From Algoriphagus hitonicola (GTDB lineage: Bacteria; Bacteroidota; Bacteroidia; Cytophagales; Cyclobacteriaceae), in assembly GCF_900113375.1 (NCBI RefSeq), contig NZ_FOPC01000011.1:6530-70529 (forward strand): DNA of 64,000 bases, given 5' to 3'. Positions within the stretch are counted from its first letter, which is position 1; each line of letters opens with the position of its first letter. Both the position numbers and the translations under genes were made by a program. Shown piece after piece: positions 1 through 64,000 of the stretch. A model generated the notes under the pieces. That model made no database searches and had not been told where the DNA came from. It saw only the letters and a program-made list of their open reading frames with translations.

Positions 1-351
1 TGCACAGAAACTAAAAAATGTACCGTCCCGATGGGACTCCTAAGCTAGATCTCAGCCATTTTTCCAGCCGTTAAAACGGCTGGCAAGAAAATCGCTCGTC
101 ACTCCGTGACTTTTCGCCCCGTTTTGTGTCCTCACGAATCGGAAGAATCTGATTGATGTCAGTGTCAATTCCTTCCGTCTCCCGTCATCCCTCTCATTTC
201 TTATCTCTTAATTCTTGCCTCTTTAATAGCCACTAATTCACGAATGGCTTTCGGTGGAATCGGTGGAAAACCAAGTTTCATTTCCTTCCGTTTTCGGTCC
301 TCCCTCTCATTTCTTATCTCTAGTCTCTTATCTCTTTTTTCCAATCTCTCC
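1..351. repeat. Non-coding repeat-rich region with hairpins and a 40-bp direct repeat
   Basis: No credible gene is seen here. The left part holds three short hairpins: GTCCC/GGGAC at 25-37, CCAGCCGTT/AACGGCTGG at 64-83 and GTCAC/GTGAC at 98-110. The right part holds an imperfect 40-bp direct repeat at 169-208 and 282-321, pyrimidine-rich on the plus strand, starting TTCCTTCCGT and ending TTCTTATCTCT. The oligopyrimidine text resembles other intergenic stretches of the window (55384-55458, 58000-58185). Its function is unknown; it could be an extragenic repeat family. Confidence 0.55.
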
Positions 352-657
352 TCACACGAACCCCTTCAAAGCCTGACTCAGATCCTTTTTGGTCATGATC
401 CCTCCTTTTCGCCATAGGATTTTCCCTCGTTTGAATAGGGCATAGTGGGGGATGGATCTCACGGCAAATTGCTGGGCAAGTTGGGGATGTTTTTCCACAT
501 CAATCTTGAGGAGCTTGATTTTTCCCTGCATGGAATCCAATACCTCTGAAATGACCGGCTCCATGGTCTGACAGGGGCCACACCAATCTGCATGGAAATC
601 CACCAATAGGAGATCGGGACTTTTGCTGAGGAGTTCTTTGATGTTCTTTTTTGCCAT
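352..657 (-). CDS. Thioredoxin family protein
   Basis: A 101-residue single-domain thioredoxin. The redox motif WCGPC is at residues 25-29 and the cis-proline of SIPH is residue 70. There is no signal peptide, so it should act as a cytoplasmic disulfide reductase. The length fits classical thioredoxins (about 105 residues), although the N-terminus is short. It lies downstream of the ompH genes but behind a clear terminator (671-700), so it probably has its own promoter. It could equally be a specialised thioredoxin paralogue rather than the main TrxA. Confidence 0.9.
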   Translation of the reverse strand: MAKKNIKELLSKSPDLLLVDFHADWCGPCQTMEPVISEVLDSMQGKIKLLKIDVEKHPQLAQQFAVRSIPHYALFKRGKILWRKGGIMTKKDLSQALKGFV

Positions 658-670
658 GTTCCCTAAAATA

Positions 671-700
671 AAAAAACCGGCTGAAAAACCGGTTTTTTTT
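671..700 (-). terminator. Rho-independent terminator after ompH
   Basis: The stem AAAACCGG/CCGGTTTT flanks a short loop and has A-runs on one side and T-runs on the other, so it could work in both directions. It sits between the stop of the ompH gene at 718 and the start of the thioredoxin gene at 657, so its natural role is ending the minus-strand bamA-ompH-ompH transcript. Confidence 0.8.
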
Positions 701-717
701 AAGAGATGAGTGGAAGA

Positions 718-1263
718 TTAATTTTGGTCTGCTGGAGGGGTAGGCATTTCTAAACCTAACTTAGCCAATACCAACTCAGTGAATTTATCTTCTTCTTTGG
801 TATAAAGTAGAATAGGAGCCTGACCTGCAGTCTCTGCAAATACATGCGTGTAATCATTTTCAGCAGCAACAGCATTGATCGCATTGATAACTTTAGTCTG
901 CACGGGCTCAAGTAGCTCTTGCAGCTTGCGCTGATAGCTGGTAGATGCATCCTGATCGTATTTCTGAAGATCCTGCTGCAGTTTGCCTAGTTCTTCCTCT
1001 TTGGCAGCTCTTGCTTCCTCCGTCATAGACGCAGCAGCCTGCTGATAAGATTGTACCTGTCTTTCAAAATCACTGGCCTTGGTCTGAATGCTGGCTTGAA
1101 GCTGAGATTGGTAGTCCTGAAGGTCTGCCCCGATCTGCTCCATTTCTGGCATGAGGTCCATGATAAATTCGACATTGGTGTAACCAATTTTTAATTCTTG
1201 CGCTTGGGCGACAAATCCTACGCAAAGCATTGCAATTGCGGAAAGGATAACTTTTGCTTTCAT
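718..1263 (-). CDS. OmpH/Skp family periplasmic chaperone (copy 1)
   Basis: 181 residues with a signal peptide ending near AQAQ (about residue 22). A long charged coiled coil, roughly residues 45-125, is rich in Gln, Lys and Glu. The ending is a beta-strand segment, as in the Skp/OmpH fold. Members of this family hold unfolded outer-membrane proteins in the periplasm for delivery to the Bam complex. It is the second of two ompH genes directly downstream of bamA on the same strand, a common Bacteroidota order. The C-terminal PTPPADQN tail is an unstructured extension. Confidence 0.9.
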   Translation of the reverse strand: MKAKVILSAIAMLCVGFVAQAQELKIGYTNVEFIMDLMPEMEQIGADLQDYQSQLQASIQTKASDFERQVQSYQQAAASMTEEARAAKEEELGKLQQDLQKYDQDASTSYQRKLQELLEPVQTKVINAINAVAAENDYTHVFAETAGQAPILLYTKEEDKFTELVLAKLGLEMPTPPADQN

Positions 1264-1302
1264 ATGAATCTTATTTATTTAATTTTAATTGTCTTATTCC
1301 TG

Positions 1303-1318
1303 CCTGTCGGAAGACAGG
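1303..1318. repeat. Short palindrome CCTGTC-GGAA-GACAGG between the ompH genes
   Basis: A perfect 6-bp stem with a GGAA loop lies in the 132-bp gap between the two ompH genes. It has no T-run, so it is not an ordinary terminator. A related text (GTCGGCAGACAG) occurs at 53488-53499 in an unrelated gap, which suggests a dispersed palindromic element. It may also serve as a processing hairpin in the ompH mRNA. Confidence 0.4.
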
Positions 1319-1395
1319 GAATCTCACACTCCTGATGAATTATAAATTAATATTTCAGGGAAATGCTCGATTTCATCATTCTTGTTTTTTGTATT

Positions 1396-1926
1396 TTAAT
1401 TATTGTCTTCTATTCCTAATTCGTCCAGGACAAATTCCGAGTAATCATGCCGAGGGTCTGTCCAGATAATCCCGGTGGCACTGGCGGCTTTGTCATAAAC
1501 CATCCCCAAATTATTCCGTCTGGATACCCGCTCGAGGGCATCGTAGATTTTGGACTGGAGCGGCTGCATGAGTTCGGCCTGTTTTTGATAGTACTGTCCG
1601 TCTATTCCAAAGATCCGGCTGGTAAAGGCTCTGGCTTCTTCCTCTTTCTTTTTTATGTCCTGTAATCTAGTCTGGTACATTTCCTCTGTGAGAAGCACTT
1701 CCTCAGCTTTGAGTTGGCTGTACATTTCTTGAATCTCTTTATCCAAACTTTGTGCCTCATTCTTCCAAGCATCGCTGAGCTTTTTTAGTTCCTCTTGGAC
1801 GATTTTGTAATCGGGATGCTTGTTGAGAATGTACTCAGTATCTACATAACCCCATTTTTGTGCTGTCAGCGTACCTGAAATCAGCATAAAGAGCAACAAA
1901 AGTACGATTTTTGGCGATTTATTCAT
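1396..1926 (-). CDS. OmpH/Skp family periplasmic chaperone (copy 2)
   Basis: About 176 residues. I chose the ATG at 1926 because it begins an Asn-Lys-rich signal peptide (MNKSPKIVLLLLF) that ends near TAQ; the upstream open frame (to 2013) has no signal-like start. The mature part has the OmpH layout: a short strand region (WGYVDTEYILNKHPDY), a charged coiled coil of about 80 residues, then a C-terminal strand segment. It lies 89 bases downstream of bamA on the same strand. It is a paralogue of the protein at 718-1263, and both probably serve outer-membrane protein delivery. Confidence 0.9.
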   Translation of the reverse strand: MNKSPKIVLLLLFMLISGTLTAQKWGYVDTEYILNKHPDYKIVQEELKKLSDAWKNEAQSLDKEIQEMYSQLKAEEVLLTEEMYQTRLQDIKKKEEEARAFTSRIFGIDGQYYQKQAELMQPLQSKIYDALERVSRRNNLGMVYDKAASATGIIWTDPRHDYSEFVLDELGIEDNN

Positions 1927-2015
1927 TGGTCTGTTTTTAAGATTTGACTCTATGCAACGAATCAAAGCTCGATAAATTTTGACATAAATTAACCAATTCG
2001 CATCTGTTTTCAATT

Positions 2016-4712
2016 TTATCTAAACTGCTGCCCGATGGTAAAGTGGAATTGTGCGCCACTTCGCTGATTCGATCCTGGAATCGCATCAAATCCATATCCC
2101 CAGTCTACACCGAGTAATCCAAAGGCCGGCATAAATATCCGGGCTCCCAAGCCAGCGGATTTTTTCAAATCATAGGGATTGAAATCCCTGTAGGATCCCC
2201 AGTTGTTTCCCGCCTCAGCAAATCCCAAAAGGAAAATAGTTGCGGAAGGATTCGGAGAAACCAAGAATCGCAATTCCATCACGTATTTATTGTACACGAT
2301 CCCTCCGTAAGGATCTGGATTTTCTGTACCCCGTGTATCTCTACCAGGGGTGATGGATTGGTTTTCATATCCTCGAAGACCAATGATTTCCTGACCCAAA
2401 GCGAAGTTGTTGAAGGTCATTCCATCTCCACCCATTACGAAGCGCTCCAGCGGAATCATTCCGATTTTATCCCCATAGGATCCAAGGAAACCCATGTGGG
2501 CTCTTGCACTGGCTACGAGTTTTTGTGAGCCAAAGAGCGGAGTATAAATGGATGCATCAAACATCCACTTGTGGTATTCCAGCCATTTGAATTTCTCCTC
2601 ATCGGCAGTTTCTCCATCAATATTTTTATTGAGGGAAGAATAGGGAGGAGTTAGGGACGTAGAAAGGGTAATGTTAGACCCAAATCTTGGATAGATCGGG
2701 TTGTCCACGTTGTTTCTACTGATGGTATTGTTGAAGGTTAAGCTATTAGATTTTCCGGTAGGGTAGCTGAGGCCAAATGAAGTTCCAAATTGGTCAAATT
2801 CATATATCTGGAATTGAATGGAATTGCTAATGCTGAAGTTATCATCCGGCCAGGTTACTCTTCGGGCCAAACCAAGCGTCGCTCCGGTGATTTTAAAGAA
2901 GCCGAGTTCATTACCAAAATTGTTTTGGCTAAAGAAATCTACCTGTCGCTGAACGGAGTGATTGAAGCTAAAACTCAAGGCATTTGGCTTTTTGCCTCCA
3001 AACCAAGGTTCGGTTAACGAAACGGAGTAGTTTTGGAAAGATCGGCCATTGGCCTGAACACGGAGGGAAAGTTTCTGCCCATCACCTACCGGTAGTGGAT
3101 CCCACTTGTCGAAGTTTCTCACATTTTTCAGTGAGAAGTTGTTGAATACTAAGCCCACCGTGCCGACGAACCCATAGAATCCACCCCAACCTCCAGAGAG
3201 TTCGATTTGATCATTAGGCCTCTCCTCGAGCTCAAAAGTAATATCTACAGTTGCAGCTTCGAAATTAGGTCGAAGGTCCGGATTGATTTTTTCTGGATCA
3301 AAGTACCCCAACTGAGATAGTTCTCGAATGGTACGAACCAACAAACTTCGGTCAAATTTCTGGCCCGGGAGTATTCGGATTTCCCGCATGACCACGTGAT
3401 CGGAGGTTCGCTCGTTTCCTTTGATTTTTACGGAATTCACCGTGACCTGAGGTCCTTCGAACACCCGCATTTCCATATCTATGGAATCACCGACTACATT
3501 GACTTCTACGGGATCAATGTTGAAGAAGAGGTAGCCGTTATCCTGATAAAGGGAACTGACATCATCACCTTTTTGCGGATCATAATTCAATCGGGTATCA
3601 AGTTTTTCCTTGTCATAGACATCTCCTTTCCGAATACCCAATCTAGTCAATAGGACATCATCCGGATGAATAAAATTCCCTTCAAAAGTGATATTTCGGT
3701 AGTAATATTTCTGTCCTTCTTCTACTTCAATATCGATGTTGATTTTCTCCTCATTGAACTTATAAACTGAGTCTTCCAGTATTTTCACATCTCTGAAGCC
3801 TCTACTCTGATAGAAATTGAGGACGTTTTCCTTGTCATTTCTATATTCTTTGGGGATGTACTTTGATCCGTTAAAGAAATTCAGTTTGAAGTTTTTATTG
3901 ATGTAGGTTTTTACGCTTTCCTGAGAGACTGAGTCTGTGCGAAATGCAGCATTGGCATAATCACTGGCAGAGGCTGAAGTCAACCGCGAATAAATATCTC
4001 TAAAGACGGATACTCTTGCGTGTTCTTTGGTCTTTTTAAGTTTCTTTTTAACTCTGGAATCGGCGATTTCATCATTCCCGAAAATTCGGATTTCATTGAT
4101 TTTGACCTTGGTTTTGGGATCTACATCAAAGCGAAGTTTCACCGAGTTGGGCAAAGTGGTATCTCTTACTTGGACTACTTTGACTTCAGTGTTGAGGAAG
4201 CCTTTATCCAGGTAGTATTTCTCAATATTTCGCTGTGCGGTATTCATGACATCCTCCCGGACGACTCTACCACGGATATTGACTTTGTCTCGAAGCTCAC
4301 TTTCTTGAGTTTTGTTTACACCGGTGAATTCCACCCGTGAAAAGCGGGGGCGCTCAGTCAAATCGAGTAATAAATAGATGTCTTCTCCTTCGATTTTGGT
4401 CACCAAGATCTGTACATCTCCGATGATTCCCTGGCCCCAAAGTTTCTTAAGCGCACCGGAAATAGCATCACCGGGAACTTCAATCCGGTCATCGACTTTT
4501 AGTCCTGACAAAGAAATGATGGCGTTTTCATCCAAGGTGGACAGCCCCACAGCCTTGATTTCGGCGATGCGATAAGTCTGAGGTTTGGAATAGTTCAATT
4601 CCAAAATATTCACAGGTTTGGGCGAAGTATAGCGACTTTGGCCCAAACGAATTTGTGCCGTAGCTGCTGTAGTCCAAATCAGACAAAACAGGATCAATAA
4701 ACTTCTTTTCAT
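2016..4712 (-). CDS. bamA: Outer membrane protein assembly factor BamA
   Basis: 898 residues with a signal peptide (cleavage near TAAATAQ). The first half consists of tandem POTRA-type repeats, and the second half is the Omp85 16-strand barrel. The lid/strand motif GLRGYEN is near residue 790 and the protein ends in an aromatic-rich strand. BamA inserts beta-barrel proteins into the outer membrane. It is somewhat longer than the E. coli protein, as is usual in Bacteroidota, where POTRA linkers are extended. It lies 7 bases downstream of uppS and is followed by two ompH genes, so membrane-lipid carrier synthesis and barrel assembly appear to be co-transcribed. Confidence 0.95.
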   Translation of the reverse strand: MKRSLLILFCLIWTTAATAQIRLGQSRYTSPKPVNILELNYSKPQTYRIAEIKAVGLSTLDENAIISLSGLKVDDRIEVPGDAISGALKKLWGQGIIGDVQILVTKIEGEDIYLLLDLTERPRFSRVEFTGVNKTQESELRDKVNIRGRVVREDVMNTAQRNIEKYYLDKGFLNTEVKVVQVRDTTLPNSVKLRFDVDPKTKVKINEIRIFGNDEIADSRVKKKLKKTKEHARVSVFRDIYSRLTSASASDYANAAFRTDSVSQESVKTYINKNFKLNFFNGSKYIPKEYRNDKENVLNFYQSRGFRDVKILEDSVYKFNEEKINIDIEVEEGQKYYYRNITFEGNFIHPDDVLLTRLGIRKGDVYDKEKLDTRLNYDPQKGDDVSSLYQDNGYLFFNIDPVEVNVVGDSIDMEMRVFEGPQVTVNSVKIKGNERTSDHVVMREIRILPGQKFDRSLLVRTIRELSQLGYFDPEKINPDLRPNFEAATVDITFELEERPNDQIELSGGWGGFYGFVGTVGLVFNNFSLKNVRNFDKWDPLPVGDGQKLSLRVQANGRSFQNYSVSLTEPWFGGKKPNALSFSFNHSVQRQVDFFSQNNFGNELGFFKITGATLGLARRVTWPDDNFSISNSIQFQIYEFDQFGTSFGLSYPTGKSNSLTFNNTISRNNVDNPIYPRFGSNITLSTSLTPPYSSLNKNIDGETADEEKFKWLEYHKWMFDASIYTPLFGSQKLVASARAHMGFLGSYGDKIGMIPLERFVMGGDGMTFNNFALGQEIIGLRGYENQSITPGRDTRGTENPDPYGGIVYNKYVMELRFLVSPNPSATIFLLGFAEAGNNWGSYRDFNPYDLKKSAGLGARIFMPAFGLLGVDWGYGFDAIPGSNQRSGAQFHFTIGQQFR

Positions 4713-4719
4713 TAATTAC

Positions 4720-5457
4720 TTAAGATTTAACTTGCTCTCCGGTTTTTCCAAACCTTCTTTCTCTGTTTTGGTAATCCGCAATCGCGGCCACCAAATGTTC
4801 CCTTCTGAAATCCGGCCATAATACGGGAGTAAAATGCAACTCCGTATAGGCCAATTGCCACAGGAGGAAATTGCTGATTCGAAACTCTCCGCTGGTCCGG
4901 ATCATCAATTCCGGATCCGGGATTCCGGCAGTTTCGAGATGGTCAGCGACTACCTGCTGGGTGATTTCCTCCACCTTGAGTGTTCCTTCTGAGATTTTTT
5001 GAGCAATGCGTTTGGTCGCCTGAGCGAGTTCCCACTGTCCGCTGTAGCTTAGGGCTAAAATGACCTTAAGGCCATCATTTGCAGCAGTGGTTTTTTTTGC
5101 CTCCATGAGTTTTTCATAGGCGGGGGCTGGGAGGCTATTCAGGTCTCCGATGCTTTCCAGACGAATGTTGTTTTTCATCATCATGGGAACTTCATCGGTG
5201 ATGGTTTTCACGAGGAGTTCCATCAGTCCGTTGATTTCTTCTTGCGGACGGGACCAGTTTTCGGTAGAAAACGAAAACAAGGTAAGGTATTCTACCCCGA
5301 GATTTTCGGCTCCTTCTATGGCATCTTTAACTGCCTGAATGGCATGTCGATGTCCGAATATCCGCATGGCTCCTTTCTTTTTGGCCCATCGGCCATTTCC
5401 GTCCATGATGATTGCAATATGTCTGGGGATCCGCTCTCGGTCTAGTACTTCCTTCAT
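4720..5457 (-). CDS. uppS: Isoprenyl transferase (undecaprenyl diphosphate synthase)
   Basis: 245 residues, the normal length for cis-prenyltransferases. Motif I, HIAIIMDGNGRWA, supplies the catalytic Asp (residue 19) and Arg23. The central FSFSTENW and the late RTSGEFRISNF motif bind the diphosphates. The enzyme extends farnesyl diphosphate with isopentenyl diphosphate to undecaprenyl diphosphate, the lipid carrier for peptidoglycan and surface polysaccharides. It sits directly upstream of bamA (7 bp), consistent with a shared transcript. Confidence 0.95.
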   Translation of the reverse strand: MKEVLDRERIPRHIAIIMDGNGRWAKKKGAMRIFGHRHAIQAVKDAIEGAENLGVEYLTLFSFSTENWSRPQEEINGLMELLVKTITDEVPMMMKNNIRLESIGDLNSLPAPAYEKLMEAKKTTAANDGLKVILALSYSGQWELAQATKRIAQKISEGTLKVEEITQQVVADHLETAGIPDPELMIRTSGEFRISNFLLWQLAYTELHFTPVLWPDFRREHLVAAIADYQNRERRFGKTGEQVKS

Positions 5458-5539
5458 TACTTGGTTTCCGATACCTTACATTTTTGGAGGTACAAAAATG
5501 GGATTTCTTTTCCAATAATTAAGGCTATGGCTCAATTAA

Positions 5540-6283
5540 TTAATAGGCATAGCACTTTGTACTGGCAAAGGTATAGCTCAAAGTAACTCCTAAAAAGTAA
5601 TACCAATCCTTGTCATAGGGGTTTCCAAAATTGATCCCATAGGGCTGATCTGGATTGGCAGGGTCTGGAAAGCGCGGCACGGGTTCAGTACTGCTGTCGA
5701 TTTTATCCAAATAATCGGTGAAAGTCGCACGAATACCCGCCTCGAGGGCTAGAGTCCATCGGTCGTTTAACCGGTACTTGACCCCGCCTCCAAATGGAAT
5801 CACGACTGTGCCTACATTGTATCGCTCGGATACATTATACGCATAGGTGTTTCCCTTTGCGAAAAGATGCGTATATCCGAGTCCAAAGAAGGCATAGGGT
5901 GACCAGAAGAATTCTGAATCGTTTCGTAAGAAATCCAGAAAATTAAACTCCATGACCGCCGATCCTTCAGCGAATCCGCCTCGAAAACGAGCATCTCTTC
6001 TTTCCATAGCCAAGTCCATAGGACGTACACTATCGGTAGCCCGAAGCGTGCCCAATGTGACTCCTACCCGGAGAGTCCACACATTGTCAAAATTTCTCTT
6101 GCCAAACAACGTTCCTTGAAGACCTAAATGGTCCAGGTCAATATGACGGAGAATATCGCCGGTGTAAGCCGTCGTCCCCAGTCCCCCTCCGATTTCGTAT
6201 TTCTGAGCTTTCACTTCCCATGACCAAATGGACAATAGAAATAAAAGCAAGAGACTGATAATCTGAAATTTGACCTTTTTCAA
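5540..6283 (-). CDS. DUF6089-like outer-membrane beta-barrel protein
   Basis: About 247 residues. The open frame reaches a GTG at 6307, but the TTG at 6283 gives a cleaner signal peptide (MKKVKFQIISLLLL, cleavage near VKAQ), so I prefer that start. The mature protein opens with YEIGGGLGTTAYTGDI, typical of Bacteroidota DUF6089 proteins, and alternates hydrophobic and polar residues like an eight-stranded barrel with loops of Asp, Asn and Pro. The exact function is unknown. Its place between nadK and uppS-bamA is a familiar neighbourhood in this phylum. Confidence 0.75.
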   Translation of the reverse strand: MKKVKFQIISLLLLFLLSIWSWEVKAQKYEIGGGLGTTAYTGDILRHIDLDHLGLQGTLFGKRNFDNVWTLRVGVTLGTLRATDSVRPMDLAMERRDARFRGGFAEGSAVMEFNFLDFLRNDSEFFWSPYAFFGLGYTHLFAKGNTYAYNVSERYNVGTVVIPFGGGVKYRLNDRWTLALEAGIRATFTDYLDKIDSSTEPVPRFPDPANPDQPYGINFGNPYDKDWYYFLGVTLSYTFASTKCYAY

Positions 6284-6388
6284 GACGATGCAAGTTAGGA
6301 AGTACACAACGTTTAAAAAACGCTGTTCAGCATTTCTGCGGTTAATAATTGTTAAGCTTGTTTTGGATAGTTTTTTAACGACCGAGAT

Positions 6389-7264
6389 TCAATTTCTCAT
6401 ATCCAAGCCCCAATTTAATTTATATCTCAAGGTATCAAAAAAATTATAACTGGGTAATTTCATCAATCGGGCATGAAATCGTTCTTTTCGGACACTGAGC
6501 TTTAATTCCGAAGAAATCGAAGTGGACCTTGAATCTAGGGAAATTAGAAACTTCTCAGTCCGGCCCTCAATCTCAAAGCTGATCTCACTATCATCGGATA
6601 CGATGATAGGTCTTACGTTCAAATTATGTGGACTCACCGGAGTAATCACCAGATTTTTGGCTTCAGGAGAGATCAAAGGGCCTCCGCAGCTCAATGAATA
6701 TCCGGTAGACCCTGTGGGCGTAGCTACGATCAGTCCATCAGCCCAATAGCTATTTAAGTATTCGCCATTGATGTAGGTATGTACCGTAATCATCGAAGAG
6801 GTGTCTCGCTTATGGATCGTAAATTCATTCAACCCAAAATTCAATCCATTGAAAAGCTTACGTTTGCTTTGTAAAGAAATGAGCGTTCGGTTTTCGATTT
6901 GGTAATTCTCCTCCGCAATGTGCCGAATTGCTTCCTTTATTTTATCCGTTGCTACCGTGGCCAAAAAGCCCAATCTTCCTGTGTTCAAACCTAATATGGG
7001 AGTTTCTAAGCTTCCTACCTGACAAACCGCATCCAGAAGGGTCCCATCGCCACCGATAGAAATAAGGAAATCCATCAACTTCATATCTTTTTTGCTTTCC
7101 AGGACAGAATAGTTTAGGCCGATGTTTCCATGCATTCTGATTTGGCGGTCAAACTGCTTGGTGACAAAAATTTCGAATTGATAGCTTTCTAAAGCTGAAA
7201 ATAGGGCTTGGACGTCTTTGAGGAACTCTAATTTTAAGGCCAAGCCGTGCAAAGCGACTTTCAT
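6389..7264 (-). CDS. nadK: NAD kinase
   Basis: 291 residues. It carries the diagnostic GGDGT motif (ISIGGDGTLLDAV, near residues 69-81), the LNTGRLGFLA segment and the C-terminal TGSTGYSLSCGGP motif. The family phosphorylates NAD+ to NADP+ with ATP or polyphosphate in the cytoplasm, and is the only known route to NADP. It is 3 bases from the CBS-domain gene upstream, so the two are almost certainly co-transcribed. Confidence 0.95.
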   Translation of the reverse strand: MKVALHGLALKLEFLKDVQALFSALESYQFEIFVTKQFDRQIRMHGNIGLNYSVLESKKDMKLMDFLISIGGDGTLLDAVCQVGSLETPILGLNTGRLGFLATVATDKIKEAIRHIAEENYQIENRTLISLQSKRKLFNGLNFGLNEFTIHKRDTSSMITVHTYINGEYLNSYWADGLIVATPTGSTGYSLSCGGPLISPEAKNLVITPVSPHNLNVRPIIVSDDSEISFEIEGRTEKFLISLDSRSTSISSELKLSVRKERFHARLMKLPSYNFFDTLRYKLNWGLDMRN

Positions 7265-7267
7265 ACC

Positions 7268-7933
7268 TTAAATATCTAAAAATCTCAATAAGTTTCCGAT
7301 TCGGTCTTCCTCGCTGCTTACGCCGGTTTCTTCTTGATAATGGTCTAAAATCCTGAATCCAAATCGCTCCAAAGTTGCTTTGATGTGACGCAGTTCAGGT
7401 TTGTCCAGCTTTAAAGTTAATTTGATTTTAGAATCATCCAGCGGATCATTACTGATAAAAGAACTCAGAACTTTGGTATTTTCGGATTCTATTATTCTGC
7501 AGATTTCTGCCAATGAATAATCCGTCATATTCATGGAAAGGATCAAAACGGAGCCCTGAGATTGGATAGAAAGGCTATCTGCAAAGGCGGAAATGGCATC
7601 TTCCATAGTCACTACCCCGAGATAGGCAAGTTCACGGTCTAGGACTGCAACTACATTGGATTGAAACTCGGCGCTGACTTTAAGTACATCATAAATATGC
7701 TTGTCACTGAAGACCCAACAATTCGCTGCTTCAGGTATAAGACTGCCTACATTTTCATCCGGATTATTCTGATCAAAAATCATTTCGTCGCGAAGCAATC
7801 CCAGAAATTTACCCTGTTCCACTACCGGCAAGACGTCGGTGCGGATTTCTTCCATCCAAGCGAGCGCCATTTTAGTTTTGTCCGTCAGCTTGAGAGGAGG
7901 AATCAGATTATTAATAAATTCGTAGGCCTGCAT
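7268..7933 (-). CDS. CBS domain-containing protein
   Basis: 221 residues. The N-terminal half has two CBS-type repeats: one around EEIRTDVLPVVEQGKFLGLL, the other around AEFQSNVVAVLDRELAYLGVV. CBS pairs bind adenine nucleotides and regulate partner proteins. The C-terminal part (from about residue 130) resembles an ACT-like alpha/beta domain (VLILSMNMTDYSLAEICRII). It is 3 bases upstream of nadK, so it may modulate or be co-regulated with NADP synthesis; that link is inference. Confidence 0.8.
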   Translation of the reverse strand: MQAYEFINNLIPPLKLTDKTKMALAWMEEIRTDVLPVVEQGKFLGLLRDEMIFDQNNPDENVGSLIPEAANCWVFSDKHIYDVLKVSAEFQSNVVAVLDRELAYLGVVTMEDAISAFADSLSIQSQGSVLILSMNMTDYSLAEICRIIESENTKVLSSFISNDPLDDSKIKLTLKLDKPELRHIKATLERFGFRILDHYQEETGVSSEEDRIGNLLRFLDI

Positions 7934-8027
7934 GAAAGAAAGATAGGGAATGATTTAGAACTTTTAAAACGCCGAAGGCAGCTTTCTTGTTCCTTTTTTC
8001 AAATGGGGACTATTTATGCAACTGAAT

Positions 8028-9227
8028 TTAACCGATAAAATAGTTGTATCCCAGTCCTAAAACTATACCTCCGGCTATGATCAATGGAGAGGTGATTTTG
8101 GTAAATTGAAGTAAAGAGTAGGTGCCCAGTACCATTAAAATATTAATCAAATTGGCCTCCATCGGCTCGAAAAGCAAATAAGCCGCTGCAATGAGCATCC
8201 CGCAGGATACCGCATTGATCCCTTCAAGTGCGGCTCTGACGGGGCGGTATTTTTTCAATTGCTCCCAAAATCTAATCACGAAGAAAATCATAAATATCCC
8301 CGGTAAAAAAATCCCCGCAGCAGCTATCAATCCCCCCGATAAAAAACCCAAAAACCCGAATTCTCTCATAGACAAGGCACCCACATAGGAAGAGATGCTG
8401 AAAGTAGGCCCGGGAATTCCCTGAGAAATCGCATAGCCAGTCAGAAATTCTTCCGAACTCAAAAATTGCTTAAAGTCCACAAACTCAGTGTAAAGATACG
8501 GGACCAATACCTGACCACCTCCGAAAATCAAACTCCCGTTTCGATAGAAGTTTTCGAATAAAATCACCGGCTGATATTGAGTAATTGCTCCCAATGTCGC
8601 AGCAAAAACCAATACTCCGGCCCACAAATAGAAATTGCTCCATTGGATTACTAGAGGTTGATCCTGTTCGATTTTGGGTTGTTTTTTATATTTGATAGAG
8701 GTGCTGAGCCCTCCTATGATCAACAGCACCGGGAAGACATAGGGAGAAGAATAGAAAAATGAAATAAAGGTCGAAATCAAGACCAATACCATTGCTTCGG
8801 TGGTTTGGACCATTTTGCCAATGGTTTTCTGAGCTGCAAAAATGATAAATCCAATGGCCATAGGCTGGATGAACTTAGCAAAATTGAGTGCTCCCGGAGT
8901 GTATTCTTGTAAAAAATGGATCAATGCTGCGGCAGCTGTCATCAATAAGGTCGCTGGAATAATCCATACCAAAAGTGCCAGATAGGCAAGGTTTGGGCCA
9001 CCGACCCGAAACCCTATCGCTGAAACTAGTTGGGTGGAAGAGGGGCCGGGCAGCATATTGCAGAGGGCATTCAGCTCCCAGAGTTCTTCTTCGGAAATGT
9101 AATTTCGCCTTTGAACCATCCGCTCCAAAAGCATGGCTAAAAATGCTTGAGGACCGCCAAATGCAGTAACAGAAAGGGCCAGAATGTCCCTTAAAAACAG
9201 GTAATATCTGACCCTTTTTACCGACAT
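8028..9227 (-). CDS. chrA: Chromate transporter, long-chain (CHR) family
   Basis: 399 residues, an integral membrane protein made of two homologous CHR halves. The first half has FGGPQAF and LPGPSSTQL; the second has FGGGQVLVPYL and GIPGPTFSI. This fits the two-domain ChrA type with about ten membrane helices. Characterised members export chromate, but many environmental copies have untested substrates (sulfate-like oxyanions). It is 4 bases upstream-adjacent to the 2OG oxygenase stop, so the two may be one transcript. I give the symbol because of clear family membership, not proven function. Confidence 0.85.
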   Translation of the reverse strand: MSVKRVRYYLFLRDILALSVTAFGGPQAFLAMLLERMVQRRNYISEEELWELNALCNMLPGPSSTQLVSAIGFRVGGPNLAYLALLVWIIPATLLMTAAAALIHFLQEYTPGALNFAKFIQPMAIGFIIFAAQKTIGKMVQTTEAMVLVLISTFISFFYSSPYVFPVLLIIGGLSTSIKYKKQPKIEQDQPLVIQWSNFYLWAGVLVFAATLGAITQYQPVILFENFYRNGSLIFGGGQVLVPYLYTEFVDFKQFLSSEEFLTGYAISQGIPGPTFSISSYVGALSMREFGFLGFLSGGLIAAAGIFLPGIFMIFFVIRFWEQLKKYRPVRAALEGINAVSCGMLIAAAYLLFEPMEANLINILMVLGTYSLLQFTKITSPLIIAGGIVLGLGYNYFIG

Positions 9228-9231
9228 GCGC

Positions 9232-10209
9232 TTATTTGCGTAAACCTAGTTCGCGAAGCCGCTCTTCCAAAAACTCTCCCGCTGTAGCATCGGTAAATTG
9301 TTTTGGGTGTTGCTCGTCCACACAATTGGCAAGGCAAGTCAAATCCATTTCAGATCTTGGATGCATGAAAAACGGAATAGAATATCTACTCGTATTCATG
9401 AGTTCTTTAGGTGGATTGACTACGCGATGGATGGTAGACTTTAATTTTTTATTGGTCAGGCGCTCCAGCATATCGCCCACATTGACAACCAGCTGATCTG
9501 GTAATGCCGTAATAGGGATCCATTTGCCATCTTTTCGAAGGACCTGCAAGCCGTCAGCACTTGCCCCCATCAGAAGGGTGATCAAATTGATGTCTCCATG
9601 TTCGGCTGCTCGGACAGCATCAGCAGGAACTTCCTCTGGATTTTCAATGGGGAAATAATGAATTTGACGCAGGATTGAATTTCCATATGCCACTTTGTCT
9701 TCGAAGTAGTCTTCTGGCAAGTTCAGGTTCAATGCAATTGCCTTTAGCATATTTCTGCCGGCATTTTCCAAAGTTTGGAAAGCTTCCAAAGCATCATTTT
9801 TAAATTGTGGAAGCTCCTCCGGCCAGATATTTTCCGGATATTCATTTTTCACAGAATCTCCATCGGGAATTTTGCTGAGTTCCTGACCCACATGGTAAAA
9901 TTCCTTGAGGTCACCGGTGTTTCGTCCCTTGGCGTGTTCTTTTCCTTTGCCGGTGTATCCGCGCTGAAATCCGATTTCCGGTTTTTCATAGTTCATTTTG
10001 ACCTCATCGGGTAGGGCAAAAAACTCCTTAATAGAGCTGTAAAGTCTATGTTGGAGCTCCTGAGAGAGGCCATGGTTTTTGATGGCGACAAAACCTATGT
10101 TTTCATAAGCTTCACCTAATTTTTTTACAAATTGAGCCTTCTGTTCTGCATTTCCCGAGGTGAAATCTGCTAAATCCAGGCTGGGTATTTCGTCAAATAG
10201 AATTTCCAT
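9232..10209 (-). CDS. 2-oxoglutarate-Fe(II) oxygenase, isopenicillin-N-synthase-like
   Basis: 325 residues from the ATG at 10209 (MEILFDEIPSLDL). The longer open frame to 10347 runs into the divergent lipoprotein promoter and lacks homology-like text. The N-terminal DIOX_N-type region is followed by the jelly-roll core. The iron ligands are His204, Asp206 and His261, and the 2-oxoglutarate-binding Arg275-x-Ser277 lies in RYSIPFF. Such enzymes hydroxylate or desaturate small molecules; the substrate cannot be read from the sequence. Confidence 0.85.
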   Translation of the reverse strand: MEILFDEIPSLDLADFTSGNAEQKAQFVKKLGEAYENIGFVAIKNHGLSQELQHRLYSSIKEFFALPDEVKMNYEKPEIGFQRGYTGKGKEHAKGRNTGDLKEFYHVGQELSKIPDGDSVKNEYPENIWPEELPQFKNDALEAFQTLENAGRNMLKAIALNLNLPEDYFEDKVAYGNSILRQIHYFPIENPEEVPADAVRAAEHGDINLITLLMGASADGLQVLRKDGKWIPITALPDQLVVNVGDMLERLTNKKLKSTIHRVVNPPKELMNTSRYSIPFFMHPRSEMDLTCLANCVDEQHPKQFTDATAGEFLEERLRELGLRK

Positions 10210-10273
10210 ATTGTTGATATTCCAGAATTTTTGGGTAAAAATAATACCTTTAGTATCAAATTCTTTCACAATC

Positions 10274-11041
10274 ATGAAAAACCTGAACGGAGTGCTGGTT
10301 TTACTTTCCTTTTGTCTCGCCTGTGGCGAAGAGCGAAAGCGCATCAACGAGGTGGAAATAGATTCCTCCGGGGATTCGACAGCCTTGGCAGAAGAAAAGC
10401 CGAGGGTTCAATTTTACCAGGTGGAAGAGGAGGAAGCTTATCCGGATGCCATCTTGGAGTTGTATTCTCCGTTGGGAAATCAAGTATTTGACCCAGGTGA
10501 GGTCCCTTTTGAATTTAACATCAAGAATTATCCCTTTGGTGAGGTGGGTGATACTTCCTTTCGACTTTATACCATTCTAAACGGAGGAGACCCGGTGGGT
10601 TTTCGCACACCTATTTTTCAGCAAGAACTCGGAGAGGGGAGTTTTCGGGTGGTTGCCTATTTGGTGGATGAAAAAGGCATTTCGCTGAAAAATTTTGGGA
10701 ATTATGTGGATCGGGATTTTCAAGTTGGTGAGTCCAGGCCCTTTCCTTATTCTGCCGAACCCTATTTAGGATTAAATCTCCCACATAATGATCAGGAGTT
10801 TGAACAGGCTGAACCCATCGTGGTGGATTTTTTGGTAGTAGGTGGAGATATGAAGCTGGATGGGCTGATCGTCCGCGTGGAGATCGGGGAGTTGAGTTAT
10901 GAGGTAGATCACATGGCTCCAATCCACCTCGAGAATATGTTGCCGGGAGATTATTTGCTTCAAGTCAAATTGCTGCGCAAAGATGGAAAGGAGCTCGAAG
11001 GACCTTTCTCCTCGGTTACCAAGCGGATTCTTGTGAGATAA
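10274..11041 (+). CDS. Lipoprotein of unknown function
   Basis: 255 residues from the ATG at 10274. A short signal peptide ends in the lipobox LAC-G with Cys17, so it should be lipidated. The rest is beta-rich, with at least two segments resembling Ig-like or fibronectin-like strands (SPLGNQVFDPGEVPFEFNI and a second half from NLPHNDQEF). I do not recognise a named family. It is divergent from the 2OG oxygenase, with only 64 bases between the two starts, and 33 bases upstream of serS. Confidence 0.75.
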   Translation: MKNLNGVLVLLSFCLACGEERKRINEVEIDSSGDSTALAEEKPRVQFYQVEEEEAYPDAILELYSPLGNQVFDPGEVPFEFNIKNYPFGEVGDTSFRLYTILNGGDPVGFRTPIFQQELGEGSFRVVAYLVDEKGISLKNFGNYVDRDFQVGESRPFPYSAEPYLGLNLPHNDQEFEQAEPIVVDFLVVGGDMKLDGLIVRVEIGELSYEVDHMAPIHLENMLPGDYLLQVKLLRKDGKELEGPFSSVTKRILVR

Positions 11042-11046
11042 GTGCT

Positions 11047-11054
11047 TATCTTTG
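11047..11054 (+). promoter_or_regulatory. Candidate -7 promoter element (TATCTTTG) for serS
   Basis: TATCTTTG matches the Bacteroidota sigma-A -7 consensus TAnnTTTG and lies 20 bases before the serS start, giving a very short leader. No TTG at the expected -33 spacing is seen (nearest TTG is 13 bases upstream), so this is only partly supported. Confidence 0.4.
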
Positions 11055-11074
11055 GCAATCGAAAAAAATAAACC

Positions 11075-12346
11075 ATGCTATTAGTTAATACTATTCGAGA
11101 TCAATTTGATCGGGTTTTGGCCGGTCTGGAAAAGCGGAATTTCCCAGAAGCCAAGTCTATTTTGACCCAAGTCATCGCGCTGGATGATCAGCGAAAAGCC
11201 AGTCAAACCCAGAGAGATCAACTTCAGGCCGAGTCCAATTCGATATCAAAGGAAATCGGACAATTGATGAGGCTTGGAAAAAAAGAAGAAGCCGAAATAA
11301 TAAAATCAAAAACCACCGAACTCAAGCTGCAGGTCAAAGAACTTGAGGATAAAAATGCCACCGCTGAAGAGGAATTAAAGGCTTTGCTCTATACGATTCC
11401 CAATATTCCTCATTTTTCTGTTCCTGCAGGAAAATCTGCCGAGGACAACGAAGTGGTATTTGAGCATGGCGTGATTCCCGATTTGGGTGAAAATAAGGTG
11501 CCACACTGGGAACTGATCAAAAGCTATGACATCATCGATTTTGACCTGGGTGTGAAAATAGCTGGTGCAGGTTTTCCGGTTTACAAAGGAAAAGGAGCTA
11601 GGCTTCAGCGAGCACTGATCAATTTCTTTTTGGATGAGGCTTTGGCAGCAGGATTTATGGAAGTGCAGCCGCCCATTTTGGTCAATGAGGATTCGGGCTT
11701 TGGGACAGGTCAACTTCCGGACAAGGAAGGGCAGATGTACCATGATGCCGCAGATAATCTTTATTTGATCCCAACGGCAGAAGTACCGATTACCAACCTT
11801 TATCGTGATGTGATCTTATCAGAGGAGGATTTACCCATTAAGAATGTCGGATATACACCTTGTTTCAGGAGGGAGGCAGGTTCCTGGGGTGCTCATGTCA
11901 GAGGACTGAATAGACTCCATCAGTTTGACAAAGTAGAAATCGTTCAAATCACCCATCCCGATCATTCTTATCGGGCGCTTGAGGAAATGAGTTCGTATGT
12001 TCAAGGGTTGCTTAAAAAACTGGAATTGCCCTATCGCGTCTTACGATTGTGTGGAGGAGATATGGGCTTTACGAGTGCTTTGACCTATGACATGGAAGTG
12101 TACTCTGCCGCCCAAGAGCGATGGCTGGAGGTGAGTTCGGTGTCCAACTTTGAGACCTATCAATCCAATCGCTTGAAGCTTCGCTTTAAAGATGGAGATA
12201 AAAAGACCCAATTAGCTCACACCTTAAATGGTTCAGCTTTGGCCCTACCTCGGATTGTGGCGTCTATTTTGGAAAATAACCAAAGTCCCGACGGGATTCA
12301 CATGCCAAAAGTGCTTCATTCCTATTTGGGATTTGATAAAATTTAA
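11075..12346 (+). CDS. serS: Seryl-tRNA synthetase
   Basis: 423 residues, standard for bacterial SerRS. The N-terminal long antiparallel coiled coil (about residues 25-105, dense in Lys, Glu and Gln) binds the tRNA variable arm. The class II catalytic core follows: motif 2 is CFRREAGSWGAHVRGL near residue 265, and motif 3 is LNGSALALPR near residue 385. It charges tRNA-Ser and tRNA-Sec with serine in the cytoplasm. A terminator follows immediately. Confidence 0.97.
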   Translation: MLLVNTIRDQFDRVLAGLEKRNFPEAKSILTQVIALDDQRKASQTQRDQLQAESNSISKEIGQLMRLGKKEEAEIIKSKTTELKLQVKELEDKNATAEEELKALLYTIPNIPHFSVPAGKSAEDNEVVFEHGVIPDLGENKVPHWELIKSYDIIDFDLGVKIAGAGFPVYKGKGARLQRALINFFLDEALAAGFMEVQPPILVNEDSGFGTGQLPDKEGQMYHDAADNLYLIPTAEVPITNLYRDVILSEEDLPIKNVGYTPCFRREAGSWGAHVRGLNRLHQFDKVEIVQITHPDHSYRALEEMSSYVQGLLKKLELPYRVLRLCGGDMGFTSALTYDMEVYSAAQERWLEVSSVSNFETYQSNRLKLRFKDGDKKTQLAHTLNGSALALPRIVASILENNQSPDGIHMPKVLHSYLGFDKI

Positions 12347-12353
12347 TCTAAAG

Positions 12354-12377
12354 CCGCTCCATTCGAGCGGTTTTTTT
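12354..12377 (+). terminator. Rho-independent terminator of serS
   Basis: The perfect stem CCGCTC/GAGCGG with a 5-base loop is followed by seven T residues, 8 bases after the serS stop. Confidence 0.9.
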
Positions 12378-12387
12378 GAAAGTGTAA

Positions 12388-12822
12388 ATGTCAAAATCGA
12401 TGAAAAACTGCCTTGCCCTTTTGATTTTGCTGCTAAGTGGTCTAAGCTTAAATGCTCAAGAAAAATCTGATCGTGATCAAATCACCGAGACCGTAAACTG
12501 GTATTTTGAAGGGATGATGGAGCGGAATTTGGAAAAACTGGAACGGGCTTTTTTGCCCGAGGCCAGGTTGATTGGATATCGTGGGGAAAATTTGACCATT
12601 ACGGATTTTAAAACCTGGTCGGGAAATACGGCTTCGGGAAATCCGAGAAATGCTAAGGAATACAGAAATGAGATCGTGTCTATCCGAGTCCAGGGAAATA
12701 CTGCCTCTGTCGAAACAGAGTTGTATTGGCCGGAGATTTATTATTATGATTTTTTGACTTTGATTAAAGTGGAAGGAAGCTGGAAAATCGTCCACAAAAG
12801 TTGGTGGGAAAAGCCACTATAA
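12388..12822 (+). CDS. Secreted NTF2-like (lumazine-binding/SnoaL-type) protein
   Basis: 144 residues with a signal peptide ending near LNAQ (residue 23). The mature part has the NTF2-like alpha+beta cone layout: an N-terminal helix (VNWYFEGMMERNLEKLERAF), then strands and a final WKIVHKSWW strand. Related proteins bind small ligands or act as associated domains; no catalytic residues can be assigned. It starts 10 bases after the serS terminator and its stop overlaps the convergent coaE stop by 6 bases. Confidence 0.75.
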   Translation: MSKSMKNCLALLILLLSGLSLNAQEKSDRDQITETVNWYFEGMMERNLEKLERAFLPEARLIGYRGENLTITDFKTWSGNTASGNPRNAKEYRNEIVSIRVQGNTASVETELYWPEIYYYDFLTLIKVEGSWKIVHKSWWEKPL

Positions 12823-13410
12823 ACTCAGCTTTTGATGAATATCCAATACCTGTGGAATCAACAGGGCATTGTCTTTATTTTTAATTACAAAATCTGCCTT
12901 TTCGTTTTTGACTTCATCAGGTAATTGCTGATCGATAATTTGGTTGATCTGCTCGAGCGTGCGATGAGCATCTCGCATGAGAATCCGATTGACTCGTACT
13001 TTCAAAGGCGAACTAATTGTAATTACGGCATCGAGCTTTTCTTCTCCACCGGTTTCAAAAATCAATGCGGCTTCTTTGAGTACGTAAGGACTGTTTTGTT
13101 GATTTGCCCAGTTTTCAAAATCTTCACCTACGGCAGGATGCACTATACTGTTGATGAGTTTAACCTTTTCAGGATCAGAAAAGACGGTTTTTGCCAAAAA
13201 TTCTCGATTGATGGTTCCTTGTTCCGTGTAGCTTTCCGCACCAAAGTTTTTTTGAATTTTCTCTTTTAAGGCTTGATTATCATTCATTAAAAACTTAGCC
13301 CGATCATCAGCAGAATAGATTGGAATACCTAAGATTTCAAAAATTCTGGCAACGGTAGATTTTCCCGAGCCGATGCCTCCGGTAATTCCTACTCTTTTTG
13401 GTTTATTCAT
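12817..13410 (-). CDS. coaE: Dephospho-CoA kinase
   Basis: 197 residues. The P-loop GGIGSGKST is at residues 10-18 and the following IYSADDRAK segment fits the CoaE substrate site. It phosphorylates the 3'-OH of dephospho-CoA, the last step of coenzyme A synthesis. Its start overlaps the 3' end of the YbbR-domain gene by 8 bases, so it belongs to the ybbR-yajC-nusB transcript. Confidence 0.95.
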   Translation of the reverse strand: MNKPKRVGITGGIGSGKSTVARIFEILGIPIYSADDRAKFLMNDNQALKEKIQKNFGAESYTEQGTINREFLAKTVFSDPEKVKLINSIVHPAVGEDFENWANQQNSPYVLKEAALIFETGGEEKLDAVITISSPLKVRVNRILMRDAHRTLEQINQIIDQQLPDEVKNEKADFVIKNKDNALLIPQVLDIHQKLSL

Positions 13411-14368
13411 ACTTAAGTCTAAGAATAGACGGTTCTATTCGTACCTGATCCAAAAAGGGCGGCATAGGCCTGACCTGCACATCAATGGTAGAATCTTGCC
13501 TGTTTCGTTTAGCAAAATCAAGAACGGCTTCAAATTCCAGCTCTTTCAATTCTTCGGTTTCGCGTTCGTCCACCAAATAATACATCATAATGAGCGGTTC
13601 TTCCTCCTCCAGCGTGACGGTTCGGGGAAAATTTATCTTCTTGATCTTTAGTCTTTTATTTCCTTCGAGGAAAGCCACCAAATCCAAACTGACGGCCACG
13701 GTTTCTTCTTCAATTTTGATAAATTCCTCCAGTTCCTTTGAAACGCTCAATTCGACATTTTTAGTAAGATCATCCTGAAGTCGATTTTCATCCAGATTTA
13801 CTGGAAATTCTCCTTCAAAAAGTTCAATAATGGATTGAGGCCCTGTGACTGTAATTTGGCTGGGCTCAAAGGCAGGTTCTTCTAAAATTCTAAAATTATT
13901 GGCTAAGGTAAAACTAGTAGAATCGAGAACCGGGATCAATTTTACAGTTTGAATGGGATCAATTTCATAGTGAATGGAATCATCCACAATAGAAATCAAT
14001 TGGGTAGGGGTGATAAATTCCGAAAAAGTACGTTTGAGATCAGAGGCAAGGATGTAATCAGAATTTGCGGGACGATCTAATTCGATAGAAAAGGGAGTAT
14101 TGTTGACGTTAAAGTATTTGCGGAGCAGATCCCAGCCATTACCGCTGATTTCGATTTGGACTGACTCGGGCAAAGGTTTGACAGCCATGTAATCTTCCTG
14201 ATCGAAGATGAATTCGATCGGAAAATCGACAATAGTGGTATAGTCGTCCTTATTCAGGGCGTTTAAAATCCAAAAAGTGGTAGCCGCTGCCACGCAGAGT
14301 ACTACCACTTTTAGATTAGAGAGTTTTTTAGGAGAAATCCTTTCTGAGGATTTTTTAGTATCCGGCAA
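13403..14368 (-). CDS. YbbR-like domain protein
   Basis: 321 residues from a TTG start at 14368; no in-frame ATG precedes the single membrane anchor (VVVLCVAAATTFWILNAL, about residues 21-38). The rest is extracytoplasmic, beta-rich and built of YbbR-like repeats (for example PVLDSTSFTLANNFRILEE). In other bacteria YbbR proteins are linked to regulation of the cyclic-di-AMP cyclase CdaA; no cdaA gene is in this window. It overlaps coaE and sits 9 bases after yajC. Confidence 0.8.
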   Translation of the reverse strand: MPDTKKSSERISPKKLSNLKVVVLCVAAATTFWILNALNKDDYTTIVDFPIEFIFDQEDYMAVKPLPESVQIEISGNGWDLLRKYFNVNNTPFSIELDRPANSDYILASDLKRTFSEFITPTQLISIVDDSIHYEIDPIQTVKLIPVLDSTSFTLANNFRILEEPAFEPSQITVTGPQSIIELFEGEFPVNLDENRLQDDLTKNVELSVSKELEEFIKIEEETVAVSLDLVAFLEGNKRLKIKKINFPRTVTLEEEEPLIMMYYLVDERETEELKELEFEAVLDFAKRNRQDSTIDVQVRPMPPFLDQVRIEPSILRLKYE

Positions 14369-14377
14369 AATTCAATT

Positions 14378-14689
14378 TTATTTAGACGTTTTTTTGGAGA
14401 AATCCATGGAGACGGCAGATTTTTCAACCCTGACCTTGAATCCGCGATCCAGTTCGAGGATCACGATGTCATTTTCGACTGAACTGACCTTGCCATGAAG
14501 CCCACCAATGGTGACGACATCGTCTCCTTTTTTGATTTCTTCAATAAATTTTTTGGTCTCTTTTTGTTTTTTCTGCTGTGGTCTGATCATAAAGAAATAC
14601 ATGATCAATATGATAGAACCAAACAGGAAAACCTGTCCCATAATGCCTGAGCCACCCGCGGCGGCCTGTGCCAAAACTGTTACGATCAT
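14378..14689 (-). CDS. yajC: Preprotein translocase accessory subunit YajC
   Basis: 103 residues with one N-terminal transmembrane helix (QVFLFGSIILIMYFFMI), the FMIRPQQKKQKE signature right after it, and a small beta domain carrying DDVVTIGGLHGKV. YajC associates with SecDF in the inner membrane and helps protein export. It lies 3 bases after the DUF1573 gene and 9 bases before the YbbR gene on the same strand. Confidence 0.93.
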   Translation of the reverse strand: MIVTVLAQAAAGGSGIMGQVFLFGSIILIMYFFMIRPQQKKQKETKKFIEEIKKGDDVVTIGGLHGKVSSVENDIVILELDRGFKVRVEKSAVSMDFSKKTSK

Positions 14690-14692
14690 GGA

Positions 14693-15232
14693 TTATCTTT
14701 TCACAGGACCGACTGCTCCGGAACCAGCAACTTTAGGAGTCACGGTTCCTCTCATTCTTAGTCTTGTAACTGTTGGGTTTGTATTTGCCTGAATCGTAAC
14801 GGTTGGAGACTGAGCTCCGGATTTTGCTGCGGAGTTAAATACCACTTTGACAAAACCTTCTTCTCCTGGATTTACCGGCGCTTTGGTCCAGTCAGGGCTT
14901 GTACATCCGCAAGAAGCCGTGATATTAGAAATAACCAAAGGCGCTTCACCGTTGTTGGTGAAATTAAATACGCGCTCGATTACTTCACCTTCTCGGATAG
15001 TGCCAAAATCGTATTCCATTTCTGAGAATTCGAAAGCTCCCAAGCTGCTGGGATCAGCAGTCTGAGTGGATTGGGCATTGACTGGAGTGACTGAAGAGCC
15101 ACCAGTTTCTAGTTGGGCGATTTTTTCCTCTAGTGCCTTAATCTTAGCATCTTGCTCGCTTTTTTGGCTACATGAAGTACCCAAAGCCAAGGCTAGGACC
15201 AAAGCAGCTAAACTCATGAATTTCATTTTCAT
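14693..15232 (-). CDS. DUF1573 lipoprotein
   Basis: 179 residues. A signal peptide ends at lipobox Cys21 (GTSC). A short coiled linker is followed by a DUF1573 Ig-like domain with the conserved SCGCTSPDW segment (about residues 112-120), where two cysteines lie close together. DUF1573 proteins are frequent in Bacteroidota and are probably periplasmic; their role is not established. It is embedded in the yajC-nusB gene string, 1-3 bases from its neighbours. Confidence 0.8.
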   Translation of the reverse strand: MKMKFMSLAALVLALALGTSCSQKSEQDAKIKALEEKIAQLETGGSSVTPVNAQSTQTADPSSLGAFEFSEMEYDFGTIREGEVIERVFNFTNNGEAPLVISNITASCGCTSPDWTKAPVNPGEEGFVKVVFNSAAKSGAQSPTVTIQANTNPTVTRLRMRGTVTPKVAGSGAVGPVKR

Positions 15233-15233
15233 A

Positions 15234-15536
15234 TTAGTTTTTCTCTTGATTTATTTGGTCGATTAATTTATTTACATCAGTAAGCAGATTTTCTGCTTTA
15301 TTTTTTGCCTCGGTAATGACACGTTTGCCTTCTGTCTTGGCCTCGTTTAGGTGAAGTTCTTTTCCTTCGACGAGTTCATCGATCAATTCTTCCAGCTCTT
15401 TTTTGTATTTGGAGAGCCTGAATGAAAGACGGTCACGTGTATTACTTCCTGTGTCAGGGGCGAAAAGTACACCCATAGCGGCACCTACTCCGGCCCCAAT
15501 GACAAATGCGATGAGTGAATTGCTGTTTTTGCTCAT
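15234..15536 (-). CDS. YtxH domain-containing protein
   Basis: 100 residues. The glycine-rich membrane segment GAGVGAAMGVLFAPDTGSNT (residues 14-33) is the YtxH hallmark, followed by an amphipathic Lys/Glu coiled coil. It is probably anchored in the inner membrane. Bacillus YtxH is a general-stress protein, but the function here is unknown. It lies between nusB and the DUF1573 gene with minimal gaps. Confidence 0.85.
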   Translation of the reverse strand: MSKNSNSLIAFVIGAGVGAAMGVLFAPDTGSNTRDRLSFRLSKYKKELEELIDELVEGKELHLNEAKTEGKRVITEAKNKAENLLTDVNKLIDQINQEKN

Positions 15537-15543
15537 AATTTTA

Positions 15544-16728
15544 TTATTTATTGTCCAAAAGTCCTCTTCCGCTTTTACGGATTTTTCCTTGATCGGTTAG
15601 CTCTTTTGACATGACATCTAGTAGTCCATTTACAAATTGCTTGCTTTTGGGCGTACTGTATGTTTTTGAGATGTCGATGTACTCGTTAATACTGACCTTG
15701 ACAGGGATGCTCGGAAACCGCTGCATTTCTGTGACGGCCATCGATATGATGATTTTGTCGGTAAATGCCAAGCGGTCGATGTCCCAGTTTTTTGTTTTTT
15801 GGGCGATCATTGTCTTGGTTTCAAGATCGCTTTCGATGGTGAAGTTAAAGATATTTTGAAAAAACTCCTTATCCTCTTCCCAGTTCATGGCGATCTCGGG
15901 CATTTCACCTTCCAAATTATCTTCCGGATTGGCGGCATTCTTTAATACTTTAGATGCCAAACTCCTTACAATGGACTTGTTCTCTGTCCAATTAAGGTCT
16001 TTTTCCGAAAAGTAGTTCAATATGACCTCGTTTTTGAAGATGATTTTTTTCAAAAGCTCATCCACTGCGGCGAAATCTTGCTCCAAGGTAGGTTCGGCAA
16101 TTGAAATGTATGCCTGATATTCCGGAGAGGGTTTGATGTAATCTCTAAACCATTCTCTAATCTCCAGCTCGAGATCATTTAGATTCGCATTGTTTTTGGC
16201 AACCGCTGCCCGATATTGATCTGATTCCCTCAAATTGACCAAGATTTGGTTTTTGGCCAAGTTCAGTTCATTGGCAAATACAGCAGGTTTGGGGCTATTA
16301 AATCGACTTTTCTTTTCGGATTCCTTTTCCACATGTTTGGAAAAAGCCTGTAGCAATTCGATAGCCAATAGGTAAAGCTGTGGAATACGCTCTGCGGAGG
16401 CGACCATATTTTTGAGAAGAAAATCTTGGTCTTTTTTATTCGATTTGTGAAACTGCTGAATCGCTTCGAGTACTACTTTTTTTACTTTGGGGCTGGTTTC
16501 AGCAGCTTGGAGATGACCTTTGGATTCCAGGTTTTTTTCAAATAGACCGATGGCCAGGTCAGCTTCTCTGCCGAGAGCAGCTTTGTCCTGCACCTCCATA
16601 CTATTCAAGTCTGGTAGAAAAGACTCTCGTATAAAGTCCTTCGCAAGGTTGAAATTTGATCCCTTGCATTGCTCATAGGCGTAAAGGTTTTGAAAAGCTT
16701 TGACCCTGAGGATTCTTCTGTTTAGCAT
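15544..16728 (-). CDS. nusB: Transcription antitermination factor NusB (long Bacteroidota form)
   Basis: 394 residues from the ATG at 16728 (MLNRRILRVKAFQNLYAYEQ), which is the true NusB N-terminus; the longer open frame to 16875 runs into the leucine dehydrogenase terminator. The C-terminal third has the NusB core (LAFTDKIIISMAVTEMQRF and VSINEYIDISKTYSTPKS). The middle is an insertion of about 200 residues relative to E. coli NusB (139 residues), as is usual in Bacteroidota. NusB with NusE binds boxA RNA to prevent premature termination of rRNA operons. Confidence 0.92.
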   Translation of the reverse strand: MLNRRILRVKAFQNLYAYEQCKGSNFNLAKDFIRESFLPDLNSMEVQDKAALGREADLAIGLFEKNLESKGHLQAAETSPKVKKVVLEAIQQFHKSNKKDQDFLLKNMVASAERIPQLYLLAIELLQAFSKHVEKESEKKSRFNSPKPAVFANELNLAKNQILVNLRESDQYRAAVAKNNANLNDLELEIREWFRDYIKPSPEYQAYISIAEPTLEQDFAAVDELLKKIIFKNEVILNYFSEKDLNWTENKSIVRSLASKVLKNAANPEDNLEGEMPEIAMNWEEDKEFFQNIFNFTIESDLETKTMIAQKTKNWDIDRLAFTDKIIISMAVTEMQRFPSIPVKVSINEYIDISKTYSTPKSKQFVNGLLDVMSKELTDQGKIRKSGRGLLDNK

Positions 16729-16792
16729 AATGTGTAAAACGAGCTGTAAATATAGGCATTTTGGATGGGCTTGTCCCAGCCTATCAAAGACA

Positions 16793-16824
16793 AAAAACCA
16801 CCGAAAGTGGTTCCGGTGGTTTTT
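16793..16824 (-). terminator. Rho-independent terminator of leucine dehydrogenase
   Basis: The 11-bp inverted repeat AAAAACCACCG/CGGTGGTTTTT with a 10-base loop lies 20 bases beyond the dehydrogenase stop. It separates that gene from nusB. Confidence 0.88.
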
Positions 16825-16843
16825 ACTTGTAATTTGAAGTGTT

Positions 16844-17944
16844 TTAGAAAGAGAGTTTGACTCTTCCGATAGCATTTATCCGTTCTTGCGCAGCAGCAAT
16901 TGCAGCTTGCTGTGCCGGGATTTTTTCATCTTCTGATTTTTGTAAAATGCTCAGACAGGTATCGTATATTTTTTCGGTTTGTTGAAAAACGATTTCCCGG
17001 TTATAACCCCCTAAGTATTCCGCTCCTACATTGATTACGCCACCGGCATTGATCAGGAAGTCCGGAGCAAAGACAATTCCTTTTTCCAATAACAATTTTC
17101 CATGCTTGGTTTCGTCTTGGAGCTGATTATTGGCACCTCCTGCGATCACGGCACACTTCAGTCGATCGATGGTTTCATCATTAATGGTAGCTCCTAAAGC
17201 ACAGGGAGCATAGATGTCCATGTCCAGGTCGTAAATTAAATTGGGATCGATTGAAACCGCGCCGGTTTCGAGGGCTACTTTTTTTAGCTTTTCTTCAAAA
17301 ATATCAGTGACTAATACTTCAGCGCCTTCTTTTACTAAATATTCGATGAGGTATTTCCCAACTTGTCCCACGCCTTGAACTCCGATTCGTTTTCCAGACA
17401 GTGAATCTGATCCAAACGCTTTTTTGGCAGCAGCTTTCATGCCCATGTAGACACCAAAAGCCGTGACCGGAGAGGGATCGCCTGCTCCGCCTTTGACCTC
17501 TGGCAAACCTGTCACATGGCGGGTTTCCATGGCGATATATTCCATGTCGGAGGTTTTCATATTGACGTCTTCCGCCGTGACATATCTACCTCCGAGGCTT
17601 TCGACAAATCTTCCGAATCTTCTTAGAAATGCTTCGTTCTTCAGTTTTGGATCCCCGATGATGACGGCTTTTCCCCCGCCAAGATTAAGTCCCGCCAGGG
17701 CGTTTTTGAAAGACATGCCACGTGAGAGACGAAGGACGTCTGTGATCGCTTCCGACTCTGAAGCATAGGGCCACATGCGAGTGCCTCCCAAGGCCGGGCC
17801 CAGTGTCGTATTGTGAATCCCAATAAGGGCTTTTAGGCCGGTGGGCTGATCATGGCAAATCACGAGCTGCTCGTGATCCATGGTGGTGATTTGTCCAAAG
17901 ATGGATCCTTCTTTCACGGTTTCGGAAGCTTTAATCTCTAACAT
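16844..17944 (-). CDS. Leucine dehydrogenase (Glu/Leu/Phe/Val dehydrogenase family)
   Basis: 366 residues. Lys80 in GMSFKNALAGLNLGGGK and Lys92 in the same stretch match the substrate and catalytic lysines of Bacillus leucine dehydrogenase. The NAD-binding GVQGVGQVG motif is at residues 188-196. The enzyme reversibly deaminates branched-chain amino acids to 2-oxo acids with NAD+, feeding branched fatty-acid synthesis. The length fits leucine dehydrogenases better than glutamate dehydrogenases (about 450). It is a single-gene unit with its own promoter (18007-18036) and terminator. Confidence 0.92.
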   Translation of the reverse strand: MLEIKASETVKEGSIFGQITTMDHEQLVICHDQPTGLKALIGIHNTTLGPALGGTRMWPYASESEAITDVLRLSRGMSFKNALAGLNLGGGKAVIIGDPKLKNEAFLRRFGRFVESLGGRYVTAEDVNMKTSDMEYIAMETRHVTGLPEVKGGAGDPSPVTAFGVYMGMKAAAKKAFGSDSLSGKRIGVQGVGQVGKYLIEYLVKEGAEVLVTDIFEEKLKKVALETGAVSIDPNLIYDLDMDIYAPCALGATINDETIDRLKCAVIAGGANNQLQDETKHGKLLLEKGIVFAPDFLINAGGVINVGAEYLGGYNREIVFQQTEKIYDTCLSILQKSEDEKIPAQQAAIAAAQERINAIGRVKLSF

Positions 17945-18006
17945 GTGAACTTAGCTTTTTAGAATGTGTTATATTTGGGTTGTCCCTTTTAGGAAACAGG
18001 CCGATA

Positions 18007-18036
18007 CAAAATTAAATACTTTTATTGGCCTTCAAA
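18007..18036 (-). promoter_or_regulatory. Canonical Bacteroidota promoter for leucine dehydrogenase
   Basis: On the minus strand, TTTG at 18036-18033 is followed 18 bases later by TAATTTTG at 18014-18007. This matches the Bacteroidota -33 (TTG) and -7 (TAnnTTTG) pair with near-consensus spacing. It implies a leader of about 55 bases before the ATG at 17944. Confidence 0.6.
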
Positions 18037-18089
18037 GGGTGAAGATATTCAGTTTCTACATTCTAATTCCTCGATTTTAACGTTTTTAT

Positions 18090-19889
18090 TTGGTGAAGCC
18101 ACTCTGGAGACTCAATAAGTATTTATATAAATACAAAGGCTTATTGCTTTTGGGAATACTATTTACTGTAATCTCAAATATATTCGTAATTATCCCTGCG
18201 CAACTGGTCAGACTTGCCATAGATTATGTGGTGGAAAGTTTTTCGATTTTTAGACCACTCGAACTAGGGGGATTGGGTGAAAGTGCCCAAGAAATTTTCT
18301 TAAATTTTGTTTTGGTCTTTGGGGTATTGATTTTAGCCATGGCCTTGCTACGCGGATTTTTTCTCTTTTTGATCAGACAGACCATCATCATCATGTCGCG
18401 CAAGATCGAATATGACATGAAGAACGAGATTTTTGAGAAATACCAAAATCTTTCGCTGAGCTTTTACCGAAAAAACAGTACAGGAGATCTGATGGCGAGA
18501 ATCACAGAAGATGTCAGTCGTGTCCGGATGTATCTTGGGCCTGCTATCATGTATGGTTTGAATCTTTTGATCCTATTTCCACTGGTGATTTCCTATATGA
18601 TCATGGTTAATCCCGAATTGACCTTTTATTCCCTGCTTCCCCTACCGGTGCTTTCGATCAGTATTTATTTTGTCAATAATCTAATCAATGAACGGTCGGA
18701 AAAAATCCAGCGTAGTTTATCCAATCTCAGCACTTTTGTGCAGGAGGCATTTTCCGGGATTCGGGTTTTAAAGGCCTTCGTTAGGGAAAATGACAGCGTT
18801 CGAAATTTTACCATTGCCAGCGAAGATTATAAAGATAAATCCATCCGGCTGACTAAAGTCAACGCCCTGTTTTTCCCTTTAATTATGGCTTTGGTGGGAA
18901 TATCAACCATCATCACGGTCTATATAGGTGGATTGCAGGTCATCAATGGGGAAATTGGTTATGGGGTCATCGCCGAGTTTATCCTTTACGTGAACATGTT
19001 GACCTGGCCGGTGACTTCTCTAGGCTGGGTTACTAGTATCGTACAGCGGGCAGCGGCATCACAGACTCGGATCAATGAGTTTTTAGATGAGAAAAATGAC
19101 ATAAAAAGTTCGACTCATCTCGAGGATCCTATCCAAGGCACCATAAAAGTCACCAACCTGAATTTTGTCTATCCCGACTCAGGAATTAAGGCATTGGATG
19201 ATGTCAGTTTTGAAATCATGGCAGGACAGACCTTGGGAATCATCGGCACTACGGGTTCTGGTAAATCCACCATCGCCAATCTGTTGATGCGGCTTTATGA
19301 TCCGGTATCTGGAACCATTGAAATTGACGGAAAAAACATCCAGACAATTGATATATCTCATTTGCGAAGAAATATAGGTTATGTGCCACAAGATGTATTT
19401 TTGTTTTCGGATTCGATTGGAAACAATATTGCTTTCGGTTTGGATTATGCTGATCAAGAAAAAATCGAACAAGCCGCAAAAGACGCTGATGTCTATCAAA
19501 ACATCGTAGATTTTCCCAAGGGCTTTCAGACCATGTTGGGAGAGCGGGGGATTACGCTTTCGGGTGGGCAAAAGCAGCGGGTTTCTATAGCAAGAGCGAT
19601 TGCAAAAGAACCAAGAATTTTAATCTTGGATGATTGTCTTTCGGCAGTAGATACCAAAACAGAAAATGTGATTCTCACGGCCATGAAAAATATCATGCAG
19701 GAGCGAACTTCCATTATTATTTCCCACCGGGTATCTTCTGCCAAGCTTGCCGATCATATTATTGTGCTGGATGATGGCAAGATCATAGAGCAGGGAAATC
19801 ACGAATCACTTATGGCTCAGAAAGGAGTCTATGCCGAGCTTTACGAAAAGCAAACTCAAGCTGGAGAATCTGTGGATTCTGAGCTCTAA
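18090..19889 (+). CDS. ABC transporter, fused transmembrane and ATPase domains
   Basis: 599 residues; the start is a TTG at 18090 or the adjacent GTG at 18093, because there is no ATG. Six membrane helices occupy about residues 1-320 (ABC_membrane type). The ATPase domain has Walker A GTTGSGKST near residue 386, the signature LSGGQKQR near 490 and Walker B ILILDD near 510. The closest recalled relatives are MsbA-like and multidrug exporters (MdlB, LmrA). It probably works as a homodimer exporting lipids or hydrophobic compounds; the substrate is unknown. Confidence 0.9.
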   Translation: MVKPLWRLNKYLYKYKGLLLLGILFTVISNIFVIIPAQLVRLAIDYVVESFSIFRPLELGGLGESAQEIFLNFVLVFGVLILAMALLRGFFLFLIRQTIIIMSRKIEYDMKNEIFEKYQNLSLSFYRKNSTGDLMARITEDVSRVRMYLGPAIMYGLNLLILFPLVISYMIMVNPELTFYSLLPLPVLSISIYFVNNLINERSEKIQRSLSNLSTFVQEAFSGIRVLKAFVRENDSVRNFTIASEDYKDKSIRLTKVNALFFPLIMALVGISTIITVYIGGLQVINGEIGYGVIAEFILYVNMLTWPVTSLGWVTSIVQRAAASQTRINEFLDEKNDIKSSTHLEDPIQGTIKVTNLNFVYPDSGIKALDDVSFEIMAGQTLGIIGTTGSGKSTIANLLMRLYDPVSGTIEIDGKNIQTIDISHLRRNIGYVPQDVFLFSDSIGNNIAFGLDYADQEKIEQAAKDADVYQNIVDFPKGFQTMLGERGITLSGGQKQRVSIARAIAKEPRILILDDCLSAVDTKTENVILTAMKNIMQERTSIIISHRVSSAKLADHIIVLDDGKIIEQGNHESLMAQKGVYAELYEKQTQAGESVDSEL

Positions 19890-19948
19890 TCATAGCTGTT
19901 TTTTCATTATTAATCAGTAACTTACCTGCTACCTAGCTTTTTGGAGAC

Positions 19949-20287
19949 ATGGAAAAGGACAAAAAAGGAATCAAAGAAATAGAGGCTACTCTACAGGAGG
20001 TCGGTCAAAAGATCGAAGAACTCATCGCTAAAGGGGCTGAAGCCGGAGCGGATGTCAAAGAAGAAATTGAAAAAAAGATAGACGAACTCCGATCCAATAA
20101 AACTACCCTGGAAGCAGAATTGAAAAAGGGGAAAGAACTACTTCAGAAGGAATTTGAAGAAAAGAAAGAAGAGTTCAAGAACAAAAAGAAAGAATTTGAG
20201 CCAAAACTGAAGGAATCCAAGGGGTTTTTCAAAGAAGGCCTGAGGCAAATTGGAATGGCATTCAAAGCGCTTTTTAAGAAGAAATAA
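19949..20287 (+). CDS. Small highly charged coiled-coil protein
   Basis: 112 residues, over a third Lys plus Glu, reading as one continuous heptad-like coiled coil up to about residue 90, then a short hydrophobic/amphipathic tail (GLRQIGMAFKALFKKK). There is no signal peptide. I do not recognise the family; weak similarity to YtxH- or apolipoprotein-like amphipathic proteins is possible. It follows the ABC transporter by 59 bases and is closed by a strong terminator. Confidence 0.7.
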   Translation: MEKDKKGIKEIEATLQEVGQKIEELIAKGAEAGADVKEEIEKKIDELRSNKTTLEAELKKGKELLQKEFEEKKEEFKNKKKEFEPKLKESKGFFKEGLRQIGMAFKALFKKK

Positions 20288-20302
20288 ATCAGGGAAAAAA
20301 TT

Positions 20303-20341
20303 AAAAAAACCTGCTCGATTTCAAATCAAGCAGGTTTTTTT
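20303..20341. terminator. Bidirectional terminator between convergent genes
   Basis: AAAAAACCTGCT pairs with AGCAGGTTTTTT around an inner GATTT/AAATC stem with one mismatch. A-run and T-run flanks allow it to end both the plus-strand coiled-coil gene (stop 20287) and the minus-strand surA-like gene (stop 20361). Confidence 0.85.
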
Positions 20342-20360
20342 GTGGGGTATCTTATTCAAA

Positions 20361-21725
20361 TCAATCGTCCTTTAGCGCATTGCAGCGATCGTAAGTCGGG
20401 TCAATGTCGATGAACACATCCTCTTTGGCCGTGACAAACCAATTGCTCAAGATTTCATCCTCCTTTTTACGCAAAGCCGCGGCTTTCATTTTTTCATAGT
20501 CATCGTTGAGATTAGCCCGATGAGCGGGATAGCTGGCTTGATAATATAAAACCCGAACCTTGGTTCCTTCTCTTGGATCTTCAAATCGGATGGGTTCGGT
20601 GATGGTTCCTACCGTCATACTGTCAATCATAAAATAAAGCACCGGGTCTTCAAGAGTTCTTAGCGTCAGGCGATTGGAATTAGATCCCGGATCGGTGAAA
20701 TATCCGCCATTGTCAGAGGTATTTCGATCATCAGAATATTCCTTTGCGGCTTTTGCAAATTCAATATTACCTGCTTCAATCTCAGTACGCAAACTGTCTA
20801 AGTAGCGCTCGGTTTTCTGAATATCTTCCTCAGTAGCTTTAGGGATCCGTAAGATATGACGAGTATTGAAGGTTCCATTGCGGGTTTCTAATAACTGAAT
20901 CATGTGAAATCCAAATTGGGTTTCCACGGGGTCGGAGATTTCCCCTTGCCTCAATCCCAAAGCAGTGGCTTCATATTCTGGGGCTAGTTCCCCTCTTCCA
21001 AAAAAGCCAAGATCACCTCCCTGAACTGCTGATCCAGGATCTTCAGAGTATTCTTTGGCCAGTTCTGCAAAATCGGCTTCGCCGGACATGATGTCTTCTT
21101 TGAATTTTAGCAGCTGATTATAAATATCCTCTTTGGTTTGACGATTGACCTTTGGTTTCTTGACGATTTGGCCTACGGTTACCTCTTTTGAAAACAAAGG
21201 GAGAGAATCGGTAGGGATGCTTTCGAAAAAAGCCCTTACCTCTGCTGGAGATACAGTGACTCCCTCCGTAATGGTGGCCCGCATACGCTCCACGATCATT
21301 TGCTCTTCGATGGCATCGTACATCTCGTTTTTAAGTTGCTCCCCGGTTTTACCGTACATCTCAAGAAGTTGATTTTCATCTCCGCCAAATTGCTGAAGAA
21401 CCATATTGAATCGGTTCTCAGTATTCAGCTGGACTTCGGCAGGGGATACGACGATGGAGTCGATTTCGGCCTTGGCGACCATGAGTTTATTGATAATTAG
21501 CGTCTCAAACACCTCACATCGGCTCGGAGGATCGATCCCTTGCTGTGATTGGGAAATGGCCTCCAAGTAAGTCTTTTGCAAATCGGATTCAAGCAAAATA
21601 TTATTATCTACTTTGGCGATGATTTTATCGATTACCTGTCCGGTTTGATTACTTTCCTGTGCTGCAACCTGTTGGATTCCCAGGCTACAAAGAATTGCGA
21701 TTGTAAGTCGGTTTAATTTATTCAT
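20361..21725 (-). CDS. SurA-like periplasmic peptidyl-prolyl isomerase
   Basis: 454 residues with a signal peptide (cleavage near VAAQ). The N-terminal SurA-type helical chaperone domain spans about residues 30-170. Two parvulin-type domains follow: the first has YSEDPGSAVQGGDLGFFGRGE, cut here to keep it short, near residues 230-250; the second starts at FNTRHILRI near residue 283. It assists folding of outer-membrane proteins. It lies 46 bases downstream of a second parvulin protein, so the pair is probably one transcript. Confidence 0.9.
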   Translation of the reverse strand: MNKLNRLTIAILCSLGIQQVAAQESNQTGQVIDKIIAKVDNNILLESDLQKTYLEAISQSQQGIDPPSRCEVFETLIINKLMVAKAEIDSIVVSPAEVQLNTENRFNMVLQQFGGDENQLLEMYGKTGEQLKNEMYDAIEEQMIVERMRATITEGVTVSPAEVRAFFESIPTDSLPLFSKEVTVGQIVKKPKVNRQTKEDIYNQLLKFKEDIMSGEADFAELAKEYSEDPGSAVQGGDLGFFGRGELAPEYEATALGLRQGEISDPVETQFGFHMIQLLETRNGTFNTRHILRIPKATEEDIQKTERYLDSLRTEIEAGNIEFAKAAKEYSDDRNTSDNGGYFTDPGSNSNRLTLRTLEDPVLYFMIDSMTVGTITEPIRFEDPREGTKVRVLYYQASYPAHRANLNDDYEKMKAAALRKKEDEILSNWFVTAKEDVFIDIDPTYDRCNALKDD

Positions 21726-21771
21726 TCGAATTCACTTTGGGACCTAAGGCCCCCAGCATTTTTATATGATG

Positions 21772-23766
21772 TTACTGATTGATAGCCACAAAAGCCTCTT
21801 CTATGGCTGGTTTATTGATTTGTACTGCGTATTTGGATCGCAGACTTTCCAATAGATTTTCGTCGAGGAATTCCTGATAATCTTTGATCACCTGACCTCG
21901 GGTTTCCTCAAATTTCTTCGGTCCAGCCGATATTTTTTCTCCTTTGAGCAGTAGGTATGTTTCTCCTTCGATTTCCAATTCCTCGAAACCTGCCTCCCGT
22001 TTGCATTCGGACAAAACCGGGTGACTGGAGAGTTCCTTTACTCCTGACTCGATCTTGTACGCCATGGGATTGTCTTGTCTGGATTGGGCAATAAATTCTT
22101 CGCTGAATGATTCGCTGTAATTTTTTCCTTCCAACTGATTTTTTGCCGAAGCAAGCATTTCCTTATCTAGGACCTTTACGATCAAAACGGGAATCCTTTC
22201 TCCCCATTGATATCGATCCAAATGCTGCTGATAAAACTGGCGCTGCCCCACTGAATCCTGGATTCCTTTTTGCCAAACTTGATCATTCATCAGGGAAAAC
22301 AGAAGAATTCCATCCCGATATTCCTTAAGAAGCATCTGATACTCTTTATTTGTGGACTCCAGATGCTGTTCTTCTTGTTGATCTAGGAGGGTGCTCAAAT
22401 ATCGATTATACCACAGTTCGAAGTTCCCTTGATTTTTGGATTTGGGATTGGCCTCGTCATATCCTAGGAAATCGATAAAATCGCTGACCGGATAGCTCGT
22501 GTCTTGGATTTTGAAGAGCTCCTGTTCGGGAGAGATTTCCAAAGATTCCAATTTGAGTTTAAACTCGTTTTTTGGAGTTTGGTAAAGTTCGTTAATCAGT
22601 CTTTCGACCAATTCTTCATTTTCCTTAAAACCGTAACGGGATTTTTGGATGGCCAAAACCTGGGATTGAATCATCGAAGAGCGGGATTCCCGGAGGATTC
22701 TGGATCGAATCTGATCTTCCATTTGATCAAAACTATCCAAAGGTTTTCGATCTTCCAGCCTCAAAATATGAAACCCGTAGCGGGTTTTGATGGGAGGGGA
22801 GACTTCTCCCGATTCGGTCAGCGAAAAGGCGGCCATTTCAAATTCCGGAATCATACTGCCCACAGCAAACCAAGGCAAAAGTCCTCCCTTTTGACTGGTG
22901 GCCGGGTCTTCGGAAAAGTTCTTGACAATGTCTTCCCAAACGGTTGTTGGTTTCTGGATCTCGGTATAAATGTCTGCTACTTTTCGTTTGGCTTGATCTT
23001 CCGACTCTGGTTTTTCGGGATCTATCCGAACCAATATATGAGAGACCTGAACCTGACCTGGATTAGGTTTTCTTTCCTGCACTTTAATAATATGATAGCC
23101 AAAATTGGTCAAAATCGGCTCGGAAACTTCCCCTGGATTGAGCGAATAGGCGGCATCTTCAAATGGCTGAACCATCTGCAGGGAGGTAAAATAGCCCAAG
23201 TCACCTTGATTTTTTTTGACGGATGGATCATCCGAATATTCCACAGCAAGGGCATTGATATCTCCACCGGACTGGATCTCCTGACGGACTTTCAGTGCCA
23301 TCTTGAGGACAATCAAGCTATCCTCGGCGCTGGCATTGGGCGGAAATTGGAAAAGAATATGACTAGCCCTGATGACTTCCTGCATTCGAGAATAAGCTTT
23401 TCTCAATTCTCCTTCCTCCAGTGAGTTTTTGATCAAATAAGGAGCTTTCAGATTTTCTTTGAAAGCCTCAAATTCCCGGGTGAATTCAGGAGTTTCGTTT
23501 AGCCCCAAAGCTTCTGCTTCTCTGACTTTTAGCTTATAGTTGATGAATAATTGGAGGTTTTCCTCAAAATCCTTTCTACTCAAGCCAGGTGCATTTTCAT
23601 TATTGCCCTTGCCCATGAGGTAAATAAATTCATCCTTGCTCACAGACTGTCCGCCAACGGAAAGAAGTTCTTCCGAATCATCCAGATTTTGAGCATGGAC
23701 AGGGCTTCCTGACAGAGTCAGAACTAAGACTGAAAATAGAATGGCCGATGCAGTTCGGAAAGTCAT
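21772..23766 (-). CDS. Periplasmic parvulin chaperone, two PpiC domains
   Basis: 664 residues with a signal peptide (cleavage near VHAQ). Two PpiC-type domains are visible: IRASHILFQF with YSDDPSVKKNQGDLGYF, and VQVSHILVRI with FSEDPATSQKGG. A long C-terminal region (about 280 residues) has no clear PPIase motif. The N-terminal segment resembles the SurA/PpiD chaperone part. It probably assists folding of secreted proteins, alongside the SurA-like protein directly downstream. Confidence 0.88.
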   Translation of the reverse strand: MTFRTASAILFSVLVLTLSGSPVHAQNLDDSEELLSVGGQSVSKDEFIYLMGKGNNENAPGLSRKDFEENLQLFINYKLKVREAEALGLNETPEFTREFEAFKENLKAPYLIKNSLEEGELRKAYSRMQEVIRASHILFQFPPNASAEDSLIVLKMALKVRQEIQSGGDINALAVEYSDDPSVKKNQGDLGYFTSLQMVQPFEDAAYSLNPGEVSEPILTNFGYHIIKVQERKPNPGQVQVSHILVRIDPEKPESEDQAKRKVADIYTEIQKPTTVWEDIVKNFSEDPATSQKGGLLPWFAVGSMIPEFEMAAFSLTESGEVSPPIKTRYGFHILRLEDRKPLDSFDQMEDQIRSRILRESRSSMIQSQVLAIQKSRYGFKENEELVERLINELYQTPKNEFKLKLESLEISPEQELFKIQDTSYPVSDFIDFLGYDEANPKSKNQGNFELWYNRYLSTLLDQQEEQHLESTNKEYQMLLKEYRDGILLFSLMNDQVWQKGIQDSVGQRQFYQQHLDRYQWGERIPVLIVKVLDKEMLASAKNQLEGKNYSESFSEEFIAQSRQDNPMAYKIESGVKELSSHPVLSECKREAGFEELEIEGETYLLLKGEKISAGPKKFEETRGQVIKDYQEFLDENLLESLRSKYAVQINKPAIEEAFVAINQ

Positions 23767-23800
23767 GGATCAGATTGCTGATTTTGAAGATGCAATGTTA

Positions 23801-23808
23801 CAAAATTA
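23801..23808 (-). promoter_or_regulatory. Candidate -7 element for the parvulin operon
   Basis: On the minus strand it reads TAATTTTG, matching TAnnTTTG, 35 bases before the start at 23766. No -33 TTG at correct spacing is visible, so support is partial. Confidence 0.35.
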
Positions 23809-23855
23809 TCAGGATTTCAAGGGAAATGCCTTTGACAACAGTGATTTAACAAGAA

Positions 23856-24272
23856 TTAGGAAGAGAAACGTTTGATCAATCGGCAGGTATTCGTCCCTGA
23901 TTTGGATTCAAACTGGATTTCGTCCATGATTTTCTTTACCAAAATGATGCCTAAGCCACCTTTTCTCTTTTGAGCGATCACGTTTTTCAGATCCGGTACT
24001 TTGTAATCGAGCATATTAAAAGCCTCTCCTTCATCCTGAATTTCAAAAATTAATTGTCCTTTTGAGTTTTTTACGGTAAGTTTTATAATGTCATGCTCAT
24101 TGCATTGATGAGAGTGGATGATCAAGTTGGCACAAACTTCCTCCACCGCCAATTTAAGCTGATGATGATCCTGCTCAGTAAGGTGCAGGGGTTCCAGTAC
24201 CTTATCCAGAAAGGCTCTCAATTCAGCCAAAGCGGTTGTTTGGCAAGTAATCTGGAGTCGGTGAGCAATCAT
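23856..24272 (-). CDS. Anti-sigma serine kinase-type ATP-binding protein (RsbW/SpoIIAB-like)
   Basis: 138 residues of the GHKL/HATPase_c fold. The N-box is in LKLAVEEVCANLIIHSH (near residues 41-57) and the G-boxes are in IFEIQDEGEAF and KGGLGIILVKKIMDEI. Such kinases phosphorylate a STAS antagonist and sequester a partner protein in partner-switching systems. The STAS gene stop (TAA) is immediately followed by this gene's ATG, so translation is coupled. No sigma factor is adjacent, so the output target is not visible. Confidence 0.88.
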   Translation of the reverse strand: MIAHRLQITCQTTALAELRAFLDKVLEPLHLTEQDHHQLKLAVEEVCANLIIHSHQCNEHDIIKLTVKNSKGQLIFEIQDEGEAFNMLDYKVPDLKNVIAQKRKGGLGIILVKKIMDEIQFESKSGTNTCRLIKRFSS

Positions 24273-24608
24273 TTAAATTTCTTTTATCACGGTTTCTTTG
24301 TCAGGCATTATCGAGATCAGTTGATCCAAGCCCAGAATTTTAAATACTTCCAAAACACTGGGTCCTAAGCCATAAATGATAAATCTGATGCCTTCCGCCT
24401 GAAAATCTTCCAGATAGGACATAAAAACACCCAATCCGGCCGAAGAAATATAGTGGAGATTTGTCCCATCGACCAAGATAGATTGGGCTCCATCATCGAT
24501 CATTTTTCGGATCGAATCATCGAGTTCCACGCTATTGCTCGCATCGATTTCTCCATTTAGTGTTAAAATATGATGTGGATGTTCTTTTATGATTTCAAGT
24601 GACAACAT
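24273..24608 (-). CDS. STAS-domain anti-sigma factor antagonist (RsbV/SpoIIAA-like)
   Basis: 111 residues of one STAS domain. The conserved phosphoserine site lies in YISSAGLGVF, with Ser56 aligned to the phosphorylated serine of RsbV. The unphosphorylated protein would release the kinase's target. It sits between the PP2C phosphatase gene (13 bases upstream) and the kinase gene (no gap), giving the classical partner-switch trio. Confidence 0.9.
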   Translation of the reverse strand: MLSLEIIKEHPHHILTLNGEIDASNSVELDDSIRKMIDDGAQSILVDGTNLHYISSAGLGVFMSYLEDFQAEGIRFIIYGLGPSVLEVFKILGLDQLISIMPDKETVIKEI

Positions 24609-24621
24609 GTTTTTTCTGTAT

Positions 24622-26682
24622 TCAGATAAATTTTACTATGACAGTGGAATAATCGTCGTCTATCATTCCATCCCCACCGACAAATTCGTGTAAGGCATCC
24701 ACTAAAATTGTCTGCATTTCACGGGGACTTTTGGATTGATTCTTTTCTACTAAGGTTCGAATTCGTTCAAAACCAAATTGCTGATGTTGTTGATTTTTGG
24801 CCTCTACGATTCCATCTGTAAACAAAACCAGCAAATCCCCATTCTGGAAGGTGAAGGTCTTTTCCTCAACGTGATTTTCATATTGGATGTTTCTCAAAAT
24901 CCCCAAACCAAGTCCGTCGATCCCTAGATATTCGGCTTTTTTAAGATGATTTTGATACATCAGCGTGGGGACGTGGCCCGCCCGGGCATGGCAGAAGGTT
25001 TTCTGATGCGTATCAATAATAAAAATCGAGGCTGTGATAAAATGATTTCGCTCCAAGCAGCGGCTTAGGGCAGCATTGGCCCGGATCATAAATTCAGAGG
25101 GACTGAGATTCAATTGAATCAGACTATGAAAAATCCCCTTCATCTGAGACATGTGAAATGCGGCTGAGGTTCCCTTGCCGGAGACGTCTCCGATGATAAT
25201 CACAAATCGATGCTCGTCTAGCTGAAAAGTATCGTAATAATCCCCTCCTACTTCATCTGCGGCATTGGAATAAGCACAGATATCAAAGGTCTCATTATGA
25301 TCTAGTTTGGAAGGCAAAAGTGATTTTTGCACCCGCTGAGCGATTTTAAGTTCCTCTTGATAGCGCTCGTTTCTCACGGCTTGATTGAGAAGGCGATGAT
25401 TTTCTACTGCAATACTGGCCTGACGGGCAAAGGTGCTGATGATATTGATCATCTCCTTGTTAAACCCATCACGAACTTCCTTGAAGAGTACGAGCTGCCC
25501 GATCAAAGATTTATTGACCACAATGGGTACGATTAGGGCAGTGAGGTACTTGGAGTGTTCTATTTTTAAAGACAGTGGCTGAAGATGATCAGGAATGTGT
25601 TCGGCAAGCCATTGTTTTTTGACGGAGTTTTCTTCGAGTAGGTAGAAAAGCTCTTTTTTGGTTTTTTCATCGATAAACCGCGCTTGTGCGATTTCGATTT
25701 CCTGTTCTCTTGTTACTTCCAGCCAGGCCCCATCAGCATAGGATGCACTCATGCAGGAGTCCAATAAAATATCCAGTACCTGCTCTTCATTTTCATCCGG
25801 CTTGATGGATTGGCTGAGACGCTGAAAATTGATCGCTTCAGTCAGCTTTTGTTCAAATACAGATGAAGTAGGAAGGTTGAAAAGAGTGACTAGGAAGCTG
25901 AAAAACGCATAGATTATGGTGAAAAAAAACAGGGAGATCAAGAACAGATTGTCCATCAAGTTAATGGGGTACATTTCACTCGATGACAAGAATCGGTTAG
26001 TTTGGAAAAAAAGTAAACCTGCACATAAAAGGATAAAAAACAGGAAAAGTAGCGTTTTCCATTTTTCCTTAAATGTCAGATAGGGGATCCATTTGAGATT
26101 GACCGAAAGCACGACTGCCATGAGAATCGTGATGGCCAAAACAAAGAGAAATGGATAATCAAATGATACCGGCTGAAAAAAGACAAAAAACAAACAGCCC
26201 AATAGGATCAACTCATAGGTCTGCCACTGCTTGACGACTTGTTTGCTTTTTTGATATAGAATCAGACTTCTCCATATCAAGGAAGTGGATATGATAAAAA
26301 TCGAGATTAGCGCAAAGTGAACGTGGTAGAAGAAATTCCTAAGAAATGGATCGCCGGCTAATTTGGTATCGCCAAGGAGGAAGTAGAAAATTTGAATCAA
26401 GAGATAGACGCCGGTGGCAAAAATCCCGGTGGAGGCTGCCCTCCAGATCAATTCCAGAAAATCGTTTTTTGAGTCTTTTGCAATCCGATATTGGTAAAAA
26501 AAGTAAATCATGAGGAAAAACAAGGCCTCCAATATCCAGGTAAATTCCTGGGCGATACCCGCATCCATATTGTTGATTTTGCCAAAAAGCCGGACTAAAT
26601 CCACAAAAAGCAGGGCAAGCCAGACTAAAATAGCCAGTAGAAAGCTGAGCTTGCCGATATGTATTGCTGGTAGTTTTGGCAT
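24622..26682 (-). CDS. Membrane-bound PP2C (SpoIIE-type) phosphatase with GAF domain
   Basis: 686 residues from the ATG at 26682 (MPKLPAIHIGK); a TTG five codons upstream is possible. The N-terminal 280 residues hold seven or eight membrane helices. A GAF-like segment follows (about 300-450, including LLDSCMSASYADGAWLEV), then a PP2C core with ADEVGGDYYDTF and IIIGDVSGKGTSAAF (metal-binding Asp residues) and LFTDGIVEAKN. It would dephosphorylate the downstream STAS protein in response to a membrane signal; the signal is unknown. Confidence 0.9.
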   Translation of the reverse strand: MPKLPAIHIGKLSFLLAILVWLALLFVDLVRLFGKINNMDAGIAQEFTWILEALFFLMIYFFYQYRIAKDSKNDFLELIWRAASTGIFATGVYLLIQIFYFLLGDTKLAGDPFLRNFFYHVHFALISIFIISTSLIWRSLILYQKSKQVVKQWQTYELILLGCLFFVFFQPVSFDYPFLFVLAITILMAVVLSVNLKWIPYLTFKEKWKTLLFLFFILLCAGLLFFQTNRFLSSSEMYPINLMDNLFLISLFFFTIIYAFFSFLVTLFNLPTSSVFEQKLTEAINFQRLSQSIKPDENEEQVLDILLDSCMSASYADGAWLEVTREQEIEIAQARFIDEKTKKELFYLLEENSVKKQWLAEHIPDHLQPLSLKIEHSKYLTALIVPIVVNKSLIGQLVLFKEVRDGFNKEMINIISTFARQASIAVENHRLLNQAVRNERYQEELKIAQRVQKSLLPSKLDHNETFDICAYSNAADEVGGDYYDTFQLDEHRFVIIIGDVSGKGTSAAFHMSQMKGIFHSLIQLNLSPSEFMIRANAALSRCLERNHFITASIFIIDTHQKTFCHARAGHVPTLMYQNHLKKAEYLGIDGLGLGILRNIQYENHVEEKTFTFQNGDLLVLFTDGIVEAKNQQHQQFGFERIRTLVEKNQSKSPREMQTILVDALHEFVGGDGMIDDDYSTVIVKFI

Positions 26683-26786
26683 AAATTCAATTCCCAATAT
26701 TACTCATTGGAATCCGAAAAAAATGACAGTTCCTAGTTAAGCTAACTCCCAAATTGTTAAAAAATTATAATTGGGGAGGCAAAGCA

Positions 26787-27101
26787 TTATACAAATACAA
26801 GATCATCTATGAGGTCTTTTCCGTAGCGATCTTCGATCAGGGTCAGGATTTTGCTTTTGTTAAATTGCAATTCCCGCTTGACCGGACCGGAGTTGATTTT
26901 TGCAAAAAGTTTTTTCTCCCGGATAAAAACAGATTCAGTTCGGTCTGCGATCGTTTTGCCCACTAGCTCAGCCCAATCATGAATCAGCGATTTTTCTTTG
27001 AATTTTCCCTCCAATCGATAGGCCTTCAGGAGTTCCTGAAACGCCTCTTCCATAGGGGCGGCTTCTTTCTTTCTTCCAGGGAAATTTTTGTTTGGATACA
27101 T
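26787..27101 (-). CDS. DUF721 (DciA-like) protein
   Basis: 104 residues. The DUF721 core is recognisable as IHDWAELVGKTIADRTESVF plus the C-terminal strands FAKINSGPVKRELQFNKSKIL. In several bacteria DUF721/DciA proteins load or help the replicative helicase; in Bacteroidota many short members have no tested role. It starts 6 bases upstream of the hemW stop codon on the same strand, so hemW and this gene probably share a transcript. Confidence 0.8.
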   Translation of the reverse strand: MYPNKNFPGRKKEAAPMEEAFQELLKAYRLEGKFKEKSLIHDWAELVGKTIADRTESVFIREKKLFAKINSGPVKRELQFNKSKILTLIEDRYGKDLIDDLVFV

Positions 27102-27106
27102 GAATT

Positions 27107-28228
27107 TTATAAAAATAATGCTGCGGCGATACTGTCTGCTATTAATTTTCCGCTTCGACTCAAAGATAGCGTATTATCTTTCCAAAGCAGCCATCCTGCT
27201 TCTTCCATTTGAGCTAAAACTGCTGATCGCTCCATTTGTAAATCTACCCCATAGTGTTCTTTTACCCAAAGAAGATCAATTCCCCAGCTGGTTCTCAAGG
27301 CTGTGAGCAAATATTCATTTAATCGATCCTGCTCATCCAAAATTTCTATCTCAAAAGGAACCTGATCTTGCTGGAGACAACGAATATACTCCGGGTTGTT
27401 TCGAGGATTTGCCCCTCGATTTTTTCCATCATAGGAATGAGCCCCCGGACCTAATCCCAAATAGGCTTGGCCCAGCCAATAGGAAGTATTGTGGATGGCC
27501 CGATGACCGGGAAGAGCAAAATTTGAGATTTCATACTGTTCATATCCTGCCTGCAGGGTAAACTCTTGCATGATTTCAAATTGCTCCGCCACAAACTCAT
27601 CTGAGGCTGGAGTAAATTTGCCTTTTTCGGTCCAATTACCAAGAGCGGTTTTGGGTTCTATGGTCAGCCCATAGCAGGAGAGGTGACCGGGATTTTGTGC
27701 CAAGGCCAGTTTGAGATCCTTTTTCCAGATGTCATGATTGGAAGATGGAAAACCATAGATCAAATCCATGCTGAATTTCCCGAAGCCGGCATTCCGGGCT
27801 TTTTCGATGGCTTGGTGGGATTCTTCTGCGGTATGTGCTCGGTTATAAAAGCGAAGCACTTCCTCATCAAAACTCTGAATTCCCAAACTGAGGCGATCGA
27901 TTCCCAACTCCTTCCATGCGCTGAGATTTTCTTCACTCAGATCATCGGGATTGGCTTCGAGGGTGATTTCTTCAAGGTCCAAGGCAAAGCTTTCTTTTAT
28001 TTCGCGAAGCAAAAAGTCAATCCATTTGGGATGAAGTAGGGAAGGTGTGCCGCCTCCAAAATAAATAGTATTGACCGGAGCTCCTTGAAGGTAATTTGCC
28101 CGATGTTTGATCTCCTTTCCGATCATCAGAATCATCTGATTTAGAAATGTGGTATTGGTGCTGAAGTGAAAATCACAATACCGACAGGCTTGTTTGCAAA
28201 AAGGAATGTGGATATAAATGCCTGCCAT
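27107..28228 (-). CDS. hemW: Radical SAM family heme chaperone HemW
   Basis: 373 residues. The radical-SAM cluster motif is C11-x3-C15-x2-C18 in IPFCKQACRYCDF, followed by YFGGGTPSLL. The C-terminal HemN_C region is present. HemW relatives are heme chaperones rather than coproporphyrinogen oxidases; the spacing and length fit HemW (about 380) better than HemN (about 450). It has a candidate -7 element just upstream and is followed 5 bases later by the DUF721 gene. Confidence 0.9.
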   Translation of the reverse strand: MAGIYIHIPFCKQACRYCDFHFSTNTTFLNQMILMIGKEIKHRANYLQGAPVNTIYFGGGTPSLLHPKWIDFLLREIKESFALDLEEITLEANPDDLSEENLSAWKELGIDRLSLGIQSFDEEVLRFYNRAHTAEESHQAIEKARNAGFGKFSMDLIYGFPSSNHDIWKKDLKLALAQNPGHLSCYGLTIEPKTALGNWTEKGKFTPASDEFVAEQFEIMQEFTLQAGYEQYEISNFALPGHRAIHNTSYWLGQAYLGLGPGAHSYDGKNRGANPRNNPEYIRCLQQDQVPFEIEILDEQDRLNEYLLTALRTSWGIDLLWVKEHYGVDLQMERSAVLAQMEEAGWLLWKDNTLSLSRSGKLIADSIAAALFL

Positions 28229-28246
28229 GGGGAATTAGTTATTTTG

Positions 28247-28254
28247 CAAAGATA
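28247..28254 (-). promoter_or_regulatory. Candidate -7 element for hemW
   Basis: On the minus strand it reads TATCTTTG, matching TAnnTTTG, 19 bases before the hemW start, in the 37-bp divergent gap with the Omp85 gene. No -33 TTG at correct spacing is seen. Confidence 0.35.
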
Positions 28255-28265
28255 ATTAAACCTAG

Positions 28266-29972
28266 ATGCCCTTAAAAAGCCAATTGATCAGTTGCTGTGT
28301 GATATTTCTGCTGTTTGCCAAGTCGGCATTCGCACAGGAAGGCTATTGGCTAGGCTGGGAGGAAAAAGACCAAGAGGAGATCTATTGGGAGATTTTTGAA
28401 GCTGATGAGCAAAGAAATACAAAAATCGACTCATTAATCGCAGGTTTGAAAACCCAAGGCTACCTCGGGGCAGATTGGGAAGAGGAATATGATCGGAATG
28501 ATTCCCTAAAAATCTCCTTTTACTATGGCCCAAAAGTAGAATATTTAAGTCTTCGGAATCAAAATGTTCCTGTTGACTTTTTGAAGGGGACGGGAATCAA
28601 TCAAATTTCTCTGGAGGATTATAATGAACTCGTCAAAAAAATTCTGGGGGAAATGGAAAATAACGGTTTTCCGTTTTCTTCACTGCGATTGGATAGTTTG
28701 GTTTTAGAAGAAAATCGCTTGGAGGGATCGCTGCACTTGGACCGAGGGCCTGAAATTCTCTGGGACAGTGTGCGGATCGCTTCATCCAGTAAAACCAATC
28801 CCAACTATCTTCAGCGACTCAGCGGACTGGAAGTAGATCAGCCTTTTTCGCAAGAGCAGCTGGACCGAAGTGCCATCAGAATGAGCAGGCTTCCCTACTT
28901 TGAACTTCAGGCAGCACCTCAGGTGAGTTTTCGTTTACAAAAAGCGCAGCCAAACTTTCTGTTGAGAGATCGGAATGCCAATGTGATCGATGGAATTATA
29001 GGCTTGCTTCCCAATGAAAATGATCCCGGGAAAGTTCTGATTACCGGACAGCTGGACTTGCAGCTCTATCACTTGGGCGGTCGAGGAAGAGACGTGGTGT
29101 TGAAATGGCAGCGGTTTAACGAACTGACTCAGAGTTTGGATTTGGGATTCAAGGAGTCTTTTGTTTTCAATTCGGGAATTGACTTGCGTGGGGAGTTTAG
29201 TTTGCTCAAGCAGGATACGACTTTTATCAAGCGACATGTGGGGCTGGATGTCGGTTTCCGTGCCAATCAAAATGTATATGTGCGTTTTTTTACCAAAAGA
29301 CAGGCAAGTGATCTCTTGGCCAGTTCCGGTTTTGGAGATCTAACTGAGCTTCCGGATTTTGCTGATTTGCGATGGAATGAATATGGAATCGGGATCGAAG
29401 CCGATCTGTTGGATCAACCCGTTTTCCCCCGAAGAGGATTTTTGGTGGATTTTCAATTTTCTGCTGGAAACAAACGACTTCTTCAGAATACCGCTTTGCC
29501 CGAGGATTTATACACCGGGCTGACACTCAATACTCCTCAGTATGCTCTGCAGCTTGAAATGGAAAAACACATCTATTTCAAGCCGTATTGGGGCGCCTTT
29601 TTGCGTTCGGCTAGTGGCTGGATTCAAAATCAAAATCTTTTTCTCAATGATCTATTTAGAGCGGGAGGTCTGAGAAGTATCCGTGGTTTTAATGAAAATT
29701 ATTTCTTTGCCTCCGCCTATTCCTATCTGAATCTTGAACAGCGCCTTTTTTTTGATCGGGAATCGTATCTTCTGATTTTTGCTGATGCTGGGATTTTAGA
29801 AAACCCTTACTTTGCAGAAAAAATTGACAAGCCTTTTGCTGTTGGTGCTGGGCTTAATTTGGATACAGGTACAGGATTGTTTCGGTTTATTTATGCAGTA
29901 GGCAAATCTGCTGAACAACCCTTTTCCTTGTCCTTTTCTAAAATTCACTTTGGATATTTAGCACGCTTTTAA
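28266..29972 (+). CDS. Omp85-family outer-membrane protein (TamA/BamA-like)
   Basis: 568 residues with a signal peptide (cleavage near AFAQ, about residue 24). The N-terminal region has one or two POTRA-like units, and the C-terminal half is an Omp85 barrel carrying GGLRSIRGFNEN (near residue 470) and an aromatic end. It is shorter than BamA and lacks most POTRA repeats. Likely roles are insertion or translocation of specific outer-membrane components; a TamA-like or surface-lipoprotein role is possible. It abuts the DUF4271 gene directly. Confidence 0.85.
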   Translation: MPLKSQLISCCVIFLLFAKSAFAQEGYWLGWEEKDQEEIYWEIFEADEQRNTKIDSLIAGLKTQGYLGADWEEEYDRNDSLKISFYYGPKVEYLSLRNQNVPVDFLKGTGINQISLEDYNELVKKILGEMENNGFPFSSLRLDSLVLEENRLEGSLHLDRGPEILWDSVRIASSSKTNPNYLQRLSGLEVDQPFSQEQLDRSAIRMSRLPYFELQAAPQVSFRLQKAQPNFLLRDRNANVIDGIIGLLPNENDPGKVLITGQLDLQLYHLGGRGRDVVLKWQRFNELTQSLDLGFKESFVFNSGIDLRGEFSLLKQDTTFIKRHVGLDVGFRANQNVYVRFFTKRQASDLLASSGFGDLTELPDFADLRWNEYGIGIEADLLDQPVFPRRGFLVDFQFSAGNKRLLQNTALPEDLYTGLTLNTPQYALQLEMEKHIYFKPYWGAFLRSASGWIQNQNLFLNDLFRAGGLRSIRGFNENYFFASAYSYLNLEQRLFFDRESYLLIFADAGILENPYFAEKIDKPFAVGAGLNLDTGTGLFRFIYAVGKSAEQPFSLSFSKIHFGYLARF

Positions 29973-31094
29973 ATGAGGTTGAGAATTTTACACTTGGTAT
30001 TTTGTGCGCTGCTTTTTGGGATTCCCTCCTTTTGTTATGCTCAGATGCTGGAGGATTTTAATGACCGCTGGGAGTATGGAGGACTGGGGACCTGGTTTGA
30101 ATCCCATGACCGAATCAGTCAGGAATTGGATTTGAAAGCGTTTCCCAAAGCAAATATATATTTGGAAGTTCCTGAAAAGACGGTGGTATTCGTCGGCGAA
30201 AAATTGTGGTTTTATACCGATTCGGATACGGTGGTAATCCGAGAAGTAGACTCAGTATATCGGGAATTGGGATTGGAAAAAATTCAATTGACCTTATTTA
30301 AAGAAGGGATTCGGACTGATCAGGTTTATCTGGCCAAAATCATTGGGTCGGAATTGCTCCGAAATGCCGGAAAATCCTCGATTGATGGAGTTGAGCTCAG
30401 GAATCAGGATAGGCAAAAAATCCGGGATTTTTTTATTGTCAGTCTTTTGGTGATTTTAATTATGACAGCGATATATAAAATGGCCTATCCCTATATTTTT
30501 GGGATGATGCTGCAGCCACGGGGACTTCTGAGCGATGAGGATTTTTCTGATGTGGGCAGTTTGCAAAAGTTCTTTTCTTTGGATGTGGTGTTTTATGTAT
30601 TTATCGTAAATCTGCTGCTTTCCTTACTGTCGATTACCAGTTTATTATTTTTCAGACCGGATGTCATGGATCAGATTCAGCAGAGTTTGACCTCCTCGCT
30701 TTACTTTCTTTGGGTGATCGGTGGGTTTTTCTTTTTGGGATTGACCGTATTGAAGTTTCTTGGGATCCGCTTGGTCGCCTTTCTTTTTGATTTGGGCCGG
30801 ATGGAATATGCCCATTTCTTTTATTTGCTACGTCTGATCGTATGGTCAGGCATGGTGGTGATGCTGGTAGTGGCATATTCACTACTTAATTCTTTTTATA
30901 ATATGGAATTTGTACTTGATTCTACCCTAAATGGATTTTTTTGGTTTTACTTGCTAGGTGTTTCGGTCTTATTCTTTATGATGATGAATCGGTTAAGCTT
31001 TAAGAAATATCATTTATTTACTTACCTTTGCATCGCAGAATTAGTGCCCTTTCTTGTATTCTCGAAATGGATCATGGGATTGGGTCAATTTTAA
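29973..31094 (+). CDS. DUF4271 integral membrane protein
   Basis: 373 residues with an N-terminal signal peptide (cleavage near FCYAQ), a roughly 125-residue extracytoplasmic domain, then six membrane helices (from about residue 150 to the end). It begins at the base after the Omp85 stop and ends 25 bases before the preferred hemD start. DUF4271 is restricted to Bacteroidota; its neighbourhood with gliding genes suggests an envelope role, but the function is unknown. Confidence 0.8.
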   Translation: MRLRILHLVFCALLFGIPSFCYAQMLEDFNDRWEYGGLGTWFESHDRISQELDLKAFPKANIYLEVPEKTVVFVGEKLWFYTDSDTVVIREVDSVYRELGLEKIQLTLFKEGIRTDQVYLAKIIGSELLRNAGKSSIDGVELRNQDRQKIRDFFIVSLLVILIMTAIYKMAYPYIFGMMLQPRGLLSDEDFSDVGSLQKFFSLDVVFYVFIVNLLLSLLSITSLLFFRPDVMDQIQQSLTSSLYFLWVIGGFFFLGLTVLKFLGIRLVAFLFDLGRMEYAHFFYLLRLIVWSGMVVMLVVAYSLLNSFYNMEFVLDSTLNGFFWFYLLGVSVLFFMMMNRLSFKKYHLFTYLCIAELVPFLVFSKWIMGLGQF

Positions 31095-31119
31095 ACTAAA
31101 ATCTCAAGGACAGTTACGC

Positions 31120-31893
31120 ATGAATGCAGCTATTAAGGATCGGTTTAAACCCGTCAAAAGTATTCTTGTCTCACAACCAAAGCCTAGCGACGTCAATTCG
31201 CCATACTTTCAGCTCGCCGAGAAATACAATTTAAAAATTGATTTCAGGCAGTTTATCAAGGTGGAGCCCGTTCCGCCCAAAGAATTCAGGAAGCAAAAAA
31301 TCGATATTTTAAAGCATACTGCGGTGATTTTCACCAGTCGCAATGCCATCGACCATTTTTTCAATATCTGTAAAGAGTTTAAAATCGAAATGCCGGCCGA
31401 CATGAAATACTTCTGTATTTCGGATCAGACGGCACATTACCTCCAGAAATATATTGTGATCCGAAAGCGAAAGCTTTTCGTCGGACAAAAGACTGCGGAG
31501 GATTTATTTGATTATTTTAAAAAGCACAAATCCGAAAAATACCTGTTCCCATGCTCTGATATTCGGAAGGATGATATTCCAGACTATATGAGCAAAAATG
31601 GGATTGCATTTACCGAGGCCATTATTTACCATACCGTAGCGGCGGATCTTTCCGATTTGGCAGATGTCAAATATGATATTTTGGCTTTTTTCAGTCCTTC
31701 AGGAATCAAATCACTCAAACAAAATTTCCCGGATTTTGAACAGGGAAATACCAGGATAGCGGCTTTTGGGCCGACCACGGCACAGGCAGTAAGGGAACTT
31801 GACCTCATTTTGGATATCGAAGCGCCCTTACCAAATGCACCAAGTATGACTGGGGCATTGGAGCTTTATATAAAAAAAGCAAACAATTTGTAA
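31120..31893 (+). CDS. hemD: Uroporphyrinogen-III synthase
   Basis: 257 residues from the ATG at 31120 (MNAAIKDRFKPVKSILVSQPKP); the longer frame back to 31054 overlaps the DUF4271 gene. The two-lobed HemD fold is recognisable from VIFTSRNAIDHFF, the middle hinge and AFFSPSGIKSLKQNF followed by IAAFGPTTAQAVRELDL. HemD cyclises hydroxymethylbilane to uroporphyrinogen III. Its place beside DUF4271 and the porP/gld genes is common in this phylum and is probably historical rather than functional. Confidence 0.9.
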   Translation: MNAAIKDRFKPVKSILVSQPKPSDVNSPYFQLAEKYNLKIDFRQFIKVEPVPPKEFRKQKIDILKHTAVIFTSRNAIDHFFNICKEFKIEMPADMKYFCISDQTAHYLQKYIVIRKRKLFVGQKTAEDLFDYFKKHKSEKYLFPCSDIRKDDIPDYMSKNGIAFTEAIIYHTVAADLSDLADVKYDILAFFSPSGIKSLKQNFPDFEQGNTRIAAFGPTTAQAVRELDLILDIEAPLPNAPSMTGALELYIKKANNL

Positions 31894-31904
31894 ATCTTAG
31901 AATC

Positions 31905-31919
31905 AAAACCTGTGGTTTT
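31905..31919 (+). terminator. Weak terminator-like hairpin after hemD
   Basis: The stem AAAACC/GGTTTT has only a 3-base loop and is followed by T-rich sequence. The stem is short, so termination would be partial. Confidence 0.3.
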
Positions 31920-31970
31920 TCAGTTTAAATTCTTACACTAGTCTTAATTATCTGACAAAACCACGTGCAA

Positions 31971-32948
31971 ATGATTTTAAAAGGTTGTTGGAATTGCTTT
32001 TTTGGAATGGGTTTGATCCTCTGCTTTTTGCTAGGTCATAACTCCTATGCTCAGCAGGATGCCCAATTTACCCAGTATATGTACAATGGCATGTACTACA
32101 ATCCGGCATTTGCAGGAAAAGAAGGCGGATATCGGTTTTCTGCCTTGCACCGGACCCAATGGGCTAATTATCGAACAAGTAGCGGAACAGGTGGAGCTCC
32201 TGTCACCCAACTGATCACCGCGCAAGGAAGCTTAGATGATAAAAATATCGGTTACGGACTGAACATCGTAAATGACCAAATCGGTCCCACATCGAATTTA
32301 GAGCTTAATTTACAGGGAGCATACCATCGAAAAATCAATCGGGCCACCATTAGTGTGGGTGGATCCGTGGGGGTGTTTTCCAGTACATTGGATTATGGGG
32401 AGCTGATTGTAGTAAATCCCGAGCCAAATTTGCCGACTTCAGGCAGAGAGAATTCAATGAATTTAAATATTGGCTTAGGAATTCTTTTTGATCGGGGAGA
32501 TTATTACTTAGGTTTGAGCTCCAGACATTTGAATGAACCCCAGTTTGATTTTGGGGAAGGTGACTATGGCAACCAATTGGTCAATCACAGCTATTTATTG
32601 GCTGGATATCGAATTCGCCCGATAGGTCAATTGAGATTGGAGCCAAGTTTATTGATAAAATCTTCAGGATTTAATAATTTTTCCTACGATGTGAGCGTTA
32701 TTGCAACACATCAGAATAGGATTTCTGGAGGTGTAGCGTACAGAGGGGAAGAATCGATCAGTGTTTTATTGGGCTATGCCCTACTCCCAGACAATTCCTT
32801 GAATCTGGGATATGCTTTTGATTTGGTAGTCAGTGGTCTAGAAGCCAAATCTCCTACCAGCCACGAGCTGTTGCTTCGATATCGACTTACTTCGGTAAGT
32901 AGAGACGTTCAGCGGGTCATACAGCGGACTCCAAGATTTAGATTCTAA
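31971..32948 (+). CDS. PorP/SprF-family type IX secretion membrane protein
   Basis: About 325 residues from the ATG at 31971; a GTG two codons upstream is an alternative. A signal peptide ends near SYAQ, then comes the family-typical QQDAQFTQYMYNGMYYNPAFAG segment in shortened form (DAQFTQYMYN), and the rest is barrel-like strands. PorP/SprF proteins are outer-membrane partners of the type IX secretion system and surface adhesins. It is directly upstream of gldK, matching the widespread porP-gldKLMN order. Confidence 0.88.
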   Translation: MILKGCWNCFFGMGLILCFLLGHNSYAQQDAQFTQYMYNGMYYNPAFAGKEGGYRFSALHRTQWANYRTSSGTGGAPVTQLITAQGSLDDKNIGYGLNIVNDQIGPTSNLELNLQGAYHRKINRATISVGGSVGVFSSTLDYGELIVVNPEPNLPTSGRENSMNLNIGLGILFDRGDYYLGLSSRHLNEPQFDFGEGDYGNQLVNHSYLLAGYRIRPIGQLRLEPSLLIKSSGFNNFSYDVSVIATHQNRISGGVAYRGEESISVLLGYALLPDNSLNLGYAFDLVVSGLEAKSPTSHELLLRYRLTSVSRDVQRVIQRTPRFRF

Positions 32949-33008
32949 CCGTGTATTTTAAAAATTTTCGAGCGTGAGATATTAAAAAAGTTCAATTTTA
33001 ACTTTATT

Positions 33009-33016
33009 TAATTTTG
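33009..33016 (+). promoter_or_regulatory. Candidate -7 element upstream of gldK
   Basis: TAATTTTG matches TAnnTTTG in the 166-bp AT-rich gap between porP and gldK, giving a leader of roughly 90 bases. No clear -33 TTG is visible at the right spacing. It would let gldKLMN be transcribed apart from porP. Confidence 0.35.
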
Positions 33017-33114
33017 GCAGGTTATTTGCATAAATGAATAAAATTCTGCTAAATTTCGCTCTCTGAGTATGTTTTAACGTGCACATTCATTTGATGATAT
33101 AAAAAACGTCATTT

Positions 33115-34209
33115 ATGTATAATAAATTCAACCTACGCTTTACGCCAGTTATTTTAGGCTTGGCCATAGCGACAATTCTTCCAGGTTGTGGACTCTTTAA
33201 TAAGAAGGGATCTGCAAGTGAAAAGATGAACCGACGCGGTGAAGTAACTGGTGTTGCTAAGCGTGATAGTTGGCAACAAAATCTTCCTTACGATATGGTG
33301 CCAGTCAAGGCTGGTACATTTTGGATGGGACAGTCCGATGAGGACATTGCTTTTACCCAATCCTCTATGAACAAACAGATCACTATATCTGAGTTTTTCA
33401 TGGATAAATATGAGGTATCCAATAATAAGTATCGTCAGTTTTTAGAAGCAGTTAAGGAGGGTGTATACACTACAGGCACTCCGACTACACTTAAAGACGA
33501 ACCCCAATTAAATTATGATGAGTTGAGACCAGACACTACCGTTTGGTCTACCAGTTTTTCTTATCATTATGGAGATCCTTTGATGGAGTTTTACTTTGAC
33601 CATCCCGCTTTTGACAATTATCCTGTGGTAGGTGTCTCTTGGGATCAGGCCAAAAAATACTGCGAATGGAGAACGTATCATCAAAATGCCAACGATGAGT
33701 ATAATTTTGATGCCCCTTCGTTCCGACTTCCTACCGAGGCAGAATGGGAATATGCCGCCAAAGGTGGAAAGGATGTGGCAAAATATCCTTGGGGCGGTCC
33801 ATATCTTAAAAACAAGAGAGGCTGCCTAATGGCTAATTTTAAACCCGGAAGAGGTAACTACATTGATGATGGATTTGCATATACTGCACCGGTTGATGTT
33901 TTTGCACCAAACGGCTTTGGTCTTCACAATATGTCTGGAAACGTAGCGGAATGGGTACTTGATGCCTACGCTCCGACTTCCCGCACTGCTACATGGGATT
34001 TGGATCCGGTTTATGACGTACCGACTGAGCCTAGAAAAGTAGTAAGAGGAGGTAGCTGGAAAGATATTGCCCATTACTTAGAAACTTCCACTCGTACATA
34101 CGAATACCAAGATGTAGCTCAAGCTCACATCGGATTCCGTACCGTTACTACCTTCATCGGAAGATCTGGATCTATGGATGTGAAGTCCAGTGCCAGAAGA
34201 AGACGTTAA
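33115..34209 (+). CDS. gldK: Gliding motility/T9SS lipoprotein GldK
   Basis: 364 residues. A lipoprotein signal ends at Cys25 in LPGCGLF, so it is outer-membrane anchored. The remainder is a formylglycine-generating-enzyme-like fold (MVPVKAGTFWMGQ, FRLPTEAEWEYAAKGG, VVRGGSW, HIGFRTV) without evident catalytic role. GldK with GldN forms the periplasmic ring of the type IX secretion system. It is followed by gldL 52 bases later. Confidence 0.95.
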   Translation: MYNKFNLRFTPVILGLAIATILPGCGLFNKKGSASEKMNRRGEVTGVAKRDSWQQNLPYDMVPVKAGTFWMGQSDEDIAFTQSSMNKQITISEFFMDKYEVSNNKYRQFLEAVKEGVYTTGTPTTLKDEPQLNYDELRPDTTVWSTSFSYHYGDPLMEFYFDHPAFDNYPVVGVSWDQAKKYCEWRTYHQNANDEYNFDAPSFRLPTEAEWEYAAKGGKDVAKYPWGGPYLKNKRGCLMANFKPGRGNYIDDGFAYTAPVDVFAPNGFGLHNMSGNVAEWVLDAYAPTSRTATWDLDPVYDVPTEPRKVVRGGSWKDIAHYLETSTRTYEYQDVAQAHIGFRTVTTFIGRSGSMDVKSSARRRR

Positions 34210-34261
34210 TTTTCAAAAACCTACCCTATAAAAACCAAAAACCTTAATTTCTACTTAAAAA

Positions 34262-35056
34262 ATGGCTAGCAACAGCAACTTCTTTTATTCCAACGTAATG
34301 CCAAAGATCTATGGCATTGGCGCGGCAGTCGTAATCCTAGGAGCGATGTTTAAAATCCTTGATTGGCAAGGTGCAAACTGGATGATCGGTATTGGATTGT
34401 CTACGGAAGCAGTAATTTTCTTCTTGTCTGCTTTCGAGCCCAGAGCTAACGAAGTGGATTGGACCAAAGTTTATCCTGAATTGGCCGAGGATGGAACTGT
34501 TGCACCAAGAAGAGCTCCTAAAGCAGCCGCCGCTGGAGACCAAACTTCTCAAAAGCTAGATGAAATGCTGGCCAAAGCCAAAGTTGGTCCTGAATTAATT
34601 GAAAGCCTAGGCAAAGGAATGCAAAACCTTGCAAGCTCTGCCGAGAAAATGGGAAATCTTGCAGACGCCGCTGTAGCTACCAATGAATATGCTACAAACG
34701 TAAAAACGGCTGCCAAGACCCTAGTGGATATGAATGCTTCTTATGGCAAAACTGCCGCGGCTCTTACCGAAATGTCTGCAGCTTCTCAAGATGCCAAAGA
34801 ATATCACACCCAAGTAGTCACGGTGACCAAAAATCTTTCTGCTCTGAATGCAGTCTATGAAATGGAACTTCAGGATGCAAACAGCCATGTGAAGACCTTG
34901 AATAAATTCTATTCAAACATGACTGCGGCAATGGAAGGATTGAGCGAAGCAGGAAAAGAAACTGAAGCGTTTAAAAATGAACTTGCCAAGCTGAACCAAA
35001 ACGTCAGCTCACTTAACAAAATATATGGTGGAATGCTATCCGCTATGAAAGGTTAA
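34262..35056 (+). CDS. gldL: Gliding motility/T9SS motor protein GldL
   Basis: 264 residues. Two N-terminal transmembrane helices (about residues 15-35 and 40-60: IYGIGAAVVILGAMF and GIGLSTEAVIFFLSAF) are followed by a cytoplasmic Ala/Glu-rich coiled coil. GldL with GldM is the proton-driven motor powering T9SS and gliding. The adjacent gldM (38 bases) fits the known motor gene pair. Confidence 0.95.
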   Translation: MASNSNFFYSNVMPKIYGIGAAVVILGAMFKILDWQGANWMIGIGLSTEAVIFFLSAFEPRANEVDWTKVYPELAEDGTVAPRRAPKAAAAGDQTSQKLDEMLAKAKVGPELIESLGKGMQNLASSAEKMGNLADAAVATNEYATNVKTAAKTLVDMNASYGKTAAALTEMSAASQDAKEYHTQVVTVTKNLSALNAVYEMELQDANSHVKTLNKFYSNMTAAMEGLSEAGKETEAFKNELAKLNQNVSSLNKIYGGMLSAMKG

Positions 35057-35094
35057 TTCTTTTCAATTCACAAAAATCCATTAGATAAGAACAA

Positions 35095-36708
35095 ATGGCA
35101 GGAGTAAAAGAAACACCTAGACAGCGGATGATCGGAATGATGTACCTCGTGCTGACCGCTTTGTTGGCATTGCAGGTAAGTAATCAGATCCTTCAAAAGT
35201 TCGTCTTGATCAACGACGGTATGGAACGCACCTCGCGTAACTACGTCTTGAAAAATCAAGCGACAGTTGAATCCATAGAATATACGGTAGAGCAACAGGG
35301 GAACAACGAAAAAGATGTCCCAAAAGTAGGAGCTGCTCAAGAAATCCGTGAAGAAACCAAAGAAATTACCGCCTATTTGGAGGAATTGAAAAAGCAACTG
35401 ATCGAACAGTCAGGAGCGAAAAATGAAGAAGGAAACTTCGTCAATTCCTCTTTGAAGAATACAGAAGTCGCTGGAAATATCTTTGTAAACAACGGTAAGG
35501 GAGAAGAGCTAAAAGCTACCTTGAATGGTTTTCCAACTAAAGTCCAAGAGATTTTAGAAGGAGTAGGAATCACAGACCAAACGTTTAACCCAATCGCTTT
35601 GGACGCTTCCGAGATCGACCTATTTAAAAACGACAGTGAAGCCCGAAACAAGGACTTTACAAATCTAAACTTTGTCAAATCTCCGGTTGGAGCTGTTTTA
35701 GCTTTGCTATCACAATATCAGAATGAAGTATTGAATATCGAAAGTGAGGCTTTGTCCACTATCGCAAATACAATCGGTTCGTTTTACTTCAAAGCAGATA
35801 TTACAGAAGCTCAAATTTCGGCGGTTTCAAATATCGTAGCTGCAGGTACCAAATTTGAAGGTACCATGTTTATCGCTTCTTCATCATCTTCTTCTCGCCC
35901 AACTATGAATGTGGACGGACGATCAGTAGAAGTGGATGAAAAAGGGTTTGGACGAATTGAATTTACGGCAACTCCTGCGACTGAATATGATGATAGAGGT
36001 CTTTCACGTAGAGTTTTGTCCGGTGAAATCGTCACCAACATCGGGGGAGAAGATCAGGTTCTTCCTGTCGAATACGAATATTTTGTCGCGCAGCCAGTCG
36101 TGAAAGTTTCTTCTGAAGTAGTTCAGCAGTTATATGCAGATTGTGCGAATGAGCTCTTAATTGAAGTGCCTGCTTTAGGAAATACTTATGCTCCTGAATT
36201 TGCGATCAGCAATGGTCAGTCTATCAAAGGAAATTCCCCTGGACAAGTTACGATCATTCCGGGTGCTTCTGGAAAGGTGACCATCGGAGTGAGCAGTGGA
36301 GGAAATAAAATCGATGATGTCGAGTTTGATATCAAGCCTGTACCTGCGCCGTCTATCGTACCTGTGATGGGTAATGGTAACGAAGTTGACATCAGTCAGT
36401 CTCAAGCAATCGGTTCCTTGACTGGATTGAAAGTGAGAGCAGTTCCTGAGCCAACATTTGGAAGAACAATGGCTAAAGACGCAAACTTTGAAGTAACAGG
36501 TGGAGAGGTACGATTATTGAGAAATGATGTACCAAGACAGACTATTCAAATCGCAAGTGGCAATAATATTGCAATGCGTCAGTTATTAGAAAGTGCGCGT
36601 GCTGGTGATGATATTGTAGTTGTCGTAAATCAAGTGACCCGTACCAACTTTAGAGGAAATAAAATTCCTACTACTTTGAATCAAATCATTCGGATCGGGG
36701 TAAAATAA
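35095..36708 (+). CDS. gldM: Gliding motility/T9SS motor protein GldM
   Basis: 537 residues. A single N-terminal helix (MIGMMYLVLTALLALQVS) is followed by a large periplasmic part made of four beta-rich domains, as in the known GldM/PorM structures, where the protein spans the periplasm to the GldKN ring. It couples the inner-membrane motor to the outer-membrane secretion apparatus. It is closely spaced with gldL and gldN. Confidence 0.95.
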   Translation: MAGVKETPRQRMIGMMYLVLTALLALQVSNQILQKFVLINDGMERTSRNYVLKNQATVESIEYTVEQQGNNEKDVPKVGAAQEIREETKEITAYLEELKKQLIEQSGAKNEEGNFVNSSLKNTEVAGNIFVNNGKGEELKATLNGFPTKVQEILEGVGITDQTFNPIALDASEIDLFKNDSEARNKDFTNLNFVKSPVGAVLALLSQYQNEVLNIESEALSTIANTIGSFYFKADITEAQISAVSNIVAAGTKFEGTMFIASSSSSSRPTMNVDGRSVEVDEKGFGRIEFTATPATEYDDRGLSRRVLSGEIVTNIGGEDQVLPVEYEYFVAQPVVKVSSEVVQQLYADCANELLIEVPALGNTYAPEFAISNGQSIKGNSPGQVTIIPGASGKVTIGVSSGGNKIDDVEFDIKPVPAPSIVPVMGNGNEVDISQSQAIGSLTGLKVRAVPEPTFGRTMAKDANFEVTGGEVRLLRNDVPRQTIQIASGNNIAMRQLLESARAGDDIVVVVNQVTRTNFRGNKIPTTLNQIIRIGVK

Positions 36709-36738
36709 TATCCCGATAAGAATCAAGAATAAAAGATT

Positions 36739-37554
36739 ATGAAAACTATCCTTCAAAAATTAATCCTTGCTGCATTGGTGATTGGGCTTTTTGCTCCTCT
36801 CACTTCCAATGCACAGGTAGCAACTAGTGTCAATCCATCAGGATTTGGAGATCGGCAGTTTGATATGGATACTATTTTCTCGGCGAGAAAAATCCGCGAA
36901 GATGATAAAATGTATCAAATCGGAGTTTGGCGAAGAATTGATTTGAGGGAAAAATATAATCTTTCGCTCTATGGTTCTGGCGATGCAAAAAGTAACGGGA
37001 TCATCAATCAAATTTACGATGCTATTGTAGATGAAAATGCACTTGAAGTTTTCGGAGACGAAGATTTCACGCAGCCACTTTCTATCGCAGAGTTTCAGGA
37101 AAACTTCTGGTTGAATGCCACCGGAGACAGCATCTTCTCCAAGCAGTTGTACTATTTGGATTTTAAAGAAGACTTTGTCTTTGACAAACATCACTCGGAT
37201 ATGGTTTTTGACATCAAGTTTATCCATTTGGTGATGCCTTCTGCGACGAATTCAAATGCTGGGGAGAAGACCATCGGATACATCAGATACAAGGATTTCT
37301 TCAATTACTTCAAAGATCATCCCGAAGCGAGATGGATCAACTTTAAGAACCTTTCTAAAAGTTTGACTTATGATGAAGCCTTCGAATCCAGACTCTTCAG
37401 GTCAGTAGTGAGAAGATATACCAATCCTGATGAAGCACTGGTGGCGGATTTGGTAGATTTGGATCATCCTAATCCTGAAATGCAAGCGTATTTAGATGCA
37501 CTAGCTTTCGAATACGATTTATTAGAATTTGAAAATTCCCTCTGGGAATGGTAA
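36739..37554 (+). CDS. gldN: Gliding motility/T9SS ring protein GldN
   Basis: 271 residues with a signal peptide ending near SNAQ. The mature protein has the GldN core (FSARKIREDDKMYQIGVWRRID, shown in part as VWRRIDLREKYN), and it pairs with GldK to form the periplasmic ring. It lies 31 bases after gldM and closes the gldKLMN operon; a terminator follows that overlaps the convergent uvrC end. Confidence 0.95.
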   Translation: MKTILQKLILAALVIGLFAPLTSNAQVATSVNPSGFGDRQFDMDTIFSARKIREDDKMYQIGVWRRIDLREKYNLSLYGSGDAKSNGIINQIYDAIVDENALEVFGDEDFTQPLSIAEFQENFWLNATGDSIFSKQLYYLDFKEDFVFDKHHSDMVFDIKFIHLVMPSATNSNAGEKTIGYIRYKDFFNYFKDHPEARWINFKNLSKSLTYDEAFESRLFRSVVRRYTNPDEALVADLVDLDHPNPEMQAYLDALAFEYDLLEFENSLWEW

Positions 37555-37560
37555 AATATA

Positions 37561-37590
37561 AAAGGGGCTTTAGGCCCCTTTATTTTTTTC
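37561..37590 (+). terminator. Terminator of gldKLMN overlapping the uvrC 3' end
   Basis: AAAGGGGC pairs with GCCCCTTT around a 5-base loop and is followed by TATTTTTTT. The right arm and T-run lie inside the last codons of the convergent uvrC gene (stop at 37570-37572). Confidence 0.85.
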
Positions 37591-39375
37591 TTTCCATTTA
37601 ATCAGTTCCTGAGCTTTACTTTTCCCGATAATTGCTGCGAGCTCTTCCTCCTTTGCCAAACTAATCTTCTTGACCGATTTGAAATGACTGAGCAATTTAT
37701 CAGCAGTATTTTGGCCTATCCCGGGGATAGAAGTAAGCTGGGTACCAAAGGCATTTTTACTCCTGACGTTTCGATGAAAGGTGATCGCAAACCGGTGGGC
37801 TTCATCTCTGATCCGTTGTAAAAGTCTGAGGCTTTCCGATTTTTTATCGATGTGAATGGGATAGGAATCTCCAGGAAAATAGATCTCTTCCAGGCGTTTT
37901 GCAATTCCGATAATCGGCATTTTACCATAGATACCCAATTCCTGCAAAGCTTCTACTGCGGAGGATAGCTGACCTTTACCACCGTCGATTACAATGAGCT
38001 TTGGCAAAGGTTTTTCCTCCTCCAAAAGTCGCTTATACCTTCTCCCTACGATTTCCTTCATACTGGCAAAATCATTGGGTCCTTCGACCGTTTTGACGTG
38101 ATAATGTCGGTATTCTTTGACAGCGGGTTTCCCGTTGAGAAAGCACACCATACTGGCCACCGGATTGGTCCCTTGAATGTTTGAATTGTCAAAGCATTCG
38201 ATGTGATCAGGAATATCGGGTAAACTTAAATCTTGCTGGAGTTGGCGGATAACCCGATCTTTTTTGTCTTGATTCAAGCCCTGTAGCAAAGCTTTTTCTT
38301 TTTTATAAAAAAGAGCATTCTTAACCGATAAATCGATTAGGTGCTTTTTGTCTCCGATTTTTGGCTGTACGAGGTTCAATCCTTCGATTGGGTTAGTGAT
38401 GGAGATATTGGTAAGGGTTTCATCCGCATCACTGTTGAATTGATCTTGAAGTCGAATGAGCGCTGCTACCAAAAGTTCTTCCTCAGGTTCGTCCAGTTTT
38501 TTCTTCAGTTCCACGTTTTTTGAAACGATGAGCGAACCATTTTTTACCCGCATATAATTCACGTAGGCTTGCTTGTCATCCACCACGATGGTACAGACAT
38601 CGTGATTGTGAATGCTGGGATTGGCGACGAGTGACTTGGCTTGATATTTTTCTAGCAAGTCCAATTTATCTTTGGTTCGTTGGGCCTTTTCAAATTCAAG
38701 GTTTTCGGCAAACTCCTGCATCTGCTGTTTGAAGATGCTTTTCGCTTGGCCCAAATTTCCCTTCAAAATGTGCTTAGCTTGTTCCAAATCCTCCATATAG
38801 TCTTTCTCCTTTTGCTTTCCCACACAGGGTCCCTGACAGTTTCCGATGTGATATTCTAGGCAGACTTTATATTTTCCTTCTTCAATTTTGTATGGGGACA
38901 AATCCAGCTTGCAGGTACGAATAGTGAATAATTCCCGGATCAAGTCCAGCACATTATTCATCGCTTTGACACTGGCAAAGGGCCCGAAATAAGTACCTCT
39001 TTTAGGAAGATATTTTCGGGTTGGGAAAATCCTCGGAAAATTCTCCTTGGTGATCAATAAATAAGGGTAGGTTTTATCATCTCTCAGCAAAATATTGTAT
39101 TTGGGCTGAGACTTTTTGATTAGATTATTTTCTAAAAGTAAGGCATCAAACTCCGAATCAACCAAGGTGATTTCAATCCGACGGATTTCCTTAACCATTC
39201 GTCGGGTTTTTAAGTTGACCCCGGTATTTTTATTAAAATAGCTACTGACGCGTTTTTTAAGACTTTTGGCTTTTCCTACATAAATCAATTCATCCGACTC
39301 ATTGAAGTATTTATACACCCCGGGGTGATCGGGCAGTTGAAGGTGTGCTTCGGGTGTGAATGAAGAGGATTGCAT
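37570..39375 (-). CDS. uvrC: Excinuclease ABC subunit C
   Basis: 601 residues. The N-terminal GIY-YIG nuclease has PGVYKYF and ELIYVGKAKSLKKRV. The UVR motif (EFAENLEFEKAQRTKDKL) lies near residues 211-228. The C-terminal RNase-H-like nuclease has IECFDNSNIQG and VIDGGKGQL, and a helix-hairpin-helix (LTSIPGIGQNTADKLL) closes the protein. UvrC makes both incisions in nucleotide excision repair. It is convergent with gldN and encoded after a terminator from the upstream PBP1A gene. Confidence 0.97.
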   Translation of the reverse strand: MQSSSFTPEAHLQLPDHPGVYKYFNESDELIYVGKAKSLKKRVSSYFNKNTGVNLKTRRMVKEIRRIEITLVDSEFDALLLENNLIKKSQPKYNILLRDDKTYPYLLITKENFPRIFPTRKYLPKRGTYFGPFASVKAMNNVLDLIRELFTIRTCKLDLSPYKIEEGKYKVCLEYHIGNCQGPCVGKQKEKDYMEDLEQAKHILKGNLGQAKSIFKQQMQEFAENLEFEKAQRTKDKLDLLEKYQAKSLVANPSIHNHDVCTIVVDDKQAYVNYMRVKNGSLIVSKNVELKKKLDEPEEELLVAALIRLQDQFNSDADETLTNISITNPIEGLNLVQPKIGDKKHLIDLSVKNALFYKKEKALLQGLNQDKKDRVIRQLQQDLSLPDIPDHIECFDNSNIQGTNPVASMVCFLNGKPAVKEYRHYHVKTVEGPNDFASMKEIVGRRYKRLLEEEKPLPKLIVIDGGKGQLSSAVEALQELGIYGKMPIIGIAKRLEEIYFPGDSYPIHIDKKSESLRLLQRIRDEAHRFAITFHRNVRSKNAFGTQLTSIPGIGQNTADKLLSHFKSVKKISLAKEEELAAIIGKSKAQELIKWKEKNKGA

Positions 39376-39386
39376 ACGGCTAAATT

Positions 39387-39418
39387 AAAAAACAGTCCCG
39401 AGAAGAGACTGTTTTTAT
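39387..39418 (-). terminator. Terminator of the PBP1A gene
   Basis: AAAAAACAGTC/GACTGTTTTT is an inverted repeat with a 9- or 10-base loop, between the PBP1A stop (39438) and the uvrC start (39375). Confidence 0.82.
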
Positions 39419-39437
39419 TTATTGGGATTGGGGAAAA

Positions 39438-41741
39438 TCAAAAATCGTCTCTTTGGGAATCGTAATCAAACTCCACAAATCGCTGACTTTCTCGCTCGTA
39501 AACATTACAATCGATCTCAATGCTGAGCGGTCGCTCGGGCATAGGGAAAGGGCCTTTTGTATATCCCAAGCTTTCATCAGCATATACTTTTTCCATGTAT
39601 TTGACCCAAATGGGACGAGCAGTCTGTCCACCCTGACCGGTAATCCAACTCCTAAAGTGAATGGCGCGGTCATCTCCTCCTGTCCAAACACCCGATACTA
39701 AATCCTTGCTCATTCCGATGTACCAGCCATCCGAAGCATTTTGGGTAGTTCCGGTTTTTCCTCCTAATTGATTCCCTTCACGCAATGCCCAAGGAACACC
39801 TTGACTAGTTCCTTCCGACTCTTCAAATCCACCTCTGAGCATGTAAGTCATAAGATAGGCATGCTCTTCGCTCATGGCGGGGCGCTTTTTAGGAGTGAAT
39901 TGCTGGATGACATTTCCGTTTTTGTCTTCGATCCGGTCGATGTAGAACGGCGTAGTGTGCTCCCCTTTATTGACAAAAGTCCCGAAGGCTCCCACCATTT
40001 CAAAGATGGAAACATCATTTACGCCCAAAGCCAAAGCCGGCACTTCTTCCAAATCACTCGTGACCCCTAATCGCCTTGCGGTTTCCACCACGATTTTTGG
40101 GCTGAGCTTTTTCATCATGTAGGCTGTCACAGAGTTCACAGATTTTGCCATGGCCTTACGGATGCTCATTTTTTCGTAGGTGAATTTCCCATCTGCATTG
40201 GAAGGAGACCAGGCAGGTTGACCAGGAATATAAACCTCTACGGGTTGATCAATCACAGAATAGCATGGACTGTATCCGTTTTCGATGGCAGCTGCATATA
40301 CAAAAGGCTTAAAGGTTGATCCCGGCTGCCTTTTACTTTGCTTCACATGATCAAATTTGAAATATTTATGGTCGATTCCACCTACCCAAGCTTTGATATG
40401 ACCCGTGTGGGGATCCATGCTCATAAATCCAGTCTGAAGGAATTTCTTATAATAGCGCATGGAATCCATCGTGCTCATCAGGGTGTCAATCTCACCATTC
40501 CAAGAAAATACCTTCATGGGTTTTTTCTCGTTGAGCTTGTATTCGATCGAATCGGTGTCGTCTTTATAGCGGGTTTTCAGCAACCGATAAGCTTCGGTCC
40601 TTTTTACCGCATTTTCGATGAAGTTGGGAATCACCCGACCATCGCTATCTATCCACGGATCCCGATTTCCCATTTCGTTGAAAAACTTTTCTTGAAGTAC
40701 CCGCATGTGTTCGTCCACTGCCTCTTCTGCGTATTGTTGCATGCGGCTATCAATGGTGGCGTAGATCTTCAATCCGTCGCCAAAAAGGTCATAGGATGTA
40801 CCGTCAGATTTGATGTTTTCTTTAGTCCATCGAATCAAGTCTGCTTTGATTACTTCGCGGAAATAAGTAGCCAATCCTTTATTATGGTTGGATACATTAT
40901 AGTTCAACTCGATGGGCAATTTGGAGATAGAGTCGTATTCGGCCTCACTGAGTGAGTTATTTTTCAGCATTTGTCCCAGGACCGTGTTTCTCCTTCTAAA
41001 TGAATTATCGGGATTGAAAACAGGGCTGTAATAGGTGGGGGCTTTGAAGAGTCCTACCAAAACGGCCGATTCCTGTACATTTAGTTCTGAGGGGTCTTTA
41101 CCAAAAAATGTAGAAGCCGCAGTTTTGATCCCATAGGCATTGGAGCCAAACTCAGAGGTGTTTAAATAAAGCGTCAGAATCTCGTTTTTGGTATAGGCTT
41201 TTTCTAGCTGAGTCGCTACGATCCACTCTTTGGTTTTCACGATTAGCATTCGTAGTCCGGGAACCGAACTCAAAAACCCCTGATTGGCAATATTCCTGGT
41301 TTTAAACAGGTTTTTGGCAGTTTGCTGACTCAAAGTAGATCCTCCACCGGCACTTTGCTGCAAGATGATTGATTTGACAAAAACCCGAATCATGGCGATC
41401 ATATCAATCCCGGAATGGTCTTCAAAACGCTCATCCTCTGTGGCGATGAGAGCTTGTACCAGATTAGGCGAAAGTTCATGATAGCTGACAGGAGATCTGT
41501 TTTCTCGGTAATAGGTCCCGAGTAATACTCCGTCTGAGGAATACAATTCGGAAGCTTCCTCACTTTCAGGATTTTCCAAGGTTTTAAAATCCGGGAGTGG
41601 GCCAAAAAGTCCTAGGAAATTTATGCTGACCATCCATACAAACAGGATGAAACCCAAAACTCCGGCTGCAAACGCAATCCAGAGGTATTTAATGGTCTTC
41701 TTTGCCCAAGGAGCTGTCTCAGGTCTGGTGTTTTTACTCAT
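39438..41741 (-). CDS. Penicillin-binding protein 1A
   Basis: 767 residues. One N-terminal membrane helix (about residues 20-45) is followed by a GT51 glycosyltransferase with ATEDERFEDHSG and GGSTLSQQTAKNLF, then a transpeptidase with the active-site GSTFKPF, the SVN motif (AKSVNSV) and KTGTTQNASDGWYIG. It polymerises and cross-links peptidoglycan. It lies 3 bases downstream of the PorW/SprE-like gene, so both are probably one transcript. The C-terminus lacks the long extension of some PBP1A proteins. Confidence 0.95.
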   Translation of the reverse strand: MSKNTRPETAPWAKKTIKYLWIAFAAGVLGFILFVWMVSINFLGLFGPLPDFKTLENPESEEASELYSSDGVLLGTYYRENRSPVSYHELSPNLVQALIATEDERFEDHSGIDMIAMIRVFVKSIILQQSAGGGSTLSQQTAKNLFKTRNIANQGFLSSVPGLRMLIVKTKEWIVATQLEKAYTKNEILTLYLNTSEFGSNAYGIKTAASTFFGKDPSELNVQESAVLVGLFKAPTYYSPVFNPDNSFRRRNTVLGQMLKNNSLSEAEYDSISKLPIELNYNVSNHNKGLATYFREVIKADLIRWTKENIKSDGTSYDLFGDGLKIYATIDSRMQQYAEEAVDEHMRVLQEKFFNEMGNRDPWIDSDGRVIPNFIENAVKRTEAYRLLKTRYKDDTDSIEYKLNEKKPMKVFSWNGEIDTLMSTMDSMRYYKKFLQTGFMSMDPHTGHIKAWVGGIDHKYFKFDHVKQSKRQPGSTFKPFVYAAAIENGYSPCYSVIDQPVEVYIPGQPAWSPSNADGKFTYEKMSIRKAMAKSVNSVTAYMMKKLSPKIVVETARRLGVTSDLEEVPALALGVNDVSIFEMVGAFGTFVNKGEHTTPFYIDRIEDKNGNVIQQFTPKKRPAMSEEHAYLMTYMLRGGFEESEGTSQGVPWALREGNQLGGKTGTTQNASDGWYIGMSKDLVSGVWTGGDDRAIHFRSWITGQGGQTARPIWVKYMEKVYADESLGYTKGPFPMPERPLSIEIDCNVYERESQRFVEFDYDSQRDDF

Positions 41742-41744
41742 ATT

Positions 41745-44369
41745 TTATTGGTAAGCGACCTTGAAAAAGGCCCGGTATTCCTCGATATTTTTTGTACGGT
41801 TAAGTACCTGAAAGTTTTCAATGGAAATAAAAAACGAATTGTTTTTTATTTGATCGGAAATTTTATCGGATTCAAAATCCGTTAGAAACTTCTCAAAATA
41901 GGTTTTAGCCTTTTCACCGTCAGTAAAAGGACTGATGATAAAGATAGCATTCTCTCGGTCCATATTCATCTCTCCAGTTCGCAGCCGCGCATTGGAGAAG
42001 TTTTTTGCGTGGAAAACCTCCAGGTCTCCTACCACTCCTTGGGCCTCCTTGGCTTCATCCGGACTCATTACCAATACCACAATATGTGTCTGGCTGTCAT
42101 TGAGTTGGAAGGGAGAGTCTGGTAAGGGATTGGAGATTTCTGTCGAATCATTTTCAGCCACATTTGTAGAATCTGATTCTACTGCCGCCGAATCTACGGG
42201 ATTCAATGCCGCAAGTTCTTCCGATGACAGCAGTGGAATCAGCATATTTCTTGCCAATTCTTTCAATGCGCCTTCTTCAGAATTTTCGATATAGCTTTCC
42301 AGTCGTTCCCGATACCGGGCTTTGCTTTCGAGCTTCCCTGTCACCATGATGTCAAGAAGGAGTAGTCGTTCGGTATTTCTCGTGAGGGGATAATCCTCTA
42401 AGGTACTTTTGATCAATTGGCCGGCCTGTTGAAACTTCCCTGAATAGTACAGATTGTAGGCCTCCTCATAGCGCTTGGAGGATTCGATATATGCTAAATT
42501 TCCAGAAGCGGCATCAGGATTATTGACAAAATAGGTGTATTGCGACTCGGGGTATTCGCGGTTGAGTCTGCTTACATATTGCTGGGAATTTCCATTTTGA
42601 TCTTTCTGAGCAAGGTAAAGGAGGTAATAGGCTTCAGGTTTTCGGCTGCTTTGGGGATATTCCCGGACCAAAACCTCAAGATTTTCGATGCTGTTTTCGG
42701 CTTCGCTTAAATCAAAGTAAAGTAATTTTCCCAACTCAAAATAGGATTCCTCCAGTTCCTGATTCAGGGTGGAAATATCTTCTTCTGTAGATGGAATCTG
42801 TGCGAGCAAATCCTCGATGGAAGGCAACTGATTAAGTGGATTTGATTCTTCTTCGACTTCTTCTCCGCTTTCTTCGTCTTCAAGCGTTTCGGATTCGCTG
42901 TTGTCAAAAACTACTGCTCTTCTCCGCCAATTGTCCTGAAGTGGTCGGTCACCCCAAGTGCGATAAAAATCAATCGCCCCCTGCTGCATGGCTACTCCAT
43001 TGTCAAAATAAAATGTCGAAGATCCCGATCCACGATCGGCAAAAGCCAATAGATTATCAAAAATCCCCGAACTCTCAGGCTCCTCCTGAGCTTTGGCTTC
43101 TGCAATCAGCCGCTCCTCTTCGGATTGGATAAACTGCTCAGCGATGACCCGCTGATCTTCTTCCGAAAGCTCACTTAAGACCAAAAGACTGTCATTGGAT
43201 TGAATCCGCTCCACATGAAATACAAACTGATCTAAGGTTTCCTTTTGACTGGCAATCTGAACAGCTGCTGGACTTCCTTCCGGAATATAAGTGAGTGCAC
43301 TGTCCAGGTAATACTTTGTAGCCCGGTAATCCCGAAATTCGTCAAGGTGGATATCGGCCAATTTCTCATAGATATATCCTTTCAGCCTTTCGTTGCTTCC
43401 GGGTTCTTTGGCCGCCTGGTGAAGCAAGTCTATTGTCAAAGGGATATCACCTTGTTTTTCTTCAAAAAGCGCTTGTTCATATACAATGACATCTTTCAGA
43501 TCCCTGTTTTTCGGATCTTTATAGAGTGATTCGTAATAGTTTCGGACCTTTTTCAAGTCTTTGGAAGCATTGAGTTCGGCTACTTGCTGCGCAAAGAGCT
43601 GGGAATAAAAACTCCGCTCATAGGGGGGATTACCTTCTTGGGCTTTTTGATAAAAATCGTAGGCTAAAGCGTCCAAACCTTCCCGCTGATAGCGCTGAGC
43701 GAGGATAAAGTTAATTCGGGATTTCTCTTTGGGATCTTTGGCATATTCGATCGTTCGGTCCAAGGCGCCGATGACACCGTTTTGATCAGCTCTCTTTTCG
43801 TAATAATAAGCCAAAGTCCGGTAGAGTTCGTATCGGTTTTCATCTTTGATATCGCTTTCTTTGGATAGGTAATCGATGGTAAAATTGGCATTTTCCACTT
43901 CCTCCAGATCCACATAAAGCCGAAGCAAAGCAATCAGGGCCTGATGCCGGAGGTCTTTATCTTTGCTATTGACATTGACGTATTTGAAGGCGTTTTGAGC
44001 GTCGTCAAACTGTCCCTGCAGATAATCGATTTTTCCGATCAAATAATAGGAATCATCCACCCATTTGGAAATCCGATGCCATTCGATTGCTTTCGAGGCA
44101 AGGTCCCGGGCCGATTCCAGTTTTTCTTTATTGGCCTGAATCGTGGCCGAGTCAATCGGAAAAAAAACCGGAAGTACCTGCGTGTAATCTTCCTTGTAGT
44201 TGGTCTGAACTTCAGTGACTACTTCTTTGATTTTGACATCAGAGAGATAATAGGCATTGTAGTGGGAAGTGAGGTTGTGAAATGCCCGATTGGTAAAGGT
44301 ATTTCGCTCAGAGGAACAGGATCCAATAAAAATGACTGAAATAAGAAGGATGATTTTGAAAAACCGCAT
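41745..44369 (-). CDS. PorW/SprE-like T9SS lipoprotein with TPR repeats
   Basis: 874 residues from the ATG at 44369, whose signal peptide ends at lipobox Cys18 (FIGSC). The first half is built of TPR-like helical repeats (AKYYLDSALTYIP and similar). The middle is Glu/Ser-rich and low-complexity, and the end is another repeat region. The N-terminal NLTSHYNAYYLSDVKI is typical of the SprE/PorW family, which is required for type IX secretion and gliding in characterised members. It sits next to PBP1A and one gene group away from gldKLMN. Confidence 0.85.
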   Translation of the reverse strand: MRFFKIILLISVIFIGSCSSERNTFTNRAFHNLTSHYNAYYLSDVKIKEVVTEVQTNYKEDYTQVLPVFFPIDSATIQANKEKLESARDLASKAIEWHRISKWVDDSYYLIGKIDYLQGQFDDAQNAFKYVNVNSKDKDLRHQALIALLRLYVDLEEVENANFTIDYLSKESDIKDENRYELYRTLAYYYEKRADQNGVIGALDRTIEYAKDPKEKSRINFILAQRYQREGLDALAYDFYQKAQEGNPPYERSFYSQLFAQQVAELNASKDLKKVRNYYESLYKDPKNRDLKDVIVYEQALFEEKQGDIPLTIDLLHQAAKEPGSNERLKGYIYEKLADIHLDEFRDYRATKYYLDSALTYIPEGSPAAVQIASQKETLDQFVFHVERIQSNDSLLVLSELSEEDQRVIAEQFIQSEEERLIAEAKAQEEPESSGIFDNLLAFADRGSGSSTFYFDNGVAMQQGAIDFYRTWGDRPLQDNWRRRAVVFDNSESETLEDEESGEEVEEESNPLNQLPSIEDLLAQIPSTEEDISTLNQELEESYFELGKLLYFDLSEAENSIENLEVLVREYPQSSRKPEAYYLLYLAQKDQNGNSQQYVSRLNREYPESQYTYFVNNPDAASGNLAYIESSKRYEEAYNLYYSGKFQQAGQLIKSTLEDYPLTRNTERLLLLDIMVTGKLESKARYRERLESYIENSEEGALKELARNMLIPLLSSEELAALNPVDSAAVESDSTNVAENDSTEISNPLPDSPFQLNDSQTHIVVLVMSPDEAKEAQGVVGDLEVFHAKNFSNARLRTGEMNMDRENAIFIISPFTDGEKAKTYFEKFLTDFESDKISDQIKNNSFFISIENFQVLNRTKNIEEYRAFFKVAYQ

Positions 44370-44407
44370 GAGAAGTGGGTAGAAATCCGGGTACCAAAAT
44401 AGGCTTT

Positions 44408-44431
44408 TTGAACTACTTAAAGAACGTTCAA
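44408..44431. promoter_or_regulatory. Inverted repeat in the divergent gap between the PorW-like gene and atpZ
   Basis: TTGAAC (44408-44413) and GTTCAA (44426-44431) form 6-bp arms with a 12-bp spacer in a 132-bp divergent gap. It could be an operator, but the arms are short enough to occur by chance. Confidence 0.25.
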
Positions 44432-44501
44432 GTGATTTCAATTATTTTGCCAATAAATTTCAGCTGAAAATAGATGCCGTAAAATTGGTTAATTTGGTAA
44501 G

Positions 44502-44738
44502 ATGAACAAAAAAGAACCACAAAAACCACGATTTGATCCGCCTTTATATATGAAGTATATCGGTCTGTCTTTTCAGCTTTTTGCAGTGATCGGCGGAGGA
44601 ACTTGGCTGGGATGGTGGATTCAGGGGAAAAGCGAGATGAAATTTCCGATTTGGATTATGCTCTTTGTTTTTTTGTCAATAGCCTTGGCATTTTATCAGC
44701 TTTGGCAATCCTTACAAAAGGATGAGCGGAGCAAATAA
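44502..44738 (+). CDS. AtpZ/AtpI-family ATP synthase accessory protein
   Basis: 78 residues with two transmembrane helices (YIGLSFQLFAVIGGGTWLGWW and the second around PIWIMLFVFLSIALAF) and a Gly-rich first helix with the pattern typical of AtpZ. AtpZ helps assemble the c-ring or passes Mg2+. It is the first gene of the ATP synthase operon. A basic, Lys-rich N-terminus precedes the first helix. Confidence 0.85.
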   Translation: MNKKEPQKPRFDPPLYMKYIGLSFQLFAVIGGGTWLGWWIQGKSEMKFPIWIMLFVFLSIALAFYQLWQSLQKDERSK

Positions 44739-44774
44739 ATTTTTTCCTGTAATTTTGCCTCAATTCTACAGCCT

Positions 44775-45158
44775 ATGAAATTGCTCAAAAATATCCACCT
44801 TAGTTTTTTGGCCTTAAGTGTATTGATTTACCTGTTGATTTTACTTTTACAGCAGGTTTTGCCTCAGGTAATTCATGAGGAAATCTGGATGATTTTTGGG
44901 TTTTTGGCCATTTTCTCCTATTTCATTACGAGTGTGGCACTTTGGCTGTATAAAAAATCTCCTGAAAATATTCTGCAAATCAAACTTTTGGGTATGTTGA
45001 TTCGCGTGATTAGTGCATTGGGCTTTATCGGGATCATGGTATTTCTGGGGATGGAGAATATTCTTCTGTTTATATCGGATTTCTTCATGATTTTTTTGTT
45101 CTACCTGATTTTTGATATCTACACCTTTATTTCTAACTTGCGCCCGATTTCGAAGTAG
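44775..45158 (+). CDS. Small four-helix membrane protein in the ATP synthase operon
   Basis: 127 residues with four predicted transmembrane helices (segments such as LALSVLIYLLILLL and GFLAIFSYFITSVALWL). It lies between atpZ and atpB, in the position where other bacteria have atpI. I do not recognise the family; an AtpI-like c-ring assembly role is inference from position only. Confidence 0.65.
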   Translation: MKLLKNIHLSFLALSVLIYLLILLLQQVLPQVIHEEIWMIFGFLAIFSYFITSVALWLYKKSPENILQIKLLGMLIRVISALGFIGIMVFLGMENILLFISDFFMIFLFYLIFDIYTFISNLRPISK

Positions 45159-45177
45159 CCCTCAAAAAAACGAGTTA

Positions 45178-46218
45178 ATGACGCGCAAAATTCTGGCATT
45201 AAGTGTTTTATTCTCAGTAATGTTACTGAGCTTCACCAGCGCGACTTTCGCAGCAGGTTCGGAGACCGAAGGAGGAGAAGATCCGACGGGTTTTATCATG
45301 CATCACATCAAGGATTCGCATGAATGGCATTTTTTCAATGTAGGGCATACTCATGTCACCTTGCCACTGCCTGTAATCACCTATGCTCCGGATCGGGGAT
45401 TGGAGTTTTATTCCTCCAAAGATTTCCAAAATCCCGAGACGCATAAATTCGGAAAAGAATATGCGCACAATGGCATCTATATCGATGATCATGATCATTT
45501 GGGACGAGTGGATGGCGCTGCGATCTATGACTTTTCTTTGACCAAAAATGTGGCGATGATGATATTTGTCATTGCCGTGATTCTTTACATCTTTCTTTCG
45601 GCTGCCAGTCATTATAAAAAGCACGGTGCCGTAGCTCCAAGGGGAATTGCATCTTGGGTCGAGCCGATTATAATTTTTGTACGGGATGAGATTGCAGAAA
45701 AATCAATCGGTCCGAAATACAAAAAATTTGTTCCTTATTTATTGACCTTATTTTTCTTTGTCTGGATCGGCAACTTGCTGGGATTACTTCCTGGTGCTGC
45801 CAACTTGACCGGAAATATTGCGGTGACCTTTACCTTGGCAATCTTGACCTTTATCATCACCAATGTCAATGGAAACAAGGATTATTGGAAGCACGTATTT
45901 GCCACTCCGGGGGTACCGGTTGCATTGCTTCCCATTATCGTGGTGGTTGAGTTTATCGGATTATTTACCAAGCCCTTTGCCTTGATGGTCCGATTGTTTG
46001 TGGCGATCACGGCGGGACACATTGTGATTTTGTCCTTTATCGCTTTGGTATTCATCTTTGAGTCTTATACGATCGGGGTAGTCTCTACTCTGATGGTTAC
46101 CTTTATAAATATGATCGAACTGTTGGTGGCTACGATTCAGGCCTATGTATTTACGTTGTTTACAGCGATGTACATTGGTGGAGCAGTAGCGGAGCATGCC
46201 CATGACGATCATCATTAA
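45178..46218 (+). CDS. atpB: ATP synthase F0 subunit a
   Basis: 346 residues from the ATG at 45178; the longer open frame to 45112 overlaps the previous gene. The N-terminal signal-like helix and roughly 100-residue extracytoplasmic, His/Asp-rich part are typical Bacteroidota extensions. The conserved C-terminal helices follow, including PFALMVRLFVAITAGHI with the essential proton-pathway Arg. Subunit a forms the two half-channels that drive c-ring rotation. Confidence 0.93.
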   Translation: MTRKILALSVLFSVMLLSFTSATFAAGSETEGGEDPTGFIMHHIKDSHEWHFFNVGHTHVTLPLPVITYAPDRGLEFYSSKDFQNPETHKFGKEYAHNGIYIDDHDHLGRVDGAAIYDFSLTKNVAMMIFVIAVILYIFLSAASHYKKHGAVAPRGIASWVEPIIIFVRDEIAEKSIGPKYKKFVPYLLTLFFFVWIGNLLGLLPGAANLTGNIAVTFTLAILTFIITNVNGNKDYWKHVFATPGVPVALLPIIVVVEFIGLFTKPFALMVRLFVAITAGHIVILSFIALVFIFESYTIGVVSTLMVTFINMIELLVATIQAYVFTLFTAMYIGGAVAEHAHDDHH

Positions 46219-46253
46219 TCGAATTTCTTTGTTCAATTTATAAATCTAACGTT

Positions 46254-46514
46254 ATGTTAACTTCTATCTTGTTGACTGCAGGATTCGCACTAATGGGTGC
46301 AGGTATCGGTGCAGGTATTGTTGCGATTGGCGCAGGACTTGGTATCGGCCGTATTGGTGGTCAAGCAATGGAATCCATTGCTCGTCAGCCAGAAGCTGCA
46401 GGTAAAATTCAAACTGCCATGTTGATCATTGCAGCTTTGATCGAGGTGGTTTCCCTGTTTGCAGTAGTAATTTGTCTACTTATTGCATTGAATGCAGGCG
46501 GAGTTGCCTTCTAA
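46254..46514 (+). CDS. atpE: ATP synthase F0 subunit c
   Basis: 86 residues, two helices with a Gly-rich first helix and the RQPE loop (residues 44-47). The ion-binding residue is Glu64 in AALIEVVSL. The sodium-ligand set of Ilyobacter-type c subunits (a Gln in helix 1 and Ser/Thr after the Glu) is missing, as the corresponding positions are Ile31, Val65 and Val66. The c-ring is therefore probably proton-coupled. Confidence 0.96.
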   Translation: MLTSILLTAGFALMGAGIGAGIVAIGAGLGIGRIGGQAMESIARQPEAAGKIQTAMLIIAALIEVVSLFAVVICLLIALNAGGVAF

Positions 46515-46525
46515 GAACAATGAAT

Positions 46526-46556
46526 AGGGATTGGCGCTAGGCCAATCCCTTCTTTT
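46526..46556 (+). terminator. Hairpin with short T-run between atpE and atpF
   Basis: A perfect 10-bp stem AGGGATTGGC/GCCAATCCCT with a 5-base loop is followed by TCTTTT. It lies inside the operon, so it could be a partial terminator or a mRNA-stabilising 3' hairpin that favours atpE, whose product is needed in about ten copies. Confidence 0.7.
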
Positions 46557-46585
46557 GAACAAACACGAAATTTAACCCATTTACC

Positions 46586-47080
46586 ATGGATTTGATTGTA
46601 CCTAGTTCGGGCCTGATATTTTGGCAACTGATTGGCTTTTTAGCCTTGTTTTATGTATTGCTAAAGTTTGCCTGGAAGCCCATGCTTGCAGCGCTTGAGG
46701 AGCGTGACGGAAGCATTGAAAGCGCATTGAAGGCTGCTGAACAAGCCCGCAATGAAATGGCAAATTTGAAAGCCGAAAACGAGAAGTTGTTGGCTGAGGC
46801 ACGTGTAGAGCGTGATATGATTTTGACCAAAGCACAGGAGGCATCTAAGCGCATGATCGAAGAGGCCAAAGAAGAATCGATCAAGCAAGGTGCGCTTATG
46901 ATCGAAAACGCCAAAGCCGTCATCGAAACTGAAAAGAAGGCAGCCCTTACCGAAGTGAAGAATCAAGTGGCTATTTTGACCTTGGAAGTAACTGAGAAAT
47001 TGCTTCGTAAAAATCTTTCTGACCAAGCTTCTCAAAAAGAACTGGTGGATGAATTTGTCAAAGACCTGAAGTTAAACTAA
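46586..47080 (+). CDS. atpF: ATP synthase F0 subunit b
   Basis: 164 residues. A single N-terminal helix (LIFWQLIGFLALFYVLLKFAW) is followed by a long charged coiled coil (Lys/Glu/Ala-rich), the peripheral stalk. It connects F0 to the delta subunit. The next gene, atpH, starts 9 bases later. Confidence 0.95.
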   Translation: MDLIVPSSGLIFWQLIGFLALFYVLLKFAWKPMLAALEERDGSIESALKAAEQARNEMANLKAENEKLLAEARVERDMILTKAQEASKRMIEEAKEESIKQGALMIENAKAVIETEKKAALTEVKNQVAILTLEVTEKLLRKNLSDQASQKELVDEFVKDLKLN

Positions 47081-47089
47081 TCGAATTCC

Positions 47090-47650
47090 ATGTCTAATCA
47101 TCGAGTTGCTTCCCGATACGCCAAGTCCATCTTGGAGCTTTCTTTGGAAAAAGGATTGCTCGAGGAAGTATATGCGGATTTCAATAAGCTCAATAGTATT
47201 GCTCAGGAAAACCGGGAATTGGGTCTTTTACTAAAAAATCCGATAGTCGCTTCTGAGAAAAAACTGAAAGTTCTTCAGGAGTTATTTGCAAAAGACTCCC
47301 AAAAAATGACGCTTAAGTTTTTTGAGATCGTGGCTAAAAAGAACCGTGCGGATGTCCTAGTCGAAGTGGCTAAGGAATTTGTGGCGCAGTATAACTTACA
47401 CAAATCGATTCAAGTAGCGGAATTGACTACCACCTATCCGGTAGAATCCGCTCAGCGAGAGATCTTCGAGAAATTGGTTAAGGATATTTCCGGAAAGAAA
47501 ACCATTCAATTCATCGAAAAAATCAACCCCGATTTGATTGGGGGATTTGTATTGAAAGTCAATGACCGTCTTCTCGATGAGTCCTTGAAAAGTAAGCTAA
47601 ACGCCTTGAAAATCGAGTTTAGCCAAAACCATTACGAAAGTAAAATATAA
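47090..47650 (+). CDS. atpH: ATP synthase F1 subunit delta
   Basis: 186 residues with the six-helix N-terminal domain and the typical start SNHRVASRYAKSILELSLE, ending in the conserved GGFVLKVNDRLLDESLKSKL segment. Delta links the peripheral stalk to alpha. It is in the standard position between atpF and atpA. Confidence 0.94.
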   Translation: MSNHRVASRYAKSILELSLEKGLLEEVYADFNKLNSIAQENRELGLLLKNPIVASEKKLKVLQELFAKDSQKMTLKFFEIVAKKNRADVLVEVAKEFVAQYNLHKSIQVAELTTTYPVESAQREIFEKLVKDISGKKTIQFIEKINPDLIGGFVLKVNDRLLDESLKSKLNALKIEFSQNHYESKI

Positions 47651-47677
47651 TTTAAAAAGCATTAATCAATCTATATC

Positions 47678-49255
47678 ATGGCAGAAGTAAGACCAGATGA
47701 AGTTTCGGCAATCCTGAGAGAGCAACTCTCCGGTGTCAGAACAGAGGCCGAACTTGAAGAAGTGGGCACCGTACTCCAAGTGGGTGACGGGGTAGCCCGA
47801 ATCTATGGACTTTCAAAGGCACAGTCCGGTGAATTGCTGGAATTTGAAAATGGTCTGAAAGCCATGGTGCTCAACCTGGAAGAAGACAATGTCGGTGCCG
47901 TACTTTTTGGAGATTCCAAGGAAATCAAAGAAGGAGATACCGTAAAACGAACCAAGAAAATCGCTTCCCTGAAAGTAGGTGAAGGAATGCTAGGTCGGGT
48001 GGTAGATACACTCGGTAATCCAATTGATGGAAAAGGTCCTATCGCTGGTGAATTGTACGAGATGCCATTAGAGCGAAAAGCTCCCGGGGTAATCTACCGT
48101 CAGCCGGTAACCGAGCCACTTCAGACCGGAATCAAATCTATCGATGCCATGATTCCTATTGGACGTGGACAGCGGGAATTGGTGATTGGTGACCGTCAGA
48201 CCGGTAAAACTGCCGTGGTGATTGATACCATTTTGAATCAAAAAGAATTTTACGATAGAGGAGAGCCTGTATTCTGTATCTATGTAGCTATTGGACAGAA
48301 AGCCTCTACCGTCGCAGGTGTAGTTGCTGCCTTGGAAAAAGGCGGTGCAATGCCTTATACCGTTATCGTGTTGGCCGGTGCATCAGATCCAGCTCCCATG
48401 CAGTTCTTTGCCCCATTTACGGGTGCAGCCATCGGAGAGTTTTTCCGTGATACCGGACGTCCGGCGTTGGTGGTATATGATGACCTTTCCAAGCAGGCGG
48501 TAGCTTACCGTGAGGTTTCCCTTCTTTTGAGAAGACCTCCGGGACGTGAGGCCTATCCTGGAGACGTGTTCTACCTGCACTCAAGATTGCTCGAAAGAGC
48601 CGCAAAAATCAATAAATCTGATGCCATTGCGCAGCAAATGAACGATCTGCCGGATACCATTAAGCATTTGGTCAAAGGTGGAGGTTCCTTAACTGCCCTT
48701 CCAATCATCGAAACCCAAGCGGGTGACGTTTCTGCTTACATTCCGACTAACGTGATTTCCATTACCGACGGTCAGATTTTCTTGGAGACCAACTTATTCA
48801 ACTCCGGTATTCGTCCAGCGATCAACGTGGGTATTTCTGTATCCCGAGTAGGGGGTAATGCGCAGATCAAAACCATGAAAAAGGTAGCCGGTACCTTGAA
48901 GTTGGATCAGGCACAGTTCCGTGAATTGGAGGCTTTCTCTAAATTCGGATCTGACCTTGATGCCACGACTAAGCGTACCATCGAGAGAGGCCGCCGAAAT
49001 CAAGAGATCCTAAAGCAGCCACAGTACGCTCCGGTAGCCGTAGAGCACCAGGTAGCGATCATTTATGCTTCTACTAAAGGCCTGATGGACAGTGTTCCTG
49101 TAGAAAAAGCAAGAGCATTTGAGCGTGAATTCTACTTGTTGCTTGATTCTTCTTATCCTGAGGCGTTGAAAGCAATCTTAGCCGGGGATATCGATACCGC
49201 CGGAGAGTTGCTCGAAAAAGCAGCAGCAGAACTTGCACCTAAGTTTTCAAAGTAA
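47678..49255 (+). CDS. atpA: ATP synthase F1 subunit alpha
   Basis: 525 residues. The P-loop [10 protein letters not shown] is near residue 170, the alpha signature segments [21 protein letters not shown] (cut in part) and [17 protein letters not shown] are present, and the C-terminal helical domain is complete. The alpha subunits form the non-catalytic sites of the F1 hexamer. The beta gene is not in this cluster. Confidence 0.98.
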
Positions 49256-49265
49256 TATTTCAACT

Positions 49266-49285
49266 ACCGGGGCTTCGGCCTCGGT
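49266..49285 (+). ncRNA. UUCG tetraloop hairpin between atpA and atpG
   Basis: ACCGGGGC-TTCG-GCCTCGGT folds into an 8-bp stem (one G-U pair) closed by a C(UUCG)G tetraloop, a very stable RNA hairpin. No T-run follows, so it is not a terminator. It is reported here as an mRNA structure rather than a separate RNA gene. Confidence 0.5.
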
Positions 49286-49313
49286 CATTAGATAGAAGTA
49301 CAATTAAGCACTG

Positions 49314-50186
49314 ATGGCTAACCTTAAGGAAGTAAAGCAGCGTATCACCTCGGTAGTTTCGACACAGCAGATTACCAAGGCTATGAAAATGGTCTCTGCG
49401 GCAAAACTCAGAAGAGCACAGGACAAAATCGTGCAGATGCGTCCCTATTCTCAGAAGTTGACCAATATCCTCAACAATGTTTCCGCGGCTGCCGAGGGAT
49501 CGGAGGATCTAGTCTATGCCCAAAAGCGTGAGGTAAACAAGGTGCTGATCGTACCCGTGACTTCGGATAAGGGACTTTGCGGTGCCTTCAATTCCAATAT
49601 TATCAAGGCCTCTAACGCAGCGATCAACGGGCAATTTGCAGGAAAGCAGATTTCCATTCTTCCTTTGGGTAAGAAAGCTTACGAATACTTCAAGAAATCC
49701 GATTACACGCTGATTGATCAGTTTTATCAGGTATTTTCAGAGGTTGCTTTTGACAATGTCAAGTCAGCGGCTGAGTTTGCCATGAACGGATTTGTAGCGG
49801 GAGATTATGATCAAGTGGTCTTGGTCTTCAATGAATTTAAGAACGTTGCTACGCAAATTATCCGTACCGAGAAGTTTTTGCCTATGGCCCAAGAGGAAAC
49901 CAATGAGGTAAAGACGGCCGAGGTGGATTATATTTTGGAGCCATCGAGATCTTATATCATCGAGGAATTGGTTCCCACTTCCTTGAAGATTCAGTTTTAC
50001 AAAGCTGTTTTGGAAAGCAATGCCTCCGAGCACGGCGCTCGAATGACCGCGATGGACAAGGCGACAGAAAACGCCGGAGATTTGCTTAAAGAACTTCGCC
50101 TGATGTACAACCGTACCCGTCAGGCAGCGATTACCAACGAGATTTTGGAAATCGTGGCCGGTGCCAATGCATTGGGAGGAAAATAA
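49314..50186 (+). CDS. atpG: ATP synthase F1 subunit gamma
   Basis: 290 residues. The N-terminal helix is typical (ANLKEVKQRITSVVSTQQITKAMKMVSAAKLRRA, shown in part as ITKAMKMVSAAKLRRA) and the C-terminal helix ends in TRQAAITNEILEIVAGANAL. Gamma is the rotating shaft. The operon ends here with a strong terminator; atpD and atpC are not downstream. Confidence 0.96.
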   Translation: MANLKEVKQRITSVVSTQQITKAMKMVSAAKLRRAQDKIVQMRPYSQKLTNILNNVSAAAEGSEDLVYAQKREVNKVLIVPVTSDKGLCGAFNSNIIKASNAAINGQFAGKQISILPLGKKAYEYFKKSDYTLIDQFYQVFSEVAFDNVKSAAEFAMNGFVAGDYDQVVLVFNEFKNVATQIIRTEKFLPMAQEETNEVKTAEVDYILEPSRSYIIEELVPTSLKIQFYKAVLESNASEHGARMTAMDKATENAGDLLKELRLMYNRTRQAAITNEILEIVAGANALGGK

Positions 50187-50208
50187 AATCCAATAGACCC
50201 ATATTTCT

Positions 50209-50241
50209 AAACCACAGCTTGCAAGGGCTGTGGTTTTTTTG
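50209..50241 (+). terminator. Terminator of the atp operon
   Basis: AACCACAGC/GCTGTGGTT is a 9-bp stem with an 8-base loop followed by seven or more T residues, 22 bases after the atpG stop. Confidence 0.9.
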
Positions 50242-50278
50242 TGGGATTTTTATAAATTGAACTAAAGTTTTTAATAAA

Positions 50279-51343
50279 ATGATGTTCAATTTACCTGAAG
50301 AAAGAAATCTACCAATCCAATTTTTATCTTCTACATTAGGAAAGACAGCTGCAACTTATAAGTTCTACTGGTTTATTTCCTTAGTTCAATTGATTGAAGA
50401 AGAAGGTGCTATCGTTGAAAAAAAGAAAATCTTTGCAAGGATGCTTGCAAATGCATGGTATACGGTTAACTATTTCAAAATTTCTTTTGGAAAACAAGAC
50501 AAAGTTCATGAAGCCGTTTCTTATTTTAAAGAGGAAATAAAGATTCCAATAGACTTGGGTCGGACTAGAGTTTGGGAAAAAATACTTTCAAGTAAAGATT
50601 CTCGATCTAATTCAATTCTTTCACATTTCGACAATCAAGTGCCTCACTGGTTTCTTTCACCGTGGTTTCCAAGGATGAGTAAGCGACAGATTTATTCGAA
50701 TTCCAAGGACCCTAAAAGAAAGAGTCCGTATTTTTTAGAATCAAATTTCATAGAAGTTAATCCAGAATGGTTATCTTATCTTTTGAAAAATTCAGCGATT
50801 TTAAAGGATTTTTGCTTTTGGAATTTGAGTTTGTTTTTACAAAAACATAACCCAAATGTTCCTGACATACCCAATAAACTTATCAAGCCAATAAGTAGGG
50901 CCTCGCTAAATAAACAAAAGAGAGATTTCTGGAATATCTATTTTGAGGAAGTTAAAGAACAGGAGTGTATATATTCTGGAGAAAATCTCACATCAAAAAA
51001 TTATGTTTTAGATCATTTTGTCCCTTACAATTTTGTTTCTCATGATCTGAATTGGAATTTGGTACCAGCTCATGCATCAATCAATGGATCAAAAAGCGAT
51101 AAGCTTCCAAGACTAAATCAGTATTTCGATTCATTTTATGAAATACAGAAAAGAGCCCTCCAAGTAGTCATAAAAAATCATCCAGCTTCGAAATTAATTG
51201 AGGACTATTTGTCAATTTTTCCTTCCATCGAGAGCTTTCAATATACTGGATTATCAAAGAATAAATTTAAAGAAACGATAGAGCCTCTGATTACCATTGC
51301 TCATAATAATGGTTTTGAATTCTATGAACCAAAGGCAAAATAA
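50279..51343 (+). CDS. HNH endonuclease-domain protein
   Basis: 354 residues. The N-terminal 200 residues are of no domain I can name (LSSTLGKTAATYKFYWFISL and a later Trp/Pro-rich stretch). The HNH core is at residues 228-275: Cys230, Asp245-His246 (VLDHFVPYN), Asn260 and Asn269 in NGSKSDK, giving an H-N-N set. The family of HNH nucleases includes restriction enzymes, homing endonucleases and defence effectors. It is AT-rich (18 of 60 bases G+C at 50701-50760, against 29 of 60 in atpG at 49981-50040). It overlaps the next gene by 20 bases, so the two are translationally linked. Confidence 0.8.
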   Translation: MMFNLPEERNLPIQFLSSTLGKTAATYKFYWFISLVQLIEEEGAIVEKKKIFARMLANAWYTVNYFKISFGKQDKVHEAVSYFKEEIKIPIDLGRTRVWEKILSSKDSRSNSILSHFDNQVPHWFLSPWFPRMSKRQIYSNSKDPKRKSPYFLESNFIEVNPEWLSYLLKNSAILKDFCFWNLSLFLQKHNPNVPDIPNKLIKPISRASLNKQKRDFWNIYFEEVKEQECIYSGENLTSKNYVLDHFVPYNFVSHDLNWNLVPAHASINGSKSDKLPRLNQYFDSFYEIQKRALQVVIKNHPASKLIEDYLSIFPSIESFQYTGLSKNKFKETIEPLITIAHNNGFEFYEPKAK

Positions 51344-52184
51344 TTTTTCACATCTCACCGCAAAAGAGCGATCATCGCTTTCTTTTCCTGCAAAGAGAGT
51401 TAAGGAAATGGGACTGCTTCAAGGTGAAATTCTGGATTTTGGTTGTGGCTTTGGAAAAGATGTTGAAATCCTATTTCAGCAAGGATTTTCAATTGAGGGA
51501 TATGATAAGTATTACCTCCCCGAATATCCCAAAAAGCGATATGATACAATCATCTGCTTTTATGTTTTGAACGTATTGATGCCAGAGGAGCAATCTCTGG
51601 TTTTGATGGAAATTTCGGCATTGCTTAAGCCCTCTGGTAAGGCTTATTTTGCTGTTCGGCGGGATTTGGTTTATGAAGGATTCCGGACGCACAAGATTCA
51701 CCAAAAACCGACTTACCAGACCAATGTGATCTTACCTTTTCAGTCTATTTTTAAAAATGATTTTTGTGAAATTTATGAATATCGACATTTCAATCAATTT
51801 GAAAATTCTGAATCTAGTTGCCCGTTTTGCTGCCCAAGTTCAGAAACAGAATTGATTCTTGAATCTGCACAGGCTTTTTCGATTTTTGATAAATATCCTG
51901 TAAATCCGGGTCATGCATTAATTATTCCGAAGCGACATGTTTCAGATTATTTTGAGTTGAGTTTTATGGAGCAATCATCTTGTATTTTTATGCTCAATGA
52001 AGTGAAAAAGGAAATCCAAAAGCGCTATGTTCCCGAAGGGTTCAATGTGGGGATTAATATTGGTGAAAAAGCTGGACAAACTATTTCACATGTTCATATT
52101 CATTTGATTCCAAGATATTTGGGTGATGTTGAAGATCCGAGAGGTGGGGTGAGGGGGGTGATTCCCCAAAAAAGGAATTATTAA
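51324..52184 (+). CDS. SAM-dependent methyltransferase fused to a HIT domain
   Basis: 286 residues from the ATG at 51324, which lies in the 3' end of the HNH gene. Residues 36-160 are a class I methyltransferase: motif I ILDFGCGFGKDVEIL and the acidic D61 in GYDKYY, then CFYVLNVLMPEEQ. Residues 166-286 are a HIT domain: CPFC, then the HVHIH triad (256-260) and the C-terminal DPRGGVRGVIP. HIT proteins hydrolyse or transfer nucleotides. The two domains together with the upstream HNH nuclease suggest nucleic-acid modification and cleavage. I found no restriction-enzyme-type target-recognition domain. Confidence 0.82.
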   Translation: MNQRQNNFSHLTAKERSSLSFPAKRVKEMGLLQGEILDFGCGFGKDVEILFQQGFSIEGYDKYYLPEYPKKRYDTIICFYVLNVLMPEEQSLVLMEISALLKPSGKAYFAVRRDLVYEGFRTHKIHQKPTYQTNVILPFQSIFKNDFCEIYEYRHFNQFENSESSCPFCCPSSETELILESAQAFSIFDKYPVNPGHALIIPKRHVSDYFELSFMEQSSCIFMLNEVKKEIQKRYVPEGFNVGINIGEKAGQTISHVHIHLIPRYLGDVEDPRGGVRGVIPQKRNY

Positions 52185-52208
52185 ACTCAATTTATAAATG
52201 TCATTTTC

Positions 52209-53345
52209 TCAATAAGTCTCCTGTACCCAACGCTCCAAAAATACATCGTTTACCTCGTAGAAGGTGTTTCCTTCAGGGTCCGTTTCCTGATAGATCATTT
52301 CCTTTTCTTGGAGGACCTGAAGGGATTTGATGACAGTCGCAGAACTCCCTAGGTTGTGTTCACTCAGAAAGGATTTTGAGGTGGGTTGATAGACTTTCCC
52401 AGCCTTTGCTATGGCAATTAATAACTTCCATTGTTGGGTACTCAATAGGTTTCTGAAATGCAGAAAGAAAGCTTCGTTCTCTTCCAAAATCTGTTGGGCA
52501 CATTTTTGCCAATCCGTCTTTTTATAGACTATTTTTGGAACTTGAACTAGCCGATTGCAGAGTAATTGCACATAATAAGTATGACCTTTAGTCCATTCAA
52601 GAATTTGGTCTGCAAGTTCGGGAGCTAAGGTTTTCTTGTGTTTTTTGAAAATATCAATAATAAAAACCCGGTATACCTTTGGATCAATTTTTTGAAGCTG
52701 AATAGGGCTTGCACTTTTAAAAAATGGGCGGGAAGGATTGGAAAACAACTCATTTAAAATAGATTGCTGACTTCCTGAAAACAGAAAATTAACATTTTGA
52801 AGCTTCTGAATGACCGATCTCAACCAGGCGTCAGTATTTTTCTCAGGATAAGCATGAATTTGCTGAAATTCATCAATCGCAATCACCATGGGCCTCTCCG
52901 AACTTTCCAGAAAATTCAAAAGATCTATAACCGGCTGCTTAGCCTCACTTACCTGAAAACTCACTTGCGGAAGCCCACTTAATTGATCAAAAGATATCAT
53001 TGGTCTGAGATTTTTGACAAAGGACCAGACTTTTTTCCCCCAACTGTCTTTTTCAGAAAATTGATGGAGTAATGCGGTACTGAGGGAATTCAGCAGTTGT
53101 TTTTCATTTTCGGTCGAAAGAATATCGATGTAAATGAAGTCCCAATTTTTTGGCATGTGCTCCGCCAAATGATGAATTAAAGCGGTTTTTCCTAGGCGTC
53201 GCTTTCCATATAATAAGCAAGATTGACCATTTGTCAGGTTTTTAAGGAGCTGATGAGTTTCTTTTTCTCGATCACAAAAATATTCCGGCCCATAATATCC
53301 TGTGGTTGGAAAGGGATTTGCAGGTGTTTTGTGACGCTTACCCAT
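52209..53345 (-). CDS. AAA+ ATPase with C-terminal winged helix (archaeal-ATPase type)
   Basis: 378 residues. The start GPEYFCDREKET is typical of the ATPase family (PF01637-like) expanded in Bacteroidota. Walker A GKRRLGKT is at residues 47-54, Walker B is MVIAIDEFQQI, and sensor-like Ser is in LFSGSQQS. The C-terminal 100 residues look like a winged-helix DNA-binding domain (WKLLIAIAKAGKVYQPTSKSF). Members are often near transposons or toxin genes; the role here is unknown. The stop lies 24 bases after the convergent HIT-fusion stop. Confidence 0.85.
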   Translation of the reverse strand: MGKRHKTPANPFPTTGYYGPEYFCDREKETHQLLKNLTNGQSCLLYGKRRLGKTALIHHLAEHMPKNWDFIYIDILSTENEKQLLNSLSTALLHQFSEKDSWGKKVWSFVKNLRPMISFDQLSGLPQVSFQVSEAKQPVIDLLNFLESSERPMVIAIDEFQQIHAYPEKNTDAWLRSVIQKLQNVNFLFSGSQQSILNELFSNPSRPFFKSASPIQLQKIDPKVYRVFIIDIFKKHKKTLAPELADQILEWTKGHTYYVQLLCNRLVQVPKIVYKKTDWQKCAQQILEENEAFFLHFRNLLSTQQWKLLIAIAKAGKVYQPTSKSFLSEHNLGSSATVIKSLQVLQEKEMIYQETDPEGNTFYEVNDVFLERWVQETY

Positions 53346-53356
53346 GGCTTTAATAT

Positions 53357-53414
53357 TAACTTACCTTTTGTTACTTACCAAAGGTAACTTACCAAAGGTA
53401 ACTTGCCAAAAGTA
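53357..53414 (-). promoter_or_regulatory. Four tandem 14-bp repeats with embedded -7 promoter elements
   Basis: Four tandem 14-bp units (consensus TAACTTACCAAAGG on the plus strand) fill 53357-53412, starting 12 bases upstream of the AAA ATPase start. On the minus strand three of the units' ends read TACCTTTG, TACCTTTG and TACTTTTG (53379-53386, 53393-53400, 53407-53414), each matching TAnnTTTG. So they form a tandem promoter-like array. They also contain inverted text (GTTAC/GTAAC) that could bind the ATPase's own winged-helix domain. Confidence 0.65.
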
Positions 53415-53487
53415 AGTTGATGAATTTTTATAAGCCATCTAAACTAGATCTATTGGGTAGGATACTATTCGAGGCTAGCAAGTGTCA

Positions 53488-53499
53488 GTCGGCAGACAG
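53488..53499. repeat. GTCGGCAGACAG palindromic text (second copy)
   Basis: Part of a short imperfect palindrome in the gap before the DoxX gene's stop; it shares 10 of 12 bases with TGTCGGAAGACAG at 1304-1316. It may be a decayed dispersed repeat. Confidence 0.3.
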
Positions 53500-53531
53500 C
53501 GACTAGGGGAAATGGTAAAGTAAAAGGGGGA

Positions 53532-53930
53532 TTAGATTCTTCGCTTTTTTCCAGTCAGACCATCAATCGAAAATTTTCCACCACCAAAAACCAATAAGCC
53601 CAAAAAGGTCAGAAAATAGAGTAAAGGCAGCTCTTTTCTTCCAAAAGGATCATCTATATGCGCATAGAAAGCCGCAGTCAGCATAGTGATCATTAGCGGG
53701 ATGGTTGCCAATCGAACCTTAAACCCAACCATAATCAATACCGAGCAAATCACCTCTGCAAAAATCGCCAAGCCCAAGGATACTGTAGGCCCTAAGCCAA
53801 AAGGATCTGCAAACTTAACTTCGTCTGCCATGATTCGCTCAATTTTGGGAATGCCGTGGGTGAGCATCATTCCGCCGGCACCCAAGCGGATAATTAAGAG
53901 AACTAGATTTTTTTCAAAGGATCTTCTCAT
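53532..53930 (-). CDS. DoxX family membrane protein
   Basis: 132 residues with four transmembrane helices. The N-terminal segment LLIIRLGAGGMMLTHGIPKI and FGLGPTVSLGLAIFAEV match the DoxX pattern of an Arg/His-Gly-rich first helix and a conserved Glu in the second. DoxX proteins are membrane proteins linked to redox or thiosulfate metabolism in some bacteria; many have no known role. It is a single gene with a candidate -7 element upstream. Confidence 0.9.
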   Translation of the reverse strand: MRRSFEKNLVLLIIRLGAGGMMLTHGIPKIERIMADEVKFADPFGLGPTVSLGLAIFAEVICSVLIMVGFKVRLATIPLMITMLTAAFYAHIDDPFGRKELPLLYFLTFLGLLVFGGGKFSIDGLTGKKRRI

Positions 53931-53969
53931 GTTAAGGGAAACTTAGGGGTGATCGAAATGTATTATATT

Positions 53970-53977
53970 CAAAAATA
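53970..53977 (-). promoter_or_regulatory. Candidate -7 element for the DoxX gene
   Basis: On the minus strand it reads TATTTTTG, matching TAnnTTTG, 40 bases before the start. No -33 TTG at correct spacing is seen. Confidence 0.35.
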
Positions 53978-54135
53978 ATGGAGTTAAGATTAGCTAAAAG
54001 TTAAATTTTATTGGGTTCTGAATATTCGGGATAATTGGTTTTGAGCGGTTGTTTGGCCAAAGGGGTTTTAATTTATCTTTTCACTGAATTCAGATGTGAT
54101 TTTTAATGCCTTGAAACTACAATGCTTGGGCAATG

Positions 54136-55383
54136 TCAAGCAAACCTCCCGACCTCAAATCCTCCGATCTCGATTGTCGTGTCTTTTTGCTGATGCAATT
54201 CCGCCAATAGTTTGCCTGTGGCCGGAGCCATGGAAATACCCATCATGGAATGCCCGCTTCCCACCAAAACATTGGAATAACCTGGAGCAAAGCCGATGTA
54301 GGGCATTCCATCCGGTGAACAGGGTCTCAAGCCTTTCCAGATTTCGGATTCTTTGGGAAATTTGGATTGAAAGTCAGGATAATAGCGATTGATGGATTCG
54401 AAAATGCCTTGAACTCTTTTCATATCGATTTTTTGATTGGTACCGGCGATTTCCATCGTGCCGCCGAAACGAATATGTTTTCCATAGGGACTGACGGCTA
54501 CTTTCATCTCGGTTAGGATGCTTGCTTGCTTGATTTCGGGTTGATTTTGCTGCAGAAAAGAATAGCCCTTTCCTCCCATCATGGGAAGGGTAAACCCGAG
54601 TTTTTTGGCTAGTTCCCCAGACCAAGAACCCCCGCAAAGCAAGACTTTTTCAGCCTCAATTTTACCGGTGTCCGTCAAGACAGCCTGAACTTTACCTTCC
54701 GACTTTTCAAAGCCCAACACCTGGGTTTCGGTCAGAAATTTTACTCCCTTTGCTTCCAGGTATTTTTTCAAGAAGCTGTATAAAGCACCCGGGTCCAAGT
54801 GGGCATCACCCGGAAAAAGGACTGCGCCTTTGGCTTTGACTTCCAGATTGGGCTCCACCTTTCGAATATCTTCAGGACTTAGGATTTCCGCCTCCAAGCC
54901 GTGCTTTCGAGCCAAATTTGCAAATTCGATCTCCTCTTTTTCCATGGCATCTGTCTGATATACCATCATCAAACCTTTATCCTGAAATGCCAAGGCAGCC
55001 TCGGGATGAGTTTCGCGAAATTCTAGGTAAAGCGACTTGGAAAGTAAACTGATGTTTTTTAGAAAGGGAATGGCCTTTTCGACTTGCTTTTGATTGGCGG
55101 ATTTAAAAAAAAGCAGACTCCACTGCAGAAGCTTATAATCGAAGCGAGGATGGATGTAAAAAGGGCTTTTCGAAGAGAACATCCAGGAAATACCTTTCGC
55201 AATCATGCCGGGAGCAGCTAGCGGGATAATATGACTGGGCACAATCATTCCCGCATTGCCCGTGGAGCAGTTGTCCTTAAGGTCTGTGCGGTCAATAATA
55301 GCTATTTCAATTCCTTCTTTTTGAAGAAAATAGGCTGTGAATAATCCCACAATGCCACCGCCGATGATAAGAGTTGATTTCAT
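54136..55383 (-). CDS. FAD-dependent D-amino-acid/cis-4-hydroxy-D-proline dehydrogenase
   Basis: 415 residues. The N-terminal dinucleotide-binding motif GGGIVGLFTAYFL is at residues 7-19. The family is DAO/DadA-like: late motifs RFGGTMEIAG and GLRPCSPDGMPYIGF support it. In hydroxyproline catabolism such an enzyme oxidises cis-4-hydroxy-D-proline to 1-pyrroline-4-hydroxy-2-carboxylate. Its place at the end of the epimerase-dehydrogenase-deaminase group supports that substrate over general D-alanine oxidation. There is no membrane segment. Confidence 0.87.
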   Translation of the reverse strand: MKSTLIIGGGIVGLFTAYFLQKEGIEIAIIDRTDLKDNCSTGNAGMIVPSHIIPLAAPGMIAKGISWMFSSKSPFYIHPRFDYKLLQWSLLFFKSANQKQVEKAIPFLKNISLLSKSLYLEFRETHPEAALAFQDKGLMMVYQTDAMEKEEIEFANLARKHGLEAEILSPEDIRKVEPNLEVKAKGAVLFPGDAHLDPGALYSFLKKYLEAKGVKFLTETQVLGFEKSEGKVQAVLTDTGKIEAEKVLLCGGSWSGELAKKLGFTLPMMGGKGYSFLQQNQPEIKQASILTEMKVAVSPYGKHIRFGGTMEIAGTNQKIDMKRVQGIFESINRYYPDFQSKFPKESEIWKGLRPCSPDGMPYIGFAPGYSNVLVGSGHSMMGISMAPATGKLLAELHQQKDTTIEIGGFEVGRFA

Positions 55384-55458
55384 AAATAGAGGCTAGATAC
55401 TAGATACAAGAAGCAAGACCAGAGAAAGTCTAATCTCTTGGTTCTTCTGTCTTGACTC

Positions 55459-56463
55459 TTAAATAACTTGGAATCCATGTACATACGGATCATCATCATC
55501 CAAAATAATGGTATTGTATCCGTAGACTTTGGCCCAACCTTCGATGCTGGGAATGATTGCGGGTTTACCTGCGATTTCGGTTATTTCCTCGATTCTTCCG
55601 ATAAATTTTGATCCGATAAAGCTCTCGTGGATAAACTCATCCCCCGGTTTTAACTTGCCTTGCGCAAACCACTGCGCCATACGTGCCGAGGTTCCTGTCC
55701 CGCAAGGTGAGCGGTCGATGGCTTTGTCTCCGTAGAAGACCGCATTTCTCGCCGTGCTGCTTTCATCCAGGGTTTTTCCAGTCCACATGACATGGGAAAG
55801 CCCCCGAATGCGTTCATGCTCGGGATGAACAAAGTCGTAACGTTCGTTCATTTTTGCCCGGAGATTTCTGGCCATAGAGATGAGTTGCTCGGCTTTGTAA
55901 TGCTCCAATCCGGGAAAATTCTCCTGCGGATCCACAATGCAGTAGAAGTTGCCTCCGTAGGCCACATCGACGGTCAATTTTCCCAGTTCTTCGATTTCGA
56001 TTTCAAGTTTTTCGGCTGCCAAATAGCTTTTGACATTGGTCAGTTTTACGGATTTGACCTTTTTACCTTCCTGTTTGTATTCTACCAAAACTAATCCTGC
56101 CGGCGCTTCCATTCGTAGAAATCCAGGCGTTTTGGGATGAATCAGGCCTTCTTCAATGGCAATGGTAATCGTGCCGATCGTGCCGTGACCGCACATAGGA
56201 AGGCAACCGGAAGTTTCGATAAAAAGGACTGCAAAGTCATTTTGAGGATCGTGTGGCGGAAAGAGCATGGAACCGGACATCATATCATGACCCCGTGGTT
56301 CAAACATCAGCCCGGTTCGGATCCAATCCAGATTTTCCAGAAAATACTGGCGTTTTTCCAGCATATTGTTCCCCTTGAGAAAAGGAACGCCTCCGGAAAC
56401 TACCCGAACGGGATTGCCGCAGGTATGAGCATCAATGCAACTAAAGGTGTGGCGAGAAGGCAT
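55459..56463 (-). CDS. 4-hydroxyproline 2-epimerase
   Basis: 334 residues of the proline racemase family. The two catalytic cysteines are Cys91 (MCGHGTIG) and Cys254 (DRSPCGTGTSA), so it is a racemase/epimerase and not a trans-3-hydroxyproline dehydratase, which would have Ser or Thr in place of the first Cys. It converts trans-4-hydroxy-L-proline to cis-4-hydroxy-D-proline. It is co-directional with the dehydrogenase, deaminase and aldehyde dehydrogenase of the same pathway. Confidence 0.92.
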   Translation of the reverse strand: MPSRHTFSCIDAHTCGNPVRVVSGGVPFLKGNNMLEKRQYFLENLDWIRTGLMFEPRGHDMMSGSMLFPPHDPQNDFAVLFIETSGCLPMCGHGTIGTITIAIEEGLIHPKTPGFLRMEAPAGLVLVEYKQEGKKVKSVKLTNVKSYLAAEKLEIEIEELGKLTVDVAYGGNFYCIVDPQENFPGLEHYKAEQLISMARNLRAKMNERYDFVHPEHERIRGLSHVMWTGKTLDESSTARNAVFYGDKAIDRSPCGTGTSARMAQWFAQGKLKPGDEFIHESFIGSKFIGRIEEITEIAGKPAIIPSIEGWAKVYGYNTIILDDDDPYVHGFQVI

Positions 56464-56553
56464 TTAGATTTGAAATTCTAGATGTGAGATTTGAAATTGA
56501 GGAAAAAGGGGAAAAGAATTGGCAAATATGAGATGTGCTTTACCATGCGTAAA

Positions 56554-57999
56554 TCACTTTTTCCACTCTCCATCTACCATCCTCCAAATTCCCAGCGGAT
56601 TATCGTTTCGCAAGGCATCGGGTAGCAGTTCATCGGGCATATCCTGAAAGGCTATGGGGCGGGCAAAACGCTTGATGGCATAAGCCCCGACCGAGGTACT
56701 TCTTGCGTCCGTGGTCGATGGATAAGGGCCACCGTGCTGCATGGCATTTCCTACTTCCACGCCGGTTGGAACGCCTTTGAAAAGCAATCTGCCGCATTTT
56801 TCTTCCAATAAATTGATGAAGTAAAGCTGATTTTGGAGTTCTTCATGCTCTGCCCAAACGGTAATGGTCAATTGCCCGTGAAGATGCTTTGCAATCTCCT
56901 GTAATTCCTCCTCATTTTGATATACGACCATCATGGCAAAAGCTCCAAAGACCTCTTTTTGGAAAATATGATCATTCAACCAATCGCTTGCTTTGATTTC
57001 TGCCAAAGCGGTACTTCCATTGATCAGATGCTGCGGATCGGCCACTTTTACCCAACGGAGTTCTTCGCGGGATTGAAGCAATTGAAGGGAATTGTAATAG
57101 GCTTCTGCGATTCCCGGATGAAGCATGGGTGCTGAGGCAATATCATTGAACTCGTCCGAGATGGCCTTTTCAAATGCTGCTGCTTGCGCTTTAGGGACGA
57201 AAATCAAACCCGGATTGGTGCAAAATTGACCCACACCCAAGGTCAGTGAACCGACAAATGCTTTGGCTAAGGCATCATTTTCCTTTTTCAATTTCTCCGG
57301 AAAGCAAAAGATAGGATTGACCGAACCCATTTCGGCATAGACCGGAATAGGCTCTTCTCGTTGGTTGGCTAAATCAAAAAGGGCTTTGCCACCGGTATGC
57401 GAACCGGTAAAAGCCAGGGCTTTTGCCAGTGGGTGCTTGACGAGCGCCTGTCCTTCTGAAATACCTCCCTCGACATGGGTAAAAAGAGCTGATGGTAATC
57501 CGGCTTTTAAAATCGCCTGATGGATACAATCTGCTACTTTATGAGAAGTCTTGGGATGGGCAGGGTGAGCCTTGTAAATCACGGGACAGCCTGCCGCCAA
57601 AGCAGAAATGGTATCTCCTCCTGCAGTGGAAAATGCCAATGGGAAATTACTCGCCCCAAAAACAACTACCGGACCCAAAGGCGTCAAAAATCGTCTGATG
57701 TCTGCCCGAGGTAGTGGTGTGCGGTTGGGCAAGGCTGGATCAATGGTTGCTTCTACCCAAGATCCTTCTTTGATCAGGTTGGCAAAAAGGCGAACCTGGC
57801 CGATGGTACGACCCAATTCCCCATTGATTCGACCATCCGGAAGGTTGGATTCTTCTACAGCAAGAGGAACGATCTCCGCCCGGTTTTCTTCAAGGATTTC
57901 TGCCAAACCTTCCAAGAATTCACCTTTTTCTTTTCCCGGAAGGTTTTTGTAAAAAAGAAAGGCTTCTTGGGCTGCGTTGAAAATTTGGTCTAGGTTCAT
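56554..57999 (-). CDS. 2,5-dioxovalerate (alpha-ketoglutarate semialdehyde) dehydrogenase
   Basis: 481 residues of the aldehyde dehydrogenase superfamily. The catalytic Cys is in GQFCTNPG (near residue 255-262), the activating Glu in AEMGSVNP, and the FGASNFPLAFS and FTGSHTGGKAL segments bind the NADP cofactor. The pattern fits the semialdehyde dehydrogenase (KGSADH III) type found in hydroxyproline clusters. It oxidises 2-oxoglutarate semialdehyde to 2-oxoglutarate. Confidence 0.9.
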   Translation of the reverse strand: MNLDQIFNAAQEAFLFYKNLPGKEKGEFLEGLAEILEENRAEIVPLAVEESNLPDGRINGELGRTIGQVRLFANLIKEGSWVEATIDPALPNRTPLPRADIRRFLTPLGPVVVFGASNFPLAFSTAGGDTISALAAGCPVIYKAHPAHPKTSHKVADCIHQAILKAGLPSALFTHVEGGISEGQALVKHPLAKALAFTGSHTGGKALFDLANQREEPIPVYAEMGSVNPIFCFPEKLKKENDALAKAFVGSLTLGVGQFCTNPGLIFVPKAQAAAFEKAISDEFNDIASAPMLHPGIAEAYYNSLQLLQSREELRWVKVADPQHLINGSTALAEIKASDWLNDHIFQKEVFGAFAMMVVYQNEEELQEIAKHLHGQLTITVWAEHEELQNQLYFINLLEEKCGRLLFKGVPTGVEVGNAMQHGGPYPSTTDARSTSVGAYAIKRFARPIAFQDMPDELLPDALRNDNPLGIWRMVDGEWKK

Positions 58000-58023
58000 G
58001 GTATTGGAAATTGAAAGATTATA

Positions 58024-58163
58024 AAATTAGAATATGATGGAAGACTGGAGACCGGAGTTTGCTTAAATTGACCTTTAAAGCTGATTTTAAGCCGTTTATT
58101 TCCTTACTGGCAAAGAAGCGAGTAATCAGAAATTAGAATATGACGGAATTCTGGAGACCGGAG
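58024..58163. repeat. 34-bp imperfect direct repeat in the hydroxyproline cluster
   Basis: Two copies (58024-58057 and 58130-58163) start AAATTAGAATATGA and end CTGGAGACCGGAG, with 31 of 34 bases identical. They lie in the 186-bp gap between the aldehyde dehydrogenase start and the deaminase stop. The GACCGGAGACC text looks like an intergenic repeat. There is no sign of a T-run terminator. Confidence 0.6.
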
Positions 58164-58185
58164 ACCGAACCGTCTTCCCACATTC

Positions 58186-59076
58186 TTACAATTTCGGTCT
58201 TTTTGCTAAGCCTTCCACGATAATTTGCTCAATTCTTTCCCGCTCTTCTCCGATTAGGGTTAATCTTGGAGCTCTGACATGTTCAGAACCGATTCCACAG
58301 TGTTGCTCGGCCAGTTTGATGTATTGGACCAATTTGGGATGAATGTCCAATTCGAGCAAAGGCAAAAACCAACGGTAGATTTCCCGGGCTTTTTCTATTT
58401 TGCCCTCCTGCACTAAATTGTAAATGGTGACAGTTTCCTTAGGAAAAGCACAGACTAGGCCCGCTACCCAACCGACTGCACCCATGAGTAATTCCTCCAA
58501 GGCCAGGGTATCTACGCCGCAGAGAATCTGGAATCGATCCCCAAAGCGGTTGATCATGCGAGTCACGTTGGATATGTCACGCGTCGATTCTTTGATGGCC
58601 TGAATGTTTTCGCATTCGGCCAGTTCGGCAAACATATCCACGGTCACCAGGGTCTTGTAGTCCACCGGATTATTATAAATCATGATGGGGAGTGGGGTAG
58701 AATTAGCCACCGTTTTGAAGTAGGTGACCACCTCCCGTGCATCGGCAGCATAGCGCATCGGAGGCAGGATCATCAGCCCGGAGGCACCGAGTTCTTCGGC
58801 TTTCTGTGCCCAAAAAAGTGCATCCTTAGTTGCTCCTTCGGCAATATTCAAGATCACGGGTACTTTACCGTCAAGGTAGTTGACCGCCTCCCGGGTCAAG
58901 GTGATTTTTTCTTCTTGGGAAAGTACGGAGCTTTCGCCCAAAGTACCTCCGAGAATGATTCCGTGAACCCCAGATTCCAGTTGAAAGTCCAGATTTTTAA
59001 AAAACAGGTCCATATTCAAACTTCCGTCCGCGTGAAATTTCGTGGTAACTGCCGGGAATACGCCTTTCCAATTCAT
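58186..59076 (-). CDS. 1-pyrroline-4-hydroxy-2-carboxylate deaminase (DHDPS superfamily)
   Basis: 296 residues, the usual length of dihydrodipicolinate-synthase-like (beta/alpha)8 lyases. The Schiff-base Lys lies in QAIKESTRD and the catalytic Tyr in MIYNNPVDY. The start MNWKGVFPAVTTKF is typical. In this context it should deaminate 1-pyrroline-4-hydroxy-2-carboxylate to 2-oxoglutarate semialdehyde. True DapA is unlikely because its neighbours are all hydroxyproline-degradation enzymes. Confidence 0.9.
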   Translation of the reverse strand: MNWKGVFPAVTTKFHADGSLNMDLFFKNLDFQLESGVHGIILGGTLGESSVLSQEEKITLTREAVNYLDGKVPVILNIAEGATKDALFWAQKAEELGASGLMILPPMRYAADAREVVTYFKTVANSTPLPIMIYNNPVDYKTLVTVDMFAELAECENIQAIKESTRDISNVTRMINRFGDRFQILCGVDTLALEELLMGAVGWVAGLVCAFPKETVTIYNLVQEGKIEKAREIYRWFLPLLELDIHPKLVQYIKLAEQHCGIGSEHVRAPRLTLIGEERERIEQIIVEGLAKRPKL

Positions 59077-59091
59077 AGTTTTTGAGTTTAT

Positions 59092-59107
59092 CGGCTTGAG
59101 TCAGCCG
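59092..59107. promoter_or_regulatory. Inverted repeat CGGCT/AGCCG in the divergent gap
   Basis: CGGCT and AGCCG arms with a 6-bp spacer lie 16 bases upstream of the deaminase start, close to where the minus-strand promoter should be. It is a candidate operator for the AraC regulator, but AraC sites are usually direct repeats. Confidence 0.3.
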
Positions 59108-59120
59108 GTTGATAATCATT

Positions 59121-59128
59121 CAAAAGTA
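59121..59128 (-). promoter_or_regulatory. Candidate -7 element for the hydroxyproline operon
   Basis: On the minus strand it reads TACTTTTG, matching TAnnTTTG, 45 bases before the deaminase start. No -33 TTG at correct spacing is visible; activation by the divergent AraC regulator could compensate for that. Confidence 0.35.
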
Positions 59129-59237
59129 GGCCTATGACCGTTGGATTTCTATCACAGGATTAATTCATTTTGATACAATATTGATCAGTTTGAGTGGCCG
59201 GGAATTTATTTCGGTGAATTTTATATTAATTTAGAGC

Positions 59238-60104
59238 ATGGCAAAGATTATTTCCTTTCAAGTTCCCAAATCCCAAAAGGAATTTGTCCGGTATCAGGAG
59301 GACAGGGGGCGATACTTTTATGACAAACTGCATCAGCATCCGCAGCTGCAATTGACCGTGATCGTGGAGGGAAGAGGGCAGTTTTTAAGTGGGGATTATG
59401 TTGGGCGTTTTTCAGCGGGAGATGTGTTTTTTCTAGGAGCCAATGTACCTCATGTATTCCGAAGTGATCCGGAATATTTTGAGGAAACTACTTCCCTCAA
59501 TTCCGCGGGAAATACGGTTTTTTTCGACTTTGCTGCTTTGGAGCGGGCTATTGAAGAGCTGGATGAGTTGTTCTCCTTACAGAAGTTTCATGAATATGCA
59601 GGGCTTTGCTTTCAGGTATCAGGATTGACTCAGGAGAGAATTTTGGAACTCATGGAGGAGTTTGGGGAGTCGGAGGGCTTGCATCGTTTTCAGCTGGCGA
59701 TTCAGTTTTTGAATTTTTTGGAAAAGGCCGGTGATGACCTCAAGCAGCTCAATCATGCAGGAGTGATGCAGGGACTGTCGGAAAAAGACGGGAGTAGGAT
59801 GAATCAGGTGATGCAGTATTTATTGGCGCATCGATTTGAGAAGATTAGCTTGGAGGAAACTGCCGCTGGGGCCAATCTTTCGAAAGAGGCATTTTGCCGG
59901 TTTTTTAAAATGCGTACGCGCAAGACCTTCACTCAATACCTTGTGCAGCTTCGGATCAATGAAGCCCAGAAATTGCTACAGGAAACGGATTTGGGGATTT
60001 CTGAGATTGCTTACCGGGTGGGGTTTGAAAATCTTTCCTATTTCAACCGAACTTTTAAAAACCTCACGGGTTTGACGCCAAGGGATTTTAAGCAACTAGC
60101 GTAA
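59238..60104 (+). CDS. AraC-family transcriptional regulator of the hydroxyproline cluster
   Basis: 288 residues. The N-terminal cupin-like domain (FYDKLHQHPQLQLTVIVEG and GDVFFLGANVPHVF) probably binds the ligand. The C-terminal AraC domain has two helix-turn-helix units: EKISLEETAAGANLSKEAFCR and LGISEIAYRVGFENLSYF. It is divergent from the deaminase gene, sharing a 161-bp gap, so it most likely controls the operon (inducer inferred to be hydroxyproline). Its stop overlaps the convergent AbiEii-type gene by 9 bases. Confidence 0.92.
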   Translation: MAKIISFQVPKSQKEFVRYQEDRGRYFYDKLHQHPQLQLTVIVEGRGQFLSGDYVGRFSAGDVFFLGANVPHVFRSDPEYFEETTSLNSAGNTVFFDFAALERAIEELDELFSLQKFHEYAGLCFQVSGLTQERILELMEEFGESEGLHRFQLAIQFLNFLEKAGDDLKQLNHAGVMQGLSEKDGSRMNQVMQYLLAHRFEKISLEETAAGANLSKEAFCRFFKMRTRKTFTQYLVQLRINEAQKLLQETDLGISEIAYRVGFENLSYFNRTFKNLTGLTPRDFKQLA

Positions 60105-60722
60105 ATATTCGGAGACTTTTTCTCGAATTGTCTTTTTGATGCCATCCCAAGTTTGGTCTTTGAGACTTACCGGATCCTCATCTTCTTCAGCATCTTGGAA
60201 ATAAATCATCACCTGAGGTATTGAGATCAGGAGATTTTGCGTGCTGTACTTTTCTTTATGATTCTGGATAAAATCAACTACAGAATAGTACTGAAGCAAT
60301 TCGGCGATGTCCCAAAAATCTTTCTTTTTTCCCCTGCCCAAAATCGCCTGGATTTTCATCGCCATGATGTCTTGATCTGAAAAAAAGCGAATATCCTCAA
60401 TGTTCTCCAGAGGCTTGATTAACGGGTGAGGATGTTTAACAAGGTCTACCTTGATTTTATCAATAAAGCAAAAAATCCCGATTGGAGGTGGGTTAGTTCT
60501 TATTAGAAGCCTATTTCCAAAATGATCAGTTAATTTTTTGATTAATAAACTATTTTCAAATTTTTTAGGGGAAAATAATTCAAGGTCAACTGAAAGTCGA
60601 TGGCCTAATTTTAATGATAAAGCAGTCCCCCCAACCAATCCGAAATCTTCAAGAGCAGGAAGTGAAAAGAGTTCATTTAATAAGGAAAGAGTTCCGGGTT
60701 CGACTGTCTGAGTTTGTAACAT
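60096..60722 (-). CDS. AbiEii/AbiGii-type nucleotidyltransferase toxin
   Basis: 208 residues. The nucleotidyltransferase motif LVGGTALSLKLGHRLSVDLELF lies at residues 29-50 in pieces (GGT at 31-33, Asp46, Glu48), and the later Lys-Asp motif is GRGKKKDFWDIAEL. It is the catalytic half of a type IV toxin-antitoxin pair; related toxins (AbiEii, MenT) add nucleotides to tRNA. Its start overlaps the upstream antitoxin-like gene by 46 bases, so the two are co-translated. Confidence 0.88.
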   Translation of the reverse strand: MLQTQTVEPGTLSLLNELFSLPALEDFGLVGGTALSLKLGHRLSVDLELFSPKKFENSLLIKKLTDHFGNRLLIRTNPPPIGIFCFIDKIKVDLVKHPHPLIKPLENIEDIRFFSDQDIMAMKIQAILGRGKKKDFWDIAELLQYYSVVDFIQNHKEKYSTQNLLISIPQVMIYFQDAEEDEDPVSLKDQTWDGIKKTIREKVSEYLR

Positions 60723-60979
60723 CTGAAATCTTCAATGGGTTGATCAATTACTGCAGCAGCTAGGTAGAGTGTCATATTTGATAAATATTTAGCGTTTAGC
60801 AGTGCCTCGGCTACCAAATCATCTCCATAGTACCTTCGGCAGTTGCGGATATCAGGCACGTCTCCGCGCTCAAAAACCCGTTCGATGACAAATTTGTATT
60901 TCTTGTCATAGTCCAGATTTTCAAAATCCACATCCCAAAATATCCGCTTATCAAAGACGGGTTTTTCTTTCGCTTTCAT
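60677..60979 (-). CDS. DUF6922-like antitoxin partner of the nucleotidyltransferase
   Basis: 100 residues from the ATG at 60979 (MKAKEKPVFDKRIF); a TTG at 60997 is possible. The text RIFWDVDFENLDYDKKYKFV and FERGDVPDIRNCRRYYGDD is characteristic of short Bacteroidota DUF6922 proteins that precede AbiEii-type genes. It takes the antitoxin position without the AbiEi winged helix. A neutralising role is inferred from position only. Confidence 0.8.
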   Translation of the reverse strand: MKAKEKPVFDKRIFWDVDFENLDYDKKYKFVIERVFERGDVPDIRNCRRYYGDDLVAEALLNAKYLSNMTLYLAAAVIDQPIEDFRCYKLRQSNPELFPY

Positions 60980-61009
60980 CACGTCTAAGTTAAACAAATT
61001 CAGTCAAGC

Positions 61010-61188
61010 TTACTGCATGGCGTAAATGAGATGGTAAGTGAAGGCAATAGTCTCCTTGTAATTTTCCTTGCCGATTTTTTCGTCAATTCAATGAAATCGT
61101 GATAGGCTGGCAGAGTCCATTCGAAGGGATAAAAGCGATAGACTTCATCGGAAATCACGTAAAAATACAGGGCATCTCTAACTTTAAT
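61010..61188 (-). pseudogene. Frameshifted 3' gene fragment
   Basis: The minus strand reads, with no start codon and directly behind a TAA (61191-61189), a coding-like fragment beginning IKVRDALYFYVISDE and containing YPFEWTLPAYHDF. After a six-A run (about 61073-61078) the coding text continues in another frame as IGKENYKETIAFTYH and ends LIYAMQ-stop at 61010. Restoring one A joins both parts into about 59 residues. I do not recognise the protein. It sits just upstream of the antitoxin gene. Confidence 0.6.
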
Positions 61189-61205
61189 TTAAATGAAGGG
61201 AGTTT

Positions 61206-61943
61206 TTAGCGAACCGTGATGTGAAAGCAGTTTTGCTTTCGTTCCTTTATCACAAAAATTTTATTTTCCTTTTGGAAGTGACTCAGTACTTTTTCCAATT
61301 GCTTCTGTTTCTTGTAATCCCAAGACTTCACCCCATTAAATCGGATGTAAGAAATATCAAAGGAGCGTCCATGGGAGTGGGAAGATATTCCTTTGGTTGC
61401 ATTTCGGTTTCTGCGGCTCAGTTTCTTTTGCTGATCCATGGTTCGTGTGCCGGAGGTTACGGTGAAAAAGGCTTCGTCTCCGACCAAAGCCTGGAAAGTT
61501 TGCCCAAGCTCTTCTAAGACCTTTTTTGATTCTGAAGTGAGATAGGGGTGGCTATGGGTCAATTTTTCCACCTCATAGCCTATGCCTGAGTTGACTTCTT
61601 CCAGTAATCCATCTTCCACCAATTGAAAAAGTTGATTTTCATCCAGAATAGGACCCACACTATTTTCTTCAGCAGCAGAAAGGTGATTGGCATAGTGATC
61701 TCTGCGAAGTCGGACCTTGAACTCTTTTAGGTCGGGGACGACAAAGATTTCCTCCGGTTCGGGTACAGGTTCGGGAACTTCGATGGGCTGTTCTGCTATT
61801 CTAGGCATTGGTTCACCAAGGAGAATAGCATAGGCATCGGAGAGTTGCTTTTTGAGCGTCGGTCGATAGGTGACCGTGGCTAGGGTGCCAAGAGAGAAAA
61901 GTGTTAAAAATGAAAATACAAAGAAGAGGGTGGTTTTCTTCAT
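61206..61943 (-). CDS. DUF5715 family protein, M15-peptidase-like
   Basis: 245 residues with an N-terminal signal anchor (about residues 3-24). A low-complexity Pro/Glu linker follows (about residues 55-70). The C-terminal domain has SSHSHGRSFDISYI and a terminal HITVR, matching the SxHxxGxAxD plus late His zinc site of M15 (VanY-like) D,D-carboxypeptidases. It probably cleaves peptidoglycan stem peptides in the periplasm. Confidence 0.8.
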   Translation of the reverse strand: MKKTTLFFVFSFLTLFSLGTLATVTYRPTLKKQLSDAYAILLGEPMPRIAEQPIEVPEPVPEPEEIFVVPDLKEFKVRLRRDHYANHLSAAEENSVGPILDENQLFQLVEDGLLEEVNSGIGYEVEKLTHSHPYLTSESKKVLEELGQTFQALVGDEAFFTVTSGTRTMDQQKKLSRRNRNATKGISSHSHGRSFDISYIRFNGVKSWDYKKQKQLEKVLSHFQKENKIFVIKERKQNCFHITVR

Positions 61944-62351
61944 GTAGTTAGGAATTAGCTGTTTAAGGGTGATTTTGGAAGGTAGGCAATCGGGTAACTT
62001 TTGCCAAAGCTTACTTTTTTAACGGTTTTAATTCCTGATTTATTGCAGATCGTGTTTTTTTAGTCTTTTTGAGGTCTTATAAAGGGCCTGTTTAGATTTT
62101 CTAAATCAGGAATCATAAATTCCGATCGGAGAACACTCCCTACATTTCTTTTAATTGCGGATTGTGCAGATTTTCAACTAGATTCTTCTGTTCGGTTTTG
62201 TTTCCCACGCCATTCATCTGTGCGATATGATCAAGTACGGTCTCGGTTGAAAGTAGAAATCCATGGATAATCGCAGATTTTTTTTAAGCGGTATTCAGGT
62301 TTTAGGATATTTTTTCTAATTAAGTTTTTGAACACCAAGCTCAACCTTTCG
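61944..62351. other. 408-bp gap with a gene remnant
   Basis: No complete gene is seen. The gap holds the coding-like remnant described at 62140-62283 and AT-rich sequence on both sides. The right end should include the promoter of the DUF885 gene, but no exact TAnnTTTG match is present; the closest text is TAAGTTTTTG near 62321, which has one base too many. Confidence 0.5.
62140..62283 (-). pseudogene. Short gene remnant of unknown origin
   Basis: A 47-residue coding-like frame on the minus strand, bounded by stops on both sides, includes IIHGFLLSTETVLDHIAQMN and ends NPQLKEM-stop at 62140. It has no start codon near its 5' end, which begins directly after a TAA. The text has ordinary amino-acid composition, unlike random AT-rich frames. 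The family is not recognised. Confidence 0.45.
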
Positions 62352-64000
62352 ATGAAAAAAGCCATCTTCTTCCTTCTTTTCTGTGGTTTTGCCTCCTTGG
62401 CACAAGCCACCGAACTCGCCCAAATGATCCAAACCTATCAAGCGGATCGGGGTGCACTGAGCCGATTGTACACCAATTCGCTTTCCGAAGAATATTTCGA
62501 ACGGATGGAGAGGCTTAATCAAGAATATTTGCAAACACTGCAGAGCTTTAATTATGATTCCTTCTCTGAAGATGGGAAAATCGATTATGTTCTTTTTCGG
62601 AATTACCTGGAAACTCAACTCGCCGAGTTGGCTTTGGAAAGAAAAGCCTTTGATGAGGTGAAATCCGTGTTGGCTTTTTCGGAGCCTCTTCATGATTTTG
62701 TGGTGGCCCGCCGCCGAGCCAAAGAACCGGACTCCAAGTCATTGGCGGCAAGTTGGAATGATGTGGCCAAGCAAATTGACAAACAAAAGGAAGCGATATC
62801 GGCCACTCCCAAATACAATTCTTGGCAGAAGGCGGATTTGGCTGCTTCTACGGTGGAAAGCCTGCATCAAACGGTCAAGGAAGCCTATGATTTTTACCTT
62901 GACTATGATCCGGAATTTACCTGGTGGATGCCTGAGCCATGGAAAAACTTGGATGCCAGCCTGAATTCATATGCTTCAGCTTTGCGTGAGCACTACACCA
63001 ATTCGGTGAAGGATGACGGTAGTGGCATCATCGGTAAACCCATCGGAAGGGAAGCACTGCTAAATCAGCTGGCCTTTGAGATGATCGCTTATTCTCCCGA
63101 GGAGTTGATCGCAGAGGCCGAGCGTCAATTTGAATGGTGTGAAAAGGAAATGCTCAAAGCTTCCGCTGAACTCGGCTACAGGGATGACTGGAAAGCCGCA
63201 CTGGAAATGGTCAAGGAAACTTACCTACCCGCGGGAGCCTGGCCTGAGGAAGTGGCCCGTCTTGGAGAAGAGGCTATCGGGATCATGGAGGAAAACGACT
63301 GGATTACTGTGCCTGAACTGGCGAAAGAAACTTGGCGAACGCGGATGATTTCGGCCGCGAGACAACGAGTCAGTCCTTTCTTTCTGGGTGGAGAAGTGAT
63401 TCAGATTTCTTACCCAACTTCCGAGATGACACATGAGGAAAAAATGATGTCCATGCGGGGAAATAATCCCCATTTTTCACGGGCCACGGTTCAGCATGAA
63501 TTGATTCCCGGACATCATTTGCAGCAGTTTATGAATCAGCGCTACATGACACACCGTCGGCTTTTCCGTACGCCATTCTGGACCGAAGGTTGGGCCTTGT
63601 ACTGGGAATTTGTGCTTTGGGATCGGGACTTTCCACGGGATGCCAAGGACAAAGTGGGCATGTTGTTTTGGCGAATGCACCGCTGCGCCCGGATCATCTT
63701 TTCGCTCAATTATCACCTGGGTAAAATGACACCACAGGAATGCATCGATCTTTTAGTGGATCGGGTGGGGCACGAATATGCCAATGCGGAAGCGGAAGTC
63801 CGGCGATCCTTTGAGGGGAGCTATGGACCGCTGTACCAGATTGCCTATATGATTGGGGCTTTGGAGTTTTATGCGCTTCGGGCGGAAATGGTGGACTCAG
63901 GGAAAATGCAGGAAAAAGCCTTTCATGACTTGATTATGCAGCAAAATACCATGCCGGTGGAAATCCTGAGAGCCAAAGTCACAGGACAGCCGTTGGACAA
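62352..64000 (+). CDS. DUF885 family zinc peptidase, cut by the right edge
   Basis: At least 549 residues, incomplete at the 3' end. A signal peptide (MKKAIFFLLFCGFASLAQA) gives a periplasmic or secreted protein. The gluzincin motif HELIPGHHLQ is at about residues 382-391, followed by FWTEGWALYWE about 34 residues later, which supplies the third zinc ligand. DUF885 proteins are M3-like metallopeptidases of unknown substrate. The usual length (about 570-600 residues) means only a short part is missing. Confidence 0.88.
   Translation, partial: MKKAIFFLLFCGFASLAQATELAQMIQTYQADRGALSRLYTNSLSEEYFERMERLNQEYLQTLQSFNYDSFSEDGKIDYVLFRNYLETQLAELALERKAFDEVKSVLAFSEPLHDFVVARRRAKEPDSKSLAASWNDVAKQIDKQKEAISATPKYNSWQKADLAASTVESLHQTVKEAYDFYLDYDPEFTWWMPEPWKNLDASLNSYASALREHYTNSVKDDGSGIIGKPIGREALLNQLAFEMIAYSPEELIAEAERQFEWCEKEMLKASAELGYRDDWKAALEMVKETYLPAGAWPEEVARLGEEAIGIMEENDWITVPELAKETWRTRMISAARQRVSPFFLGGEVIQISYPTSEMTHEEKMMSMRGNNPHFSRATVQHELIPGHHLQQFMNQRYMTHRRLFRTPFWTEGWALYWEFVLWDRDFPRDAKDKVGMLFWRMHRCARIIFSLNYHLGKMTPQECIDLLVDRVGHEYANAEAEVRRSFEGSYGPLYQIAYMIGALEFYALRAEMVDSGKMQEKAFHDLIMQQNTMPVEILRAKVTGQPLD

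Follow-up and report, generated by a model that had tools for sequence, protein, structure and literature searches.

Two overlapping genes downstream of atpG, one for an HNH nuclease and one for a class I methyltransferase joined to a HIT domain, appear to form an undescribed, mobile and probably defensive module with a swappable nuclease. We give a probability of about 50% to the reading of the two genes as a mobile defence module in which the HNH effector varies and the methyltransferase-HIT protein serves as generic partner. A mobile module had already been proposed by a sequence-only reading of the window (the whole 64-kb stretch of DNA that was analysed), and this proposal gains support from the strict pairing of the two genes, their non-core distribution and their defence-rich neighbours. 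That reading knew of no named defence system with exactly this composition, and none was found by title or opening of the abstract in searches of the open-access PMC literature; a description of the pair elsewhere is possible.

The locus and its two proteins

The sequence-only reading placed two AT-rich genes between an atp terminator and a convergent gene for an AAA ATPase, and both its coordinates and its account of the content were right (Table 1). A hairpin (CCACAGC...GCTGTGG) followed by a T run lies 3' of atpG, at about 50212-50240, and DoxX and then a FAD oxidoreductase gene lie downstream of the AAA/ATPase_2 gene. The reported overlap of the two genes holds with the ATG as the start of the fusion gene; an alternative in-frame start (TTG 51297) lies earlier in the same ORF, and the conserved N-terminus of the protein starts near 51324 (alignment A1). 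GC content is 32% in the HNH gene and 37% in the fusion gene, compared with 43% in the whole window, and the HNH gene has the lowest GC of the 48 called ORFs longer than 150 aa in the window. The convergent AAA gene, seen both with and without the module in relatives, is probably a variable neighbour at the same site and not part of the module.

Table 1 Features of the module and of the adjoining genes in the window
Feature	Position	Strand	Remarks
atpG	49314-50186		upstream of the HNH gene
HNH nuclease gene, type A	50279..51343	+	354 aa; Pfam HNH_4
HNH_4 domain	50966..51109	+	residues 230-277; resembles Cas9 HNH domain
Overlap of HNH gene and fusion gene	51324..51343	+	20 bases
Methyltransferase-HIT fusion gene	51324..52184	+	286 aa from ATG; Pfam Methyltransf_23 + HIT
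Class I methyltransferase part	51324..51743	+	about residues 1-140; SAM-binding motif LDFGCGFGKD
HIT domain	51774..52181	+	triad HVHIHLI; C-terminal PRGGVR stretch
Convergent AAA/ATPase_2 gene	52209..53345	-	378 aa; Pfam

Pfam matches to HNH_4, Methyltransf_23 and HIT agree with the domains that had been named from the letters alone. The HNH_4 match (E 4e-8, 33.5 bits against a gathering score of 22) covers residues among which H246, N260, N269 and K272 are invariant in 48 of 48 aligned proteins (alignment A2, the window protein and 47 of the 80 HNH proteins from the GTDB loci described below), while position 245 is D in 24 of them, including the window protein, and E in the other 24. Pfam score and retained His and Asn residues together place the predicted protein in the HNH (HNH_4) endonuclease family. 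Its predicted structure (model pLDDT 91.4) includes a confidently modelled, mostly helical domain of about 190 residues at the N-terminus, which weakly resembles winged-helix DNA binders and can serve as a lead only. The HNH fold and the DH...N...N pattern are shared with the HNH domain of Cas9; this structural match is limited to approximately residues 193-347, and the window protein differs from Cas9 in being without a RuvC or guide-RNA part.

The fusion protein, scanned from 51297, matches Methyltransf_23 (5.5e-10, 39.6 bits against a cut-off of 27) and HIT (2.6e-19, 70.1 bits against a cut-off of 21.5), and its structure was predicted with a model pLDDT of 87.3. In alignment A4, which comprises the window fusion and 53 of the 80 GTDB fusions, residues D38, G40, G42, G44 and D61 of the SAM motif and the HIT triad H256, H258 and H260 are invariant in 54 of 54 sequences; in the more diverse alignment A1, the glycine-rich SAM motif is kept in 20 of 20 and the triad is complete in 18 of 20. 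These features place the fusion both in the HIT superfamily and among the class I SAM methyltransferases. The HIT part shows the Fhit/HINT/Ap4A phosphorylase fold and shares with these enzymes the histidine triad but, unlike them, is joined to a methyltransferase and associated with HNH nucleases. Across the module, the catalytic sites of HNH, methyltransferase and HIT are kept in nearly all aligned relatives.

Pairing, sporadic distribution and nuclease exchange

A profile search of GTDB genomes with the fusion gave 450 related places, the best 80 of which were kept; judged by their titles, these 80 belong to Bacteroidota and Ignavibacteriota. The fusion directly follows a same-strand HNH gene in all 80 of these best loci, and the two ORFs overlap as called in 77 of them. 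The upstream HNH genes of the same 80 include 47 full-length type A and 28 full-length type B genes; the five others are an apparently frameshifted type A (L122), three genes cut by contig ends (L134, L148 and L163) and one with an HNH_2 domain (L154). Gene calls in relatives come from a simple script that takes the longest ORF (the fusion of L079 was called on the wrong strand and is intact by tblastn), and the 80 loci partly coincide with the genomes numbered G below, with the same coordinates (for example, L120 and G035). Given 80 of 80, the adjacency of HNH and fusion exceeds chance. The fusion is present in 17 of 395 sampled Bacteroidota genomes, again with an adjacent HNH gene in 17 of 17, so no fusion without HNH was seen among the best 80 of 450 loci and these 17 genomes. 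The repeated co-occurrence that a mobile module calls for is thus found across genomes, and, at 17 of 395, the pair is not a core gene set of all relatives. The gene pairing is strict yet sporadic.

The reverse association is looser. Genome G078 has a type A HNH gene and no fusion that the fusion search could find, and no HIT gene adjoins the relatives of the nuclease in the six plasmids opened. Plasmid HNH endonucleases are homologous to the window protein along almost the entire length, at 27-32% identity in 14 of 16 plasmid records, and differ, in the six plasmids opened, by having neither a HIT nor a methyltransferase-HIT gene adjacent. At one locus (L092:9810-12326), the HNH partner is a 555 aa protein with a methyltransferase domain of its own (Methyltransf_25 + HNH_4), and the HIT part of the fusion is without its end.

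A phage or viral home of the module was considered and rejected. Scanning of viral_contigs for the fusion gave eight stretches, none of them confirmed, and scanning for the HNH protein gave 64 stretches with two HNH relatives; in the phage records there is one distant HNH relative, and 30 records match the fusion partially, all of the 20 listed doing so in the HIT part. One IMG/VR viral contig (L256:9-629) carries part of a type A HNH protein near the record end, corresponding to query residues 142-348 at 52% identity.

The module is also accessory at its own site. An HNH match was found in 8 of 58 genomes (the window's own included), three of the eight being weak and partial. From the 58 atpG matches, 30 Algoriphagus loci were made, each covering up to 1.5 kb downstream and again including the window's own: a type A HNH gene follows atpG in five and a type B gene in two, DoxX is found instead in five, the AAA gene without the module in one and none of these in 17. 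Several of these 17 carry a gene of ~520-540 aa, and Pfam identifies the L117 counterpart of this gene as a sulfatase. Positions 50187-53531 of the window thus correspond to a variable site in the genus, where atpG is followed by module A or B, the AAA gene, the ~520-540 aa gene or directly by DoxX. In the relative with the most similar atpG (95%), similarity to the window ends near 50430 and restarts near 53532, the module is absent and a decayed HNH start with stop codons is left. Relatives without the module, with a different HNH gene or with other genes therefore occur at this very site, which again speaks against a core gene set.

Two pairs of Algoriphagus loci capture exchange of the nuclease gene. 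L118 (Algoriphagus formosus, type A) and L120 (A. marincola HL-49, type B) share 95.4% identity as far as position 8952; the HNH gene starts at 8959, no match spans it, and identity is back, at 94.9%, from 10015, the start of the fusion gene. The gene downstream of the module also differs between the two: in L118 it is a 523 aa gene clustering with the sulfatase of L117, in L120 it is the AAA gene. An independent exchange distinguishes A. limi (L119, type B) from A. kandeliae (L125, type A), with flanks of 94.2% and 90.8% identity and no further break of that size. DNA flanking the exchanged gene is 91-97% identical in the two pairs and the fusions are 94-95% identical, while the exchanged nucleases align mainly over the HNH region, at ~28-30%. 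When profiles of types A and B are compared, only 88 columns align, and these surround the HNH domain. A quick maximum-likelihood tree of 81 fusions (SH-aLRT support, no bootstrap) requires at least 17 changes between type A and the rest, and branches with SH-aLRT >=95 force 10 of these; HNH type is more clustered on the tree than in shuffles, and exchange is thus frequent but not free. Because the nuclease is swapped while the fusion is kept, and because the likeness of types A and B is confined to the HNH domain, the fusion must work with different nucleases, and this exchange argues against both a specific antitoxin and a protective DNA methyltransferase.

Defence neighbourhood and the wider HIT-HNH association

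Co-occurrence of the pair with defence islands is borne out by the genes around it: those near the module matched 255 PADLOC models at 1e-10, compared with 43 for distant controls, counts that refer to models, not proteins, with overlap between models of one family. The near set consisted of the closest flanking gene longer than ~100 aa on either side (127 of 146 scanned; the others were 18 rows from the recurring Algoriphagus site, including atpG, and a near-copy in L183), and the far set of genes more than 5.5 kb away (110 of 120 scanned, the rows left out being mostly the repeated upstream gene of the Algoriphagus site); proteins longer than 600 aa were cut to 600, and genes of ~100 aa or less were excluded. 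BLAST clusters place a Wadjet operon next to the module in 7 of the best 80 of 450 loci, downstream in L124, L136, L166, L187 and L193 and upstream in L130 and L132, and a truncated one is found in L180. PADLOC confirmed all four Jet proteins in L136 only, the Pfam scan of near genes gave five DUF3375 and two JetD matches, and supported branches of the fusion tree force at least four separate changes in Wadjet adjacency. Other near genes encode PbeA (L137), PDC-S02 (L182), a SoFic-like protein (L195) and a helicase fusion (L172). Defence surroundings hold for part of the loci.

Wadjet as a general partner was rejected: the association is strong locally, but DUF3375 is found in 0 of the 17 fusion genomes of the phylum sample. 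A protein of ~1600 aa lies within a few genes of the module in L144, L151, L154, L169 and L172, with a 440 aa piece in L185; in L172 it is a DEAD/DpdF-like helicase joined to a UvrD-like helicase.

The HIT domain is also found with HNH nucleases outside the fusion. Among 13 HIT-only loci (of 15 such matches in the phylum sample), 8 have HNH directly beside or fused to HIT (L100, L102, L105, L106, L107, L108, L109 and L112), as called by Pfam for L102, L105 and L107 and by BLAST or motif for the rest, and no HNH was recognised in L103, L104, L110, L111 and L113. These nucleases belong to several HNH classes, which suggests that HIT, and not the methyltransferase, is their more general partner. 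On plasmids, 12 HIT neighbourhoods were opened of 94 records, and an HNH gene is adjacent in only 4 (L072-L075), so HIT alone is no marker; the other eight show no HNH by annotation, some of their neighbours being unscanned hypothetical proteins. In two loci, HNH and HIT lie in one polypeptide of ~320-330 aa with no methyltransferase match, by Pfam in L105:8971-9963 (HNH at 147-191, HIT at 218-311) and by motif and BLAST only in L112:1-967.

Proposed function and alternative explanations

We infer a role in defence for the module. The HNH protein would be the effector, a metal-dependent DNA endonuclease or nickase as judged from its sequence, and its N-terminal domain may decide what is cut or what activates the enzyme. 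Whole-gene exchange between strains would be expected if this gene encodes a recognition or effector part that is subject to diversifying selection. The methyltransferase-HIT protein, seen in association with several HNH proteins, would be their generic enzymatic partner and most likely handles a nucleotide, which could be a signal, a nucleotidyl adduct or a modified nucleotide set free by the nuclease: HIT would hydrolyse this nucleotide and the methyltransferase would alter it, so as to restrict arming of the nuclease to invading DNA or to switch the nuclease off later. The fusion is probably neither a dedicated antitoxin for one nuclease nor part of a classical DNA-methylating restriction-modification pair. 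A more specific version, which is possible and which we put forward tentatively, envisions an undescribed immune module in which the conserved methyltransferase-HIT enzyme licenses or resets interchangeable HNH nucleases, with the HIT hydrolase as a common control of HNH-based immunity; the effector gene would be swapped by precise gene replacement, and HIT would occur adjacent to the nuclease, fused to a methyltransferase or fused to HNH. If true, this would add a two-gene defence module across Bacteroidota and Ignavibacteriota, point to a wider pairing of HIT hydrolases and HNH nucleases, of which we found no report in open-access PMC, and raise the biochemical question of which nucleotide HIT acts on in immunity. 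Specificity can be tested directly in the natural strain pairs whose nuclease genes differ.

Exchange of the nuclease also bears on two rival explanations. The overlap of the genes and the constant presence of HNH beside the fusion among the examined loci would suit a toxin-antitoxin or addiction pair, in which the HNH toxin is neutralised by methyltransferase-HIT either enzymatically or by binding. We consider this unlikely, because the type A HNH gene of G078 argues against an obligate pair, as do the six plasmids opened, and because replacement of the nuclease next to a nearly identical fusion is hard to reconcile with a specific binding antitoxin; a generic enzymatic antitoxin may remain compatible with it. 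Far less probable still, the methyltransferase might protect host DNA as in a classical type II restriction-modification system, for which the union of nuclease and methyltransferase in one unit could be taken. The motif [SDN]PP[FYW], a DNA methyltransferase motif according to an excerpt of PMC10853773, is found in none of the 54 aligned fusions, the window fusion included, the best Pfam match is Methyltransf_23, and a nuclease swapped without its methyltransferase would leave host sites unprotected. The sequence-only reading had likewise set aside classical restriction-modification, and this part of its claim stands; its argument that no target-recognition domain is seen does not carry over intact, as the helical N-terminal domain is weakly winged-helix-like, itself only a lead.

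A link to DNA phosphorothioation was also weighed. Under this alternative, the module would be part of an Ssp or type 4 BREX defence, the HNH protein cutting by the sulfur status of DNA and HIT handling nucleoside phosphorothioates or sulfur nucleotides. Among NCBIfam methyltransferase models, the fusion matches TIGR04096 best, a phosphorothioation-associated methyltransferase with a similar N-terminal stretch (residues 19-94 as scanned; 1.6e-14), although the match is partial, scores 53.6 bits against a cut-off of 150 and stops short of the HIT part. Type A HNH relatives lie within 5 kb of a cysteine desulfurase in three of the six plasmids opened, two of these with DUF4007, and the same gene set occurs in L095. 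DUF4007, equated with SspB and with a component of type 4 BREX in PMC12839542, closely precedes HNH, complete or truncated, in 6 of the best 80 of 450 loci, and human HINT1 desulfurates dGMPS, as stated in an excerpt of PMC8775712. Against these points, only the DUF4007 gene of L170 is complete, the other five of the six pieces being truncated; searches of the window's genome matched neither DUF4007 (at 1e-8) nor DndC (at 1e-3); and DUF4007 occurs in just 3 of 17 fusion genomes compared with 22 of 378 others (Fisher p 0.084). Phosphorothioation as a requirement was rejected on the last two grounds, and we regard membership in such a system as decidedly improbable. On our reading, the module inserts into, or derives from, loci of phosphorothioation systems without needing them. 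The truncated DUF4007 starts (L141, L147, L161, L162 and L168) mostly end soon after GKNMVSSI and are seen in several taxa; this would suit a module that took the place of the remainder of the DUF4007 gene.

Nucleotidyl adducts are substrates of HIT domains, and HNH enzymes are capable of nicking DNA. This known chemistry of the two families would allow a nucleic-acid processing or repair pair, in which HNH nicks damaged or aberrant DNA and HIT cleans the ends, much as aprataxin removes AMP, and the ~1600 aa helicase fusion that recurs nearby could be read in the same way. The sporadic distribution, the HNH exchange and the defence neighbours are unlike what is expected of repair genes, and such a role appears very doubtful.

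The preferred reading, a mobile defence module with a varying nuclease, also differs from the named systems that the two proteins recall. Septu PtuB and PDC-M01B are, like the window protein, HNH proteins of a two-gene unit, and the window protein matches PDC-M01B weakly (PADLOC, 2e-4). The partner of PtuB is the ATPase PtuA, according to a part of PMC11811056, whereas the window nuclease is partnered by methyltransferase-HIT. The AAA gene on the opposite strand has six PADLOC matches at E <=1, none to a Septu model, and the Septu identity was dropped because no PtuA was seen. The best PADLOC match of the window HIT domain is ThsC of type II Thoeris (9.1e-11), a HIT protein attached to a defence system; the hypothesis of the PADLOC authors, in an excerpt of PMC8565338, is that ThsC forms or degrades the signal and is perhaps an off-switch. 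Unlike ThsC, the window HIT domain is fused to a methyltransferase and partnered with an HNH nuclease, and its neighbours are atpG, HNH, AAA and DoxX, with no TIR (ThsB) or ThsA gene. A TIR gene does overlap a 340 aa HIT-domain gene on a Mycolicibacterium plasmid (L250:2453-3960), where the pair is flanked by helicase-related and GIY-YIG genes and is possibly Thoeris-like.
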